A stretch of 64,000 bases of DNA from an uncultured Alteromonas sp. (GTDB taxonomy: Bacteria; Pseudomonadota; Gammaproteobacteria; Enterobacterales; Alteromonadaceae). The notes beneath the pieces are model-generated. The model did not search any database. It was not told the origin of the DNA and worked only from the letters and a program-made list of their open reading frames with translations. Where the stretch lies: positions 1 to 64,000 of the forward strand of contig NZ_CAJXQY010000006.1 of the NCBI RefSeq assembly GCF_913058315.1, given 5' to 3'. Each line of letters opens with the position of its first letter. Positions within the stretch are counted from its first letter, which is position 1. A program made the position numbers and the translations under genes. Positions 1-64,000 of the stretch are shown piece after piece.

Positions 1-45
1 GATTTCTGCCTGTCTCGTGGGCTCGGAGATGTGTATAAGAGACAG
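1..45. other. Illumina Nextera i7 adapter (sequencing artefact)
   Basis: Bases 12-45 match the Nextera Read 2 transposase adapter, and bases 27-45 are the 19-bp Tn5 mosaic end. Bases 4-11 (TTCTGCCT) match, from memory, the i7 index N703 as written in the adapter, and bases 1-3 (gat) match the end of the P7 arm. The genomic sequence therefore begins at about base 46. Any protein start placed here (translation containing MCIRD) is an artefact. Confidence 0.97.
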
Positions 46-451
46 GTTCTATATGAACGTGTTTATTCCACTCACCAACGCATTATTTGGTCGCACGCAA
101 TCGCACTGGATGGGGATGGGTGAGCCGCTGCCCAAAGGCGTAGGCGCTCAGTGGCGACGCTGGTGTAATGGTCAGGGTTATGCCAAAACCGAGTTTGGTA
201 GTCATATTCAACAGCAGTATTACGATCAGCTCACTCAACCTGCATTGTGGCTAAGAGCCATCGACGACCAAATATCACCAGAGGTTAATATGGAAGATAT
301 TCTCACGGTCTATCAAAACCTCAGGGTCACGCGAAAAGTACTCGATCCGGACATGCATGGTCTGAAGCATCTTGGGCATATGCGTTTTTTCTCCAAACAC
401 GGATTACCTTTCTGGGCTGACATTGTGAGCTGGATAATTAAGCACTCATAA
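46..451 (+). CDS. Alpha/beta hydrolase, C-terminal fragment (COG4757-like)
   Basis: About 134 residues remain, read in frame from base 47. They resemble the C-terminal half of the predicted alpha/beta hydrolases of COG4757: a Trp/Gly-rich cap stretch (HWMGMGEPLP, GAQWRRWCN) and a late PALWLRAIDDQISP segment, which is where this fold carries its acid residue. A His follows in DMHGLKHLGHMRFF and could be the catalytic His. The nucleophile elbow lies off the contig. The 5' end is missing because the contig starts in an adapter, not because the gene is truncated in the genome. Substrate is unknown. Family assignment is from overall pattern only. Confidence 0.6.
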
Positions 452-460
452 CCGTGTTAG

Positions 461-490
461 AAAAAAAGAGGGGGCACTCCATCGCCCCCT
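461..490 (-). terminator. Rho-independent terminator, minus strand
   Basis: Arms AGGGGGC (469-475) and GCCCCCT (484-490) enclose an 8-base loop. On the minus strand the hairpin is followed by seven or more T (461-468). It would stop transcripts coming from the malic enzyme gene before they run antisense into the hydrolase gene. Confidence 0.75.
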
Positions 491-723
491 GAGGATCAAA
501 AGAAGGGAACAACAAACGCTTCATCCAGTCGGATTGACGTTGTTGAGACACATCTGAAAAGCAATGTGCAATGCATGCCCTAGTGAAGCAAGTGCATTAC
601 ACTTAAGAATAATCAAGAGCCGTGCCAAAACAGACTTTTATATAATAAACAGTGAGTTAAATTGAAATATTGAATTGAGAGAGGGAGATGGGGTCGGTAA
701 ATGTTGCAAAACGATAACAGTTT

Positions 724-753
724 ATTCCGACTACGCCCCTGCGTAGCCGGAAT
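724..753 (-). terminator. Hairpin just downstream of malic enzyme
   Basis: ATTCCG-a-CTACGC, loop ccct, GCGTAG-c-CGGAAT: a 12-pair stem with one mismatch, beginning 11 bases past the maeA stop on the minus strand. The following T-run is weak, so it may be a 3'-end stabiliser rather than the main terminator, which is at 461-490. Confidence 0.5.
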
Positions 754-764
754 ATTGGTCACAA

Positions 765-2456
765 TTAGATGCTAACCCGCTTGTAGGGGCGGTATTCCGC
801 CCGCCAGTAGTTTTTCTCAATACTGGCTAACAGGTTGTCGTCAGTTTGCTCCAGTGCCAGGCCTTGCTGCATAGCGACCTTAGCCACATCAAAGGCGATC
901 TGGCGACTGAGAGCCGAGATCTTTCTCAGTGGCGGTAGTAGTTCGCCTTCACCGGAATTAGCCAGCGGCGAAGCATTGGCCAGCGCATTACTGGCGGCCA
1001 TCAGCATTTCATCACTGATTAAGCGTGCCTTAGCAGCAATGACACCCAGGCCAATCCCTGGGAAGATATAGCTATTATTACACTGGGCTACCGGATACAC
1101 ATTGCCTTCGTATTCGACGGGCTTAAACGGACTGCCGGTGGCGATGATCACCTCCCCTTCGGTCCATTCAATAACCTGTTCAGGACGCGCTTCCACCTGA
1201 CGTGACGGGTTACTAAGCGGAAAGATAATGGGCAGTTCGGTGTGGCGCTTCATGGCTCGCACCACATGCTCAGTAAACAAGCCGGGCTGGCCAGATACAC
1301 CAATTAACACATCAGGCTTAGCGCAGTTAACCACATCCAGTAGCACCGGATATTCACCGCTAAACGACCAGTCAGCGATTTCGTCCTGACTATGTTGGAG
1401 TTTTTGCTGGAAGTCGCGCAGCCCCTCCTGACCTTCCATCACCAGACCGTAGCGGTCGACCATAAAGATTTGCTTACGGGCCTCTTCATCCCTGAGTCCT
1501 TCAGAACACATTTGTTGGATCAGCATCTCAGCAATACCACAACCGGCCGAGCCAGCACCGACAAACACCACTTTTAGTTCAGAGAGCTTTGCCTGCTTCA
1601 TTCTGCACGCGGCCAGAATGGTGCCCAGGGTCACCGCAGCCGTGCCCTGAATGTCATCGTTAAAACAGCACACTTCATTTCGATAGCGGTTCAACAGTGG
1701 CATCGCATTGGGTTGGGCAAAATCTTCAAATTGAATAAGAGCTTCAGGCCAGCGGCGATTGACAGCCTTGATAAACAAGTCGAGGAATTCATCGTACTCG
1801 GCCTGACTGATACGCGGGTGACGGGCCCCCATGTACATCGGATCATTCAGCAGTTTTTCGTTATTGGTCCCCACATCCAGCATTACCGGCAGAGTGTACG
1901 CCGGTGAAATACCACCACAGGCGGTATACAGGGAGAGTTTACCGATGGGTATACCCATTCCCCCGATGCCCTGATCGCCAAGGCCAAGGATCCGCTCGCC
2001 GTCGGTCACTACAATGACTTTTACTTTACGTTTGGTCGCGTTACGGACGATATCATCAATTTGATCGCGCTCTTCCCAGGAAATAAACAAGCCACGGGAA
2101 CTGCGATAGATATCTGAAAACTGCTCACAGGCATCCCCTACGGTAGGGGTATAAATAATCGGCATCATTTCTTCAATGTGCGATTGGATCAGACGGTAAA
2201 ACAGGGTTTCGTTGTTATCCTGAATAGCGCGTAAGTAAATATGCTTATTCAGCGGCTCATCGAAGGAGTTGTACTGCAGGTAAGCCCGCTCTACCTGCTC
2301 TTCGATAGTTTCGTAGCGCGGGGGTACCAGACCGGTAAGATTAAAGCGCGCCCTTTCCTGAGCGCTGAACGCGCTGCCTTTATTGAGTAAGGGAGTTTCC
2401 AGCAAAGACGGGCCGGCATGCGGTATATACAAATATCGCTTATCGTCATCAGACAT
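765..2456 (-). CDS. maeA: NAD-dependent malic enzyme
   Basis: A 563-residue cytosolic enzyme that decarboxylates (S)-malate to pyruvate with reduction of NAD. The length and architecture match the large bacterial SfcA/MaeA form. Seen in order: malic N-terminal domain with YTPTVGDAC near residue 110; the metal and substrate region [16 protein letters not shown] near 160-175; [11 protein letters not shown] near 265; and the Rossmann motif [14 protein letters not shown] near 300, opening the NAD-binding domain. The absence of a C-terminal phosphotransacetylase-like domain separates it from MaeB. It sits 42 bp downstream of mrcA on the same strand and may be partly read through from it, but the two have no functional link. 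Confidence 0.96.
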
Positions 2457-2498
2457 TGTTATTAACCAGTTTTTATATTGTCGTTATCAGTATAGACG

Positions 2499-5150
2499 TT
2501 AGAAGATTTCCTCTACGTCAGGCGTTGAGTCTTCCTGCTCAGCCGGATCCATGACGTCATCTTCTAAGACATACACGGTCGGCTCAGTGCCCCTCAGGAA
2601 ATACTCGAATAGTGTGGTATGGTCTGTACGTCGGGTCAACTTCCCACTGGTACGATCAATTCGCACCCGTACGATATCATCGGGTACCGACATAGCTTCT
2701 TCCGGCTCGTCTTCAAGCGCTACCTGCATAAAGCGGATCCACGCTGGTTGTGCTGCCATAGCACCACTCTCCGTGCCTACCATGGCATTACCAATCCAGC
2801 CGAAGCGGTCAGGATCCCGTTTGGCCAGCGGATTATTATAAGCCGCTCTGCCAAGTTGCCTTGTCATGTCATCAAAACCCACCCAGGCGGTGGCGACCAG
2901 GTTGCGGCTGAAACCACTGAACCAGGCATCCCGGGAATCATTAGTTGTACCGGTTTTACCAGCCAGATCGGTGCGTTGCAGAATGTTTCTGGCGCGCCAG
3001 CCAGTGCCCTGCCAGTAAGTCTTTTTGTTCCAGCTGCCATTGGCTCTGACGGCGGTACGCATCATATCTGCGACTAAAAATGCATTCTGAGCTGAAATTA
3101 CCCGGGGCGCTGCCATAACTTCTGCAATATCCGACTGGGCTGGCAGCGACTGATTTAACTCCGCAGCTAACAGCGCCTCAATATCGGTTTCCTGCTCGTC
3201 CTGGTTCGCCTTTTCTGCACTGCTTTCTGCGCAGTTATCGCAGGCAACTACCGGATTGGTTTGCCATAACACTTCCCCGGTTTCATTGAGTACCCGGTCG
3301 ATAAAATACGGCTCAATTAAGAACCCACCGTTGGCTATCGTAGCCATACCGCGAACGATCTCCAGTGGCGTATGAGAACTTGAGCCCAGCGATACGGTTT
3401 CATCACGGTGGATATCCGTTCTGTCCAGACCAAAGTGGGTCAGGTGTTCAATGGTATTGTCCAGCCCTACACCACGCAGTAAACGCACTGACACCACGTT
3501 TTTAGACTTACCCAGTGCCACCCGCATACGGATAGGCCCGTCGTATTCAGCCGGTGAATTCTGCGGTCGCCACGCGACGCCGGTTGCTTCATCCCACTCA
3601 TTGATTGGCGCATCGTTGATAATACTGGCAACGGTATAGCCATTATCGAGCGCCGCCGAATAAACAAATGGTTTGATATTTGAGCCCACCTGACGTTTGG
3701 CCTGAGTCGCCCGGTTAAACTGACTCTGATAAAAGCTGTATCCGCCAACAATGGCCTGTACCGCGCCATCATGCGGGTCCAACGCAACAAAGGCGCCGCT
3801 GACCGCGGGTAATTGAGCCAGCCGCCACAGACCATCCTGCTGCCGGATATAAACAATATCACCCGCACTGACAATATCAGACGCCTCGGAGGGAGGCTGG
3901 CCTTGCCGGCTATCGCTTAAAAATGGCCGGGCCCAGTCCATACCCTGCCATTCAATGACCCGCTCAGTGCCAGTGACATCCCGGGTGATAAAAGTTTGCT
4001 CATCGACGCTGATAACCGCTACCGGGAACACAAAACCAAACGCGCCGGCATTGTCTAACTGACTGATCACCGCTTCTTCCGTTACCTCACAAGGCCAGTA
4101 CGGATAAAGTGGTGTGGTCTCGCAGCCGGATTCTGCCTCGTCAGTCTCCGGCGTTGGCTGATCTTTTTGTTGTGGCCACAAGCGTGCCACCGCGCCGCGA
4201 TAACCATGACGTTCATCGTAATCGTGTAAATTCTGCTTTACTGCATTTTGTGCCGCCTGCTGTAATTCAGACGAAACGGTCGCATAAACCTGGTATCCGC
4301 CGGTCTCCGCTTCTTCTTTGCCATACAACGTCACCATTTCTGAATAAATCAGATCGGCCAGGTAAGGGGCATCCAGTTCAATTTCTGCACCATGCTTCTC
4401 GGCTGTAACCGGCGCACTGGCAGCTTCATCAAATTGCTGGCGGGTAATGTAACCTTCATCGAGCATCCGCAGTAGCACAATGCGACGGCGCTCCACCGAA
4501 CGTGCCGGACGGCTCACCGGGTTCAATACTGAAGGGGCCTGGGGCAAACCAGCCAGCGTAGCTATTTGCGCCAGCGTTAGTTCGTCGAGTCGCTTGCCAT
4601 AGTAAACCTGGGCCGCTGCGCCAAAACCAAAAGAGCGGTGTCCGAGCTCCACCTTATTTAAATACAGCTCGAAAATTTCGTCTTTGCTGAGCTCGGCTTC
4701 CATATGCAGAGCAATAAACACTTCCTTTATTTTACGAATATAGGTTTTCTCTCGGGTTAAAAAGAACCCCCGTGCCAACTGCTGGGTTAAGGTACTTGCA
4801 CCCTGACTTTTCTCGCCGGTCAGAACAAGGTTAATGAAAGCCCGTGTGATGCCGATAGGATCAATACCGAAGTGCTCGTAAAAACGATTATCTTCTGTTG
4901 CCAGGATGGCCTTTTGCAGTAAATCCGGGGCCTGTTCCAGGGTAACCGGGATGCGGCGTTTAACGCCGTACTGCGAGATGAGTTTACCGTCATGCGTATA
5001 GATACGCATAGGCGTTTGCAATCGCACATCTTTCAGGATTGCAACGCTGGGCAGGTCCGGCTTGATATAAAAATAAATACCCGTAAGTGCAATACCGCCG
5101 AGCAGTGCACCGACAAATCCGAGCAATAAGAAGGTTTTGATATACTTCAC
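2499..5150 (-). CDS. mrcA: Penicillin-binding protein 1A (bifunctional transglycosylase/transpeptidase)
   Basis: An 883-residue class A PBP that polymerises lipid II and cross-links peptidoglycan at the inner membrane. The N-terminal anchor (residues about 5-28) precedes the GT51 domain, with the catalytic-Glu motif TEDNRFYEHFG near 90 and STLTQQLAR near 120. An OB-like insert follows (about 320-430). The transpeptidase domain shows the SxxK motif GSNIKPF, the SxN motif SKN, and KTGTT near 720. Divergence from pilM across a 140-bp shared promoter region is the classic gammaproteobacterial ponA/pilM arrangement. Length is slightly above that of the E. coli protein. Confidence 0.97.
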   Translation of the reverse strand: MKYIKTFLLLGFVGALLGGIALTGIYFYIKPDLPSVAILKDVRLQTPMRIYTHDGKLISQYGVKRRIPVTLEQAPDLLQKAILATEDNRFYEHFGIDPIGITRAFINLVLTGEKSQGASTLTQQLARGFFLTREKTYIRKIKEVFIALHMEAELSKDEIFELYLNKVELGHRSFGFGAAAQVYYGKRLDELTLAQIATLAGLPQAPSVLNPVSRPARSVERRRIVLLRMLDEGYITRQQFDEAASAPVTAEKHGAEIELDAPYLADLIYSEMVTLYGKEEAETGGYQVYATVSSELQQAAQNAVKQNLHDYDERHGYRGAVARLWPQQKDQPTPETDEAESGCETTPLYPYWPCEVTEEAVISQLDNAGAFGFVFPVAVISVDEQTFITRDVTGTERVIEWQGMDWARPFLSDSRQGQPPSEASDIVSAGDIVYIRQQDGLWRLAQLPAVSGAFVALDPHDGAVQAIVGGYSFYQSQFNRATQAKRQVGSNIKPFVYSAALDNGYTVASIINDAPINEWDEATGVAWRPQNSPAEYDGPIRMRVALGKSKNVVSVRLLRGVGLDNTIEHLTHFGLDRTDIHRDETVSLGSSSHTPLEIVRGMATIANGGFLIEPYFIDRVLNETGEVLWQTNPVVACDNCAESSAEKANQDEQETDIEALLAAELNQSLPAQSDIAEVMAAPRVISAQNAFLVADMMRTAVRANGSWNKKTYWQGTGWRARNILQRTDLAGKTGTTNDSRDAWFSGFSRNLVATAWVGFDDMTRQLGRAAYNNPLAKRDPDRFGWIGNAMVGTESGAMAAQPAWIRFMQVALEDEPEEAMSVPDDIVRVRIDRTSGKLTRRTDHTTLFEYFLRGTEPTVYVLEDDVMDPAEQEDSTPDVEEIF

Positions 5151-5290
5151 AATAAGAATAAACAGGGCTTTTCTGCAAAAATGACTTATATTTTATACCT
5201 AAGTGTATTTATTAGAACCATTAAATAGAAAAAATTTAAGTAACATCTTATGTTAGAAATTGATAGCAAGTAAATGAGACTCAGTTGACT

Positions 5291-6361
5291 ATGCTAAAAT
5301 CGCTGTTCAAGAAAAAGCAACCCCCCATTGTCGGACTCGACATTGGCACCCGTTGCATCAAGGCAGTTGTGTTGGAAGGCGCTGAGGGCGACTACACGCT
5401 GACGGCGTTTGCCTGCGAGCCGATTATTAAAGAAGCATTCAGAGAGCGTGAGATAACCGACTTCGACGCAGTAAGTCTGGCGTTACGTAAAGTTCGTTTG
5501 GCACTTAAGAGTAAAATTAAGCCAGCAGTCATTGCCGTAGCCGGCACTTCGGTGATCAGCAAAATCGTGCATATGGAACCTGATCAGTCCGACTACGAGC
5601 TTGAAGGACAGATAGAAGTCGAGGCCGACAGCTTAATCCCCTACCCGCTGGAAGAAGTTTATCTGGACTTCGAGGAAGTGGGTATGAGTGAAACCCATTC
5701 TGGTAAAGTGAACGTGTTGCTTACCGCCGCCCACCGTGATGTGGTGGATAATCGCTCCACGCTGGTACGTGAACATAGCTTCGAGCCGAAAGTGGTGGAC
5801 GTGGAAACCTACGCTATGGGTAATGCGGTAGATTACTTTTATCCCCATAACGAAGAAACCCAGCGTATATGCTGCATTAATATTGGTTCATCTCTTCTGC
5901 AGGTTACTGTTTGGGATGATGGCAAAACTGTGTATACCAAAGAGCACACTTTCGGCGTTGATGCGCTGATTCAGGATTTGTCTCTTGTGCACATGCTTGA
6001 TCGCAAAGATACTGAGGAACAGTTAATCAACAATACCCTACCAAGCAACTGGATTAGTGATACCCTGCCTATCTTTGCGGCAAATCTGCAGCAGCAGATT
6101 AATCGTGCCTTACAAATGTACATGAGCACCATGCAGACTGAGCGTCCTGAAAAAGTCATCCTGACGGGCGCTGGCGCGGTTATACCGGCGCTGGTAGATA
6201 CCTTACAACAGGATCTCGGCATTGCGGTGGAAGTCTTCAATCCTTTTGCCAATGTCAAAATCAGTGACAAACTAAATGCTGAGCAGGTCGAGCAGGTTGC
6301 ACCTTTACTGGCAATTGCTGCAGGCCTCGCCAGCAGGGGGATGTCAAGATGGCACATGTAA
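5291..6361 (+). CDS. pilM: Type IV pilus assembly protein PilM
   Basis: An actin-like cytoplasmic protein of the type IV pilus inner-membrane platform; it binds ATP and the N-terminal INLLP tail of PilN. Seen: LDIGTRCIKAVVL near residue 15 (phosphate-1 loop) and LTGAGAVIPALV near 295 (adenosine motif). The ATG at 5291 is preferred over an in-frame TTG at 5285 because the purine stretch gagac (5276-5280) is better spaced from it; the TTG would add only two residues. First gene of pilMNOPQ; it overlaps pilN by 13 bases, implying translational coupling. Confidence 0.95.
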   Translation: MLKSLFKKKQPPIVGLDIGTRCIKAVVLEGAEGDYTLTAFACEPIIKEAFREREITDFDAVSLALRKVRLALKSKIKPAVIAVAGTSVISKIVHMEPDQSDYELEGQIEVEADSLIPYPLEEVYLDFEEVGMSETHSGKVNVLLTAAHRDVVDNRSTLVREHSFEPKVVDVETYAMGNAVDYFYPHNEETQRICCINIGSSLLQVTVWDDGKTVYTKEHTFGVDALIQDLSLVHMLDRKDTEEQLINNTLPSNWISDTLPIFAANLQQQINRALQMYMSTMQTERPEKVILTGAGAVIPALVDTLQQDLGIAVEVFNPFANVKISDKLNAEQVEQVAPLLAIAAGLASRGMSRWHM

Positions 6362-6930
6362 ACCTACTGCCCTGGCGTGAACAACGCCGTCAGCAGCAGA
6401 AACAACAGTACATAATTGTACTGGCGTTCGTGGCCATTATGACCGGCCTGCTGTTCTGGTTTATAGGCCAGATTATCGATACCCAGATCAGTAATCAAAA
6501 CTCGCGCAATCAGTATCTGCAGACCCAGATCACCGCTCTCGACAGTCAGATTGCAGAAATTAAACGCATTAAAGAAAGTAAGTCGGCCATCGAGCAACGC
6601 ATGGCCCTGATTGAACAACTGCAAAGCAGCCGTAATCTGGCCCCTCAGGTACTCGATGAGCTTGCTCGTATAGTGCCACAGGGCGTTAGCTTTAAATCAC
6701 TCCAGCGCACCGGCTACAGTATTCAGGTACGTGGCACCAGCGAGTCTAACAACCGCCTGGCCGAATTTATGCGCCAACTCGAAACATCAAAAGTATTTAG
6801 CTCTGGTGAACTGTCTTCGATTGTTGCCGACACCAGCGCAACCGATGCCGTAAGTGAATTTACCCTGACCTTTGCCATTACCGAACAGGTGGCAATGGAG
6901 AAAGAACAACAAGACAGAGGTGGCAAATGA
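6349..6930 (+). CDS. pilN: Type IV pilus assembly protein PilN
   Basis: A 193-residue bitopic inner-membrane protein. It begins with the PilM-binding tail (VNLLPWR, residues 4-10), then has one transmembrane helix (about 22-44), a coiled coil (about 50-90, rich in Gln and Ile), and a ferredoxin-like periplasmic domain that pairs with PilO. The start overlaps the end of pilM, and the stop overlaps pilO by 4 bases (ATGA). Length and layout are typical of the family. Confidence 0.94.
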   Translation: MAHVNLLPWREQRRQQQKQQYIIVLAFVAIMTGLLFWFIGQIIDTQISNQNSRNQYLQTQITALDSQIAEIKRIKESKSAIEQRMALIEQLQSSRNLAPQVLDELARIVPQGVSFKSLQRTGYSIQVRGTSESNNRLAEFMRQLETSKVFSSGELSSIVADTSATDAVSEFTLTFAITEQVAMEKEQQDRGGK

Positions 6931-7535
6931 AGAAGTTTGACTTTGCCAAATTAAAAGAGATTAACGACCTCGATTTTGAACAAATTGCCATCTGGCCATT
7001 TGAGGTAAAAACCGTTGTAGCCTTATTCATTGTGATTGTGGTGTCTGGTATCAGCTATTTCGGTATTGTTAGCCCCAAGCTGCCGCTACTGGATCAGGCT
7101 GAAGCCAAGGAAGCCGAGTTAAAAATGCAGTTTCAGGCAAAATACCGTCTGGCGGCTAACCTTTCGGCCTACAAAGAACAGCTGGCCCAAATCGAAGAAG
7201 ATTTTTCCTCAATGCTGAAGTCGCTGCCAACCCGTAATGAAACGCCCGGGCTGCTGGATGACATTACTTATGTCGGCACCAGCGCCGGCCTTACTTTCCG
7301 GTTACTGAACTGGGAAAAGGAAATCCCTAAAGAATTTTACACCGAGCTGCCAATTCGCATTGAGGTGTCTGGTGGCTATCATAATTTTGGTGAATTCGTG
7401 TCTAAAGTGGCCGACTTACCGCGAATCGTGACAATGCACGATTTTGAAGTACACAGTGACCAGAACGGTTTACGTTTAAGCCTGCTGGCCAAGACTTACC
7501 GGGCCGCCACCACTGAAAAAAAGGAGAGTAAGTAA
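6927..7535 (+). CDS. pilO: Type IV pilus assembly protein PilO
   Basis: A 202-residue inner-membrane alignment-complex protein. One transmembrane helix lies at about residues 29-50, followed by a coiled coil (about 55-95) and a periplasmic core with the family-typical sequences LDDITYVG and GGYHNFGEF. It heterodimerises with PilN and contacts PilP, linking the platform to the PilQ secretin. It overlaps pilN by ATGA and pilP by a single base (TAATG), so the operon is tightly coupled. Confidence 0.94.
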   Translation: MKKFDFAKLKEINDLDFEQIAIWPFEVKTVVALFIVIVVSGISYFGIVSPKLPLLDQAEAKEAELKMQFQAKYRLAANLSAYKEQLAQIEEDFSSMLKSLPTRNETPGLLDDITYVGTSAGLTFRLLNWEKEIPKEFYTELPIRIEVSGGYHNFGEFVSKVADLPRIVTMHDFEVHSDQNGLRLSLLAKTYRAATTEKKESK

Positions 7536-8059
7536 TGTCGCAATTTACTCGCCTCCTGGGGATCGCAGTGGTAGCCTTGACCGCGACAGGTTGTGCGCCT
7601 CATATTGACGATCTGGTGGCTTATACCAACGAAGTCAAACAAAACACCAAACCCAGTATCGAACCTTATCCGGAATTTGAACAAAAACCGGTTTTTGCCT
7701 ACAACGCGCAGGAATTTCGCAGTCCGTTTATCCGCCCGAAAGCCACTCGGGCTCCCGTAGTAGCGCAGGTTAAAACCAACTGTTTACAGCCGGATTCCAA
7801 CCGGGCGCAGGAGCCATTGGAAGCTTACGGTATTGATGCACTGTCGCTCACCGGCAGCTTCCGCTCCAACGGTGACACCTGGGTGTTATTTAAAACCAAT
7901 GATGGCGGACTTTACCAGGCGAAGAAAGGCAGTCGGTTGGGTTTGTTCTTCGGACAAATTATCAACATTGGCAATGACACAGTGGTTATTCAAGAGCTTG
8001 TTCCTGACGGCACCGGCTGCTGGCAGAAGAAAGAAACAACGCTGACGATGAAGTCGTGA
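7535..8059 (+). CDS. pilP: Type IV pilus lipoprotein PilP
   Basis: A 174-residue inner-membrane lipoprotein. The signal peptide ends in a lipobox, LTATGC, giving Cys20 as the acylated residue. A flexible, Pro-rich linker follows, then a compact beta domain (about 85-170: GSFRSNGDTWVLFKTNDG) that in the family binds the N0 domain of PilQ. It connects PilNO to the secretin. Fifteen bases separate it from pilQ. Confidence 0.94.
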   Translation: MSQFTRLLGIAVVALTATGCAPHIDDLVAYTNEVKQNTKPSIEPYPEFEQKPVFAYNAQEFRSPFIRPKATRAPVVAQVKTNCLQPDSNRAQEPLEAYGIDALSLTGSFRSNGDTWVLFKTNDGGLYQAKKGSRLGLFFGQIINIGNDTVVIQELVPDGTGCWQKKETTLTMKS

Positions 8060-8074
8060 GCAGGAGATTATTAG

Positions 8075-9856
8075 ATGTCTAAGCGATATATCTTTAACGA
8101 AAGGCTAAATCGGCAAAACAAGCGCCGCTACTGGTTAGCGGGCGCCGCGATCACGTTTTTACTGTTTAATGTAGTTGCCGCTGAGCTACGCGCTCAGGAA
8201 TCTCCGCAATTAATTAATCCGAATGCCGAGGCAGAGAAGGTATTTAAGACAACGCTCAAAGACATCGATTTTACTCGCGGCGCCAGCGCCGTGGCCGTGG
8301 CCGTGACTACACTGACAATGAACAATCGCGACGTAAAGCCTCAGGTTATTGAAGCGAATGGTAAGTTAGTGGTCACACTGCCGGCAACAGAACTTGCCGA
8401 AGACCAGTTAATTGAACTCGACGTGACCGCCTTTGGCACCCAGGTAACAACCATTGAGACCTTTCAGGAAAAAGAGGCTTCACGCATTGAGTTTAATTAT
8501 ACCGGTAATGTGATCACTAATACTGAGCAAGACGGTAAAACCCTGACAGTCAGCATTAGCCCGATGAGCCAGGAACAAATGGCGAAACTGGAAAAGAGTG
8601 TATACGAAGGCGAACCCATTTCGCTGGATTTCCAGGATGTTCCGGTGCGTCAGGTGCTGCAAATCATTGCTAAGGTAAATGGTTTTAATCTGGTTACCAC
8701 TGATACCGTTACCGGTAATGTCTCCATTAGCCTAACCGGGGTTCCCTGGGATCAAGCACTGGAAATGATTCTTAAAATTAAAGGCTTAGACAAACGTCAG
8801 GAAGGTAATATTCTGCTTATCGCGCCCAGCGATGAGCTGTCGCAGCGCGAAACTCAAAGGCTACAGTCTAAGCAGCAGGTTGCCCAACTGGCCCCATTGG
8901 CCTCAGCAAGCATTACCGTAAACTATGCAAAAGCCTCGGAGTTATCACAAATCCTCAAAGGCGCAGAGGGAGGCGGCGGCATTCTGACCGAACGCGGCAC
9001 GGTGACCGTCGATAACCGCACTAACACTATTTTGGTAAGGGATACTCAAGAGTCTATTGACGAGGCGCGACAGGTCATTGAATCGCTGGACATCCCGGTT
9101 AAGCAGGTATTAATTGAGTCTCGCATGGTGACCGTGCGCGATAACGTAGACGAACAACTTGGCGTTCGCTGGGGATTCTCGGATCGTCAGGATGATAATG
9201 GCGTATCAGGTTCCTTGTCTGGTGCTGAGTCCATCGCAGGCGGAACGGTGCCAGCTCTGGGCGACCGCCTGAATGTTAACCTGCCGGTGGCCAGCGCAGC
9301 AGGCAGCATTGGTTTTCAGATTGCCAGCCTGGCTGATGGCACCATTTTGGATTTGGAATTATCGGCTCTGGAATCTGAAAATAAGGGTGAAATCATCGCC
9401 AGTCCACGTATCACTGTTGCCAACCAGCAGGAAGCCTACATTGAACAAGGGACTGAAATTCCTTATTCGCAGGCCACCTCCAGTGGTGCTACGTCGGTTG
9501 AATTTAAAAAAGCCGTACTAAGCCTTAAGGTAACACCACACATTACCCCTGATAACCGAATCATACTGGATTTGATTGTGACCCAGGATACCCGCGGTGA
9601 AACCGTGCAAACGGCTACCGGTGATGCCGTCGCTATTGATACTCAGGAAATTAAAACCCAGGTGCTGGTAGAAAACGGTGAAACCATAGTACTGGGCGGT
9701 ATCTTTCAACAGGTCAACAGCAATGATGTGAGCAAAGTTCCCCTGTTTGGTGATCTGCCAGTGGTGGGTGCACTGTTCAGAAACAGCTCTACGGTTTATC
9801 AAAAACGAGAGCTACTTATCTTTGTGACACCCAAAATCGTTACCGAAGCGTTGTAA
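8075..9856 (+). CDS. pilQ: Type IV pilus outer-membrane secretin PilQ
   Basis: A 593-residue secretin that forms the outer-membrane channel for the pilus. A hydrophobic signal segment covers about residues 20-40. One AMIN domain follows (about 45-150; binds peptidoglycan), then the N0/STN domain (PISLDFQDVPVRQVLQIIA, about 180-250), an N1 domain (about 275-345) and the secretin core (about 350-590: RITVANQQEAYIEQGTEIPY, TPKIV at the end). It is shorter than the 700-residue forms of Pseudomonas or Neisseria, which usually carry two AMIN domains. The start is supported by caggag 10 bases upstream. Confidence 0.95.
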   Translation: MSKRYIFNERLNRQNKRRYWLAGAAITFLLFNVVAAELRAQESPQLINPNAEAEKVFKTTLKDIDFTRGASAVAVAVTTLTMNNRDVKPQVIEANGKLVVTLPATELAEDQLIELDVTAFGTQVTTIETFQEKEASRIEFNYTGNVITNTEQDGKTLTVSISPMSQEQMAKLEKSVYEGEPISLDFQDVPVRQVLQIIAKVNGFNLVTTDTVTGNVSISLTGVPWDQALEMILKIKGLDKRQEGNILLIAPSDELSQRETQRLQSKQQVAQLAPLASASITVNYAKASELSQILKGAEGGGGILTERGTVTVDNRTNTILVRDTQESIDEARQVIESLDIPVKQVLIESRMVTVRDNVDEQLGVRWGFSDRQDDNGVSGSLSGAESIAGGTVPALGDRLNVNLPVASAAGSIGFQIASLADGTILDLELSALESENKGEIIASPRITVANQQEAYIEQGTEIPYSQATSSGATSVEFKKAVLSLKVTPHITPDNRIILDLIVTQDTRGETVQTATGDAVAIDTQEIKTQVLVENGETIVLGGIFQQVNSNDVSKVPLFGDLPVVGALFRNSSTVYQKRELLIFVTPKIVTEAL

Positions 9857-9864
9857 TTTTTTTC

Positions 9865-9892
9865 TCTCAGGCGGCAAATCGGGCGCCTGAGA
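9865..9892 (+). terminator. Hairpin after pilQ, likely terminator
   Basis: Perfect 9-bp arms TCTCAGGCG (9865-9873) and CGCCTGAGA (9884-9892), 10-base loop, starting 9 bases after the pilQ stop. The T-run comes late (TTTTT then TTTT, at about 9900-9910), so termination may be partial. Confidence 0.55.
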
Positions 9893-10050
9893 CAGACATT
9901 TTTGCCTTTTCTTCCCCTAATCTGCACGTTAATCCTTTGGCTAAGCTTCATTTTTGCAGCTTTCGCCCTAATCCCTGCAACAAAACTTGCATAGCGGTCT
10001 GAGAAACTGAGATAATCCCGCTCTCGAAATTTTTACGAGGTTTTGTGTAT

Positions 10051-10076
10051 GTGCTTATTAGCGACAAAATAAGCAC
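10051..10076. promoter_or_regulatory. Inverted repeat in aroK leader
   Basis: GTGCTTATT (10051-10059) and AATAAGCAC (10068-10076) form a perfect 9-bp inverted repeat with an 8-base spacer, 71 bases before the aroK ATG. It may be an operator or a leader hairpin. No T-run follows. Function is unknown. Confidence 0.45.
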
Positions 10077-10146
10077 GTGTGAACGGGTGGTTGAGGAAAA
10101 CAGAACATTCTGCCCTTAACATAAATAAGTTGTGAAATAAGCAAAT

Positions 10147-10662
10147 ATGGCTGAAAAACGTAATATCTTTTTGGTTGGTCCAATGGGAGCAGGTAAAAGT
10201 ACCATTGGTCGTCACTTAGCAGATGAGTTACACCTCGAGTTCTTCGATTCCGATCAGGAGATTGAACGTCGTTCTGGCGCAGACATTACCTGGATCTTTG
10301 ATCTTGAAGGTGAAGATGGATTCCGCAAACGCGAAGAAAATGTCATTAATGATTTAACTGACAAACAAGGTATTGTGCTGGCCACTGGTGGCGGTTCTAT
10401 TATGACCAAAGCAGTGCGTAATCGCTTGTCAGCACGTGGTATTGTAGTGTATCTGCAAACGACCATCGACAAGCAGGTTGCCAGAACCCAGCGCGACAAG
10501 CGTCGCCCCTTGTTACAAAAGGATGATCCGGAAAAGGTATTAAGAGACCTCGCGGAACTGCGCAATCCACTGTATGAAGAAGTAGCAGATTACGTAGTGG
10601 AAACCGACGATCAATCAGCGCGGGCCGTCGCTAACCAAATTATCAGTAAGATTGGGTTATAA
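10147..10662 (+). CDS. aroK: Shikimate kinase I
   Basis: A 171-residue cytosolic kinase converting shikimate to shikimate 3-phosphate. The Walker A loop GPMGAGKST is at residues 11-19. The shikimate-binding residues are present: Asp in FFDSDQEIE (about 34), Arg in GFRKREE (about 58), and ATGGGS near 80. The lid Arg lies in RDKRRPLL near 120. It is followed by aroB after 22 bases and heads the conserved aroKB-damX-dam cluster. Confidence 0.96.
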
Positions 10663-10684
10663 CATTTAAAAAGGAGCTACATGC

Positions 10685-11752
10685 GTGTCAACTTTAACAG
10701 TAGAACTTGACGAGCGTAGCTACCCTATTCAGATTGAAGCCGGACTGTTATCGCAGCCCGGCTTTTTTGTGCCTTTCATTAAAGGGCAACGTGCCGTTAT
10801 CGTAACCAACGAAACCGTGGCACCACTCTATCTGGAGCGGGTACTGGCAGCTTGCGGCGACAAGCAAACTGATGTCATCACGTTACCGGATGGCGAACAA
10901 TATAAAACCCTTGAGCAATTCGAAGTGGTAATGACCCGCTTGCTGGAAATGAACGCTGCCCGGGATATCACGCTCATTGCTCTGGGCGGTGGTGTTATTG
11001 GTGACTTATGCGGTTTTGTGGCAGCCACCTATCAACGGGGCGTCCCGTTTATTCAGGTGCCTACTACCTTGCTATCGCAAGTAGACTCATCCGTAGGCGG
11101 CAAAACGGCAGTGAATCATCCTCTGGGCAAAAACATGATTGGTGCGTTTTATCAGCCCATTTTAGTCGCCATAGACATCACTACCCTCAACACGCTGCCA
11201 GAACGTGAGTTCGCTGCGGGCATGGCGGAAGTGATTAAGTACGGCATTATTTATGATGCTGGCTTTTTCGATTGGTTAGAAGCCAATCAACAAGCACTCA
11301 AATCGCTGGAAGCCGAAGCACTGGGCCAGGCAATCTTCCGTTGCTGCCAGGTTAAAGCTGAGATTGTTGCTCAGGATGAACGAGAAGGCGGAATTCGCGC
11401 ATTGCTGAATCTTGGCCATACCTTTGGTCATGCGATTGAAGCAGAACAAGGTTACGGCAACTGGTTGCATGGCGAAGCAGTAGCAGCTGGTATTATCCTT
11501 GCTTGTAAAACCGCAGAACACCTTGATTGGTTAACAGCGTCAGAAACCCGTCGGATTGAAGCTCTGCAGCAACAGTTTAAGCTGCCGGTTAGCGGCCCCG
11601 ATAGCATGTCAGTCGATGATTATATGCGTCATATGGCGCGGGATAAAAAAGTCGAAGCCGGCCAAATCCGTTTTGTTATCCCGCAGGGGATAGGCAAAGC
11701 GGTGGTAACCAAAGCGGTTACCCAGCCTATTCTGGACGCGGTATTGAGTTAA
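10685..11752 (+). CDS. aroB: 3-Dehydroquinate synthase
   Basis: A 355-residue NAD- and metal-dependent enzyme making 3-dehydroquinate from DAHP, the second shikimate step. Seen: [20 protein letters not shown] near residue 100, the metal ligands Glu in EVIKYG, His in [10 protein letters not shown], and His in LHGEAVAAG. The start is GTG at 10685, eight bases from aggag. A closer-looking ATG at 10681 is in another frame and stops after nine codons. Confidence 0.96.
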
Positions 11753-11789
11753 TCGGGTATTTCACTGGCCTTTTAATGAGGAAACTACC

Positions 11790-13196
11790 GTGGCGTCAGA
11801 GCTGCATAGCAGGCTTGAATATTTAGTCAATTACTCGTCTCAGCTGATTTTTGTCAGCGGAGACAGTATTGCTGAGCAGCAGCGCACCCTCGAATCCTTC
11901 GTTTTTCAGCAATCCGATAACACCGAACTGGCTTTTATTACCGCAGAATCCGATATGCAGGTAACGGACTATCGCGGCACACTGTGCAAGCAGTTGCTTG
12001 GTCAGGTGGTAGGCAGCTATATCCGGCCATTAAATGAACTACTCGCCGGTCTTAATCATCATGACGGGCCGGTACTGATTACGATTACCCAGGCCCAGCA
12101 TTTACCCAACAGTTTTCTGCAGGAGCTCTGGGACCTGGTATTACAAAGTCGGTTTGCTAATAACAAGCAGCATCTGAATGTGCTCTTATTTGGCGAAAGT
12201 GACTGGGCCGAGCAGGCTAAAGAATGGCTCCCCGCCAAAAATACCAATACGCCGCTACTGATCAGCAGCCAGTCGGTATCAACCCAGCAATACAGTAGTG
12301 ATGTGGATAAACTGCTCGCCGAGCGCCGGGCCGCTTTTGAACGCTACCGTCAGGAGCGTGGCGAAGCTGGCGCTCTGCCACTAACCGATAACCGGTTACG
12401 CTCCCCCTGGCTGTGGATTGGCATTACTTTAGTCTTTCTTTCAAGTTTTGCCGCCATTATGGGCTGGCAGTACGGCGCCACAATGACCACTTTGTTTGAG
12501 CCCCTTGAAGACAGCCAGCCAACGGCAACACAGCAGAGTGCTGGTGAGTCAGAAGCAATCATTAAGCCCACCCGGACCCTCAGTGTTGTTAAGCAGGATA
12601 ATAGTAACGCAGCGCAGCAGAGTACCATTGAAGCGGGTGAGTCGTCAGTCCAGCCGCGGGTTATGGCCAGTTATAATGAAGCTATCAAAGCACTTCCGGT
12701 AACGCCGGTTGCCACTGAAGTCGAACAGCAGGCCACAAGCGACGCTTCGGCCAACGAAACCGCAGCAGCTGAGCAGTCAGCATCGGTTTCCCAAGCGGGG
12801 CAATCCGAGCTTACAACGCCGCCGGCTGCACCAAATTTAGCACCAAACGAACCAGTACCGGCGGGCAGTGAGTCAGTGCCCCCCGAACCCGCTGTGCTAG
12901 CTAATGCACAGTTGGCCAGAAGTCCAGCCGGGCAATACTGGGTGCAAATTGCCGGTATGAAGGATCGGCAACTGGCACAGGATTTCTTAACAGATTATCA
13001 GCTCACCAGTCAGGTAATCTTATATAAGACCTATCGCTATGGTGGTGACTGGTACGTCATATTATGGTCAACGCCTGCTCCCTCCCTGGCAGAAGCCCAG
13101 CAACAATTGCAAACGTTACCCGATTTCCCGGGCAGTGATAAAGCCTTTGTTAAAGCGGGTCGCCAGATAAAAGCCGAAATCGCCAGCCAGCCATAA
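11790..13196 (+). CDS. damX: Cell-division SPOR protein DamX
   Basis: A 468-residue protein with a degenerate AAA-like domain (about 1-165) that lacks a recognisable Walker A, a transmembrane helix at about 207-226 and a long Ala/Gln/Ser/Pro linker. A C-terminal SPOR domain follows (about 385-460, GQYWVQIAGMKDRQLAQDF), which in the family binds denuded glycan at the septum. GTG start at 11790 preceded by gaggaaa. Position between aroB and dam is conserved in enterics, Vibrio and Alteromonas. Confidence 0.92.
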   Translation: MASELHSRLEYLVNYSSQLIFVSGDSIAEQQRTLESFVFQQSDNTELAFITAESDMQVTDYRGTLCKQLLGQVVGSYIRPLNELLAGLNHHDGPVLITITQAQHLPNSFLQELWDLVLQSRFANNKQHLNVLLFGESDWAEQAKEWLPAKNTNTPLLISSQSVSTQQYSSDVDKLLAERRAAFERYRQERGEAGALPLTDNRLRSPWLWIGITLVFLSSFAAIMGWQYGATMTTLFEPLEDSQPTATQQSAGESEAIIKPTRTLSVVKQDNSNAAQQSTIEAGESSVQPRVMASYNEAIKALPVTPVATEVEQQATSDASANETAAAEQSASVSQAGQSELTTPPAAPNLAPNEPVPAGSESVPPEPAVLANAQLARSPAGQYWVQIAGMKDRQLAQDFLTDYQLTSQVILYKTYRYGGDWYVILWSTPAPSLAEAQQQLQTLPDFPGSDKAFVKAGRQIKAEIASQP

Positions 13197-13291
13197 CGCC
13201 ACAAACGCTATTAATTACCGATTTCTGGCTATTGTCGGTTGTCGAGATCCGCGCTGACAGATACAATCAACGATTCGTTAAAGTTGAATGC

Positions 13292-13316
13292 CACCCAAGG
13301 GTAACCTTCCCGGGTG
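13292..13316. other. Hairpin between damX and dam
   Basis: CACCC-AAGG, loop gtaa, CCTT-ccc-GGGTG. It lies in the 200-bp spacer before dam. There is no T-run on either strand, so it is not a standard terminator. It may mark an mRNA processing or attenuation site; the rest of the spacer shows nothing clear. Confidence 0.35.
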
Positions 13317-13397
13317 CGGGATGCTGGGCTTTGTGAATTTCGTTCACAATATCCCCAATAATAAAAATCATAGCGTCAGTGAGTAGTTACCAACATA

Positions 13398-14252
13398 ATG
13401 GCCGTCAGTAAACACCGGGCTTTCCTCAAATGGGCAGGAGGCAAATACAGCCTGGTTGAACAAATCAATGCACACCTGCCAGAAGGGAAGAAGCTCATCG
13501 AGCCTTTCGTTGGCGCCGGGTCGGTGTTTCTCAATTCTGACTTTCAGCACTATGTGCTCAACGATATTAATCCGGATCTGATTAATCTCTACACGCTGTT
13601 AAAAGAACAGCCCGACCCGATTATTAACGATCTTAAACACTTTTTTTCGCCAAACCACAACAGCGAAAAAACCTACTACGGACTGCGCGAAGAATTCAAT
13701 CAGACCAGCGATGAGTATTATCGCGCCCTGCTTTTTGTTTATTTAAACCGACATGGCTATAACGGCTTGTGTCGCTACAGTCTGAAAGGCCGTTTTAATG
13801 TGCCATTCGGCCGTTATAAGCGCCCTTATTTTCCCGAACGCGAAATGTTTGTGTTTGCAGAAAAAGCGCAAAAGGCCAAATTTACCTGTTTACCATTTGA
13901 GAAAGTCTTTCAGCATGCACGCAAAGGCAGTGTCATTTATTGCGACCCGCCTTATGCGCCCATCAGTAAAACCGCCCTGTTTACCAGCTATGCCGCCAAA
14001 CAGTTCAGTTTATCCTGTCAGCATAAGCTGGCTACTCTGGCTCAGCGCGCAGCGTTTAAACGGCACATCCCGGTGCTGATCTCCAATCATGACTTACCCA
14101 TGACCCGGCAGATGTACTACGGTGCACAAATAACCACGATGAATGTAAAACGTTCGATAAGTCAAAAAGGCAGTGCCCGTAAACCTGTGAGCGAATTGCT
14201 GGCATTATTTCAGGATAAGCCGGTGTATCCTATTACCGCAATAGACGAGTAG
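13398..14252 (+). CDS. dam: DNA adenine methyltransferase (GATC)
   Basis: A 284-residue alpha-class N6-adenine methyltransferase of the D12 family. Motifs: KWAGGKYSLV (residues 10-19; motif X), EPFVGAGSVF (about 34-43; SAM-binding motif I), and the catalytic DPPY (motif IV, in IYCDPPYAPIS, about 180). In enterics it methylates GATC and directs mismatch repair and replication timing. Its place downstream of damX supports the housekeeping enzyme rather than a restriction partner. The Shine-Dalgarno sequence is weak. Confidence 0.95.
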   Translation: MAVSKHRAFLKWAGGKYSLVEQINAHLPEGKKLIEPFVGAGSVFLNSDFQHYVLNDINPDLINLYTLLKEQPDPIINDLKHFFSPNHNSEKTYYGLREEFNQTSDEYYRALLFVYLNRHGYNGLCRYSLKGRFNVPFGRYKRPYFPEREMFVFAEKAQKAKFTCLPFEKVFQHARKGSVIYCDPPYAPISKTALFTSYAAKQFSLSCQHKLATLAQRAAFKRHIPVLISNHDLPMTRQMYYGAQITTMNVKRSISQKGSARKPVSELLALFQDKPVYPITAIDE

Positions 14253-14267
14253 TTATCAACTGTCTCT

Positions 14268-14459
14268 TCAGGCCGTCAGCCAGTTAACCAGAGCCACTAA
14301 CCCAAGCACCAGTAATATAACGAATACTACGCCAACCACAATATAGGGAGCGATAGCAGTTTGAGAAAAGTCCTGCTGGTATTTTTGCTGGCTCTGAACA
14401 CCAAATGCACTGGCCAGTACGCTTTGTACTACTTTCAGAAAACCCGGTTTATTTGCCAC
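14268..14459 (-). CDS. DUF2970 small membrane protein
   Basis: A 63-residue protein. An amphipathic N-terminus (FLKVVQSVLASAFGVQSQQ) is followed by a DFSQ segment and one transmembrane helix (about 40-60). This matches DUF2970, a family of short single-span proteins common in gammaproteobacteria; function unknown. It lies 21 bases after the next minus-strand gene and may share its transcript. Confidence 0.75.
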   Translation of the reverse strand: MANKPGFLKVVQSVLASAFGVQSQQKYQQDFSQTAIAPYIVVGVVFVILLVLGLVALVNWLTA

Positions 14460-14480
14460 CAGTACGCAAACAACGAGTAG

Positions 14481-14741
14481 TTACTCGCTGTCCTGACCTT
14501 TGTGGCGAGAGAGTAATTCAAGAAGATCGAGGAAATGAAAACGATAAGATGTAGAGCGTCCTGTGAGCCAGCTGACCCAGCTTACCTGCTCGGCATCATC
14601 CAGTACATTACTCACACGGCTTTCCGGACAATCTGATTGCACAGGCGATCCTACACCCAGATTATAACTGCCCACGGTTAACATCAGAGCTAATACCGCT
14701 CCTGTTACCCGCCAGTTCAAGCTTTTCTTTAGCATTGTCAT
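14481..14741 (-). CDS. Small exported or membrane-anchored protein, unknown
   Basis: An 86-residue protein with a basic N-terminus and a hydrophobic stretch (residues about 12-30: GAVLALMLTVGSYNLGVG) that could be a signal peptide or anchor. The remainder is hydrophilic and has one Cys. No family recognised. It lies between the porin gene and the DUF2970 gene on the same strand, separated from the porin by a terminator. It could be a true gene or lineage-specific; the reading frame and signal-like start favour a real gene. Confidence 0.55.
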   Translation of the reverse strand: MTMLKKSLNWRVTGAVLALMLTVGSYNLGVGSPVQSDCPESRVSNVLDDAEQVSWVSWLTGRSTSYRFHFLDLLELLSRHKGQDSE

Positions 14742-14827
14742 ACTGAAAACCGTTCCAGAATAAAGTCCATTGGTGTAATTATAATCAGTCTGTTACATCT
14801 GGCAATGAAAATTTCAACCAAAAGTAC

Positions 14828-14853
14828 AAAGGCCACACTACTGTGTGGCCTTT
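14828..14853 (-). terminator. Rho-independent terminator of the porin gene
   Basis: Perfect 11-bp arms AAAGGCCACAC and GTGTGGCCTTT with a tact loop. On the minus strand it is followed by gtacTTTTgg. It lies 43 bases past the porin stop. Confidence 0.8.
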
Positions 14854-14895
14854 GCGTGCACAAAACATAAACACTGTAAAAGTGTTAAAGGTCTC

Positions 14896-15624
14896 TTACA
14901 GTTCGAAATCTACTGAGTAAGAAACAGTGTATTTGATTGAATCATTATCACGCTCTGGCGTGTTTGCGAAATCATCATTGTCGTCTAAATCAGTACCACT
15001 GATCATAAACGCAAAGCCGTCTTTCGCAATGGTTACACCGTAATCAATATAAGCGTCAGTAACGCCGTTAAATGATTCTGCAAAATCACCCTGGTGGTGA
15101 CCTAAGTGCAGACCAATCTCTGTACCACTCTCCAGAGCAATACCGTAATCCAGTGACAGGTAAGTTGCCTGGCCGAAACCGAAGTCTTCACCCGGACCTT
15201 CATCTGGCTCAGCATTTGCTAATACAGATAACGTTGCACTGAAGCTGCCGTAACCGATGCTTCCGTAAACTTCACCAAAATCATAACCCGCATTTTCATC
15301 GTAGTTATAATACAGGTAACCTACGTCGTAGCTGATATCACCAGCTTCGCCAGCAAAACCAAAGTAAACGTCATGCTCATAAGAGTAAGCGTCAGACTCT
15401 TCATACTTAACGTTAGATGCCCAGGTACCCGCGTAGAAACCGCTGTCGCTGGCGTAATCGATACCACCCTGAACCGCTGCTTCGTTCATGGTTTGAGTCA
15501 GACCACGCCAGATGTAGTTGTTAGTTACGCTAACGTTACCAGACAGGCTATCAGCCAGTACAGCTTGTGATGAAAGACAAGAGCCAACAACGGCTAAAGT
15601 TACCAGTGTTTTATTAAATTTCAT
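14896..15624 (-). CDS. TorF-family putative outer-membrane porin (TIGR02001 type)
   Basis: A 242-residue protein with a signal peptide (residues 1-24, likely cleavage after AVLA). The mature part opens with the family signature NVSVTNNYIWRGLTQT, then alternating aromatic strands typical of a 10-14 strand beta barrel. It ends in SVDFEL, close to the usual C-terminal aromatic/Leu outer-membrane signal. It is acidic, as in marine porins. The family often sits near glnK-amtB; here it is 33 kb away but has its own sigma-54-type promoter, which suggests nitrogen-linked expression. Substrate unknown. Confidence 0.85.
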   Translation of the reverse strand: MKFNKTLVTLAVVGSCLSSQAVLADSLSGNVSVTNNYIWRGLTQTMNEAAVQGGIDYASDSGFYAGTWASNVKYEESDAYSYEHDVYFGFAGEAGDISYDVGYLYYNYDENAGYDFGEVYGSIGYGSFSATLSVLANAEPDEGPGEDFGFGQATYLSLDYGIALESGTEIGLHLGHHQGDFAESFNGVTDAYIDYGVTIAKDGFAFMISGTDLDDNDDFANTPERDNDSIKYTVSYSVDFEL

Positions 15625-16049
15625 GTGTGTTCTCCGTATAAATCACGCATAAGTGTTTTTATTTAAATCACTTTTCTGTCTGTATTTTTATTTTTGTGAT
15701 GTCGGTATACGCAAAACTAGTGCCCAATGTGTCGACACTTGCCAATAGACCACATAAACTTAATAAATTATTGTTTTAAATGTATTTTTATTCACAACTT
15801 TTACAACATAAAAATCTGAAAAAGGCCGTTCGCACAGTCAATCAGCAATATATTGCACCAAAAAGAAGCAGAATCCCCGTTAAGGTGCGAGATTAAAACT
15901 TTTGCCCTTAGCGATAATCCGCTAACATATCGCTCATTAAATACGCGGGCCAAGTGTTTGTTTTGTCGTAGATATCAGCATAACAACAGTGCACTTCATC
16001 ACTCGTCCGGCTTTACCCTGCTTCCCTACACCGTCTATAAGGGTTAATC
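15625..16049. other. Divergent regulatory region, porin / rpe
   Basis: An AT-rich gap of 425 bp. It contains the sigma-54 element at 15711-15725, a perfect palindrome GTGTCGACAC at 15729-15738, and upstream NtrC-like half-sites TGCACCA (15854-15860) and GGTGC (15894-15898). The rpe start has only a weak aaggg ribosome site. No coding frame in it looks real. Confidence 0.5.
15711..15725 (-). promoter_or_regulatory. Sigma-54 promoter for the porin gene
   Basis: Read on the minus strand: GGGCAC-TAGTT-TTGC, with GG and GC separated by exactly 10 bases. It differs from the TGGCAC-N5-TTGCW consensus only at the first T and the final W. The predicted start is about 75 bases before the porin ATG. 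NtrC half-site-like sequences lie about 130 bp upstream. Confidence 0.6.
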
Positions 16050-16727
16050 ATGCAACCATTCCTGATAGCTCCGTCGATTCTTTCGGCCGATTTCGCCCGT
16101 CTGGGTGATGATGTGCAGCGCGTGCTCGATGCCGGCGCTGACGTGGTCCACTTTGACGTGATGGACAATCATTACGTACCTAACCTTACCTTTGGCCCGA
16201 TGATTTGTTCTGCGCTGCGCGACTATGGCATTACCGCACCTATAGATGTGCATTTAATGGTATCGCCGGTGGATGACTTAATTACTCAGTTTGCCGATGC
16301 CGGTGCCAGTTATATCAGTTTCCACCCGGAGGCCAGCCAGCATCTCGACCGCAGTCTGCAGTTAATTGCTGATAAAGGTTGTCAGCCGGGCCTGGTATTT
16401 AATCCCGCCACGCCGCTGCATTATCTCGACTACGTGATGGATAAACTGCATCACATCTTATTAATGTCGGTAAACCCCGGTTTTGGTGGTCAGTCATTCA
16501 TCCCTGGCACCCTGGACAAACTCAGAGAAGTTAAGTCCCGTATCGATGCATCTGGTCAAAACATCCGTTTGGAAGTTGACGGCGGAGTTAAAGTCGATAA
16601 TATCGCAGCCATTGCCGCTGCCGGTGCCGATATGTTTGTTGCCGGTTCAGCGATCTTCAATCAGCCGGACTATGCCACGGTTATCCAACAAATGCGTGAC
16701 GAACTGGCTACAGTGTCTTCTAAGTAA
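16050..16727 (+). CDS. rpe: Ribulose-phosphate 3-epimerase
   Basis: A 225-residue TIM-barrel enzyme interconverting ribulose 5-phosphate and xylulose 5-phosphate. Metal ligands and catalytic residues are present: [11 protein letters not shown] (about 9-19), [12 protein letters not shown] (about 34-45, His and Asp), VHLMV (about 68) and EVDGGV (about 175, catalytic Asp). [12 protein letters not shown] forms the phosphate-gripping loop near 140. First gene of rpe-trpS-pabA. Confidence 0.96.
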
Positions 16728-16752
16728 TTAAGTGTGAATAGGTAAATAAGTA

Positions 16753-17760
16753 ATGAGCGCAAAACCAATCGTATTAAGCGGCTGTCAGCCATCCGGACAG
16801 CTTACCCTGGGTAATTATATGGGTGCGCTGAAGCAGTGGGTCTCCATGCAGGAAACACACGACTGTCTGTATATGATTGTGGATTTGCATGCGATTACGG
16901 TACGTCAGGACCCGGCCAAACTGAAAGAAGCTTGCCTGGATGGCCTGGCACTTTACCTGGCCTGTGGTATCGACCCGGCTAAGAGCACGCTGTTTTTGCA
17001 GTCTCATGTGCCTGAGCACGCGCAGCTTTCGTGGGTGTTAAACTGCTTTACCCAAATGGGTGAACTGAACCGCATGACCCAGTTCAAGGATAAATCAGCC
17101 CGCAATACCAGTAATATTAATGTCGGACTGTACAGTTATCCCGTGTTGCAGGCGGCTGATATTTTGCTTTATCAGGCCAACGAAGTACCGGTGGGCGAAG
17201 ATCAGAAACAACACCTGGAGCTCACCCGCGACATCGCTACCCGCTTCAACAACATTTACGGCGATACCTTCCGTATTCCGGAGCCCTACATTCCTGAGTT
17301 TGGCGCCCGCATCATGAGTTTGCAGGAGCCGGATAAGAAGATGTCTAAATCAGACACCAACCCGAACAACTTTATCGGCTTGCTGGAAGAACCTAAGAAG
17401 GTAGCCAAGAAGATCAAACGCGCAGTGACCGACTCAGACGAGCAGGCGCGCATTTATTTTGACTGGGCAGAAAAACCCGGAGTCACCAATTTGCTCACCC
17501 TGCTGTCACTGGCAACCGGCACTGCCGTTGATGAGCTGGTTCCGGCCTATGAAGATAAAATGTACGGCCATTTAAAATCCGACGTTGCCGATGCAGTCGT
17601 CGCACTGATTGAACCGCTGCAACAACGTTACAACGCCCTGCGCGCCGATCGCAGCTACCTTGATGAAGTGATGCATCAGGGCGCAGAGAAAGCGCAGATC
17701 CGTGCCGCGGCTACACTTAAGGCCACTTATGATGCGCTGGGATTTATTGCTAAACCCTGA
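16753..17760 (+). CDS. trpS: Tryptophanyl-tRNA synthetase
   Basis: A 335-residue class Ic synthetase charging tRNA-Trp. The HIGH-type motif is [14 protein letters not shown] (residues 13-26) and the KMSKS loop is intact near 197-201. Length is standard. Located 25 bases after rpe, reproducing the enteric rpe-(gph)-trpS order without gph. Confidence 0.96.
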
Positions 17761-17776
17761 AGCAGTCAATTAAGCC

Positions 17777-18430
17777 GTGTTATTACTGATCGATAATTAC
17801 GACTCTTTTAGTCACAACCTGGCCAGATATTTTCAGGAGCTGGGGTGTGAGCTGCAAGTAGTGCGTAACGATGCCATTAGTGTAGCCGGGATAGACCCGG
17901 CTATTGTGAAGGGTATTGTTATCTCACCAGGGCCCTGTACGCCAAACGAGTCTGGCGTCAGTCTCGATGTGATCCGGCAATTTGCCGGGGTAATCCCTAT
18001 CATGGGCGTCTGCCTTGGCCATCAGGCAATCGGTCAGGTATTTGGCGCCCGGGTCACCAATGCCCGGCAGGTCAGGCATGGCAAACTTTCAGGTGTCAAC
18101 CATAACGGCGATAGCCTGTTTAACAATATCCCCGAACACTTTGTGGTAACCCGCTACCATTCGCTGGTCATCGACCCGGCGTCGGTACCCGACTGTCTGC
18201 AGGTCGTAGCCTGGAGCGATGACGGTCAGACACCTGAGATCATGGCCATTAAACATCAGCACCTGCCTGTATGGGGAGTGCAGTATCATCCCGAGTCGCT
18301 GCTAACCGAATATGGTCATCAGGTTCTGCTAAACTTCCTACTGCTGGCTAAGGTTGTTCCAATAGATGCCGATATGAACTGTGTATCAGAATTTAACGGT
18401 CAACTCGTTACGCTGAACAAAACGATGTAA
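17777..18430 (+). CDS. pabA: Glutamine amidotransferase of aminodeoxychorismate/anthranilate synthase
   Basis: A 217-residue class I (triad) amidotransferase. The nucleophile Cys is in GVCLGHQA (about 76-83), the oxyanion region in SPGPCTPNE (about 53), and His-Glu in QYHPESLLTEYG (about 172). GTG start at 17777, giving the usual LLLIDNYDSF N-terminus. PabA and TrpG are alike in sequence; the location beside argD/astC and away from trp genes favours pabA, as in E. coli. It may serve both synthases. Confidence 0.85.
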   Translation: MLLLIDNYDSFSHNLARYFQELGCELQVVRNDAISVAGIDPAIVKGIVISPGPCTPNESGVSLDVIRQFAGVIPIMGVCLGHQAIGQVFGARVTNARQVRHGKLSGVNHNGDSLFNNIPEHFVVTRYHSLVIDPASVPDCLQVVAWSDDGQTPEIMAIKHQHLPVWGVQYHPESLLTEYGHQVLLNFLLLAKVVPIDADMNCVSEFNGQLVTLNKTM

Positions 18431-18541
18431 GACACTGATTACTTCAACGGTCTGATTGCCTGAACAAACACAAACATGTCCTAGCCTAAGCATTGCAAAA
18501 CGTATAAGGTTCGGGTATTACATGGATATAGCGGGACTTCA

Positions 18542-19702
18542 ATGGTAGAGCGGTTACTGGCCCCCCCAGCGTTTGCTAAACGATTCAATTATTTATTGCT
18601 GGCTCCTGAGCTCGCGAAAGCGATGGTCGGTCGGCGTGCCCCCGGCGAAGTCAGCTACGCCGAGTCAGAGCAAAGCTTTACCCGCCGTCAGTTGTTGAAA
18701 GTCGAAAAAGACGCCATCAAAAATAAGCTGGAAACCGCTAAGATCCAGGCCAATTACTTACAACAAATCAATCAGCAGTTACACGCGGTCATCGATAAAA
18801 AGCTGTTGTCGACACTCGCCGATACCCAGGATGTGTGTGAGAACCTGCTGAACTGGTCAGAACATACTACTAACCTGATTGATTTACTGGCTACCCCCTC
18901 TGCCACCATCAGCAAGGTTGAAGCCATTGCAGTGAATATTCCCTGGCTAGTCGATGAATTGCTCAAACAGGTAAACCAGCCACAGTACCGACGTCGCGAT
19001 GCCCGTGGAGACGTTATTGCCGTAGACACGCTGAAAACCGCTTTGAGTTTCATTGGTATCGACAATGTAAAGCGAGTCATTCCCGCGTTAATTTATAAAC
19101 AGACCCTGCCACTAATCAGTGACCCGTTCCCACAAATAAAACACAAAGTCTGGGAATACAGCCTGATTTGCGCCCGGACGGCTGAAACCATTGCCACACA
19201 ACATAAGGTAAAACCGTTTGAAGCTTATTCCCTGGCGATCTTTAGTCAGTTGGGTCGCAGTGCTATTGTTAAGCTGTATTTTCGCTTGTTTGAACAGGTG
19301 CACCTGGACTTTTTACGCCATGCCCAAAAGGCCAAGCTGCGCAATTTGCACTCCGCGCTGGTGCAACTGGTACCCGACCCTAAACGCCTGTTGCCCTTAA
19401 TTGATCAACACAGCGATAAAGCTGCCCTGCACTTATTTGAGTACATGGTGTTTAAACGGGTTGGCTTTACCAGTGCCATGCAACAAGTGCTGCAGGATGT
19501 CCTGCCGGATGATGCGGATCCGCTCACTCAGGTACTGCAGCAATCCCGCTACTATGCCAAGTACAGAATGTTAAAAGACAACAACCTGTTCCTGGATGAT
19601 GAAAATGAAAAGTTCATAGCAGGCTGCGCCATTGCACCTGAATTACTGCAAACGCTGAATGCCCAACCGCTTCATCAGCTGCCAATTCTGACCGATCTGT
19701 GA
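18542..19702 (+). CDS. HDOD-domain protein
   Basis: A 386-residue protein. The N-terminal 110 residues are helical and rich in Gln and Lys (probable coiled coil, about 50-85). The region from about 115 to 310 fits an HDOD fold (SFIGIDNVKRVIPALI; ICARTAETIATQHKVKPFEAYSLAIF), a catalytically inactive relative of HD phosphohydrolases used in signalling. No attached GGDEF, EAL or receiver domain. Start ATG preceded by gcggga. Target unknown. Confidence 0.7.
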   Translation: MVERLLAPPAFAKRFNYLLLAPELAKAMVGRRAPGEVSYAESEQSFTRRQLLKVEKDAIKNKLETAKIQANYLQQINQQLHAVIDKKLLSTLADTQDVCENLLNWSEHTTNLIDLLATPSATISKVEAIAVNIPWLVDELLKQVNQPQYRRRDARGDVIAVDTLKTALSFIGIDNVKRVIPALIYKQTLPLISDPFPQIKHKVWEYSLICARTAETIATQHKVKPFEAYSLAIFSQLGRSAIVKLYFRLFEQVHLDFLRHAQKAKLRNLHSALVQLVPDPKRLLPLIDQHSDKAALHLFEYMVFKRVGFTSAMQQVLQDVLPDDADPLTQVLQQSRYYAKYRMLKDNNLFLDDENEKFIAGCAIAPELLQTLNAQPLHQLPILTDL

Positions 19703-19718
19703 ACAAAAAGGCCTGAAC

Positions 19719-19752
19719 AAGCCGCCAAAAAGAGAAAAAGTGCGGCTTTTTA
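19719..19752 (+). terminator. Terminator after HDOD gene
   Basis: AAGCCGC (19719-19725) pairs with GCGGCTT (19742-19748), followed by further T. The loop is long (16 bases, A-rich), so efficiency is uncertain. Confidence 0.5.
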
Positions 19753-21269
<1,517 letters not shown>

Positions 21270-21286
21270 TTAACCGGGAATTGCTC

Positions 21287-22324
21287 ATGTACATTATTCG
21301 CCCTATCCGATCGAGTGATTATGACGCCCTGTATGCTGTAGCAGAAGAATCCGGCATCGGCTTTACGTCGCTGCCGGTCAATGAAAGTCTGCTCAAACGC
21401 AAAATCGGCAAGTCACTGGAAGCGTTCAGTCGCGATGTGTCAGCGCCTGGTAATGAGTCATACCTGTTCGTCATGGAAGATATTGTTACCGGTGAAGTCG
21501 TCGGGACCACCGGTATTGAAGCCGCGGTCGGCACCGACGATGCCTTTTACCACTACCATTTGGGTAAAGTAGTTCACGCCTCGCGTGAACTCGATATCCA
21601 CAATACAGTGGAAATTCTGACCTTCTGTAATGACTACACCGGTGTCAGCGAAATTTGCACCCTGTTCTTGCGCGAGAATGCCCGCAAAGGTGTAAACGGT
21701 CGCTTCTTATCCAAGGTGCGGTTTTTGTTTATGGAAGAACACCGCGAGCGTTTTGCCGAAATTGTGATTGCCGAAATGCGTGGTGTGAGTGACGAAAATG
21801 GCCGCTCACCCTTCTGGGAATGGCTTGAAGAGCACTTTTTCTCGATGGACTTCCCTACCGCGGATTACATGACGGGCATCGGTAATAAGGTTTTTATTGC
21901 TGAACTGATGCCAAAATACCCGATTTACGTCAACCTGCTTAGCCAGGAAGCCCAAAACGTGATTGGTAAGGTTCACCAGAAAACTGAGCCTGCACTGCGC
22001 TTATTACAGGAAGAAGGTTTCAGTTGCCGGGGCTACGTAGATATATTTGATGGCGGCCCCACCGTGGAAGCACGACTCAGCCACATCAATACGGCGCAAC
22101 GCAGCCGTCGGGCAGTCGTGCATATTGACGATCAGTCAGCCGCCCAGGACGGTGAGTTATGCTACATCATTAATACTAAAATCGCCGATTTCAGAGCGGT
22201 TGTTGCCGATGTCAGTTTCGATGAACTGACTGGCCAGGCAGTGCTTTCTCATAAGGCTGCAGCGTCGCTGGACGTGGAAGAAGGCGACTCAATTCGGTTT
22301 GCGAGCGTAAAACCTCGCAACTGA
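21287..22324 (+). CDS. astA: Arginine N-succinyltransferase
   Basis: A 345-residue enzyme that transfers succinyl from succinyl-CoA to arginine, the first step of the AST pathway. The N-terminus YIIRPIRSSDYDAL and the internal FLRENARKGVNGRFLSKVR are typical of the AstA/AruF-AruG family (GNAT-like fold). The ATG at 21287 is chosen over the in-frame TTG at 21281 because gggaa sits 7 bases before it. Lies 17 bases after astC. Confidence 0.94.
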   Translation: MYIIRPIRSSDYDALYAVAEESGIGFTSLPVNESLLKRKIGKSLEAFSRDVSAPGNESYLFVMEDIVTGEVVGTTGIEAAVGTDDAFYHYHLGKVVHASRELDIHNTVEILTFCNDYTGVSEICTLFLRENARKGVNGRFLSKVRFLFMEEHRERFAEIVIAEMRGVSDENGRSPFWEWLEEHFFSMDFPTADYMTGIGNKVFIAELMPKYPIYVNLLSQEAQNVIGKVHQKTEPALRLLQEEGFSCRGYVDIFDGGPTVEARLSHINTAQRSRRAVVHIDDQSAAQDGELCYIINTKIADFRAVVADVSFDELTGQAVLSHKAAASLDVEEGDSIRFASVKPRN

Positions 22325-22364
22325 TACCTAACTACACAATTACAACAGCATCAGGACAGAAATC

Positions 22365-23840
22365 ATGCAACAAGCCATTCACTTTATTAATGGTCTGTGG
22401 GTTGCCGGAGAAGGTTCTCCAATTACTTCGGTCGACCCGACCAAAAATCAAACCATCTGGCGCGGTCAGGCCGCCTCGGCCACCCAGGTAGACAGCGCGC
22501 TTAACGCTGCCCGTGCAGCGCTGCCTCAATGGTCCGCCAAAACCGTTGAAGAACGCCTGTCACTGATTAAAAAATTCGCCGAACTGCTGGGCGAGAACAA
22601 GCAGGCGCTGGCCGCCCTGATTGCTCAGGAAACCGGCAAGCCACTGTGGGAAACCGCTACCGAAATTGGCGCCATGATTGGCAAGATCGCCATTTCTGAA
22701 AAAGCCTATTATGAACGTACCGGTACGGTAGAGAACCCGATGCCAGTAGGCAAAGCGTTTATTCGCCATAAACCACACGGCGTCGTGGCGGTATTCGGCC
22801 CCTATAATTTCCCGGGGCACCTGCCAAACGGGCATATCGTCCCGGCTCTTATTGCCGGTAATACAATCGTGTTCAAACCCAGTGATTTAACCCCAGCGGT
22901 GGCAGAAGCGACGGTTAAACTATGGGAACAAGCAGGTATTCCAGCCGGTGTCCTCAACCTTCTACAGGGTGAAGTAGAAACCGGCAAGGCGCTGGCATCT
23001 CATCCACAAATTGACGGTCTGTTCTTTACCGGTAGCTCGCGCACCGGAAAGATCCTGCACGAGCAATTTGCCGGCCATCCAGGCAAAATTCTGGCGCTGG
23101 AAATGGGCGGTAACAACCCCTTAATCGTCACCGAAGTAGCCGATACCAAAGCCGCTGTCCATGACATTATCCAGTCCGCTTTTGTCACCTCGGGACAACG
23201 CTGTACCTGTGCTCGTCGCCTGTTTATCCCAGCCACTGCCGCCGGCGATACCCTGGTTGACGCGCTGATTAATGCCACGAAAAAGATCGCCGTGGGGCAT
23301 TACGATGCTGAACCTCAGCCCTTTATGGGCGCCATGATCAGTGCAGCCGCCGCCGCCGGAATGGTAAAAGCCCAACAACAATTGCTGGACGCCGGAGCCT
23401 CCGCTTTAATCCCCCTGCAGCACCTTGATGAGCAAACTGGCCTGGTAACGCCCGGCATTGTCGATGTCACTGCCATTGCCGACACCATGGAAGATGAAGA
23501 ACACTTTGGTCCGTTACTGAAGATCATTCGTTATACCGATATAGATACCGCCATTGCTCAGGCGAATAACACCCGGTTTGGCCTGTCTGCGGGCCTGTTA
23601 AGCGACAGCGAAGCCGATTACCAGTATTTCTTTACCCATATCAGAGCAGGTATTGTTAATTGGAACCGCCCGATTACCGGTGCCAGCAGTGCAGCCCCCT
23701 TCGGCGGCATTGGTGAAAGCGGTAATCATCGTGCCAGTGCCTACTATGCCGCCGATTACTGTGCCTACCCGGTAGCATCGGTTGAGCTAGACAAAGTAAC
23801 ACTGCCTGGCACTTTAAGCCCAGGCTTAGTACTGGAATAA
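22365..23840 (+). CDS. astD: N-succinylglutamate 5-semialdehyde dehydrogenase
   Basis: A 491-residue aldehyde dehydrogenase that oxidises N-succinylglutamate semialdehyde to succinylglutamate. The catalytic Cys is in [12 protein letters not shown] (about 282), the Glu in [11 protein letters not shown] (about 246), and the NAD region in FTGSSRTGK (about 220). Fourth step of the AST pathway. No astB or astE is found in this window, so the rest of the pathway must be elsewhere. Confidence 0.94.
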
Positions 23841-23855
23841 GGACAAGGATTCGCC

Positions 23856-24662
23856 ATGCATAAAACAACCGATAGCCTATTTTCGGCGCTCTGGAACGAT
23901 TACGTTAGTATTACACCAAGCGCTCAGCGTATTCATAAGTTACTGACCGGTGAAGAAAACAGTCCGCAGATAGTCAATGATCACGTGGCCTTTCGTACCT
24001 TCGCTTTAGACAAAACGCAATTGTCTCACCTGGCCGAGCACTTTATAGCGCTGGGTTACGAAGCCAAAGGCGACTATGATTTCAAATCGAAAAAAGTGAC
24101 TGCCAAACACTTCGAACACCCGGACACCACGGTACCGAAAGTGTTTATCAGTGAACTTCGGGTAGCCGAATTTTCGGCTGAAACCCAACGCATCATACAA
24201 GGCCTGGTAGAACAAATGCCGGCCAGCGTAGTGAATGCCGAGAACTTTCTGTACTCAGGGCGCCACTGGCAATTATCTACCCAGGAATATCAGTCACTTA
24301 TCAGTGAGTCTGAATATGCCGGCTGGCTTGCCGCCTGGGGCTTCAGAGCGAATCACTTCACGGTAAGTGTAAATCACCTGAACAACATAGCGAACCTGGC
24401 AGATGTAAACACACTGCTGAAAGAGGCTGGCTTTGTGTTAAATACGTCAGGCGGTGAAATAAAAGGCGGTGAGTCAGTTTATCTGGCCCAGTCCTCCACC
24501 ATGGCCGATGAATACACCTTGTCATTCAGTGATGGCAGCCTGACTATACCGAGTTGCTTCTATGAGTTTGCCCAGCGCTATCCCCTGCCTGATGGCAAAC
24601 TTTATCAGGGCTTTGTGGAAGCGTCTGCAGATAAGATTTTCGAAAGTACCAACAGTCGTTAA
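23856..24662 (+). CDS. DUF1338 (2-oxoadipate dioxygenase/HglS-like) protein
   Basis: A 268-residue protein of the DUF1338 family (vicinal-oxygen-chelate-type fold). Conserved elements are VNDHVAFRTFAL (about 31-42, metal His) and AWGFRANHFTVSVNHL (about 165-180, second His). A Pseudomonas relative, HglS, converts 2-oxoadipate to 2-hydroxyglutarate in lysine breakdown; this shorter protein need not use the same substrate. It lies 15 bases after astD and presumably belongs to the arginine operon. Confidence 0.8.
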   Translation: MHKTTDSLFSALWNDYVSITPSAQRIHKLLTGEENSPQIVNDHVAFRTFALDKTQLSHLAEHFIALGYEAKGDYDFKSKKVTAKHFEHPDTTVPKVFISELRVAEFSAETQRIIQGLVEQMPASVVNAENFLYSGRHWQLSTQEYQSLISESEYAGWLAAWGFRANHFTVSVNHLNNIANLADVNTLLKEAGFVLNTSGGEIKGGESVYLAQSSTMADEYTLSFSDGSLTIPSCFYEFAQRYPLPDGKLYQGFVEASADKIFESTNSR

Positions 24663-24675
24663 TTGCCCTGTTAAA

Positions 24676-24707
24676 ACACAGCCGGAGACTATGGTTTCTG
24701 GCTGTGT
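24676..24707 (-). terminator. Terminator-like hairpin between convergent genes
   Basis: ACACAGCC (24676-24683) pairs with GGCTGTGT (24700-24707). Minus-strand tail TTTTAACA. It follows the GGDEF-EAL gene stop by two bases and may also act on the plus-strand ast transcript. Confidence 0.55.
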
Positions 24708-24709
24708 GG

Positions 24710-26866
24710 TTACTTAGCCATCTGCCAGCCATGGGTATGTTTTAAAATAAACTGGTCGTAGGGGAGTGGCTTTTCAAATAAAAAGCCCTGGTAAGCGTTA
24801 ATGCCGATGTTTTCCAGTAGCGGCAGATAAGCCGAATTATCCACCCCTTCAATGATCACCCCCAGACGCAGACTGTCGAGCATTCTGAAGATGCCGTTTA
24901 ATAACGCGCGCGCCCGCTCAGAACCATCAATTCCTTTCACCAGGCTTCTATCCAGCTTAATGACGTCAAAGTCAAACTTGCGTAAGTAGCTAAGCGACGA
25001 AAAACCAGAGCCAAAATCGTCTAACGCTATCACAAACCCGTACGCTTTTAAGGCCGCTAATCCCTTCACGGCTGAAGCCTCATCCTGTATAAAAATCGAC
25101 TCGGTAATTTCGATTTCGATTAATTCAGGCGACACAAAGTGGTCGGCACAAATGGCCGCAGCAACCTCAGCAAATGACTCACTCAACAACTGATTGGCGC
25201 TGATATTTACCGACAATGGCAGGCTTATGCGTTCCGCTTCCAACATACTGATATATTCGCAGGCAGACTCCAGGGCGATCAGGCCGATATCCGAATCCAG
25301 CCCGTGCTTCTCCGCTAACGGGATAAATATTGCCGGACTAACAATACCATGCAGCGGCGAAAACCACCGGCACAACAATTCAGCGCCAATCAGGCTGCCT
25401 GCCACGTTAAATTTGCCCTGCAGGTAAAACTCCAAGCCGCGGTTGCGAATGGTCCTGCGTAAGTCACTCAGCATGGAAACCTGTTCTTTCACATGCTCAG
25501 CCAGGCCATCGTGATACTCAAATACCCGGCCTTTACCACTAGTCTTCGCCCGGTACATCGCCACATCGGCGTTTTGAATAATCGTTTCAATACTTGCACC
25601 ATCATCCGGATAAGCAGCAATACCGATACTGGCCGACACGGTAAGCTCGGTTTTACCGCTATTGAAAGTTTGCTGCTCGAGAACCTTAATGACGTTACGG
25701 TTAAGCTGGCTAAAAGCCGGCTTATCCAACGTCGAGCTGGCAATAATAAATTCATCCCCGCCCCAGCGAGTCACGACAGTAGATGCCCCAAAGGTATCAC
25801 TCAGCAAGCGCGCGACAATTTGCAGGCATTCATCACCCAATTCGTGGCCGGCAATATCGTTAATATTCTTAAAGCCATCCAAATCAATGAAAGACAATAC
25901 AAAGTGCTGGCTGCGGGCCAGCAGCTCATCCAGTTCGGCGCGCAAACCCAGGCGGTTCTTCAAACCGGTTAAATCGTCGTGATTAGCCAGCACCCGCAGG
26001 TGCTGTTCATTTTTCTTGCGTTCACTGATATCACGCAACGTGGCGATTAAATAAGAGGAGTTTTGGTGCCTGGATTCAAACACCGCCAGCGACACATCCA
26101 CGGCCACCTGACGACCACCAGTCGTGATAAGTTCCGTTTCGAAGCGTTCCTGACGACTTTGATAAATACGCTCCAGCGGCGCCTGAGCATCCGCCAGAAA
26201 ATCGTCTAACCGCAGTTTTTCAGCAGTCTCAGACTCACCAAGACCGGCCAGCTGCCGAAACGCTTTATTGGACTCAGTAATTTGCAGGTTAGTCGACAAC
26301 ACCAGCATGGGTTCACGGGAACTGGCAAATGCCGAAGCCATAAGTTGAAAGGACTGTTCGGCGTGGTGTTCACGGGTTTTATCCTTCGCCATGCCAACGA
26401 TGTAAGTGGCCGCACCGGTTTTGTCCCGCTCCAGCACCTTACCGCGAGCGCGGGTCCACTGATAGCCGCCGATTCCCCTTATCCGGCAAATCAGTTCAAT
26501 GTCATCGCTTTCACCATTTACCGCCATAGACCAGGTTAATTGCAATTGGGCTAAATCATCGGGATGAACTCTGCTCATCAGGGCAATGGCGTTTTGTTTT
26601 ACCTCGCGCAACTGCTTTTGCCGCAAGCCAAAGGTTTTGATAGTGAAAATATCTTCCTCTGCATGCCACTCAAAGTAGCTTTCCTGGCTGGCCCAGAGTG
26701 CAAGCTCAAGCTTGTCCTGATCACGGCGACTTTTGGTCAGCGCATCGTAAAGCGCCCGGCTTTTTTCTGTGAGCAGGGTTTCAGCCTGTTTTCTTGCCGC
26801 TTTTTCCCGCTCCAGTCGTCGGTTCAGACTGGCAACGGCTGGCGCTGGGACTGACGAATCATTCAC
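24710..26866 (-). CDS. PAS-PAS-GGDEF-EAL protein, H-NOX partner
   Basis: A 718-residue soluble c-di-GMP enzyme. N-terminal coiled coil (about 10-55), PAS fold (about 60-165), second PAS (about 172-285), GGDEF (about 290-455, intact RWGGDEF at 369-373) and EAL (about 465-715). In the EAL domain the signature is E496-L-L instead of EAL, and the usual QPK is QGK; EITES, LDDFGSGFSSL and KLDRSL are kept, and EGVE reads EGVD. The GTG start at 26866 overlaps the H-NOX stop (GTGA), so the two are translationally coupled and likely partners. The cyclase may be active; phosphodiesterase activity is less certain. Confidence 0.9.
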   Translation of the reverse strand: MNDSSVPAPAVASLNRRLEREKAARKQAETLLTEKSRALYDALTKSRRDQDKLELALWASQESYFEWHAEEDIFTIKTFGLRQKQLREVKQNAIALMSRVHPDDLAQLQLTWSMAVNGESDDIELICRIRGIGGYQWTRARGKVLERDKTGAATYIVGMAKDKTREHHAEQSFQLMASAFASSREPMLVLSTNLQITESNKAFRQLAGLGESETAEKLRLDDFLADAQAPLERIYQSRQERFETELITTGGRQVAVDVSLAVFESRHQNSSYLIATLRDISERKKNEQHLRVLANHDDLTGLKNRLGLRAELDELLARSQHFVLSFIDLDGFKNINDIAGHELGDECLQIVARLLSDTFGASTVVTRWGGDEFIIASSTLDKPAFSQLNRNVIKVLEQQTFNSGKTELTVSASIGIAAYPDDGASIETIIQNADVAMYRAKTSGKGRVFEYHDGLAEHVKEQVSMLSDLRRTIRNRGLEFYLQGKFNVAGSLIGAELLCRWFSPLHGIVSPAIFIPLAEKHGLDSDIGLIALESACEYISMLEAERISLPLSVNISANQLLSESFAEVAAAICADHFVSPELIEIEITESIFIQDEASAVKGLAALKAYGFVIALDDFGSGFSSLSYLRKFDFDVIKLDRSLVKGIDGSERARALLNGIFRMLDSLRLGVIIEGVDNSAYLPLLENIGINAYQGFLFEKPLPYDQFILKHTHGWQMAK

Positions 26867-27405
26867 GATGCAATTAGTTTAACGTCGATATGATAGGTGT
26901 GAGGCACGTTGGTTGGCATCACCTGATGCTCAACCTGCTGTGCAAAATAGGCCGCCGCACCGTCAATAAGGCCTTCAGCCAGCGCGTAGAGATCGTGCAT
27001 GGAGTAATATTCCATTTTGATACTCTCTGGAGTGCGTTCCAGCACTTTAAACGAAGGTAAGTCGGCGTCCGGATACAGTTTTCTGACCTGCACATGAATA
27101 TCATCATCCAGACAGTCCAGGATCTCCAACACAGAGTGGCGGTTAGCCATCATCCCGGCATGACCCGCCGATAATACCGTAAACAGATATTTGCCGTAAT
27201 CATAGAGCAGGTCATTTAAAGGTCGGCCGGTTTTATTGACCAACACCACCATTATTTTTTGCAGTTCACTGAAAGGATAATAACCCACTGACGTAAAAGC
27301 ACCATCGTTTTCCAGATTGGCTTCCACCAGCACTTCGTCGGCAAACTCAGGTGAAATATTGTCTTCGAGCATTTCAACCAAAGACGTGAACACAATTCCG
27401 AGCAT
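26863..27405 (-). CDS. H-NOX heme nitric oxide sensor (variant YxSxR)
   Basis: A 180-residue haem-NO-binding domain protein. The start is placed at the ATG giving MLGIVFTSLVEML, eight bases after agggag; an upstream in-frame ATG at 27459 would add 18 residues unlike the family. The proximal haem ligand is His104 in DDIHVQVRKLYPDA. The haem-propionate motif YxSxR reads Y133-Y-S135-M-H137, so Arg is replaced by His. The distal pocket position equal to Tyr140 of the Thermoanaerobacter protein appears to be Leu, as expected for an NO rather than O2 sensor. Coupled to the GGDEF-EAL gene downstream, the classic H-NOX/c-di-GMP pairing. Confidence 0.9.
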   Translation of the reverse strand: MLGIVFTSLVEMLEDNISPEFADEVLVEANLENDGAFTSVGYYPFSELQKIMVVLVNKTGRPLNDLLYDYGKYLFTVLSAGHAGMMANRHSVLEILDCLDDDIHVQVRKLYPDADLPSFKVLERTPESIKMEYYSMHDLYALAEGLIDGAAAYFAQQVEHQVMPTNVPHTYHIDVKLIAS

Positions 27406-27533
27406 AATGTCTCTCCCTATAAACACTTTTAAGTGTAGAAGAAGTCGCTGAAAGCACACGAAAATTGCACATCAAAACGGGATTTTTAGACTAAAGGAGA
27501 CATTGAGACCGGAATAAGCTGCAAAATAGCGTA

Positions 27534-27555
27534 GCGCCCTGCAGAATGAGGGCGC
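27534..27555 (-). terminator. Hairpin after parC
   Basis: GCGCCCT and AGGGCGC arms (27534-27540, 27549-27555), 8-base loop, ten bases past the parC stop. The minus-strand tail (tacgctattttgc) is only weakly T-rich, so read-through into the H-NOX operon is possible. Confidence 0.5.
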
Positions 27556-27564
27556 ACAAGAGAA

Positions 27565-29817
27565 CTAGATTTCGATGTCGACCTGATCGACACGTTGTAA
27601 GCCACGGGGCAGCTTATTTCCGCGACGGCCACGTTCGCCCTGATAATGAGCGAGGTCTTCAGCCGTGAGCGTCATACTCCGTTTGCCGGCCGTAATTTTC
27701 ACCGAAGCACCTTCCGGAACAACGGCAAGAACCTTCACATATTCTTCGTGAATTTGTGCTTTAGCCGACGGAATGCTGATAAGTTTGTTGCCTTTCCCTT
27801 TGCCTAAACTTGGCAAATCCCGTAGCGGGAACAGTAACATTCGCCCCTCATTTGAGATTGCCATACACCAGTCGGTCTGCAGGTTATCCACCCGCTGAGG
27901 AGTGAGAACCTTGGCACCGATTGGCAGATTGAGATAGGCTTTACCGGCTTTGTTTTTACTTATCATATCGGCAAAGGTGCCCACAAACCCATAGCCGGCA
28001 TCCGAGGCCATCAGGTATTTGCCGTCATCGTTGCCCATCACCACATGACTAAATTGCTCTTGGGCTACCACACTGAACCGACCCGTTAAGGGTTCGCCCT
28101 GACTCCGGGCTGACGGCAATCCATGGGCATCACAGGAGAATGCCCGCCCGGACGTATCCAAAAATACGACCGGCTGATTACTGCGGCCCTGAGCACTGGC
28201 GAGGAATTTATCGCCGGATTTATAACTCAGTGCTTCAGCATCTATATCATGGCCTTTGGCACAGCGTGCCCAGCCTTTTTCTGATAACACCACAGTTACC
28301 GCTTCACTGGGTACCAGTTCTTTTTCGCTTAATGCCTTGGCTTCCGCTCGTTCCACAATAGGCGAACGGCGATCGTCACCATAGGTTTCGGCATCCTGCA
28401 GGATTTCTTTCTTGATCAACGTTTTTAAACGGCGGTCAGAGCCGAGTAACTGCTGCAGATGATCGCGCTCTTTCTCCAGTTCTTCCTGCTCACCACGAAT
28501 TTTCATTTCTTCGAGCTTGGCAAGATGACGCAGTTTTAATTCGAGTATAGCTTCCGCCTGTTTATCACTCAGGCTAAAGCGGCGCATCAGCTCCGCTTTG
28601 GGCTCGTCATGAAAGCGGATAATTTCAATCACTTCATCGATATTCAAAAAGGCAATCATCAAACCTTCAAGAATATGTAACCTGGCCAGCACTTTATCCA
28701 AACGGAACTGCAAACGACGGGTTACCGTGTCTTTTCTGAACACCAGCCACTCGCTGAGAATGGTTCTTAAGTCTTTAACCTGCGGCCGGCCATCGAGTCC
28801 TATCATATTGAGGTTGACGCGATAGCTTTTTTCCAGATCGGTGGTGGCAAACAGATGCTGCATCAGTTGCTCGGTGTCGACCCGATTAGAGCGCGGAATC
28901 ACCACCAGCCGTGTTGGGTTTTCGTGATCCGACTCATCCCGCAAATCACTGACCATCGGCAGTTTCTTCGCCTGCATCTGCCCGGCTATCTGTTCCAGAA
29001 TTTTGGCGCCGGATGACTGGTGAGGCAAAGCGGTGATCACCACATCACCATTTTCTTCGTGGTACCTGGCTCGCATTTTAATGCTGCCTCGACCGGTCTC
29101 GTATAATTTACGAATGTCACTGCGCGGCGTAATAATTTCGGCGTCGGTGGGATAGTCAGGACCCTGAATATCTTCGAGCAATTCATGTAACTCGGTTTTA
29201 CTGTTGTCGAGTAACCTGGCACAGGCATAGGCCACTTCGCGCACATTGTGAGGCGGAATATCGGTTGCCATACCCACCGCGATACCAGTGACTCCATTAA
29301 GTAAAATATGCGGTAACCGGGCAGGCAGCACCAGGGGTTCGTTCAGGGTACCGTCGAAATTCGGGGTCCAGTCAACCGTCCCCTGTCCCACTTCTGATAA
29401 CAGGACTTCACTGAATTTAGACAGCCGCGCTTCGGTATAACGCATGGCAGCAAAAGACTTGGGATCGTCCGGCGCCCCCCAGTTACCCTGGCCATCGACC
29501 AGCGGATAACGATACGAAAAAGGCTGCGCCATTAACACCATAGCTTCATAACACGCTGAATCGCCATGGGGGTGGAATTTACCCAGTACATCACCCACCG
29601 TACGGGCTGACTTTTTATACTTCGCCGTTGAACTCAGGCCCAGATCAGACATCGCGTAAATGATGCGCCGCTGCACGGGTTTGAGGCCGTCACCAATGTT
29701 AGGTAAGGCGCGGTCCATGATGACATACATGGAGTAATTCAAATAAGCGTCTTCAGTAAATCGTCGAATCGGGAGCTGTTCGACACCGTCTTGGTTAATG
29801 GTAATTTCGTCGCTCAT
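27565..29817 (-). CDS. parC: DNA topoisomerase IV subunit A
   Basis: A 750-residue type IIA topoisomerase subunit that decatenates chromosomes with ParE. The N-terminus [25 protein letters not shown] and [20 protein letters not shown] (quinolone-determining region, about 75-95) are standard; the catalytic Tyr is in [10 protein letters not shown] (about 125). The shorter C-terminal region, with fewer blade repeats than GyrA, separates it from gyrase. Ser in HGDSACYE is the wild-type residue. parE is not adjacent. Confidence 0.96.
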
Positions 29818-30046
29818 GGTTACTGTTTTATTCTCGTCTTATTATTTATACCAATCCGCCGGGGAATAGTGAGTTGCCGCAATGACTCTCATCCCATTGT
29901 GAGTGAATCCGCCATGAAGCGCAATAGATCATCTCTGTCACCTCTGGCAGATTAATCCTTATTCAATCAAGCTTTTGCAGAGGAGCCAAAGTTAGGGTTT
30001 AATAAGCACTCGGCAACCGCCATCTGTATTTAAAGGCGCATTCATT

Positions 30047-33000
30047 TTGAACGGCAAATTCCCCGTTATCCGCTGGTTACTTTTGCTTACCTGGCTGAGC
30101 CTGCCAGTTCAGGCCGGTGTGCACCTGTACGATGGAGAACAAACCCAACTGCTGGCCGACAACTTTGCCATTCAGCATGAACAGGCAACGCCCTTTACCA
30201 TTAGTGAAATCCTCAAACGTCGCCACGAGTTTATTTATCAGGCTGACAATAACCCCAATTACGGCTTCAGTGATAAAGGCTTATGGCTTCACGCCGAGCT
30301 GTCGAATCTGTCGCATAATGCTGACTGGGTATTCTCATTAAATTTCAGTCAGCTCGATACGGTGGATTTTTACCTGATAATTAATGGCGAGGTGGTCTCA
30401 CAAAGCCACCAGGGAAAACTGCAGCGCGAACAGCTCTACCGCATTCCTACCTTTAACACCAACATTCCGATTGGTGAAGAAGCCGAATTATTTATCCGCA
30501 TACAAAGCGATTCGTCCAGTCTGATTGCCCCTATTTATGTGATGTCGGAAGTGGCCGAAGTGCGCATCAGTCAAATTGATAATCTCATCTGGGGCTTGTT
30601 TTATGGCGGACTGTTTATTCTGGCTATTTATAACCTGGTGCTGTTTATCGGCTCACGGGAGCACAGCCTGATTGCCTATGTAGCCTATATTGTGACCGTA
30701 CTGGTCTGGCAGTTTGTCTGGGGCGGTCATATCGACTTCTTCTTTGCCGATACGCTGTCGCCACTGCTTTCGCCCTACACGTCACTTATTTTCTCGTTAA
30801 TAGGCATTAGTTCCGGGATATTCTCGTTAATTTTTCTGGAAACCAAAACCAACTCCCCCTCCATGCACCCGGTGGTTGTGGCATTTTTGTGGTTACAGGG
30901 CGTGATGGGGCTGGCTACTATTATCGATATTTTCCCGCCGGTATGGGAACACAATCTGGTGTATGGGGTCGGCATGCTGTCGATTACCAGCTACATTGCG
31001 GCGGGCTTTGAGGCCTATAGCAAACGTTATCGGCCGGCTCGTTACTTCATTTTTGCCTGGGGCATTTTAGCCACCGGGGCCATTGTCGGAATGCTTAGCC
31101 TGGTAGGTATTCTGCCATCCAATCTGCTTACCACTTATTGTTTTCAGGCGGCCGTATTCTGCGAAGCCGGCCTCTTTTCAATCGCTTTGATGGAAAAAAG
31201 CCGCGGTCAGCTGGAAAGTGAAGTCAGTGAAGCCACCGACGAACTGCGCCACAACATGGAGCTCATAGAAGAGCAGAACGCCAGGCTCGACATTGCCCGC
31301 AAAGATGCCATTAAAGCCAGTAATGTAAAGTCGCAGTTTCTGGCTAACATGAGTCACGAAATACGCACACCACTCAATGCCATTTTAGGCTTCAGCAAAG
31401 AACTGACGAATCTGACCCTGCCGGTAGATAAGATGGAGCAGGTCCGAATCATTAATACCGCAGCCGACAATTTGCTCACTATCGTCAACGACGTACTGGA
31501 TTTCTCAAAAATCGAAGCCGGTAAGCTCCAAATCAACAATCAGCCGTTTTCACCCAACTCGCTGATTGAAGAAATGGTGACCATCATGTCGAAGTCGGCG
31601 CATATGAAGGGCCTGGAATTTATCCTCGAACTAGGTCCGCTGCCTGAAAAGCTGATTGGAGACGTGTTCCGGATCCGCCAAATCCTTAACAACCTGTTGA
31701 GTAACGCACTCAAATTTACCTCCTCCGGCTATATAAAACTGGCGGTGGAAGGTAAGGCATTGCAGCATGGCATTCATGAACTTGAAATAAAGGTCGAAGA
31801 TACCGGTATCGGTATAAGTCGCAAAGACAAAAACAAGCTGTTCAGTGCATTTTCGCAAATCGATGATGCTCTGAACCGCAGCTATCAGGGTACCGGTTTG
31901 GGCCTGGTTATCTGCCAGGAACTGGTAAAACTCATGCGTGGTCACCTCACGCTTAAAACCACGCCGGGGCAAGGCAGTATCTTTACGGTTGTGCTACGTA
32001 CCAACCAATTGAGCCAGCGTTACGCATTATCGCCCTTACCGGAATGGCAAAGTAAGCGGGTTTTAATTTTTGACCCACATCCGGTCAGCCGTCGCGCCAG
32101 TGCGCAAATGATGATTGGACTGGGAGCGAAGGTCTATTGCGTCGAATCCATTGCTCACCTCAACTCAGTCAGGGATGAGTTTGATTACCTGTTCGCCACC
32201 CTGCCCACACTCAAACAGGCAGGCCGTGAGCAAATGCTGGAAACACTGTGCCTGTTCAAAGCCAGCAAGCGTATTTTATGGTATTCAGGTGATGAGCCGC
32301 TGACCGACTTCCCCGCCTATATCGATGATTTCGAGGCTCAGGTCCGAATGCCACTGACCCTTACCAAGCTGGAAGGGATTGTTCATGGCACTATCAAAGA
32401 AAAAGCCTCCTCTCAGCAAAGTAAGCTTAATACGTTACCTAAGGCCCGTATTCTGGCGGTCGACGACATGGATATGAACCTGAAGCTTCTGGATACCTGG
32501 CTGGCTGACTCGCCGGTTCAACTGACCTTATCCACCAGCGGCCAGGACTCGGTGAACCGTTGTAAAAATCAAGAGTTTGATTTAATTCTTATGGACGTAC
32601 AAATGCCAGGAATGGACGGCATTCAGGCCACCCGCCACATCCGCAAAACGCCATTGAATGCAGGCACGCCCATCATTGCTGTTACCGCTCATGCCTTTAA
32701 GGAAGAACAGGAGCGTCTGCTGTCTTCAGGCATGGAAGATTACCTGCCCAAGCCCATCGAATTTGCCACCCTGATCGCCCTTATTAAACGCTGGTGTCAG
32801 GGCGTGGATAGCAGCGCCATGGCCCTGCCTACCCTGGACTGGCAGTTGGCTCTTAAACGGGCCAATCAGAACCGCGATCTGGCAATGGAACTGCTGGGTG
32901 AGTTCATTGTTCATTTACCCCAGGCCGCAGAAGTTATCAGAAGTGAATGGGACGCCCGTAATTATCAGGGAGTACAGGACGAAATCCATCGCCTGCACGG

Positions 33001-33184
33001 TGCCTGTTGCTATACCGGTGTCCCTAAGCTACAGGCACTGGCCAATGAAATGGAATCAGCGCTGAAACTGGGCAATCATTATGAGGTGGCTGAGATGCTG
33101 CCTACGATTATTCTTGAGTGTGAAATAGCAGCCGCTCAGGCTAACAAGTTTATTGAGGACAACCGTTCGTTTAATGCCGACTAG
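30047..33184 (+). CDS. BarA-like tripartite hybrid histidine kinase with 7TMR-DISM sensor
   Basis: A 1045-residue membrane kinase. The TTG start at 30047 is supported by the signal peptide it opens (cleavage near VQA-G, residue 23). Order: periplasmic 7TMR-DISMED2 (about 30-165), seven-helix 7TMR-DISM (about 178-385), coiled coil, HisKA with H437 in MSHEIRTPLN, and HATPase (N-box LLSNALKFT about 551, GTGLGL about 616). Then a degenerate receiver-like segment (about 670-785), a true receiver (VDDMDMN, D850 in LILMDVQMPGMDG) and an Hpt domain (H981 in HRLHG). The HisKA-to-Hpt part resembles BarA/GacS, which drives UvrY/GacA and the Csr small RNAs; the sensor half does not. Confidence 0.88.
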   Translation: MNGKFPVIRWLLLLTWLSLPVQAGVHLYDGEQTQLLADNFAIQHEQATPFTISEILKRRHEFIYQADNNPNYGFSDKGLWLHAELSNLSHNADWVFSLNFSQLDTVDFYLIINGEVVSQSHQGKLQREQLYRIPTFNTNIPIGEEAELFIRIQSDSSSLIAPIYVMSEVAEVRISQIDNLIWGLFYGGLFILAIYNLVLFIGSREHSLIAYVAYIVTVLVWQFVWGGHIDFFFADTLSPLLSPYTSLIFSLIGISSGIFSLIFLETKTNSPSMHPVVVAFLWLQGVMGLATIIDIFPPVWEHNLVYGVGMLSITSYIAAGFEAYSKRYRPARYFIFAWGILATGAIVGMLSLVGILPSNLLTTYCFQAAVFCEAGLFSIALMEKSRGQLESEVSEATDELRHNMELIEEQNARLDIARKDAIKASNVKSQFLANMSHEIRTPLNAILGFSKELTNLTLPVDKMEQVRIINTAADNLLTIVNDVLDFSKIEAGKLQINNQPFSPNSLIEEMVTIMSKSAHMKGLEFILELGPLPEKLIGDVFRIRQILNNLLSNALKFTSSGYIKLAVEGKALQHGIHELEIKVEDTGIGISRKDKNKLFSAFSQIDDALNRSYQGTGLGLVICQELVKLMRGHLTLKTTPGQGSIFTVVLRTNQLSQRYALSPLPEWQSKRVLIFDPHPVSRRASAQMMIGLGAKVYCVESIAHLNSVRDEFDYLFATLPTLKQAGREQMLETLCLFKASKRILWYSGDEPLTDFPAYIDDFEAQVRMPLTLTKLEGIVHGTIKEKASSQQSKLNTLPKARILAVDDMDMNLKLLDTWLADSPVQLTLSTSGQDSVNRCKNQEFDLILMDVQMPGMDGIQATRHIRKTPLNAGTPIIAVTAHAFKEEQERLLSSGMEDYLPKPIEFATLIALIKRWCQGVDSSAMALPTLDWQLALKRANQNRDLAMELLGEFIVHLPQAAEVIRSEWDARNYQGVQDEIHRLHGACCYTGVPKLQALANEMESALKLGNHYEVAEMLPTIILECEIAAAQANKFIEDNRSFNAD

Positions 33185-33870
33185 GCACTGTCTCTCAACC
33201 TTGCTACCTGACACTCTCGCAACAGGCCAACAAATTCTTCCGGCTCGCGGTCTAATTCGCTGGCAGAGATAAACACGTCGTAACCCAGAGCACTTCTTAC
33301 TGCTGTCATCCGGTTGGCTAGAATCGCCTTGTTCCCGGTTAAGGTCTGGCCGTTTTCCAGTGTAAAGGGTTTATCTTCAAACATACTGCTGCTGTAGCAG
33401 CCGCCGGTTGTACACGACTTATCCTGGCCGTGTACCAACAATGGCCGTTGTTCAATAATGATATGTGACGCCAATCGGGGCGATATGGTTAGCAGGAATT
33501 CGTCGTAGCATTTTAACTTAAACCCCACCAGCTCCAGAGTGTCATAGTCAAGCCCGCGGCTGACTCGGGGGCAATCGACCCGCTGGATGTCTTCCCAGGC
33601 AATCTGCCACTGCCCGCATCGATGCTGATAATTCACCCTATCGCGGCCAATGGCCAGACTGTGCGGTGGCTCGCGCAGTTTAAACCAGCCAACTAAAATG
33701 GTTACAATGCCTCCACTGACTGCGAAAACAAGGGGTAAAAACAGCCAGTCAGGGCTCAGAGACATCGCCGTTGAAGCGATCAGGAGCACCGCTACGCCAA
33801 TGAGTAGTGTGGTCAGGCCATTGCGTTTAGCCGTAGAGCGGATAAGAATGTAATCATCGCTGGAAGACAT
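33181..33870 (-). CDS. DUF2982 membrane protein
   Basis: A 229-residue protein with two transmembrane helices near the N-terminus (about 18-38 and 43-65), followed by a cytoplasmic domain resembling a PH-like fold (SLAIGRDRVNYQHRCGQWQIAWEDIQRVDC). The pattern fits DUF2982, known from Shewanella, Vibrio and Alteromonas; function unknown. Its stop overlaps the end of the BarA-like gene by four bases on the opposite strand, and its start overlaps a 57-codon gene upstream. Confidence 0.7.
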   Translation of the reverse strand: MSSSDDYILIRSTAKRNGLTTLLIGVAVLLIASTAMSLSPDWLFLPLVFAVSGGIVTILVGWFKLREPPHSLAIGRDRVNYQHRCGQWQIAWEDIQRVDCPRVSRGLDYDTLELVGFKLKCYDEFLLTISPRLASHIIIEQRPLLVHGQDKSCTTGGCYSSSMFEDKPFTLENGQTLTGNKAILANRMTAVRSALGYDVFISASELDREPEEFVGLLRECQVARLRDSA

Positions 33871-34027
33871 AGAAATACACCAGAAACATTAAAATGGTCC
33901 AAACCACATACAGCCGCATACGTTTACAAAACGGGCAGTTCGTCGTCCGCCAGTTTGCCTTGCGCTTTTTACCCTCACGGGATAACACGGTTCGGGCTTG
34001 TGGCTTCAGCTTATCGGGCTTATGCAT
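33854..34027 (-). CDS. 57-aa single-span protein with CPFC motif, unknown
   Basis: A short frame opening MHKPDKLKPQARTV. A basic N-terminus (KKRKANWR, residues 20-27) leads to CPFC (31-34) and a C-terminal transmembrane helix (about 38-55: LYVVWTILMFLVYFYVF). Its last 17 bases overlap the start of the DUF2982 gene, so the two are probably coupled and translated together. The Cys pair could bind metal or form a disulfide. No family recognised. Evidence that it is real: overlap geometry, membrane segment and lack of another explanation for the gap. Confidence 0.6.
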   Translation of the reverse strand: MHKPDKLKPQARTVLSREGKKRKANWRTTNCPFCKRMRLYVVWTILMFLVYFYVFQR

Positions 34028-34226
34028 ACCGAGTATCGCTCTTTTAAACGGCGGATTTGAGTAAATAGTTTACCATGCCACAACGCAACAGTGACGGAAT
34101 ATAATTTGCACATCGATATTGGCAATACTGACGCACGGGGATATGATCCCGCGCAACGATAATCCGCACGGCAGTTAGCGATTTTTGCTACACTAGCCAC
34201 AAACCAATGAGGCCGCAGCGAAATCT

Positions 34227-35237
34227 ATGTCGAGTTTCACCGGAAATCATATTCTTTCTGTCTCTCAGTTCGATCGCGAAGCGATAGAACTGGTCTTCAG
34301 TGTTGCCCAAAGCATGGAACCCTACGCCAAGCGTCAGAAGAGAACCACTGTTCTTGACGGGGCGATATTAGGCAACCTGTTTTTCGAACCCAGCACCCGG
34401 ACCAGGGTAAGCTTTGGTACGGCTTTTAATCTGCTTGGTGGCGAAGTGCGTGAAACCACCGGCATGGCCAATTCGGCACTGGCCAAGGGCGAGTCACTGT
34501 ATGATACTGCCCGGGTGCTGAGTGGTTACTCTGACATCATTGCTATGCGCCATCCGGCAGCGGGTTCAGTAGCCGAGTTTGCTGAAGGCAGCAGGGTACC
34601 GGTATTAAACGGCGGCGACGGGGCCAATGAGCACCCCACTCAGGCGTTACTGGATTTGTTCACGATAAAACGGGAACTGCAGTTCAATAATAAAACCATC
34701 GATGGCTTACACATCGCGATGATCGGCGATTTACGTTACGGGCGAACCGTGCATTCACTGTCCAAGCTGCTTTGTTTATTCAAGAATGTTCGTTTTACAT
34801 TAATTTCTCCCAAAGAGCTGGCCATGCCGGATTATATTCTGGCCGCCATTGAAAACGCAGGCCACTCATTAAAAGTAACCGATCAGCTCGAAGGTAATAT
34901 GGATGCCGACATTTGCTATCAGACCCGTATTCAGGAAGAACGTTTCCCTTCGCAGGACGAAGCCAATAAATACCGGGGAAAATTCCGGTTAAATCAGTCG
35001 ATTTACACTCGTCATTTTCAATCTAAAACCGTTATTATGCATCCGTTACCCAGGGATTCCCGTACAGAGGCTAACGAGCTGGATAACGATCTTAATCTCA
35101 ACCCTAATCTGGCAATTTTCCGACAAACCGATAATGGCGTATTAGTACGCATGGCGTTATTCGCGCTCACGCTTGGCGTGGAAAATCTGGTAAGTCAGTA
35201 CGAAAAGCCTGTCATCTGGTATAGCAATAAGAGCTAA
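34227..35237 (+). CDS. pyrB: Aspartate carbamoyltransferase catalytic subunit
   Basis: A 336-residue enzyme of de novo pyrimidine synthesis (carbamoyl phosphate + aspartate). Signature carbamoyl-phosphate loop FEPSTRTRVSFG (about 53-64), HPTQALLDLFT (about 138) and HPLPRDSRTE (about 273). It is longer than E. coli PyrB (311) and no pyrI follows; this matches a class reported in Shewanella/Alteromonas-type genomes, so it may lack allosteric control by a PyrI subunit. Promoter-like TACACT lies at about 34190. Confidence 0.93.
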   Translation: MSSFTGNHILSVSQFDREAIELVFSVAQSMEPYAKRQKRTTVLDGAILGNLFFEPSTRTRVSFGTAFNLLGGEVRETTGMANSALAKGESLYDTARVLSGYSDIIAMRHPAAGSVAEFAEGSRVPVLNGGDGANEHPTQALLDLFTIKRELQFNNKTIDGLHIAMIGDLRYGRTVHSLSKLLCLFKNVRFTLISPKELAMPDYILAAIENAGHSLKVTDQLEGNMDADICYQTRIQEERFPSQDEANKYRGKFRLNQSIYTRHFQSKTVIMHPLPRDSRTEANELDNDLNLNPNLAIFRQTDNGVLVRMALFALTLGVENLVSQYEKPVIWYSNKS

Positions 35238-35243
35238 AACATT

Positions 35244-36524
35244 ATGCAACGATCCGAACAACTATTTGAACGCGCCCAACTTTCTATTCCCGGTGGCGTA
35301 AACTCACCAGTGCGAGCGTTTAAAGCAGTGGGTGGAACGCCCCGCTTTATTCAAAAGGCAGACGGCCCGTATATTTATGATGTGGATGGCAAACGATACA
35401 TCGATTATGTGCAGTCATGGGGCCCTATGGTACTGGGTCACAACAACGATAAAATTCGTGAAGCCGTTATTCATGCTGCGGCCTCCGGATTAAGTTTTGG
35501 CGCCCCCACCGAAGCTGAAATTATCATGGCCGAGAAGGTCCGCGAACTGGTGCCTTCCATGGAAATGGTAAGAATGGTTAATTCGGGTACCGAAGCCACC
35601 ATGTCTGCTATTCGTCTGGCCCGTGGTTACACTGGCAGAAACAAGCTGGTTAAATTTGAAGGCTGCTACCATGGTCATGCCGACTCACTGCTGGTCAAAG
35701 CCGGTTCCGGCGCGCTGACTCTGGGCGTGCCAAGTTCACCGGGTGTGCCCGCTGATGTCGCTCAGCATACCTTAACCGTTGAATACAATAATCTGGATAG
35801 CGTAAAGCAGGTGTTCGCTGAGGTGGGTGAGGATATTGCCTGTATCATCGTTGAACCCGTGGCCGGCAATATGAATTGTATTCCGCCTGTCGAAGGCTTC
35901 TTACAAGGCCTGCGCGATATCTGTGACGAACATGGCGCCGTACTCATTTTTGATGAAGTGATGACCGGCTTCCGCGTTAGCCGCGGCGGCGCACAAGAGC
36001 GCTATGGCATTACACCTGATTTAACCTGTCTGGGTAAGGTCATCGGTGGTGGAATGCCTGTAGGCGCTTTTGGCGGCAAGAAATCTATCCTCACTCATAT
36101 TGCGCCAACCGGCCCAATCTATCAGGCGGGCACCTTGTCGGGCAATCCAATAGCGATGGCTGCCGGTTTGGCGGCGTTGCAACAAATTGGTGAACCCGGG
36201 CTTTACGATTCTATTTTCGACAACACCAAAGCACTGGTAGAAGGATTCCAGGCAATTGCCGATGAACATGGTATTCCGTTTACCACTAACCACGCCGGTT
36301 CAATGTTTGGGTTATTCTTCACCGATGTCGACAAGGTCGTAAATTATCAACAAGCCATAAACTGCAATCAGGAACGCTTTAAGCAGTTTTATCATGGCAT
36401 GCTGGATGAAGGGGTTTACCTGGCACCGGCATCTTATGAAGCGGGTTTTGTATCCAAACTGCATAACCGGGAAATTGTTGACGCCACGCTGGCAGCGGCG
36501 CGCAAAGTCTTTGCGAATTTATAA
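35244..36524 (+). CDS. hemL: Glutamate-1-semialdehyde 2,1-aminomutase
   Basis: A 426-residue PLP enzyme making 5-aminolevulinate in the C5 haem pathway. Seen: [10 protein letters not shown] (about 17-26), [17 protein letters not shown] (about 120), the Asp in [11 protein letters not shown] (about 244), and the PLP Lys in [17 protein letters not shown] (about 266). Starts seven bases after pyrB; co-transcription is likely but no metabolic link exists. Confidence 0.96.
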
Positions 36525-36554
36525 CCTGGTGAACTGGTCAGGAATAATGCCGCG

Positions 36555-37628
36555 ATGACACTGATAACCGCAGGTCTGGTCACCGGACTATTGCTCTACG
36601 CTGGGGTTGTGACCTTTTTGCTGTTTCGGCAGAGAAAAATCACCCAGCGTATTGCCCGGGCCGCTACCCGCGTTATTCCTGAGCCGGTTATTCGAAACGA
36701 CGACAGTGAACAACGCTTTCTGGAAAAAGCCGATGAGGCCATGCGGCTGAATCAAACCTTTCAAAAGTTTGTGCCAAAGCAGTTTGTCGATCATTTCGCC
36801 AAACATGGTATCGACACTCTGGTGCTTGGCCGCGCCGATGAGGACGAAGTTGCAATTTTGTTTTGTGACATTCGTGGTTTTACCGGCCTGTCGGAGAAAA
36901 TGAAGCCCCAGGAGTTAATGAACTTTCTTAACTCTTACTTTTTGCGGATGAACGACCCTATCCACCAAAATGGCGGCTTTATTGATAAGTTTATTGGTGA
37001 TGCCATTATGGCCTTGTTCGATCATCCGGGCGGTACCGGTACCGATAAAGCCACTGATGCAGTCAATGCCGCCCTCGACTTGCAAAAGGCCCTGCGGGTG
37101 TATAATACGCACAGAGCAAAATCCGGCTATGAAGGCATTCGGGTTGGCGTGGGTGTTCATTATGGCCCGGTGATCCTTGGAACTGTAGGCAGTGATGACA
37201 GAATGGATACCACGGTCATAGGCGATAGCGTTAACATTGCTTTTCGACTGGAAGGCCTGGCGCCAAAATATCATGCTGATATTGTTATCAGTGCGCAAAC
37301 CTTAAAAGCTATCAACAACAAGCAGCAAATTGATTGCCGGGTACTCGACTTAGTCCGGGTGAAGGGCCGCCAGGCTCCTATCCGTATCTATGAGGTGCTA
37401 AACCATCTGAATGATGATATTCGCAAGCAAAAGCTTGTGGTTGCCCCTTATATCAGGGACGGCCTGGCCTGCCGAATGACCAGGGACTGGCAGGAAGCGC
37501 TGGGCCATTTCAATAAAGCTTTATTGATAGCACCGGATGACCGTCTTCTGCATTACCATATTCACACCATTGAAACACTGATACACGCTGAACTCCCGGC
37601 AGACTGGGACGGCGCGGTATCGCATTAA
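36555..37628 (+). CDS. Class III adenylate/guanylate cyclase, membrane-anchored
   Basis: A 357-residue protein with one N-terminal transmembrane helix (about 5-25) and a class III catalytic domain (about 85-265). Metal Asp residues are in LFCDIRGFTGLSEKM (about 104) and FIDKFIGDAIMALF (about 145). The Lys in FIDKFIGD and the Thr of TTVIGDSVN are the adenine-specifying type, so cAMP is the likely product. The C-terminal 70 residues look TPR-like (GLACRMTRDWQEALGHFNKAL). No adjacent receptor gene; the input is unknown. Confidence 0.88.
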   Translation: MTLITAGLVTGLLLYAGVVTFLLFRQRKITQRIARAATRVIPEPVIRNDDSEQRFLEKADEAMRLNQTFQKFVPKQFVDHFAKHGIDTLVLGRADEDEVAILFCDIRGFTGLSEKMKPQELMNFLNSYFLRMNDPIHQNGGFIDKFIGDAIMALFDHPGGTGTDKATDAVNAALDLQKALRVYNTHRAKSGYEGIRVGVGVHYGPVILGTVGSDDRMDTTVIGDSVNIAFRLEGLAPKYHADIVISAQTLKAINNKQQIDCRVLDLVRVKGRQAPIRIYEVLNHLNDDIRKQKLVVAPYIRDGLACRMTRDWQEALGHFNKALLIAPDDRLLHYHIHTIETLIHAELPADWDGAVSH

Positions 37629-37644
37629 TCAACAGGAAGACAAA

Positions 37645-37854
37645 GTGAGCAACGACGATATTCAGATGATTTTCCAATGGCTGATCCCGGTAGCCCTAAT
37701 CATGACCGCTGTAGGCTTTGTATTAGGTAAACGTAAAACAGAGAAACCAGTGCTGACCGCCCTGTCTTTGGGCATATCAGTGTTCGTCCCTGTTGTGGCC
37801 ATTGTGTATGTTATTTATCTGCTCAATAAGCCTGACCTGAGTCATCCGGAATAA
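37645..37854 (+). CDS. Small two-helix membrane protein, unknown
   Basis: A 69-residue protein with two hydrophobic helices (about 9-27 and 38-60) and a short basic loop GKRKTEKP. GTG start at 37645 preceded by aggaag. Lies 16 bases after the cyclase gene, probably the same transcript. Not recognised as a named family; it could be a small accessory protein. Confidence 0.6.
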   Translation: MSNDDIQMIFQWLIPVALIMTAVGFVLGKRKTEKPVLTALSLGISVFVPVVAIVYVIYLLNKPDLSHPE

Positions 37855-37878
37855 TCTTCGATAGCCGGCTTACCTTTT

Positions 37879-37913
37879 AAAAAAGCCGGGCGGGAAGTGG
37901 AAGCCCGTCCGGC
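37879..37913 (-). terminator. Rho-independent terminator of htpX
   Basis: On the minus strand GCCGG-a-CGGG, 9-base loop, CCCG-c-CCGGC, then TTTTTT (complement of 37879-37884). Strong GC stem with an immediate T-run. Confidence 0.85.
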
Positions 37914-37931
37914 AAAAAAGTCACCGATTTC

Positions 37932-37954
37932 CGGTAAACGGTGTAGGTTTACCG
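37932..37954. other. Hairpin at the htpX stop codon
   Basis: Perfect 8-bp arms CGGTAAAC and GTTTACCG with a 7-base spacer, directly beside the htpX stop. The strong terminator lies 20 bases further on, so this is probably an additional 3'-end stem. Confidence 0.45.
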
Positions 37955-37955
37955 T

Positions 37956-38834
37956 TTACACATGCTCAGTAGTGCGAAGCGCCTGGATCCGTTGTTCCAG
38001 CGGTGGGTGACTCATAAACAGTTCTGAAAAGCTGCGTTTACCGGCAATACCAAACGCCATCATGGTACCTTCCAGTTCGCTCTCGCGGTTTGACTTAAGG
38101 CGCTCCAGTGCAGCGATCATTTTTTGCTTACCCACTAATGAAGCGGAACCAGCATCGGCACGGAACTCTCGTTGACGGGAAAACCAAAACACCACAGTGC
38201 TGGCCAGTGCGCCAAAAATGACTTCCAGAATAATCACCGTGAACATATAAGCGAAACCGCCCACTACCTCACCATCTTCATCGTTTTGCATCAGATTGCT
38301 GATTAAGCCTGCAACCACCCGGGCCAGGAAAATTACGAAGGTGTTTACCACGCCCTGAATAAGCGCCAGGGTGATCATATCGCCGTTGGCCACGTGTGAT
38401 ACCTCGTGGGCCAGCACGGCCTCAGCTTCTTCCTGCGTCATGTTTTGCAGCAGGCCTGTCGACACCGCAACCAACGCGTTATTGCGATTGGCGCCAGTGG
38501 CAAAAGCATTGATTTCCGGCGAGTCATAAACCGCGACTTCCGGCATGCCGATACCGGCTTTCTGGGCCTGACGTTTTACGGTCTCCAGCAGCCATTGTTC
38601 AGTCGCATTACGCGGCCGCTCTATAACAACAGCGCCGGTTGAGCGCTTTGCCAGCCACTTCGACAAAAACAATGAAATAAACGAACCACCAAAACCAAAT
38701 ACCGCGGCAAACACCAGTAAGCCGCCCATACTCTGGCTGTTGATACCCAGCACGGCAAACACCACACTAAGCACAATCCCGAGTACCAGTACCACGGCCA
38801 GGTTCGTGATCAGAAACAGCACAATACGTTTCAT
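37956..38834 (-). CDS. htpX: Membrane zinc metalloprotease HtpX
   Basis: A 292-residue M48 protease of the inner membrane, part of membrane-protein quality control with FtsH. Two N-terminal helices (about 5-25 and 33-58), then the zinc motif HEVSH (in [13 protein letters not shown], about 139-145), two more hydrophobic segments (about 157-175 and 195-215), and a third ligand Glu in REFRADAGS (about 222). The upstream region has a good sigma-70 promoter with an overlapping inverted repeat. Confidence 0.95.
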
Positions 38835-38873
38835 AAGAGCCTCTCTAAAAAGAAACGAAAATTAACACTGCGC

Positions 38874-38920
38874 ATTATATAAGGACTTATACTGTAAGTT
38901 AAAATCGTATATAACTTACA
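38874..38920 (-). promoter_or_regulatory. htpX promoter with overlapping operator-like repeat
   Basis: Minus strand: -35 TTAACT (complement of 38897-38902), 17-base spacer, perfect -10 TATAAT (complement of 38874-38879). A perfect 9-bp inverted repeat, TGTAAGTTA (38893-38901) and TAACTTACA (38912-38920), covers the -35 and sequence upstream of it. This would suit a repressor or activator site. Confidence 0.55.
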
Positions 38921-38962
38921 TTTAATCAGGCAGAAACTGATTAAAAGGAAAGCCGAACAAAA

Positions 38963-39841
38963 TCAGTTACGAAGTGCTTTTACCAGTTGCAGTACAGCAG
39001 GATGGGTGAGTTTTCGTTCGGGTGAAATGGCATAAAGCTGCTCTGTAACACGGTTGATTACGCCCACTTTCACCAGACTGAATTGCTTTTCCAACTGCGG
39101 GGCCAACAGCAATGGCGCAGAGAAAGCGCCCAGCCCTTCCTGGGCAAAAGCCAGCATCAGCGCGCTGTCATCAAATTCTGCGGTAATATCGGGCTGAATG
39201 TCCTGAGTGCTGAACCACCCCAACAATTGTTGACGAATTAATGATTTCTTACCTTGCAGCAAAAACGGGGCATTGTGCAGCGACTGAGGAAAATGCTGAC
39301 TCAGTGACTCGCTTTTATCTGCCGCGACAAACACTGCCATCGGCGATTCGGTAATCAAGTGACTGTAAGCCTTGATGTGGCTGCCGGTTTGAATAGGCTG
39401 ATCCGATAACACCATATCAAGTCGGTTAACCGCCAGCTCTCCCAGCAATGAGGTTAATTCTCCCTCGCGGCACACCAGCTTAACCGGTAATTGAAGTACC
39501 GGTTTTAGCATTTCGTAGACCAGCGTTTTGGGTAATACATCGGTGATCCCAACGGTAAAGCTTTGCCATTGGTTGTGCTGCTGATTCAGTACTGACTTGA
39601 GCTCTTCACCCAACTGGAAAATATCGGCCGCATAGCCCTGCACCAGTATACCCAGCTCGGTGGGTATCAGGCGGCGGGATTGTCGGGTAAACAACGATGC
39701 GCCTATGGTGTCTTCCAGCGCACTTATCTGACCGCTGATGGTCTGGGGCGTTATATGCAATAACTCGCTGACTCTGGCGATAGAGCCATGCTCGGCAACC
39801 ATATAAAAATAGTAAAGCTGGTTGTAATTAATCGGCGTCAT
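38963..39841 (-). CDS. nhaR: LysR-family regulator, NhaR-like
   Basis: A 292-residue protein whose N-terminal helix-turn-helix (INYNQLYYFYMVAEHGSIARVSELLHITPQTISGQI; spanning residues 3-38) closely follows NhaR. The effector domain runs from about 90. NhaR activates nhaA on Na+ stress in enterics and also pgaA. No nhaA is in this window, so the local target is unclear. It lies 15 bases after the DyP gene, on the same strand, and is probably co-transcribed with it. Confidence 0.8.
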   Translation of the reverse strand: MTPINYNQLYYFYMVAEHGSIARVSELLHITPQTISGQISALEDTIGASLFTRQSRRLIPTELGILVQGYAADIFQLGEELKSVLNQQHNQWQSFTVGITDVLPKTLVYEMLKPVLQLPVKLVCREGELTSLLGELAVNRLDMVLSDQPIQTGSHIKAYSHLITESPMAVFVAADKSESLSQHFPQSLHNAPFLLQGKKSLIRQQLLGWFSTQDIQPDITAEFDDSALMLAFAQEGLGAFSAPLLLAPQLEKQFSLVKVGVINRVTEQLYAISPERKLTHPAVLQLVKALRN

Positions 39842-39856
39842 TGGTGGTTAGCGCTA

Positions 39857-40774
39857 TCAGAGTTTGGCCTGAGACCTGATAAAGGCAATGGAAGGGGCAA
39901 AGAATGCACAGCCAGTTTCAGCTGCGGTGTAGTCGAGCCAACGATCGTACTCGCCGTCGCCGCTGCCATACACCTGACTGTGTAACATGCGCTTGAACGG
40001 TTGTGAGCTGGCGGCGCAGGTAACCGAGAACATGCCTTGCGAGTTCATATCGCCGTAGGGCATACCCTGCTTCAGCAAATCCGCTTTGCCCTGCTCGGTG
40101 CCATGAGTGCTGGCTCTGATCGTATGAGACGAAGGGTTACATTCCACGCTTGGCAAATTATGTTCTTTGGTGGTCCCCATTATTTGTTCCTGCTGTCGCT
40201 CAGATAAGCTCAACCAGCGGCGTAAATCATGCCGGAAGCGCTGAACATGCACATAGCTTCCGCCACTAAAACCATTTTCATCATCGTCGATAACGGCGAC
40301 TTTGGCCCGTTGCAGCCCGCGGGGATTGTCCTGGGCATACAAATAGCCATTAAGATCGCGGCCATCCAGATAACGGAAGCCCTGGATCTGCTCTACCAGC
40401 TCCACATGAATACGCAACAGTTCCATAATTTCCAGGCCAATGGCATAGCAAATATCAATGCGGTCCGCGCGGATTTGAATAAACAGGTCGCAAGGGGTGG
40501 AAGGCGCTACGCGGTCTTCACTTTGCATGTCGGGGAATGGGGTTAGTTCAACGGGAATCGGGCCTGGGTAAAGCTCACTCCAGTAGTTACTGCCTACAGC
40601 AATGACCCCTGACACCATGGCTTCGTAATGTTCATTATCGTAATGATCAATTACTTCCAGAACCCGGCCCAGTTTAGCCCGGACCGCCTGTGAATCGTCG
40701 TCAATCACATTGAACAACAAATACTGCGCATGCAGATTGGGTTCAGCACAAATACCTTTTTGTGGTTGCGACAT
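39857..40774 (-). CDS. DyP-type peroxidase homologue lacking the catalytic Asp
   Basis: A 305-residue protein of the YfeX-type dye-decolorising peroxidase family. Proximal haem His217 (PSSHTIRAS) and distal Arg220 are kept, as are GFRYLDGRDL (132-141) and GGSYVHVQRF (171-180). The GxxDG motif, normally GFVDG in YfeX relatives, reads G143-Y-L-Y146-A147: the acid that activates peroxide is a Tyr (codon 40337-40339) and the second Gly is Ala. Haem binding is likely, classical peroxidase activity doubtful. Upstream of nhaR with a 15-base gap. Confidence 0.85.
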   Translation of the reverse strand: MSQPQKGICAEPNLHAQYLLFNVIDDDSQAVRAKLGRVLEVIDHYDNEHYEAMVSGVIAVGSNYWSELYPGPIPVELTPFPDMQSEDRVAPSTPCDLFIQIRADRIDICYAIGLEIMELLRIHVELVEQIQGFRYLDGRDLNGYLYAQDNPRGLQRAKVAVIDDDENGFSGGSYVHVQRFRHDLRRWLSLSERQQEQIMGTTKEHNLPSVECNPSSHTIRASTHGTEQGKADLLKQGMPYGDMNSQGMFSVTCAASSQPFKRMLHSQVYGSGDGEYDRWLDYTAAETGCAFFAPSIAFIRSQAKL

Positions 40775-40816
40775 AGTCTTCCCGCTGTTTTTATCGTTAT
40801 AGGCCGGCGTTATTAA

Positions 40817-42532
40817 TTAGTAACCGGCAGCCTGACCATCTTTTCGGCTTTCTGATGCACCATAGTATATCTGCTTATCGGCATCATACATAATCGCTTG
40901 ATAGCCACCGTAAACCCCTAATTTATTTTCCAGTTTGTGGCCTCGTTCCAATAACTCCCTTTCCGTACTAAGGGAAAACCCTCGTTCCAGACTCACCGAG
41001 CCACCGTCTTTCATCAATGTGCCGGTTGGACTGCTTGAGCCGGTATGAATAAATCGCGGTGCATCGCCAGCCTCCTGCAAATTCATACCAAAATCAATCA
41101 GATTAACAATAATTTGTGCGTGCATTTGAGGCTGTGTAGCGCCCCCCATTACACCAAAACTTAACCAGGGTTTATTGTTGCGGGTCACCATGGCCGGAAT
41201 GATGGTATGAAACGGTCGTTTACCCGGCTTATACTGGTTGTGATGCCCGGGCTCCAGGGTAAACAGTTCACCTCGATTTTGCAGAATAAACCCCAGTTCA
41301 GGCGGGGTCATGCCTGAGCCCATACCACGATAATTGCTCTGAATAAGCGAAACCATGTTACCGCTGCTATCTGCCACAGTCAGATAAACGGTATCACCGT
41401 CGATCACACCGGCATCATAGCGTTTGGCCGCCTTCAATGGGTCGATGAGTGCCCGGCGCTCTTTGGCATAGGCTTTACTGATCAGTGGTTCAACCGGTAT
41501 CTGGTTAAATGCCGGATCGGCGTAATATTTAGCGCGGTCTTCAAAGGCCAGTTTTTTGGCCTCTACAAAGGTATGTACGTAATCGGCAGAGTCCGGTCCC
41601 ATGCCTTCAATATCGTACTGCTCAAGAATATTAAGGATCTGCAACGCGGCAATGCCCTGTCCGTTAGGCGGTAATTCCCAGACATCATAACCACGATAAT
41701 TAGCCGAAACCGGGGTGACCCATTCAGAGGTGTGGGACGCTAAGTCTTCATAACTTAAATAACCGCCTTGCGCTTTCATATAAGCAGCGATAGCCCGCGC
41801 AATATCCCCTTTATAAAATGCATCCCGCCCGCCCGTGGCGATTTTTTCATAGGTGGCTGCAAGGCCTGGGTTGTTAAACACATCGCCTTTTTGCGGCACT
41901 TTACCGCCGGGCATAAAGATTGTTGAAAATCCGGGATAATGACCAATCCGGTCAACATTCATTTGCCAGTAATAAGCCACCAGCTCACTGACAGGGAAGC
42001 CATTGCGAGCGTAACGAATTGCCGGTGACAACAGTGAGGTCATGGGTAAACGGCCAAAACGCTCATGTAATTCAAACCAGCCATCAACGGCACCAGGCAC
42101 CGATACAGGCAGAGGCCCGAAGGAGGGAATTTTGGTCAGTCCCTGCTCTGCAAACACTTCGGCTGTGAGCGATGCAGGTGACCGACCGGACGCATTCAAG
42201 CCGTATAACTGTTTGTTCTGAGCATCCCAGACAATAGCAAACAGGTCGCCGCCAATGCCACTGCCGGTCGGCTCCACAAGGCCCAGCATGGCATTTGCGG
42301 CAATAGCAGCGTCAATAGCGCTGCCACCTTGTTTGAGAATATCCAGACCAACCTGGGTAGCCAACGGCTGACTGGTTGCCACCATCCCCTGCCGGGCAAT
42401 CACTTCAGAGCGACTGGCGAAGGGTTTTCCGGTAATTCTGTCGTAGGCACTGACACTTACAGTGACCATTAGCCCCATCATCAGACAAGTCAGCTTAGTA
42501 CTCATCATGCGCTTAAATAAACTCAACATCAT
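40817..42532 (-). CDS. ggt: Gamma-glutamyltransferase family protein
   Basis: A 571-residue Ntn hydrolase with a signal peptide (about 1-29, ending VSA). Autocleavage would occur before the Thr in GDTVYLTVAD (about 384), giving large and small subunits. The usual TTHxSVVD around the nucleophile is TVYLTVAD here, a variant seen in the YwrD-like branch, so the acceptor preference may differ from E. coli Ggt. SGIGGDLF near 93 and the GG of VMGGATQPQ near 460 (oxyanion hole) are intact. Confidence 0.85.
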   Translation of the reverse strand: MMLSLFKRMMSTKLTCLMMGLMVTVSVSAYDRITGKPFASRSEVIARQGMVATSQPLATQVGLDILKQGGSAIDAAIAANAMLGLVEPTGSGIGGDLFAIVWDAQNKQLYGLNASGRSPASLTAEVFAEQGLTKIPSFGPLPVSVPGAVDGWFELHERFGRLPMTSLLSPAIRYARNGFPVSELVAYYWQMNVDRIGHYPGFSTIFMPGGKVPQKGDVFNNPGLAATYEKIATGGRDAFYKGDIARAIAAYMKAQGGYLSYEDLASHTSEWVTPVSANYRGYDVWELPPNGQGIAALQILNILEQYDIEGMGPDSADYVHTFVEAKKLAFEDRAKYYADPAFNQIPVEPLISKAYAKERRALIDPLKAAKRYDAGVIDGDTVYLTVADSSGNMVSLIQSNYRGMGSGMTPPELGFILQNRGELFTLEPGHHNQYKPGKRPFHTIIPAMVTRNNKPWLSFGVMGGATQPQMHAQIIVNLIDFGMNLQEAGDAPRFIHTGSSSPTGTLMKDGGSVSLERGFSLSTERELLERGHKLENKLGVYGGYQAIMYDADKQIYYGASESRKDGQAAGY

Positions 42533-42809
42533 TATTATTACGTTACCTTTGTTATCGCGAGTGATTAACCGTATGTAAGAATTACCAGCCCGGCGTGAAT
42601 CCTTTGCTTACGATACCATATTATTACAATCCTTCACTTTTTGCTTCAAAACCAAAGACCTTTAAATACGTGGGCTGAACAGCAACCGGCCAGATTTGAC
42701 ATTGTGGAATTAAGTTTGCAAACAGCTGTTTATCTGTCCCCTCGCTTGCAGTACTTGTGGACCCTTTTCATTTTTGTTTTTAAACATTCAGCCGCAGAGA
42801 GCCAGTACC

Positions 42810-43679
42810 ATGAGCACAGAGTTTAGTATCGTTACGATTGTTAAGCACCGCACCCCACAACTGAATAATTTGCTCAGCAGCATAGAGCGCTCTTCGTTGT
42901 TACCGAAAGAAATGATCATTGTTTGGATGGCCTCGCCAAGTGACGAGTCACTGTTAAGCAGCGACTCGTTTAATATTCAGCACTGCTTTGCTACTCACTC
43001 GGAACTGCCGATTGCCAAAGCCCGTAACCGAGGATTTGACGCCTGTACCAGCAACCGAATTATTTATCTGGACGTAGACTGTTTGTGTCCGGAAACCCTG
43101 CTGCAAACCATGACAGAGCAACTGACCAACGGGCGGGTTGTCAGCGCCAATATTACCGACCTGCCATGCCAGGCCGAAGAGGTAACCAACAGCGTGTTAA
43201 AAGAACTCGCAGCAATGCCGGTAAAGGCCGCAGAACAACAACCTTTTGTGCATTTTGATGCCACCGCATTTGCTATCACAAAGGAAGACTTCAGCCAACT
43301 GGGCGGTTTTGATACCGACTACGATGGCTATGGCTTCAGCGATGTGGATTTTGCGATGCGCTGCAGTCAGGCCGGCCTTACATTGGTCAATACCGGCAGG
43401 CACGTGTTTAAACAATTTCATATGCATTTTAATCCGCCGCTTAACCACCTGTGTGATCTGGTAGCCAATGCGGAGCTGTTCAAACAGAAGTGGAGTTGCT
43501 ACCCCTTTTGCGATTATTTCGAGAAGTTCGCCGAACTTGGTTATGTGAACGAAGATTACGAGCAAAACGGGCTCCGGGTTACCCGGCTGGCTTCAGATGA
43601 AGAGCTCGACGCGTTTTTTATTGAGCAGCCCTGTGAAGAACAACCGGAAGTTGCTGAAGATATGCGGCAAACCGCTTAA
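42810..43679 (+). CDS. Family 2 glycosyltransferase
   Basis: A 289-residue GT-A fold enzyme. TEFSIVTIVKHRTPQLNNLL opens the nucleotide-binding domain, LDVDC (about 79-83) is the metal-binding DxD, and GFDTDYDGYGFSDVDFAMRC (about 168-187) is the galactosyltransferase-like acceptor motif. The start ATG at 42810 is preferred over 42774 because gagag precedes it and the fold begins there. No other cell-surface genes are adjacent, so the acceptor is unknown. It is divergent from ggt. Confidence 0.8.
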   Translation: MSTEFSIVTIVKHRTPQLNNLLSSIERSSLLPKEMIIVWMASPSDESLLSSDSFNIQHCFATHSELPIAKARNRGFDACTSNRIIYLDVDCLCPETLLQTMTEQLTNGRVVSANITDLPCQAEEVTNSVLKELAAMPVKAAEQQPFVHFDATAFAITKEDFSQLGGFDTDYDGYGFSDVDFAMRCSQAGLTLVNTGRHVFKQFHMHFNPPLNHLCDLVANAELFKQKWSCYPFCDYFEKFAELGYVNEDYEQNGLRVTRLASDEELDAFFIEQPCEEQPEVAEDMRQTA

Positions 43680-43692
43680 CACGTTAGACATT

Positions 43693-43733
43693 AAAAAGCC
43701 CGGTTCAATTAATGAAGTGAACCGGGCTTTTTT
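43693..43733. terminator. Bidirectional terminator, glycosyltransferase / catalase
   Basis: AAAAAGCCCGGTTCA and TGAACCGGGCTTTTT (15-bp arms, 43693-43707 and 43718-43732) with a 10-base loop. A/T runs on both sides make it work for both convergent genes. Confidence 0.9.
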
Positions 43734-43746
43734 GCATTAAGCTGAC

Positions 43747-45249
43747 TTATTTATCTTTCAGCGGTGTGTCTTCGGTAACCGGTACCGTGTTGACATCGGT
43801 ATCGAGCGACTCAACGGCATTCCTGACGCCCGCAGCGTAATCAGGGTGCACTTTTTCCAGTACCGCATACCAGCGCGCTTTAACGCCATCAGAGCAAGGG
43901 CCCATGGCAGCAGCGTAATTTTTATATAAACGGGCCTTTTGCTCGTCGGTAAACATTTCATACAACGCCCTTGGCTGCACGTAATCGATATCCGCTTCGT
44001 CCTGATGGTACCGGTCGGCATCGCCGTCAATACGCAATGGCGGTTCAGGGTATTTAACCTGAGCTTCAGGGCCACCGTGCTGATTAGGCTCATAGTAGGC
44101 ATCCGCATTACCGAAATCATTAGTAAAGAATCGCATGGCACCATCTTTATGATAGTGATTTACCTTAGCATTCTTCGGTGCATTCGCAGGCAAGGCTTCA
44201 TAGTGCGTGCCCAGTCTGTAACGGTGCGCATCTGCATAAGAAAAAATTCTCGCCTGCAGCATTTTATCCGGACTAAACCCAATGCCTGGCACCACGTTCG
44301 AAGGGCTATAGGCGGCGTTTTCAACCAACTGAAAATAATTTTCCGGCACGGTATGCATTTCCAGCTCACCCACTTCAATCAGCGGAAAGTCTTTGTGCGG
44401 CCAGACTTTGGTTAAATCAAATGGATTGTAGGGCTGATTACCGGCTTCCTCTTCAGGCATCACCTGAATATACAGTGTCCACTTAGGGAAGTTGCCTTCA
44501 TCAATGGCGTTGATGAGATCTTCCTGATAAGACTCCCGGGTTTTGCCGATAATGTGCTCGGATTCCTCATTAGTATAATGCTGATGGCCTTGCTGGGTTT
44601 TAAAATGAAACTTCACCCAGAAGCGCTCCCCATTGGCATTCCACAGACTAAAAGTATGGGAACCATAGCCATTCATGTACATTGGGTTTTTAGGAATACC
44701 ACGGTCAGACATCAGGATAGTTACCTGGTGCACGGATTCCGGCTGTGCGGCCCAAAAATCAAACATCGCTTCCGGGCTTCTCAGATTAGTTTTAGGGTGA
44801 CGCTTCTGAGTACGAATAAAGTCGGGGAACTTAAAAGCATCACGGATAAAGAAGATAGGCGTATTGTTACCTACCATATCCCAGTTGCCCTCCTCCGTAT
44901 AAAACTTGAGGCTGAATCCACGTACATCACGTTCAGTATCAGCCGCGCCGGATTCTCCGGCTACCGTTGACCAGCGGCTTAATACATCGGTTTGCTTGCC
45001 TATTTCAGAAAATAAATCAGCGCAGGTGTACTGGGTAATGTCGTGGGTAACGGTGAATGTCCCCTGAAGCCCCCAGCCTTTGGCATGCACCGCGCGTTCA
45101 GGAATACGTTCGCGGTTTTGATGGGCGAGCTTTTCAATTAGCTGATAATCTTCCAGCAATACCGGACCGCGACTGCCGGCAGTTTTTGACATAGCGTTTG
45201 AATGAACCGGCGCGCCTGCGGAGGTGGTAAGCTTTGGTGCTTTAGCCAT
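43747..45249 (-). CDS. Catalase (small-subunit, haem b)
   Basis: A 500-residue monofunctional catalase dismutating hydrogen peroxide. The catalytic His is in [10 protein letters not shown] (about 57), the Asn in [13 protein letters not shown] (about 129), and the haem-ligand Tyr in [14 protein letters not shown] (about 340). No C-terminal flavodoxin-like domain, so it is of the KatA/KatB type rather than KatE. Cytosolic; no signal peptide. I see no convincing OxyR site in the 292 bp upstream. Confidence 0.94.
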
Positions 45250-45541
45250 TTTCTGTCCTTTGAGTATGAGTTACTTAATTGATACGCCCTCAGACTGTAA
45301 AGCGACCAATCGATTTTGACTGTTGATCAGAATAGTAAAAGTGATTCACTCAGTACCACCCGCAACCATCCGCTTCTGCACTATTTGAGAGCGGGCTTTT
45401 ACGCAAAATATTTCTCAACTGTTAAACTATAGTAGTAATCAATTATTTTCGTACCCGCTCGCTAACAGAGTGCTGAACCAAAAGCGATTACTGGCCACTG
45501 ACCACTCACCCCATTCCAAGCTCTTGCTCAGGATGCTGTAA

Positions 45542-48055
45542 ATGACAATTTATTTTGTAGCCGTTATTACACTAAACCTGGTTTGTTTTCTGTTCATCCT
45601 GCTGTCCGGTATTCAGCACAAGAAACATCATTACTACTCACTGGCAATCGTTAATTTACTGCTGGTTGGTTACCACTTTTTATCCTGGCGTTTTCACCAG
45701 GCCGCCACGGTTTCAGAAGCCATTACTCTCAGTCGATTACACACCAATACCGTAATCCTTGGTTGGCCGTTTATTATCTATACCTTTGGCCACTGGTGCA
45801 GATTCCGCTATACCAACCTTATGGTACTGGCTTTCGGTACTATGGCGGCCATTTTCACGCTGTTTAACACATTCTCTGATGCGGTTTTGCGGCATGGTAA
45901 CAACCCACAACTGGTTAAATTTAATAACTTATTTGGCGAGCAGATGTCCCTGCTGGTTGGTGAGCCCAGTCTGTTTTTCTCCCTGTACCATGCTGGCTTT
46001 ATCGTTATGGCTGTTGTGCAGCTTTTGTTTGCTTTACGTTTTTATAAACGGCAAAACAATTTTATTTCACTGGCTCTGACCGTTTGCCTGGGGTTGTCGG
46101 TAGCCACCAGCTTTATGAGTTATCAGATAGACAGCGGCAGCGTGCCGTTGTTTTATACCGGAGGTCTGCCTTTTACGCTTATCTCTCTGTCTTTTGCCTT
46201 AATGCTCAGTGTTTCATACCGGCGTAATGCCAGGGAGCTGGATCATCAGCGTCAACGCCAGCGCGAACTTGAGATGGCCATGAAACGGCTTGCGACCAGC
46301 GCGGCGGGTAGCAATGCTGAGCATCTCTATTTTGAAATGATCACCATTCTTTACCAGCTCTCACCGGCTGAATTCATCCTTATTGGCAACCTTTGTCCAG
46401 ATAATCAAAACCAGGTTGAGACCAAAGCGGTGTTAGCGTTCGGCCAGAAAGGGAAAAACTTCACCTACGAGCTAGCCGGTACCCCTAGTGAAGAAGTGTT
46501 AAACCTCGGTTTGCACAGTAGAAAGCACATCAAAGCAGACCGCTTTCATTGTAGCGAGTCTACTGAAATTAAGGCGTCGGGCAGTTACGCTGGTATACCA
46601 ATTGTAAATGCTGAGCAGCAAAACACCGGGGTGATCATGATGTTCTTCCCCCACGCCAATGGCATGGATAATGCGCTGCAGCAAGCCCTTCAGATCGTTG
46701 CATCACGGGCAGCCTCTGAATTACAACGTGATCAGTTGGAGCAGAAATTACGCTCCATGGCGTATTACGATTACTTATCGAACTTACCAAATCGCGCCAA
46801 ATTACTGGAAGTGCTTAATGCCACGTACCTCGATGCCACCAGGCATCGGCAGAATGCCTTGCTAGTACTGCTTGATCTGGACCATTTTGGTGAGATTAAC
46901 CGAAAGTACGGCTACGAGATTGGCGATCGGGTGATCCATATTCTGGGTAACCGGTTTGCTGCCTATCGCTCGGCAGATGTTTTTATAGCACGTAATGGCG
47001 GTGATGATTTCGCCATATTGTTAACGAACCTGCAAGCCGACTACACCGCGCTGCTGCATGTTCACTGGGCAGCTCTGAAAGCCATAGTCAGTGATGAAAT
47101 TAACATTGGCCGACGTAAGATATCGATTCAGTGCAGCGCAGGAGCCGTGTTATTCCCGGAACAAATTGAAAGTCGTTTTGACGTTATCAGCTCAGCAGAA
47201 CACGCGCTGCAACAGGCCAAAGAGCGTGGCCGTAATCAGTGCTCACTATTCGCGCCTGAAATGCTCGCTCTCAAGGATGCCGCCCGGGAACTTGAAGAAG
47301 AGCTGTCTAAAGCGTTACAGAACGACGACGAACTCTCGATGGTTTACCAACCCAAAGTCGATCCACAGGGTCGCCTGATGGGAAGTGAAGCATTATTACG
47401 CTGGCATCACCCGGTTAAAGGCTTCATTTCACCGGCGCATTTTATCCCCATCGCAGAAGAAACGGGCCTGATCCACGAATTAGGCAAATGGGTTTTACGC
47501 TGTGTGTTTGATCAACTCCGTTGCTGGCAACAACGCAACGTCCCGCTGTACCGGGTATCCGTAAACGTAACGGCCTCGCAATTTGCTGAAGGGGATTTTA
47601 TTCACTATCTGCTGGCGGAACGTGAGCGCTACGAGATACCGGCAGAGCTGATCGAGGTGGAACTCACCGAGTCGAGTTTGTTATTTGACAGCCAAAAGGC
47701 CATCGAGCAACTCAAGACATTACAAAGCACCGGCATCTCAGTGGCCCTGGATGATTTTGGCACCGGTTATTCGTCTTTATCTTATCTGCGTGACCTGCCG
47801 TTGAACGTGCTTAAAATCGATAAGTCGTTTATTGATAACATCGAGCATCAACAGAGTAAGGAACTGGTCAGGTCGATTATTGCTATCGGTAAACACATGA
47901 AGCTGCTCACCGTCGCAGAGGGAACGGAAAACCTGCAACAGGTAGAAATGCTAAAAGAAATGGGTTGCGATTATTTTCAGGGTTACTATTTCAGTCGCCC
48001 CCTGAAGCCAGACGCTTTTGAAACTTATGCGACACAGCAGAGCTCAGCCTTGTGA
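45542..48055 (+). CDS. Membrane GGDEF-EAL protein with degenerate GGDEF
   Basis: An 837-residue protein: about seven transmembrane helices (residues 1-225), a coiled coil (about 228-250), a GAF-like domain (about 255-395), GGDEF (about 400-570) and EAL (about 585-830). The cyclase site reads GGDDF (486-490), and the DLDHFGEINRKYGYEIGD stretch has lost the usual Lys, Asp and His, so cyclase activity is unlikely. The EAL site is complete (EAL 616-618, ELTES, LDDFGTGYSSLSY, KIDKSF), so it is probably a phosphodiesterase. It is divergent from catalase. Confidence 0.88.
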   Translation: MTIYFVAVITLNLVCFLFILLSGIQHKKHHYYSLAIVNLLLVGYHFLSWRFHQAATVSEAITLSRLHTNTVILGWPFIIYTFGHWCRFRYTNLMVLAFGTMAAIFTLFNTFSDAVLRHGNNPQLVKFNNLFGEQMSLLVGEPSLFFSLYHAGFIVMAVVQLLFALRFYKRQNNFISLALTVCLGLSVATSFMSYQIDSGSVPLFYTGGLPFTLISLSFALMLSVSYRRNARELDHQRQRQRELEMAMKRLATSAAGSNAEHLYFEMITILYQLSPAEFILIGNLCPDNQNQVETKAVLAFGQKGKNFTYELAGTPSEEVLNLGLHSRKHIKADRFHCSESTEIKASGSYAGIPIVNAEQQNTGVIMMFFPHANGMDNALQQALQIVASRAASELQRDQLEQKLRSMAYYDYLSNLPNRAKLLEVLNATYLDATRHRQNALLVLLDLDHFGEINRKYGYEIGDRVIHILGNRFAAYRSADVFIARNGGDDFAILLTNLQADYTALLHVHWAALKAIVSDEINIGRRKISIQCSAGAVLFPEQIESRFDVISSAEHALQQAKERGRNQCSLFAPEMLALKDAARELEEELSKALQNDDELSMVYQPKVDPQGRLMGSEALLRWHHPVKGFISPAHFIPIAEETGLIHELGKWVLRCVFDQLRCWQQRNVPLYRVSVNVTASQFAEGDFIHYLLAERERYEIPAELIEVELTESSLLFDSQKAIEQLKTLQSTGISVALDDFGTGYSSLSYLRDLPLNVLKIDKSFIDNIEHQQSKELVRSIIAIGKHMKLLTVAEGTENLQQVEMLKEMGCDYFQGYYFSRPLKPDAFETYATQQSSAL

Positions 48056-48065
48056 CTACCCTAAA

Positions 48066-48089
48066 GAAAAAACCCCGCAAAAGCGGGGT
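48066..48089 (-). terminator. Rho-independent terminator of glnK-amtB
   Basis: ACCCCGC, loop aaaa, GCGGGGT (48072-48089). On the minus strand it is followed directly by TTTTTTC. It lies 67 bases past the amtB stop. Confidence 0.85.
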
Positions 48090-48155
48090 CTGAGTCGAAG
48101 TGATTTAGGCTTATTATTATTAACTTAAGTGCCTAATCAATAATGTGTCCGAAGA

Positions 48156-49400
48156 TTATGAACGGCCACCAGTGAAGTCAGGATAAGCTTCCAGACCACA
48201 TTCACTGATATCAACACCTTCAAATTCTTCTTCTTCGCTAACGCGTACACCGATAACGGCTTTGATGATTAACCAAACCACTAAGCTGGTTACGAATACC
48301 CATACGAAGATAGTCAGTGCACCGATGATTTGACCAGAGAAAGTCGCGCCACCAGTAACAGGAACCAGTAACAGACCTAACAGACCAACCACACCGTGAA
48401 CAGAAATCGCACCTACCGGATCATCGATTTTCAGTTTGTCCAGAGTAACGATGCTGAAGACTACCAGGATACCACCCAGAGCACCGAACAGAGTCGCTGT
48501 CAAAGGCGTTGGAGTAGAAGGTTCAGCAGTAATCGCTACCAGACCGGCCAGAGCACCGTTCAGCGCCATAGTCAGGTCAGCTTTACCAAACATGATACGA
48601 GCAACGATCAGTGCAGCAATACAGCCACCCGCTGCCGCAGCGTTGGTATTCATAAATACAACGGCAACCGCGTTGGCACTCTCAACAGTCGCTGTAGCCA
48701 GTACAGAACCGCCGTTAAAGCCAAACCAACCCATCCACAGGATGAATGTACCTAAAGTAGCCAGAGGCAGGTTTGCACCAGGAATCGCGTTAACTTTTCC
48801 GTCTGCAGTGTACTTGCCTTTACGAGCACCCAGTACCAGTACGCCAGCTAAAGCAGCCGCAGCACCAGCCATGTGAACGATACCAGAACCAGCAAAGTCA
48901 GAGAAACCCAGGTCGCCCAGTGTATACATACCGAATACAGACGCACCACCCCAGGTCCAGGCACCTTCCATTGGGTAGATGAAACCAGTCATAACAACGG
49001 TAAAGGCAAGGAATGCCCACAGTTTCATACGCTCAGCTACCGCACCAGATACGATAGACATTGCCGTGGCAACGAATACTACCTGGAAGAAGAAGTCAGC
49101 AGATGGGGCATAGGTTGCTGGTTCATCAGCAACGCCAGTTGCGCCGTCAGCTACGATGCCGCCCAGGAAAGGTACCCAGTCCCCACCGCCGTACATGATG
49201 CCGTAACCGCAAATCATGTACATAGTACAAGCAATCGCAAACAGTGCGATGTTTTTAGTTAAGATTTCAGTTGTGTTTTTAGCACGTACAAGGCCAGCTT
49301 CCAGCATGGCAAAACCTGCAGCCATCCACATTACCAGTGCGCCACAGATCAAAAAGTAAAAGGTATCTAACGCGTACCCTAATTCAAAAGTTGTTTCCAT
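48156..49400 (-). CDS. amtB: Ammonium transporter
   Basis: A 414-residue Amt/Mep channel with about eleven transmembrane helices. Family signatures: DTFYFLICGALVMWMAAGFAMLEAGL at the N-terminus (spanning residues 12-37), AGSGIVHMAGAAAAL (about 170, pore His), and SVHGVVGLLG (about 333, second pore His). It lies 33 bases after glnK in the usual glnK-amtB operon. GlnK blocks the channel when nitrogen is sufficient. Confidence 0.96.
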   Translation of the reverse strand: METTFELGYALDTFYFLICGALVMWMAAGFAMLEAGLVRAKNTTEILTKNIALFAIACTMYMICGYGIMYGGGDWVPFLGGIVADGATGVADEPATYAPSADFFFQVVFVATAMSIVSGAVAERMKLWAFLAFTVVMTGFIYPMEGAWTWGGASVFGMYTLGDLGFSDFAGSGIVHMAGAAAALAGVLVLGARKGKYTADGKVNAIPGANLPLATLGTFILWMGWFGFNGGSVLATATVESANAVAVVFMNTNAAAAGGCIAALIVARIMFGKADLTMALNGALAGLVAITAEPSTPTPLTATLFGALGGILVVFSIVTLDKLKIDDPVGAISVHGVVGLLGLLLVPVTGGATFSGQIIGALTIFVWVFVTSLVVWLIIKAVIGVRVSEEEEFEGVDISECGLEAYPDFTGGRS

Positions 49401-49433
49401 TATGCTTATCTCCGCAAATTTCTCGTCGACTGA

Positions 49434-49829
<396 letters not shown>

Positions 49830-49833
49830 CTAG

Positions 49834-49850
49834 AACAAGTCCTATGCCAC
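49834..49850 (-). promoter_or_regulatory. Sigma-54-like promoter of glnK-amtB
   Basis: Minus strand TGGCAT-AGGAC-TTGTT. GG is followed 10 bases later by GT instead of GC, so it is a two-mismatch match to TGGCAC-N5-TTGCA. The transcription start would be about 50 bases before the glnK ATG. The two NtrC boxes upstream make it credible. IHF-like AATCAATAGCTAA lies between (49868-49880; one mismatch). Confidence 0.55.
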
Positions 49851-49912
49851 AAATTAAAAATCTTATAAATCAATAGCTAAATCAAAAATTGTTATATTTT
49901 CTTACATTTTTA

Positions 49913-49929
49913 CGCACCATTTAAATGCA
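49913..49929. promoter_or_regulatory. NtrC-binding site, weaker copy
   Basis: CGCACCATTTAAATGCA: matches the NtrC dyad TGCACCA-N3-TGGTGCA in the left half and partly in the right. Its centre is 29 bp from the stronger site, close to three helical turns, as in the glnA enhancer. Confidence 0.5.
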
Positions 49930-49941
49930 TGAGCGTCCGTT

Positions 49942-49958
49942 TGCACCATTTTGATGCA
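49942..49958. promoter_or_regulatory. NtrC-binding site, strong copy
   Basis: TGCACCATTTTGATGCA differs from the NtrC dyad TGCACCA-N3-TGGTGCA at one base. It is about 100 bp upstream of the glnK sigma-54-like promoter and 54 bp upstream of the divergent gene at 50012, so it could influence both. Confidence 0.7.
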
Positions 49959-50011
49959 TGACCAATTCATCCTGTCAGTAATGTCGTTTATCGCAGGGAA
50001 CTTAGCGGTAA

Positions 50012-50758
50012 ATGGCCGGTCTATCTGGCATGGAAAAAATGGACTTAGCCTTTACCGGACCAACCCGCTTTAAACCTTCTGAACCAGCCCCGAACAAAGC
50101 TGGCAGATTGGTGTGGCTGATTATCGGCTCGGTGTTGTTTCATATCGTAGTGCTGGCCACACTGTCGTTTCAGCCACCGGCTGTGCCGCCGGTAAAATCC
50201 AGCCCGATTAAAGCCGCGTTATACACACCGGTTAGACCCCTCCCCCCAAAGCCCGAGACGAACGAGAAGTCCCAACCGGCACCCGTCGTTGCTGAAGCTG
50301 CAGACCCTAACGCTCAGTCATCTGAGGAGCCGCCACCCGCTCAGCAGCACTCACCGCTGGCACAGCCAGAGACGAACGTAAACACCAATAACCAGTCATC
50401 TGCACCCGCCCCCGGGGAAATACTCATGCAGGCAGAAGATAGCCCCGCGCCGCCCTCACGACGGCTATCCGATGCCATCAGCCGAGGCATTGCAGGGCAA
50501 CAGTTGCAGCAACAATACGACTTAGCAGAGGAAGTCAGCCGCCAGCGGCGCGAAGAGCACATCTCACCCGATTTAAAAATCAGTGAGTACGAACCACCCA
50601 AAAAAGTCGTCGGTGAATATGCCGTGAATTGCGAAAAGGGAGTGAATAGAACTGTGGCAACAGTTGCGCGACTGTTTGGAGGCAATGTAAAGTGCAACAG
50701 TCGCAATGAATTTCAGCAATTCATCGACAAACGACAACATAACCAACCAGAACAATAA
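50012..50758 (+). CDS. Proline-rich single-span membrane protein, unknown
   Basis: A 248-residue protein: a cytoplasmic N-terminus (about 1-30), one transmembrane helix (about 31-50: RLVWLIIGSVLFHIVVLATL), and a Pro/Ala/Gln/Glu-rich periplasmic region (about 53-150). A charged C-terminal domain follows (about 150-248) with two Cys (CEKGVN, KCNSR) that could form a disulfide. The layout recalls TonB/TolA-type spacers but the C-terminal TonB signature is absent. Start ATG at 50012 has agggaa upstream; two later ATGs are possible. Lies 10 bases before the DUF808 gene. Confidence 0.65.
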   Translation: MAGLSGMEKMDLAFTGPTRFKPSEPAPNKAGRLVWLIIGSVLFHIVVLATLSFQPPAVPPVKSSPIKAALYTPVRPLPPKPETNEKSQPAPVVAEAADPNAQSSEEPPPAQQHSPLAQPETNVNTNNQSSAPAPGEILMQAEDSPAPPSRRLSDAISRGIAGQQLQQQYDLAEEVSRQRREEHISPDLKISEYEPPKKVVGEYAVNCEKGVNRTVATVARLFGGNVKCNSRNEFQQFIDKRQHNQPEQ

Positions 50759-50768
50759 GGGACTGCCC

Positions 50769-51683
50769 GTGGCCGGAGCCAACCTACTTGCACTCATTGA
50801 TGATATAGCCACTCTGCTAGACGACGTCGCCATGATGTCGAAAATGGCAGCCAAGAAAACTGCCGGTGTGCTGGGCGATGATTTAGCGCTGAATGCCAAT
50901 CAGGTACAGGGCGTGAAACCTGACCGCGAAATACCCGTGGTGTGGGCAGTGGCTAAGGGATCCTTCATTAATAAACTGATCCTGGTGCCGGCAGCATTGT
51001 TGATCAGTGCTTTTGTACCGGTGCTAATCACCGTGCTACTGGTACTTGGCGGGCTCTATTTGTGTTTTGAAGGGGCCGAGAAGGTACTCCACCGCTTCCT
51101 GCCCCATAGCGACACCGCGGAGGAAGCCGATGCACGTCTGAATAATCTGGCCGACGCGTCCATTGACCTCGTGCAAATGGAAAAGGATAAGATTAAGGGC
51201 GCTATTCGCACCGACTTTATTTTATCGGCTGAAATAGTGGTTATTACTCTCGGCAGCTTGCAAGGTGCCGACCTGACGACTCAGATTCTGGTACTCAGTG
51301 GTTTGAGTATCGCCTTTACTATTGGCGTTTATGGCCTGGTAGCCGGCATTGTAAAGATGGACGATCTCGGCCTGTATTTGCTGCGCAAGTCGCTTACCGG
51401 TGGTTATAACTCGGCCCAGCGACTGGCCGGCCGTTTTCTGCTCACTGCGGCGCCGGTGCTAATGAAAGTATTGTCGTTTGTTGGCACCATAGCGATGTTT
51501 TTGGTGGGCGGCGGCATTCTGACCCACAGCATTCCCTTTTTACATCACCTGGCCGAGTCGGTTAGCCAGTTAGTGCCGCCAATAGCGCTGATCCTGAGCA
51601 TTGTTGCCGATGGCATTGCCGGATTAATCGCCGGCACCATCATCGCTCTTGCCCTGGCTATCTTCAATAAGGCCCGCAGTTAA
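50769..51683 (+). CDS. DUF808 (YedI-type) inner-membrane protein
   Basis: A 304-residue protein starting at GTG 50769 (ANLLALIDDIATLLDDVA), after aaggg; an upstream in-frame ATG at 50706 lies inside the preceding gene and adds a sequence unlike the family. Conserved DDVAMMSKMAAKKTAGVLGDD (about 15-35) marks DUF808. Several transmembrane helices follow (about 70-95, 155-175, 180-205, 235-262 and 275-300). E. coli YedI is the best-known member; function unknown. Confidence 0.85.
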   Translation: MAGANLLALIDDIATLLDDVAMMSKMAAKKTAGVLGDDLALNANQVQGVKPDREIPVVWAVAKGSFINKLILVPAALLISAFVPVLITVLLVLGGLYLCFEGAEKVLHRFLPHSDTAEEADARLNNLADASIDLVQMEKDKIKGAIRTDFILSAEIVVITLGSLQGADLTTQILVLSGLSIAFTIGVYGLVAGIVKMDDLGLYLLRKSLTGGYNSAQRLAGRFLLTAAPVLMKVLSFVGTIAMFLVGGGILTHSIPFLHHLAESVSQLVPPIALILSIVADGIAGLIAGTIIALALAIFNKARS

Positions 51684-51697
51684 AACGTCTTCTATCC

Positions 51698-51736
51698 ACA
51701 GTAAAGTTGCGTTCGTCATTTTCGCTACTTTACTGT
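51698..51736. promoter_or_regulatory. Perfect inverted repeat after DUF808 gene
   Basis: ACAGTAAAGT (51698-51707) and ACTTTACTGT (51727-51736) are perfect 10-bp arms with a 19-base spacer that itself contains GCG/CGC. It is either a terminator-like stem for the DUF808 transcript (weak T tail) or an upstream activator site for the sigma-54 promoter at 51845, whose -24 element is about 110 bp away. Confidence 0.5.
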
Positions 51737-51814
51737 CATTTCTGTTATTAATTAGTTTAAAAAGCTACTCCTTTATTTTTCGCCACCCTGCCAAAAACAA
51801 AACATTCCTATAAT

Positions 51815-51827
51815 TATCAATAATTTA
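51815..51827 (+). promoter_or_regulatory. IHF site
   Basis: TATCAATAATTTA fits the IHF consensus WATCAA-N4-TTR exactly. It lies in an A/T-rich block 18 bp upstream of the -24 element of the sigma-54 promoter, the normal place for a DNA-bending site that brings an enhancer-bound activator to sigma-54 polymerase. Confidence 0.55.
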
Positions 51828-51844
51828 AAAATTAATAACCTGAC

Positions 51845-51859
51845 TGGCACAACTATCGC
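51845..51859 (+). promoter_or_regulatory. Sigma-54 promoter of the 39-aa peptide unit
   Basis: TGGCAC-AACTA-TCGC, preceded by C and followed by T. GG and GC are separated by exactly 10 bases; the only important departure from TGGCAC-N5-TTGCW is C for T in TTGC. Predicted start near 51871. Confidence 0.7.
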
Positions 51860-51870
51860 TAACTATTCTG

Positions 51871-51987
51871 CGACTTAACTAAACAGACAGCCTGCTCGGC
51901 GAGCATGAAGAGGCTCTGATTGGGTACAGGGCAGTGAGTGTGACTCTCTCACTGGTGTGCCCGTAACGAACAGCGAGGTTCGAGATT
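51871..51987 (+). ncRNA. Structured leader of the 39-aa peptide mRNA
   Basis: Three stems are visible. First: CAG-CCT-GCTC-ggc-GAGC with AGG and CTG closing at about 51889-51919. Second: GGGC-AGTGAG, 9-base loop, CTCACT, bulge, GCCC at about 51929-51962. Third: CGAA, loop containing the gcgagg ribosome site, TTCG at about 51967-51982. The last stem presents or hides the ribosome site of the ORF at 51988. No known riboswitch class recognised. Confidence 0.5.
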
Positions 51988-52107
51988 ATGATTACTTACA
52001 GTTTTTTGATTTGGCTTTTATTGGGTCCGGTACTGGCTTATATCGTCGCTCTGGGAATTGTGAACGGTATTCGGTATCTGTTTACGTCTGACTCGTTGAT
52101 CCATTAA
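51988..52107 (+). CDS. 39-aa membrane peptide under sigma-54 control, unknown
   Basis: A 39-residue frame, MITYSFLIWLLLGPVLAYIV at its N-terminus, almost wholly one transmembrane helix (about 5-30), ending in a short polar tail. The ribosome site gcgagg lies about 10 bases upstream. It stands alone between a sigma-54 promoter with structured leader and a strong terminator (52153-52191), so it is its own transcription unit. It does not resemble CydX, KdpF, PspG or MgtS. The combination makes a genuine small-protein gene likely, though an sRNA with an incidental frame cannot be ruled out. Confidence 0.6.
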   Translation: MITYSFLIWLLLGPVLAYIVALGIVNGIRYLFTSDSLIH

Positions 52108-52152
52108 TAGTTTACCCGTTTTGTATCCCTGGACACTCCCGTAGTGCCACTT

Positions 52153-52191
52153 CTCAGGAATTGCAGATCTCTGCAATCTCCTGAGTTTTTT
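52153..52191 (+). terminator. Strong terminator of the small-peptide unit
   Basis: CTCAGGA-ATTGCAGA, loop tc, TCTGCAAT-c-TCCTGAG, then TTTTTT. The 15-bp stem has one bulged base. It lies 46 bases after the 39-codon frame. Confidence 0.9.
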
Positions 52192-52316
52192 ATCTGCTAA
52201 AGACTAATAATCACTCGCAGTTACTCGGCTATAGCAAGCTAGCAGCCTCTTTTCTTCACAACAAACTTATTTTTGCTATAACGTTCACTTTAAATACGAT
52301 AGATGTCTTGGCATTT

Positions 52317-52522
52317 TGTCGGGGTGCCGACAGCACCAAGGGGCGTTATGCGACGCCCCTTGACCCCCGCAGTTCTTACTCACGAAAAGCATACTGTCAT
52401 CGGGCAGGTAAAACCTATCGACCAGAGAGGGCTCCATGCCCTCGCTGGCCGGAGGCGTCGTCCATGACGCCTCTACGCTTTTACTTCATCTGCCCAATGA
52501 CAGTATCTCGCTCAATAAGAAC
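52317..52522. repeat. Complex multi-hairpin palindromic element
   Basis: Four small hairpins: TGTCGG/CCGACA (52317-52332); AAGGGGCGT/ACGCCCCTT (52338-52361); CCAG-a-GAGGGC/GCCCTC-g-CTGG (52422-52448); GAGGCGTC/GACGCCTC (52452-52473). The last two are nested inside a 17-bp outer stem with one mismatch (52391-52407 with 52490-52506), extended by GTAAAA/TTTTAC inside and GTTCTTA/TAAGAAC (52372-52378, 52516-52522) outside. No coding function: the open frame across it (52308-52685) is dictated by the palindromes. It resembles dispersed REP- or MITE-like elements of marine gammaproteobacteria. Confidence 0.7.
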
Positions 52523-52597
52523 CAAAAATAAGGATGTATTGCACTCTGCTTATAAACTTCACCAACCAGGTAGTTTTAGCCAGGTTTTATTAGCCTA

Positions 52598-54967
52598 TCA
52601 ACCACCAAACAACCGTTCCCACCATGACTTTTCCTTTGCTTTCTTAACCGGCGTTTTGTCTCTCGATTGGCCCACACAGCCCTGAGCAGGCGGCAGGACA
52701 TCAAGCACTGCAGGGACACTCAGGCTGCCAGGACACCCGGCAGTTAACACTGCGCCGGTGACAGGATCAAAGTGAGCTATACCCAGGCCGTTGGGGAAGC
52801 GTCGGGACAGTGATTTAGGCTCCTGCAACTGCTGATAAGCCATAAATACCGGCAGCGCGCCGGTAGATCCGGTTAAGCCGATAGATTTATTATCGTCGTT
52901 TCCGACCCATACGGTCGCCAGGTTATTGCGGTCATAGCCGGCAAACCAGCTGTCACGGTAATCATCCGTAGTACCGGTTTTACCGGCCATATTGATGTTA
53001 TCAAAGGCTCTGCCGATAGCTTTTGCAGTGCCCTGGGTAGCAACGCGATACAGGGCGTAGTTAAGCAAATAAGCCGATTCTTCATTAACCCGCTGCTCAC
53101 CGTATTCTGCCTGTCGCCACATTAAGCGATTATTTACGCTCACAATAGCGCTAACGGTATGCAGTGGTCGATAAGCGCCGTTGTTGGCAATCGTCTGATA
53201 CAGTTGATTGGTTTCAAAAGGCGTGAGGGCAACAGCCCCCAGCGTTAATGCCGGCACCTCAGGAACAGGCCGTTTGACGCCCAGTTTTTTGAGTGTCGCC
53301 GCAACATTGTCGATACCCAGCTCGAGCCCCAAATTAACGGTTGGGACATTAAGCGACAGACTAAGTGCATCGATTAGCGGTACGCTGCCCCGGTAGGTTT
53401 TATCAAAGTTCTGCGGTTGCCAGTTATCGCCATGCTCATCGCTGAGTGACAAAGGCTGGTCCTGAAGCGGTGTGGCCAGGTTATACTGTGCAGGCTGCTC
53501 CAGAGCTGTCAGATACACGGCCGGCTTTACCAGAGAGCCGATCGGCCGTACCGCATCCAGCGCCCGGTTAAACCCGGCAAAGCTAACATTGCGGCCGCCT
53601 ACCAGAGCCCGCACTTCACCGCTGCCGATATCCGATACCACCATAGCGCCTTCCAGGGGCGCCTCCCGGCCCGGCTGTAACCGGTCAAGTGTACTGGTCA
53701 GCGCCTGCTCTGCTCGGCGCTGGGCATAAATATCCAGGGTAGTGAACACCTTTACTCCTGACTCACGAATATTCGGATCAGCCAGAATAGTTTGCAGTTC
53801 TTTGCGCACCTGGGTCATAAATGCCGGGTGCTTGCCGGTTGCCAGACTATCGCCGGTGGCGATACCCACAGGCCTGGACACCGCCATCTCGTATTGTTGA
53901 GGGGTTAACTCGTTGCCTTCAAGTAACAGGCGTAATACCAGATTGCGACGTTCCACAGCCCGTTCAGGATACTTTCGTGGATTATAAAACGAAGGGCCTT
54001 TGATCATGCCCACCAGCATGGCAATTTCCGTTTCATCCAGTTCATTCACCGGACGGTCAAAATAGAAGTAGCTGGCGAGACCGAACCCGTGCACCGCCAT
54101 ATCCCCACTCTGGCCGAGGAAGACTTCATTGAGGTAGGCCTGAATAATCTTATCCTTGCTGTAACGGGCATCAATGATGATGGCCATTAATGCTTCTTTT
54201 ATTTTCCGTTCCAGCGACCGCTCACGGGTAAGATAGAGATTTTTTACCAGTTGCTGGGTAAGCGTACTGCCCCCCTGAACCGTGCGTCCGGCCGCAATAT
54301 TAGCCAGCAACGCCCGAATGATCGATAATGGTGCAACCCCGTGATGACTATAGAAATCGCGGTCTTCAGTGAGGGTCAGGGCTTTTACCAGTAAGGGCGG
54401 TAAGTCTTCCAGCGTCACCAGCATTCTATCTTCCTGACTGCCGCTGGCGAGACGGGTCACCAGCCAGGATTCGAGTCTGACCTGTGGCAACTGCTGGTCG
54501 GTCTGTAAATCGGTTATTGAAGCAATACGTGAACCGTTCCAGCGAATGCTTAACTGGCGCAGCGGCTGAAAGCCGTCAGGAAAATGGAAAGCCCGGCGAA
54601 AAATATTAATGGCTGCCGAGCCAACACTGTATTCGCCACTCCCCTGAATCTGAGTCACCCGCCGGTATCCCAGCAGCTTCAACTCATCGAGTACTTCCTT
54701 GCGGGTAATTTCCTCACCGGTTTCCAGTTGCAGTGGCCGGGCATATATTTGTGCAGGCACCTGCCACTTGTTGCCCGAAAAATGGTGTTTTATCTGCGCA
54801 TCCAGATAAATGACATAGGCGCCAAACAGCACCAGCAGGATCAAAGATAGCTTCCAGAAAAACCGCCAGAGTCGACGTTTTCGGTTAGGATTAGCAGTAG
54901 GTTCGGCTTTTTTTGATGTCACAACACTTCCTGTAAATACTTTGCGGGAACGACCGGTTGCTGGCAT
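52598..54967 (-). CDS. mrcB: Penicillin-binding protein 1B (bifunctional)
   Basis: A 789-residue class A PBP. A basic cytoplasmic tail (about 1-30), a transmembrane helix (about 35-55) and a UB2H-like domain (about 65-150: GEEITRKEVLDELKLLGYRRV) come first. GT51 follows (LTEDRDFYSHHGVAPLS near 195, GGSTLTQQLVKN near 235), then the transpeptidase with GSLVKP (about 480), SLN (about 538) and KTGTT (about 672). The UB2H region, which binds the LpoB-type activator in enterics, distinguishes it from PBP1A at 2499-5150. Ends 76 bases from the palindromic element. Confidence 0.96.
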   Translation of the reverse strand: MPATGRSRKVFTGSVVTSKKAEPTANPNRKRRLWRFFWKLSLILLVLFGAYVIYLDAQIKHHFSGNKWQVPAQIYARPLQLETGEEITRKEVLDELKLLGYRRVTQIQGSGEYSVGSAAINIFRRAFHFPDGFQPLRQLSIRWNGSRIASITDLQTDQQLPQVRLESWLVTRLASGSQEDRMLVTLEDLPPLLVKALTLTEDRDFYSHHGVAPLSIIRALLANIAAGRTVQGGSTLTQQLVKNLYLTRERSLERKIKEALMAIIIDARYSKDKIIQAYLNEVFLGQSGDMAVHGFGLASYFYFDRPVNELDETEIAMLVGMIKGPSFYNPRKYPERAVERRNLVLRLLLEGNELTPQQYEMAVSRPVGIATGDSLATGKHPAFMTQVRKELQTILADPNIRESGVKVFTTLDIYAQRRAEQALTSTLDRLQPGREAPLEGAMVVSDIGSGEVRALVGGRNVSFAGFNRALDAVRPIGSLVKPAVYLTALEQPAQYNLATPLQDQPLSLSDEHGDNWQPQNFDKTYRGSVPLIDALSLSLNVPTVNLGLELGIDNVAATLKKLGVKRPVPEVPALTLGAVALTPFETNQLYQTIANNGAYRPLHTVSAIVSVNNRLMWRQAEYGEQRVNEESAYLLNYALYRVATQGTAKAIGRAFDNINMAGKTGTTDDYRDSWFAGYDRNNLATVWVGNDDNKSIGLTGSTGALPVFMAYQQLQEPKSLSRRFPNGLGIAHFDPVTGAVLTAGCPGSLSVPAVLDVLPPAQGCVGQSRDKTPVKKAKEKSWWERLFGG

Positions 54968-55128
54968 TCAGACCGGGCAAGGGATACAGCAGGATTGTTT
55001 GCGCTGTATCAATTACCTTTATGCAACTTTAGGCTCATCAGACTAGACAAGTGATTGTTCGCTTTTTACTCTGTAAGTCAAACAGCCTATGGGAAAGCCA
55101 TAATACTGGCTAAAGTAAGGAGTTTACC

Positions 55129-55371
55129 ATGAAAATTACCGTCGATATCGATCTGTCACCGTCAGAAGCTCGCGAACTCTTAGGCTGGCCGGACATGACC
55201 AAAATCCATGAAGCCACCATTGCTATGTTTACCGAACAATTACAAAACGGTAACCAGGAAACAATGATGACCCTTCTAAAACCCTACCTTGACGGCAGTC
55301 AGCAGGCCTTTTCTTTCTACCAGAAAATGATGGAAGGCATTGCCACTGGCGCTGCGTCAGGCAAAAAATAA
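55129..55371 (+). CDS. DUF6489-like small protein of the PHA cluster
   Basis: An 80-residue soluble protein opening KITVDIDLSPSEARELLGWPDM, then a helical stretch with Met/Gln-rich segments. The pattern fits DUF6489, short proteins found next to phaC in PHA producers. The acidic beta-start and amphipathic helices suggest a phasin-like or synthase-associated role, but this is inference. It precedes phaC by 18 bases and has a good ribosome site (aaggag). Confidence 0.65.
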   Translation: MKITVDIDLSPSEARELLGWPDMTKIHEATIAMFTEQLQNGNQETMMTLLKPYLDGSQQAFSFYQKMMEGIATGAASGKK

Positions 55372-55389
55372 CAACTTCAAGGAGCACTT

Positions 55390-57174
55390 GTGGAGCAACA
55401 GGATAAGCAGGAAATTCTGAACACGCTGAACCAGTATGCTGAGCAGTTTAATAGCATGGTACAGAAAATTCTTACCCGACAGGCTGATTCGAATGACGCT
55501 GCTGCGATGTTCGACCCGCAACACTTGCAACAGCTACTGACCACAAAACTGGCCGATAAGGTAGAGGTAGACACATCCAGGCTGGTTGAAAACCAAATGG
55601 AGTTCATGCGCCAGCAAACCGAACTCTGGCAACAGGCAACCAAAGCGATGTTCGGTGAAAAAGCCGAAGCAGTGGTAAACGAACAACGGGGGGATAAGCG
55701 TTTCAGCCACTCCGACTGGAACGAAAACCCGGTATTTAACTATTTAAAGCAAGCCTATCTGATTAACTCCAAAATGCTGCAGGGTATGATGGACTCCATG
55801 ACCTTTGCCGATCCTAAGTCGGCTGAGCAGGTTAAATTCTACACCCGCCAGTACATTAACTCGGTCGCACCAACCAACTACTTGTTTTCGAACCCCGACG
55901 TTTGTGAAGAAATCCTTAAGTCCAAAGGGCAAAGCATGCTCAAAGGCATTGAGAATTTTATGCGCGATCTTGAGCAAAGCCCCCTTGAAGCGTTCAAGAT
56001 TACCCAAACCGACATGTCAGCCTTCGAACTCGGCGAAAACCTGGCGACCACCGAAGGCAAAGTGGTGTATCAGAATGAACTGATCCAGCTTATTCACTAT
56101 ACGCCCAAGAAAGCGAAAACCTACGCACCGCCGATTTTATTTGTGCCGCCGTTTATCAATAAATATTACATACTCGATCTGGATGAAAAGAAGTCGGCAG
56201 TAAAAGGCTTGCTCGAAAACGGCTTTAGTGTGTTTATGATTTCCTGGGTTAATCCGGATAAAACGCTCGCCGACTATGACTTTGTCCGCTACATGAAGCT
56301 CGGGCCGCTGGCCGCACTGGATGTGGTTTGCGATATAACCAGGCAACCGAAGGTAAACATGGTCGGTTTTTGTGTTGGCGGCACATTGTCAGCCGTTACC
56401 TCGGCGTACCTGCGAGCTCAGGGCGACAAACGTATTCAGTCACTTACCCTGCTGACTACCCTGACCGATTTCAGTGAACCAGGCGAAATCGGTAACTATC
56501 TGACTGAAGAAAGCCTCAACGCCATGGAGCAAAACGCTGACATTAAGGGGGTCTACGATGGCCGTATACTCGGTTTAAGTTTCAGTCTGTTGCGCGAGAA
56601 CAACCTGTTCTGGTCGTACTTTATTAATAATTACTTAAAAGGTGAGGATCCGGCAGCTTTCGATATTCTGTTCTGGAACAGTGATGCGACCAACATCACC
56701 TCGGCCTGCTTCAAACAGTATGTTCGGACTATGTACTGGGAAAACAAATTGCGCGAGCCAGGGGGCATGGTGATTGACGGCGTGCCAATTGATTTAGGCA
56801 ATATCGACGTGCCGGTATATTTCCTGGCGACGATTGCCGATCACATTGTGCTTTGGCAAGCTGCCTACAAAGGCACGCAGCTGGTAGGGGGAGATACCCG
56901 CTTTGTGCTGGCTGGCTCAGGACACTTAGCCGGCGTGATCAATCCGCCGGCCAAAGGCAAGTATCCGCACTGGATAAACGAAGACCTGCCGGAAGATGCG
57001 GCGGCCTGGTTTGATGGTGCCACCCAGCACGAAGGCTCCTGGTGGCCGGACTGGTATAACTGGTTACAGTCCCACGATGATAAACAGGTTACGGCTCCGA
57101 AACCGGGTAAACACAAGTCTTACCCTGTTATTGAGGAAGCCCCGGGCAGCTACGTTAAGCGACGTCTGGGCTAA
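55390..57174 (+). CDS. phaC: Class I poly(3-hydroxyalkanoate) synthase
   Basis: A 594-residue enzyme polymerising (R)-3-hydroxyacyl-CoA at granule surfaces. The N-terminal domain (about 1-220) is followed by the alpha/beta core. The lipase-box nucleophile Cys is in GFCVGG (about 322), the Asp in ATIADHIVLWQ (about 482), and the His in GSGHLAGVINPP (about 512). Length and the single subunit mark class I (short-chain monomers). Start GTG at 55390 after aaggag. No phaA is in the window and phaB is 4.7 kb away on the other strand. Confidence 0.96.
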   Translation: MEQQDKQEILNTLNQYAEQFNSMVQKILTRQADSNDAAAMFDPQHLQQLLTTKLADKVEVDTSRLVENQMEFMRQQTELWQQATKAMFGEKAEAVVNEQRGDKRFSHSDWNENPVFNYLKQAYLINSKMLQGMMDSMTFADPKSAEQVKFYTRQYINSVAPTNYLFSNPDVCEEILKSKGQSMLKGIENFMRDLEQSPLEAFKITQTDMSAFELGENLATTEGKVVYQNELIQLIHYTPKKAKTYAPPILFVPPFINKYYILDLDEKKSAVKGLLENGFSVFMISWVNPDKTLADYDFVRYMKLGPLAALDVVCDITRQPKVNMVGFCVGGTLSAVTSAYLRAQGDKRIQSLTLLTTLTDFSEPGEIGNYLTEESLNAMEQNADIKGVYDGRILGLSFSLLRENNLFWSYFINNYLKGEDPAAFDILFWNSDATNITSACFKQYVRTMYWENKLREPGGMVIDGVPIDLGNIDVPVYFLATIADHIVLWQAAYKGTQLVGGDTRFVLAGSGHLAGVINPPAKGKYPHWINEDLPEDAAAWFDGATQHEGSWWPDWYNWLQSHDDKQVTAPKPGKHKSYPVIEEAPGSYVKRRLG

Positions 57175-57408
57175 GGATCATCCGACCGATATTTGCTCTG
57201 TCGGCCTGTTCTGCGCTACATTGCAGGATAGCTGACAGAGTTTGCTGAACCATCCGCCGCTTATATCCGGGCCGAATGTTGATATTTCAGACCTCTGTAC
57301 ACCTGATTTTGACGCTGGTAAACCGGCTGTTCGACATCTGCTACCAGCAACGATAAGCAGCTGAGAACGCTGCTCACTCATGTTCAATCACGACAAGTAC
57401 AGGTTCCA

Positions 57409-57837
57409 ATGGTTACTATCAAGAAATATCCAAATCGCAGACTTTATGACACCTCACGCAGTCAGTATGTGAACATGGATTACATTAAAACCCTGGTTAA
57501 CGAGCGTACCGACTTTAACGTTGTCGACTCGAAATCCGGCGACGATGTGACCAAAACGATTCTGTTACAAATCATCAGTGAATCTGAAACCAATGAACAT
57601 CAGTCGCTGCTGACCAACAAACTCCTTAAGCAACTCATTCGTTTCTACGATTCAGATATGCAGTTATTCCTGCGCGAATACCTGGAACAAAGCCTGATTA
57701 ACTTTATGGAACAACAGGACAGTTTGCAGGGTATGATGAAGAATATGGTAGATACCAGCCCGCTGGGTATGTTCAGTAAAATCATGGAACAGAATATCGA
57801 CGCCTGGACCAAATCGACAAAAGATCAGAAAAAATAG
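57409..57837 (+). CDS. phaR: PHA synthesis repressor PhaR
   Basis: A 142-residue protein with the PHB_acc_N DNA-binding domain (IKKYPNRRLYDTSRSQYVN, residues 4-22) followed by the granule-associated PHB_acc part (about 65-110). PhaR binds free PHA and DNA in competition: when granules form it leaves the phasin promoter. Three dyads matching its reported TGC-rich operator lie just downstream in front of the phasin gene, strongly supporting the assignment. Confidence 0.94.
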   Translation: MVTIKKYPNRRLYDTSRSQYVNMDYIKTLVNERTDFNVVDSKSGDDVTKTILLQIISESETNEHQSLLTNKLLKQLIRFYDSDMQLFLREYLEQSLINFMEQQDSLQGMMKNMVDTSPLGMFSKIMEQNIDAWTKSTKDQKK

Positions 57838-57842
57838 CCACT

Positions 57843-57857
57843 TGCTGCACTGCAGCA
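57843..57857. promoter_or_regulatory. PhaR operator 1
   Basis: TGCTGC-act-GCAGCA: a perfect dyad six bases after the phaR stop. It fits the PhaR core CTGC-N3-GCAG reported, from memory, for Paracoccus and Rhodobacter. Confidence 0.7.
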
Positions 57858-57894
57858 TAAAAAGTTGTATAGTTATTCTATATTGTTCTAGTCG

Positions 57895-57915
57895 TTTTGC
57901 TGCATTGCAACAAAA
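57895..57915. promoter_or_regulatory. PhaR operator 2 (variant)
   Basis: TTTTGCTGCATTGCAACAAA plus a final A: an imperfect dyad of TTTTG and TGCA elements. It ends seven bases before the -35 box of the phasin promoter. Confidence 0.5.
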
Positions 57916-57921
57916 TACCTC

Positions 57922-57951
57922 TTGACCATTCCGACCTCTACTGTCTAATAT
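57922..57951 (+). promoter_or_regulatory. Sigma-70 promoter of the phasin genes
   Basis: -35 TTGACC (57922-57927), 18-base spacer, -10 TAATAT (57946-57951). The start would fall near 57958, between operators 2 and 3. Confidence 0.55.
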
Positions 57952-57963
57952 ATAACCAACGAA

Positions 57964-57978
57964 TGCTGCAACGCAGCA
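57964..57978. promoter_or_regulatory. PhaR operator 3
   Basis: TGCTGC-aac-GCAGCA: a perfect dyad with arms identical to operator 1. It sits just downstream of the predicted transcription start, where a bound repressor would block initiation, and 28 bases before the phasin ATG. Confidence 0.75.
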
Positions 57979-58005
57979 AGTATAAACTTCGAACGGGAGT
58001 GTTAT

Positions 58006-58635
58006 ATGTTTGGCAAATTTTCAGAACAACTCAAAAAGTCTTCTAAGCCGGTGAATTCATGGATGGCTGTGAATGCAAAAATGCTGGAAGACTTATCGCA
58101 AAATCAAACCGAACTGTTTACCGGTTTACTGAGCGATAGTGTGAAATATCTCGAGACCGTATCGGTTCAAACCGAAGCAAAAGGTGTTTTTGCCGCCAAT
58201 TCTGAGTTTGCAGAAGCAATGCGCGACCGTTTGGCCGTTGCCTCTAAGGGCGCTTATTCAACGCTTAGCCATTTACAGTCCGACATGAAGGGCGTGGTGA
58301 AGTCTTCGATTGAAGATACGGCTGAAGTCGCCAAGGAAGTAACAAAAGAAGTCACCAAGGCTGTTGAGAAACCAGCAGCTAAGGCCGCACCGGCAAAAGA
58401 GCCAGCCAAGAAAGCGGCGCCTAAGCCTGCCGCAAAGGCCGCTCCAACTCCGGCGCCAGCGCCTAAAGAGGAGCCAGCCCCGGCAAAGGAAGTTACCGCA
58501 GCGGCGAAGCCAGCTGAAGCTGAAGCTAAGCCGGCAAGCAAGCCTGCTGCTAAGAAAACAACGCGTACTCGCAGAACAACTTCGACAGCTAAAAAGCCAG
58601 CAACTAAAGCGGCCGAAACCAAATCAACTAATTAA
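58006..58635 (+). CDS. phaP: Phasin with Lys/Ala/Pro-rich tail
   Basis: A 209-residue granule-coating protein. The N-terminal phasin-2-like domain (about 1-115) is helical and amphipathic. From about 117 the sequence becomes a low-complexity Ala/Lys/Pro/Glu tail (KPAAKAAPAKEPAKKAAPKP and so on), ending RTRRTTSTAKKPATKAAE, like the histone H1-type tails of PhaF. In Pseudomonas PhaF such a tail binds DNA and segregates granules; here that is inferred only. First gene of a two-phasin operon under PhaR control. Confidence 0.88.
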   Translation: MFGKFSEQLKKSSKPVNSWMAVNAKMLEDLSQNQTELFTGLLSDSVKYLETVSVQTEAKGVFAANSEFAEAMRDRLAVASKGAYSTLSHLQSDMKGVVKSSIEDTAEVAKEVTKEVTKAVEKPAAKAAPAKEPAKKAAPKPAAKAAPTPAPAPKEEPAPAKEVTAAAKPAEAEAKPASKPAAKKTTRTRRTTSTAKKPATKAAETKSTN

Positions 58636-58660
58636 TTAACGACTCTTTAAGGAGAGACTA

Positions 58661-58999
58661 ATGCTAGAGCAAATGACTGAAAAATTTCAAACTGCAATGA
58701 AGCCAGTAACTGAACTTGCGACTTTGAACATGAACACAATGCAGGAATTAGCTGAAAAGCAAAATTCTCTGTTTTCTACCCTGATGTCTGACGGTATGTC
58801 TTTTGTTGAGACTGCCAGCCAGCAAAAAGACCTGATGAGCCTTGCTGAAGCGCAAAAAGCGTATTTAGAAAGCCTGCAGGAAAAAATGACTGAGTCAGCC
58901 AAAAGCAGCTACACGCTGATCACTGAAACCCAGCAAAAAGCGGGCGAAATGATGAAAGGCATGAGCGAAGAGTTTTCTACTAAGTTTACTGCTAAGTAA
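58661..58999 (+). CDS. Phasin family protein, short
   Basis: A 112-residue all-helical protein (MTEKFQTAMKPVTELATLNMNTMQEL and following helices, residues 5-30 and on) with the phasin heptad pattern and no tail. It lies 25 bases after the tailed phasin, with aaggagag as ribosome site. It probably forms the main granule coat. Very Met/Gln-rich. Confidence 0.88.
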   Translation: MLEQMTEKFQTAMKPVTELATLNMNTMQELAEKQNSLFSTLMSDGMSFVETASQQKDLMSLAEAQKAYLESLQEKMTESAKSSYTLITETQQKAGEMMKGMSEEFSTKFTAK

Positions 59000-59019
59000 G
59001 ACTCCGCCAGGCTAAAAAT

Positions 59020-59065
59020 GCCCGCAACACTTGCGCTAAATATTGGACAAAAGTGTTATGCGGGC
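59020..59065. other. Long stem after the phasin genes
   Basis: GCCCGCA-ACACTT (59020-59032) pairs with AAGTGT-ta-TGCGGGC (59051-59065), with an 18-base loop. It lies between the phasin stop and the terminator and may stabilise the abundant phasin mRNA. Confidence 0.55.
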
Positions 59066-59069
59066 CCAG

Positions 59070-59102
59070 AAAAAGGGCTGTTATACTTAATGGCCCTTTT
59101 TT
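59070..59102 (+). terminator. Rho-independent terminator of the phasin operon
   Basis: AAAAAGGGC, 14-base loop, GCCCTTTTT followed by another T. It follows the 59020-59065 stem by four bases. Confidence 0.85.
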
Positions 59103-59197
59103 GATATTTGTATTACATTATTTTGACATTTGTGGAACCAAGGTATTTTTTGCTGGTCCACTTATCACTCAAAAGTAGTACCTCCGGGAGTGACACA

Positions 59198-60415
59198 ATG
59201 AATTACCAAGCATACGACTACATGGCTCGCGGTGCGCAAATCATGCATGAAGGGTTTAGTCTGCTAAACGATATTGCCAGCCACCCGTCGAATCCATTTT
59301 CCCATACTATTCCGGGCCGGGTCAGCCGGGCGAGTCTTGAGACCGCCATGCGACTTACCCGCCGCTACGAAAAAGTTGGCTTTAATATCGATGAGATCAC
59401 CATTGATGGCAAGTACCACGCCGTTAAGGAAGAAGTCGCAGTGGCAAAACCTTTCTGCGATCTGATTCACTTTAATCGCGTAGGTGTGCACGACGACCAT
59501 AAAGTATTGCTTGTTGCACCACTCTCCGGCCACTTTGCAACCTTACTGAAAGGTACGGTAGAAGCATTGTTGCCAGATCATGAGGTCTACATCACTGACT
59601 GGGCGGATGCCCGTGAAGTGCCTCTGTCAGAGGGGCCATTTAGTTTTGACTGTTATGTTGAGTACCTGATTAACTTTATGGAGTATCTGGGGCCTAATAC
59701 GCATTTAATGGCTATTTGTCAGCCCACGGTTCAGGCTCTGATCGCCACCGCAGTTATGGCAGAACAGAAGAATCCGGGTACGCCGCATTCTCTGACGCTG
59801 ATGGCGGGTCCAATCGATACCAGTAAAAACCCAACCCGGGTAAACGAGTTTTCCAAGAAACACCCCATGTCATGGTTTCGCAATGTGGCCATCATGAGTG
59901 TGCCTCATGGCTATCCCGGTGAAGGTCGCAAGGTCTATCCCGGCTTTATGCAGCTCGGTGGTTTCATTAGCATGAACCACAAATCACACATGCAAAAATA
60001 TATCGATTTCTACCAGAACCTGTTTATGGGTGAGGAAGAAGATGCCGACCGTTTCCGGGCATTCTACGATGAATATCTGGCCGTGCTGGATATGCCGGCA
60101 GAGTTTTACCTGGAAACCATTGAACGGGTTTTCAAAAACAACGAAGTTGCCCGCGGCGCCATTACTTACAAAGGACACCCGGTTAACTTCGAAGCCATCG
60201 ACAACACGCCTTTATTGACGGTTGAAGGTGCTAATGACGATATTTGTGGCCTGGGTCAAACGGAAGCTGCTCAGCAGTTATGCAAAAGCATTCCTAAATC
60301 CAAACGCAAGCATCACGTCCAGCAGGGCGCTGGTCACTACGGTATTTTTAGTGGCTCTCAGTTCCGCAAACATATTCGTCCGCTAATCACCGATTTTATT
60401 CATAAATTTGCCTGA
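59198..60415 (+). CDS. phaZ: Intracellular PHA depolymerase
   Basis: A 405-residue enzyme degrading native PHA granules. The start is the ATG at 59198 (MNYQAYDYMARG), with cgggag upstream; an in-frame ATG at 59108 lies close to the upstream terminator and is rejected. The nucleophile Cys is in MAICQPTVQAL (about 172), the Asp in GANDDICGLGQT (about 345), and the His in GAGHYGIFSG (about 379). Type-a PhaZ family. Allows recycling of the polymer made by PhaC. Confidence 0.93.
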   Translation: MNYQAYDYMARGAQIMHEGFSLLNDIASHPSNPFSHTIPGRVSRASLETAMRLTRRYEKVGFNIDEITIDGKYHAVKEEVAVAKPFCDLIHFNRVGVHDDHKVLLVAPLSGHFATLLKGTVEALLPDHEVYITDWADAREVPLSEGPFSFDCYVEYLINFMEYLGPNTHLMAICQPTVQALIATAVMAEQKNPGTPHSLTLMAGPIDTSKNPTRVNEFSKKHPMSWFRNVAIMSVPHGYPGEGRKVYPGFMQLGGFISMNHKSHMQKYIDFYQNLFMGEEEDADRFRAFYDEYLAVLDMPAEFYLETIERVFKNNEVARGAITYKGHPVNFEAIDNTPLLTVEGANDDICGLGQTEAAQQLCKSIPKSKRKHHVQQGAGHYGIFSGSQFRKHIRPLITDFIHKFA

Positions 60416-60479
60416 CGTTATCTCGCCCATGCTAGCAACTTAGGTTAGCATGGGTGCACTTAATTTCAGGGAGAATTCT

Positions 60480-61772
60480 ATGCGCTTTGTTCCCCGCTGC
60501 ACAGCCGCTAAAGGTCAGCGGTTGTTCCCACGGTTAACCTCCTGTTTTATGTTGTCACTGGCTGCGTTGAGTTTTCAACCTTTAGCCTATGCTCAGCAAA
60601 ATGACGAAGAACAACCCACTACGAATGACGATCCGGTGCAGACCTTTAACGTCTGTAAACAAAGCCTGCAACAGTCAGCTATAGAAGCCGGTATTACGCC
60701 AGCCATTGCAGAGCAGGTATTTGCCAATATTAACTATCAGCCTCGAGTGATTGAACTGGATCGGAGTCAGCCGGAGTTTGTGCAAACCTTTCCCGGCTAT
60801 TTCAGCAAAAGGGTTAATGACTGGCGAATCAACAAAGGGCGTCAGCTTGCCGGCGAACACAAAGTATTGTTGCAGGACCTTGTAAAACAATACGGCATTC
60901 CGGCACAGTACCTACTGGCATTTTGGGGCCTGGAAACCAATTTTGGTGGCTACAAAGGTAAGATGCCGGTACTGGATTCATTGGCTACCCTGGCCTGCGA
61001 TCCGCGTCGCAGCACGTTTTTCACCCGCGAATTATTAACGGCCGTTAAGTTACTGGAAGCACAGTCTCTGGAGCAGGAAAAAATGGTAGGTTCCTGGGCG
61101 GGAGCCATGGGGCATACCCAGTTTATGCCATCTGCCTATGCCAACTACGCCATAGACGGCGACGGCGACGGACAAATTAATCTTTGGGACAGCGAAGCGG
61201 ACGCCTTAACATCAGCCGCCAACTTTTTGTCTCAGCTAGGCTGGCAGCCCGGTTTCCGCTGGGGTCGGGAAGTTACTCTGCCAGACGGATTTGATTACTC
61301 GCTGTTAGGTTACTCCAAGCGCCGAACCGTTTCCGAATGGAATAAACTCGGAATAACCCGGGCCAACGGTGATGCCCTGGGTAGCAGCGATATGAACGCT
61401 TATTTAGTTATGCCCGCCGGTCATGAGGGGCCAACCTTTCTCGCCTACCCTAATTTCAGAGTGATCATGCGCTGGAACAATTCAGAGTTTTATGCCATTG
61501 CAGTAGGTCGACTGGCAGACAGAATTGCCGGCGACGGTGAACTGGTTGCATCCCTGCCGCCTTTACCGAATTATCGTCGCGACGATATCAAAGCTATGCA
61601 GGAACAGCTCAATCAGAAAGGTATTGATGTGGGTGGTGCAGACGGTATTTTAGGCCCGGCGACCCGCGAGGGGATCCGCGAATTTCAACGCCGTAGTGAC
61701 ATGATTGCCGATGGTTTTCCTTCGCTGGCCGTCATGCAGGCACTGGGAATAGAAGTTACTCCCACCTCTTAA
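60480..61772 (+). CDS. Lytic murein transglycosylase with peptidoglycan-binding domain (MltB-type)
   Basis: A 430-residue periplasmic enzyme. The ATG at 60480 is preceded by aggga. A signal peptide ends near AYAQ (about 39). The transglycosylase domain (about 60-350) has the catalytic Glu in FWGLETNFGGYKG (about 147) and GAMGHTQFMPS (about 211). A C-terminal PG_binding_1 domain (about 365-425: QEQLNQKGIDVGGADGILGP) follows. It resembles Slt-B2-type proteins with the added binding domain. No clear link to PHA metabolism; it is probably transcribed on its own. Confidence 0.9.
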   Translation: MRFVPRCTAAKGQRLFPRLTSCFMLSLAALSFQPLAYAQQNDEEQPTTNDDPVQTFNVCKQSLQQSAIEAGITPAIAEQVFANINYQPRVIELDRSQPEFVQTFPGYFSKRVNDWRINKGRQLAGEHKVLLQDLVKQYGIPAQYLLAFWGLETNFGGYKGKMPVLDSLATLACDPRRSTFFTRELLTAVKLLEAQSLEQEKMVGSWAGAMGHTQFMPSAYANYAIDGDGDGQINLWDSEADALTSAANFLSQLGWQPGFRWGREVTLPDGFDYSLLGYSKRRTVSEWNKLGITRANGDALGSSDMNAYLVMPAGHEGPTFLAYPNFRVIMRWNNSEFYAIAVGRLADRIAGDGELVASLPPLPNYRRDDIKAMQEQLNQKGIDVGGADGILGPATREGIREFQRRSDMIADGFPSLAVMQALGIEVTPTS

Positions 61773-61789
61773 TTGTATTGAATGAAAAG

Positions 61790-61830
61790 AGCCGGACAGC
61801 GCTTTCTAATCAAAGCATGTCCGGCTTTTT
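61790..61830. terminator. Bidirectional terminator between mltB-type gene and phaB
   Basis: AGCCGGACA (61790-61798) pairs with TGTCCGGCT (61818-61826), with an inner GCTTT/AAAGC stem. T-runs lie on both strands (TTTTT after 61825; TTTTC on the minus side). Confidence 0.88.
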
Positions 61831-61834
61831 CGGT

Positions 61835-62557
61835 TTAGTACATGTGCTGACCGCCGTTAATAGACAGCGTTGAGCCTGTGATAAAGCTCGACTCATCTTT
61901 AATCAGGAACAACACACCATCAGCGATGTCTTCTGGCTTACCTAAACGGCCAACCGGGATTTTCGCAACAATTTTCTTCAGTACGTCTTCTGGTACTGCT
62001 CGTACCATATCAGTATCAATGTAGCCTGGAGCAATAGCATTTACGGTGATACCTTTAGCAGCACCTTCCTGAGCCAGCGCTTTAGTGAAACCGTGGATCC
62101 CGGATTTTGCCGCCGCGTAGTTCACCTGACCATACTGACCCGCCTGGCCATTGATTGAACCAATGTTTACGATACGGCCAAATGAACGCTCGCGCATCCC
62201 CTCGATAACCGCCCGGCATGTGTTAAAACACGAAGCCAGGTTAGTTTGGATAACCGCGTTCCACTGTTCAAACGTCATACGGTGCATGGTACCGTCGCGC
62301 GTGATACCGGCGTTATTGATCAGCACATCTACGGGGCCAAAATCCGACTCGATTTGTTCTATGGCAGCTTTGGTTTTTTCGAAATCTGACACGTCAAATT
62401 TCATCGCCGCGATACCTGTTCGCTCGGTAAATTCCTGTGCCGCCTGGTCGTTTCCGCCATAGTTAGCCACTACGGTATAACCCGCACTTTTCAGTGTCGT
62501 ACAGATTGCTTCACCAATACCGCGTGTTCCACCTGTAACGAGTGCTACTCTGCTCAT
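61835..62557 (-). CDS. phaB: Acetoacetyl-CoA reductase
   Basis: A 240-residue NADPH-dependent short-chain dehydrogenase making (R)-3-hydroxybutyryl-CoA for PhaC. Seen: TGGTRGIGEAI (about 8), NNAGITRDGTMHRMT (about 84-98), the Ser of NIGSINGQ (about 135), and YAAAK (about 152). MSRVALVTGG at the ATG 62557 is chosen, with aagaagg upstream, over an in-frame ATG at 62587. FabG-like enzymes are close relatives; the YAAAKSGIHGFTKALAQE stretch and the PHA context favour PhaB. Confidence 0.9.
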   Translation of the reverse strand: MSRVALVTGGTRGIGEAICTTLKSAGYTVVANYGGNDQAAQEFTERTGIAAMKFDVSDFEKTKAAIEQIESDFGPVDVLINNAGITRDGTMHRMTFEQWNAVIQTNLASCFNTCRAVIEGMRERSFGRIVNIGSINGQAGQYGQVNYAAAKSGIHGFTKALAQEGAAKGITVNAIAPGYIDTDMVRAVPEDVLKKIVAKIPVGRLGKPEDIADGVLFLIKDESSFITGSTLSINGGQHMY

Positions 62558-62718
62558 GCTATTTCCTTCTTGTTTGATATTGCTCAACGTACAACTGATT
62601 ACTATATAATCATCTATAGCTTGAATATTCCACCGTGAAAATCAGACGTTGGTCTATAAACTATGCTCCAAGTCAATAGCCTATTCGGTCTATATGACAT
62701 TTTAATAATAGTATTCAG

Positions 62719-64000
62719 TTACTTATTCTTCGTTGTTTTAACAGAAGGAATTGCAGTGGTCGGATCTTCAGGCCAGTAATGTTTGGGATAACGGCCTTTC
62801 ATCTCTTTTCTCACTTCAGCATAACTACCCTGCCAGAAGCGCGGTAAATCATTGGTAGTCTGAATCGGTCGGCCAGCCGGTGATAACAACTCTACCGTAA
62901 CCATCTGGCGACCCTGAGCAACGGTCACTGGTGCAGCACTGCCATAAATTTCCTGCATTTTGACTGACAACACTACCCGCGATTCGCTTTCATAACGCAA
63001 GCGTCGTGTTGTGCCGCTGGGCACTTTAAGGCTCGCGGGCAATTGTTGCTCAACGACCTGACGCTGAGGCCAGCTCAATGTTTGCAGTAGTACCTCCGCC
63101 CAGTGCGCTTTTTTAAGCTGGCTAAGTGACGCGCATCGCCCTAATACGGCATGCACCACCTCCTGCCCGAGTAACCAGCTTGTCGACACCTCCGGCCAGG
63201 GCGAATCGCCATCAAAACCGCTGGCCACAAGATTATGTGTTCGCGCCATATTAAGCCGGTTTAAAGTCTCTTCAAGCTCATTAAAGAATGGCCAGTCTTT
63301 AATGTCTTTTTCGCCTAACCAGTCTTGCCAGCATTGAATTCGCTGAGCTTCGCCCAGCTTAGCCAGCGGTTGGCGAGACAGCAGAATTTGCTTAAAGTAA
63401 CGCCGCTCTTCGGCCTTCATTGTGTCGCTTTGAGCGTCGTAAAAGGCAACCTGCTGTAACGAGACAGAATCCGCAAAGCGCTCATGAATAAGCGGCTCTT
63501 CGATTGGCTGAGCTAAGCGGATCAGTAAATTAGCGCCTTTGCGTTGGCCTGCTAATACCGCCAGCCAGGGATATTCTGTTGCCGCCGGCTGAACCAGTTC
63601 TGCACCGGTCCCCATGGCCAGCTTAAATTCCTGTAAGTTGCGCGCCCGGGCAATCCAGCTAGGCCTCGCCAGACTTATTGCCAGGCCAAGGTATTGTTCC
63701 GGCACATTCAGCCTGGAGTCTATTTTGGCGTCGCTGCCTAGCAAACGAGCATACCTCGACGCCTGACGGCTTACCGATTGTCTGACCGGAGAAGGTATGG
63801 AGCGAAGAACATCACTCACCAGCCAGTATTCCGTTCGGGGAGCTTCTTCGGCCAGAGCAGTTACCACGCAACCGGCTGTCAGCAGTGTTTGCTCATCCGT
63901 TAATTCAGCTTCCTCTTTGAGCTGTAACAGCATACTGGCGAATTTCGCATCGACCGGTAGTTTAAGACTGTCCTTACCAAGTGGCGTAATCCGCCCGTTA
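62719..64000 (-). CDS. hrpB: ATP-dependent helicase HrpB, C-terminal part (cut by window end)
   Basis: About 427 residues of the C-terminal half. The visible N-terminal edge, ITPLGKDSLKLPVDAKFASM, is the start of the helicase-associated domain after the RecA cores, then the HrpB C-terminal domain (about 300-420), including RYPKHYWPEDPTTAIP. The ATPase motifs lie beyond base 64000. HrpB is a DEAH-box family protein with poorly known function in most bacteria. It runs on the minus strand towards phaB, with a 161-base gap. Confidence 0.9.
   Translation of the reverse strand, partial: NGRITPLGKDSLKLPVDAKFASMLLQLKEEAELTDEQTLLTAGCVVTALAEEAPRTEYWLVSDVLRSIPSPVRQSVSRQASRYARLLGSDAKIDSRLNVPEQYLGLAISLARPSWIARARNLQEFKLAMGTGAELVQPAATEYPWLAVLAGQRKGANLLIRLAQPIEEPLIHERFADSVSLQQVAFYDAQSDTMKAEERRYFKQILLSRQPLAKLGEAQRIQCWQDWLGEKDIKDWPFFNELEETLNRLNMARTHNLVASGFDGDSPWPEVSTSWLLGQEVVHAVLGRCASLSQLKKAHWAEVLLQTLSWPQRQVVEQQLPASLKVPSGTTRRLRYESESRVVLSVKMQEIYGSAAPVTVAQGRQMVTVELLSPAGRPIQTTNDLPRFWQGSYAEVRKEMKGRYPKHYWPEDPTTAIPSVKTTKNK

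Follow-up and report, generated by a model that had tools for sequence, protein, structure and literature searches.

The orphan gene pspG of Escherichia coli is described in an excerpt of PMC9239133 as the one known target of PspF besides the pspA operon, with a role that is not understood. The E. coli K-12 annotation gives the gene order dusA, pspG, PspH, with PspH entered as a 3′-UTR sRNA of pspG in a table excerpted from PMC8175672, and genomic SELEX (gSELEX; PMC8743547) places the E. coli dusA-pspG gap among RpoN-holoenzyme targets as well as in an NtrC target list. PspG has two predicted helices (excerpt of PMC2763126) and, by the length of its CDS, 80 residues.

A comparable unit lies in the window, the 64,000-nucleotide stretch of DNA analysed here, which is carried by a genome of 4.95 Mb. 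The gap between a DUF808 gene (50706-51683, plus strand) and mrcB, encoding PBP1B (52598-54967, minus strand), holds one candidate transcription unit and no other recognised gene, just mechanical ORFs, which bears out the otherwise empty gap described in the first-pass annotation. The locus is close in alignment to sequences bearing the titles Alteromonas oceani, Alteromonas alba, and other Alteromonadaceae. Searches of open-licence PMC papers returned no description of the unit. Judged by its sequence the unit is real and conserved, and it very probably belongs to the PspF regulon, probably in the role of pspG though without detectable PspG homology, its expression, binding, and function being predicted.

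As with E. coli pspG, a lone small membrane protein is encoded under sigma-54/PspF-type control, and where E. coli has a small RNA annotated just downstream, the unit has a candidate sRNA tail; the operon of many relatives, though not the window copy, directly follows dusA. In contrast to the 80 residues and two predicted helices of PspG, the window peptide has 39 residues and one helix, and the window copy lies between DUF808 and mrcB whereas E. coli pspG follows dusA. The peptide was rejected as a PspG homologue (hhalign probability 0.5%, no Pfam match), and the PspG family (PF09583), found in 4/60 genomes, was found in 0/36 genomes of the genus and not in the window's own genome (G000). Further downstream, in the interval between the terminator of the unit and mrcB, positions 52303-52500 contain internal inverted repeats (ACTGTCAT..GGGCAG / CTGCCCAATGACAGT), with the mechanical ORFs of this segment recurring downstream of the unit in loci L079, L080, L083, and L098; it is possibly a REP- or MITE-like element.

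Sigma-54 promoter and candidate upstream activator sites

The near-consensus GG-N10-GC promoter proposed in the first-pass annotation is confirmed at 51846-51859, within the -24/-12 element TGGCACAACTATCGCT (51845-51860, plus strand), the sole match to TGGCAC-N5-TYGCW on both strands of the 64 kb, with transcription expected to start near 51870. A pattern running from the promoter through the expected start (TGGCACAACTATCGCNANNNNNNNTGCGACTTA) has one exact match in each of 41 genome_contigs stretches, titled Alteromonas, Lacimicrobium, Paraglaciecola, Aliiglaciecola, Aestuariibacter, Salinimonas, Bowmanella, Neptunicella, Marisediminitalea, and unclassified Alteromonadaceae and Gammaproteobacteria, and with up to 3 mismatches it occurs in 6/394 genomes of the order, all 6 from the window's family. 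Within the genus, a TGGCAC-N5-TYGC box lies no more than 900 bases upstream of the peptide in 24 of the 25 loci inspected (25 of 36 genus genomes). A sigma-70 promoter was rejected, with 0 found in 51000-53000 compared with 2.3 expected. The perfect IHF consensus reported earlier is likewise exact in the sequence (WATCAANNNNTTR, 51815-51827, plus strand), lying between the activator sites and the promoter; there are 6 exact matches in the 64 kb, and the consensus is exact at the equivalent place in 9 of 42 promoters, the window counted, with many of the remaining 33 showing by eye a degenerate A-tract with ATCAA or AACAA.

Upstream of the IHF site lie two 18-bp PspF-type sites, TTCGTCATTTTCGCTACT (site 1, 51712-51729, plus strand) and GTAGCTTTTTAAACTAAT (site 2, 51751-51768, minus strand), which rank third and second respectively of 127,966 position-strand windows under a model trained on 30 sites from this operon in lineages other than the window's clade. 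This second model is not independent of the pspA matrix described below because its training sites were chosen with that matrix. Its best matches in the E. coli K-12 gaps score 16.0 before pspA and 19.8 before pspG, sites which we take to be those of PspF. The inverted repeat at 51698-51736, earlier proposed as the activator site, is present in the sequence and overlaps site 1, but the motif proper consists of the two 18-bp sites; by eye, the repeat might instead be the end hairpin of the DUF808 transcript, and it is absent from a simple terminator scan.

The pspF-pspA gaps of the genus carry a site like TTAGTCATTTCGACCAA, the version in the window's genome being GTAGCCAAATCGACCAA, and a matrix was built from 13 unique pspA upstream sites, drawn from 28 usable of 30 pspF loci. 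With this matrix, 38 of 42 operon upstreams reach a shuffle p of 0.05 or lower (4/42 miss p 0.05), with a median of 11.4 bits, whereas the upstreams of 185 other genes, used as controls, have a median of -0.4 bits; the 95th percentile of the controls (7.1 bits) is exceeded by 34 of the 42 and the control maximum by 9. The best matches lie at -131 to -134 in 25 upstreams, at -110 to -113 in 8, and elsewhere in 9, the window's own best match belonging to the last group. In the window, site 1, positioned at -133 relative to TGG, is weak with this pspA-only matrix (4.4 bits), and site 2 is the top match upstream of the promoter at 6.2 bits (shuffle p 0.05), a score which is below the 95th percentile of the 185 control upstreams (7.1 bits) and 17th in the window. 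The gap before pspG in a distant relative (L109) carries TTGGTTATTTTAACCATT (7.8 bits with the pspA matrix) and a sigma-54 box, and the corresponding gap in another family of the order (L111) scores -5.5; the dusA genes of both loci were identified by eye.

A scan of the window's genome with a strict activator motif (up to 2 mismatches) returned 73 matches compared with 63 for a reversed control, and lists neither the window's sites nor the pspA site. Its perfect matches fall in three places, all on contig C122. Loci were available for 30 of the 73 rows, and among the 19 loci inspected a sigma-54 box scoring at least 16.8 accompanies the match at just 4, namely the three places on C122 and one on C11. 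The latter (L174) has a PspF-type site at 1501-1517 and a strong sigma-54 box, TTGGCATCGTCGTTGCT, in front of a minus-strand gene near 1035-1358. The product of this gene is a DUF3718 protein that appears to have a signal peptide, and the gene is a candidate further PspF target.

The window's genome contains pspF-pspABC alongside the sigma-54 promoter with PspF-type upstream sites, two features expected of a Psp regulon member. Like the unit, the pspABC operon has sigma-54 control and an activator site of this type; it differs in encoding other proteins and in being divergent from pspF. On contig C122 the order is dusA, a secreted-protein and peptide unit, a second nearly identical unit, pspA2, and a PspC-domain gene, followed further along by DUF2333 and a TIGR04219 outer-membrane protein. 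Each of the two units, and likewise pspA2, is preceded by PspF-type sites and sigma-54 boxes; the kinship of the C122 peptides is judged from position and form because the family profile did not find them. The tandem (L150, G000:C122:7500-14381, positions 4111-5366) lies between dusA and pspA2 and consists of near-identical copies with a period of about 788 bases, each comprising the PspF-type site and sigma-54 box followed by the genes for the secreted protein and the peptide; it would reflect either a duplication of recent date or an artefact of assembly. A third gene of the PspA/IM30 family lies elsewhere in this genome (G000:C55:1427-2089).

The first-pass annotation was right to expect an enhancer-binding activator, the enhancer-type sites being present, but it missed that this activator can be named, by inference, as PspF, under whose control the unit very probably stands. 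An unlikely alternative is that a different enhancer-binding protein activates the sigma-54 unit, the palindromes then being its sites. The genome encodes 13 strong sigma-54 activators, and NtrC in particular comes into consideration because glnB-amtB lies about 2 kb upstream, the ORF beside the PII gene being AmtB-like and presumably AmtB by its sequence; the occurrence of the E. coli dusA-pspG gap among the gSELEX NtrC targets (PMC8743547, in excerpt) points the same way. Against this alternative, the motif resembles the genus pspA upstream site as well as those present in the gaps before E. coli pspA and pspG, and the operon follows dusA in other lineages and adjoins a pspA paralogue in the window's genome.

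The predicted membrane peptide and the two-gene operon of relatives

The 39-codon frame at 51988-52107 (plus strand) encodes MITYSFLIWLLLGPVLAYIVALGIVNGIRYLFTSDSLIH, almost certainly a genuinely translated peptide and, from its form, one predicted to lie in the inner membrane. AlphaFold2 models a single helix over residues 4-38 (mean pLDDT 88.6), with a best 19-residue hydropathy of 2.5. The synonymous bias that would mark a coding frame is found, and the frame is under purifying selection, with a pN/pS of 0.17 over the 10 distinct sequences of 12 close copies compared with 1.44 and 4.71 for the two remaining forward frames; one reverse frame reads 0.30 but contains 31 stops. Third positions hold 31 of the 49 variable columns (p 1.7e-5, a nominal value because the sequences are related). 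The family profile matches 36/36 genus genomes, with best E values from 5e-16 to 3e-5. The peptide alignment comprises 38 rows, these being the window, 35 of 39 peptides (four near-duplicates removed), G016, and L036 (minus its first codon), and the invariance of the proline among peptides of the 41 stretches is partly by construction because the selection pattern required it. Assignment to a known protein family failed, with no match in Pfam or NCBIfam beyond scores below cut-off, in agreement with the first-pass view of a peptide without known relatives.

It is quite improbable that the RNA alone is the product, the unit then being a small RNA under PspF control, with the short frame as a minor part or a relic. 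Such a reading would fit the greater constraint on a 3′ segment of the transcript (30/31 columns invariant, compared with 8/36 third codon positions) and the PspH annotated downstream of E. coli pspG, a 3′-UTR sRNA in the tabulated excerpt of PMC8175672, but the frame is under selection at the protein level, the peptide recurs in 39/39 readable loci and its profile in 36/36 genus genomes, and most genus genomes are without the 3′ segment (4/36 have it, with up to 3 mismatches).

Thirty-nine of the 41 stretches are readable, the other 2 ending before the peptide, and a short hydrophobic peptide is present in 39/39, preceded in 29/39 by a secreted-looking protein of ~95 residues (signal peptide by eye; 28 found by a pattern filter, and L082 added by reading). 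These secreted-plus-peptide operons of the Alteromonadaceae, for which no family name was found, share the promoter and peptide family of the window unit and differ from it in also encoding the ~95-residue protein. The partner is absent in 10/39 loci, of which six are from close relatives of the window and the others from Marisediminitalea, two Aestuariibacter, and A. indica. Among the 41 stretches, dusA precedes the operon in 19 and DUF808, as in the window, in 14, with neither gene seen upstream in 8, of which 7 have less than 1.5 kb of upstream DNA. The window copy, at DUF808-mrcB, is not after dusA. In the window's clade the peptide stands alone, as the first-pass annotation had it, but what was read as a stand-alone unit appears to be the reduced form of a two-gene Alteromonadaceae operon at the dusA/pspG position, which had been missed. 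Loss of the secreted gene in the window's clade is the simplest account, the direction of change being inferred.

The secreted partner has matches in known protein families only below curated cut-offs, and its AlphaFold2 model is poor (mean pLDDT 62.5, one helix at 28-61). Its alignment comprises 28 of the 29 proteins, L082 being removed by a length filter and four starting at a later ATG; the partner profile matches 5/119 genomes of the order, every one of which belongs to the window's family, and one partner protein searched against plasmids gave no match.

Leader, terminator, and 3′ UTR

The leader (51869-51987, plus strand) is structured, as the first-pass annotation proposed, with four plus-strand hairpins formed by TGCTC/GAGCA (51893-51905), GGGTACA/TGTGCCC enclosing CAGTGAG/CTCACTG (51922-51962), and GAAC/GTTC (51968-51981). 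Over 9 sequences of the window's group, 97.1% of 206 cells are paired, compared with 32-51% when the stems are slid. As to covariation in these stems, 3 pairs are altered on both sides, and 1 to 4 of 500 shuffles reach the observed values; this support is modest, the structure having been derived from one of the compared sequences. The leader varies between lineages, the hairpins being missing from three 70-nt leaders (L075, L084, L095), and taken as a whole the transcript folds with an unremarkable energy (z -0.78). A Shine-Dalgarno-like GAGG (51975-51978, plus strand) overlaps the GAAC/GTTC hairpin, and the surrounding GAACAGCGAGGT is invariant across 12 sequences.

The transcript is predicted to end at an intrinsic terminator with conserved arms (52153-52191, plus strand; stem 52153-52185 and six T), and the strength ascribed to it earlier accords with the fold of 52108-52195 (z -4.5), although a simple terminator scan did not pick it up. 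The most conserved RNA part of the unit is the 3′ UTR rather than the leader. In an ultraconserved segment, ACTCCCGTAGTGCCACTTCTCAGGAATTGCA (52135-52165, plus strand), a candidate small-RNA module, 30/31 columns are invariant over 12 sequences compared with 8/36 third codon positions. Of its bases, 13 (52153-52165) belong to the terminator stem. With up to 3 mismatches the segment has one match each in 4/36 genus genomes, the G016 copy carrying a deletion that escapes the search pattern. The first-pass suggestion of a stress or envelope micropeptide or a dual-function RNA pointed in the right direction, the constraint on the 3′ UTR having escaped it.

This invariance suggests a 3′-UTR small RNA, in the manner in which PspH follows pspG; PspH is a listed 3′-UTR sRNA of pspG, and a small RNA here is therefore plausible. 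A PspH-like sRNA would show a conserved 3′-UTR stretch that precedes an intrinsic terminator and lies outside its stem, and such a stretch is found here. From the sequence, a functional 3′ small RNA is a tentative proposal, held at somewhat less than even likelihood. An equally weighted possibility is that the segment is a well-kept terminator region only, within a plain gene for a PspF-controlled membrane peptide, a reading which opposes the small-RNA part alone and otherwise overlaps our best explanation. The 13 of 31 bases within the terminator stem are in keeping with it, the sRNA being a candidate. Outside the stem, however, 17/18 columns are invariant in 52135-52152 compared with 2/27 in the adjoining 52108-52134, and several other Alteromonas-type loci show by eye a similar CUCCC...GGGCC stretch before unlike terminators, both of which speak against this reading.

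When 5 genomes were searched for complements of the core of this 3′ segment, 18 matches were obtained (the units themselves account for 5), compared with 17 in the control. Of the other places matched, one alone is common to all five genomes (5/5; L193, L191, L199, L200, L198), and consists of CUCCCGCAGUGCC, nearly the same as the 3′ segment, within a possible hairpin in the leader of an enolase-like gene, presumably enolase from its first residues. This leader is not a target, as it carries the same sense as the 3′ segment. Known RNA families were rejected, with 0 Rfam matches at gathering score in the window.

A proposed PspF-controlled slot in the Alteromonadaceae

The favoured reading of the unit, as a PspF-regulon member in the role of pspG, draws on features apparent at the sequence level, with the conservation of promoter and frame, the PspF-type sites, the dusA/pspG position, the linkage to a pspA paralogue, and the constraint on the 3′ UTR all pointing to it. 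Under inner-membrane stress, PspF would be freed from PspA and bind the two upstream sites, with IHF bending the DNA between these sites and the promoter. The sigma-54 polymerase would then start near 51870 and produce an RNA of ~320 nt ending at 52191, encoding the 39-residue single-helix inner-membrane peptide. The peptide is probably a stress effector or modulator working like PspG, the identification as a PspG-like membrane effector being somewhat better than even, and a small-RNA role, in place or after release, is possible for the invariant 3′ tail.

The unit is related to the two-gene operon that in many relatives occupies the place of E. coli pspG after dusA. Alteromonas-type genomes carry a copy between DUF808 and mrcB, which in the window's clade lacks the secreted gene. 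We tentatively propose, at rather less than even confidence, that the Alteromonadaceae filled the pspG position with an unrelated gene pair, for a secreted helical protein and a membrane micropeptide, and that the window's clade condensed this pair into a dual-function PspF-controlled RNA, comprising a 39-residue membrane effector and a 3′-UTR sRNA, in parallel to pspG-PspH.

The Alteromonadaceae seem to have unrelated small proteins at the site of pspG with control of the same kind, and several PspF targets seem to be present in the window's genome. If true, the PspF-controlled slot beside dusA would be a fixed part of the response, and the small membrane effector would be exchangeable. Furthermore, should the 3′ tail prove to be an sRNA, the coupling of a membrane peptide to an sRNA would exist in two lineages, and the functions of PspG and PspH would become directly testable in a compact system.
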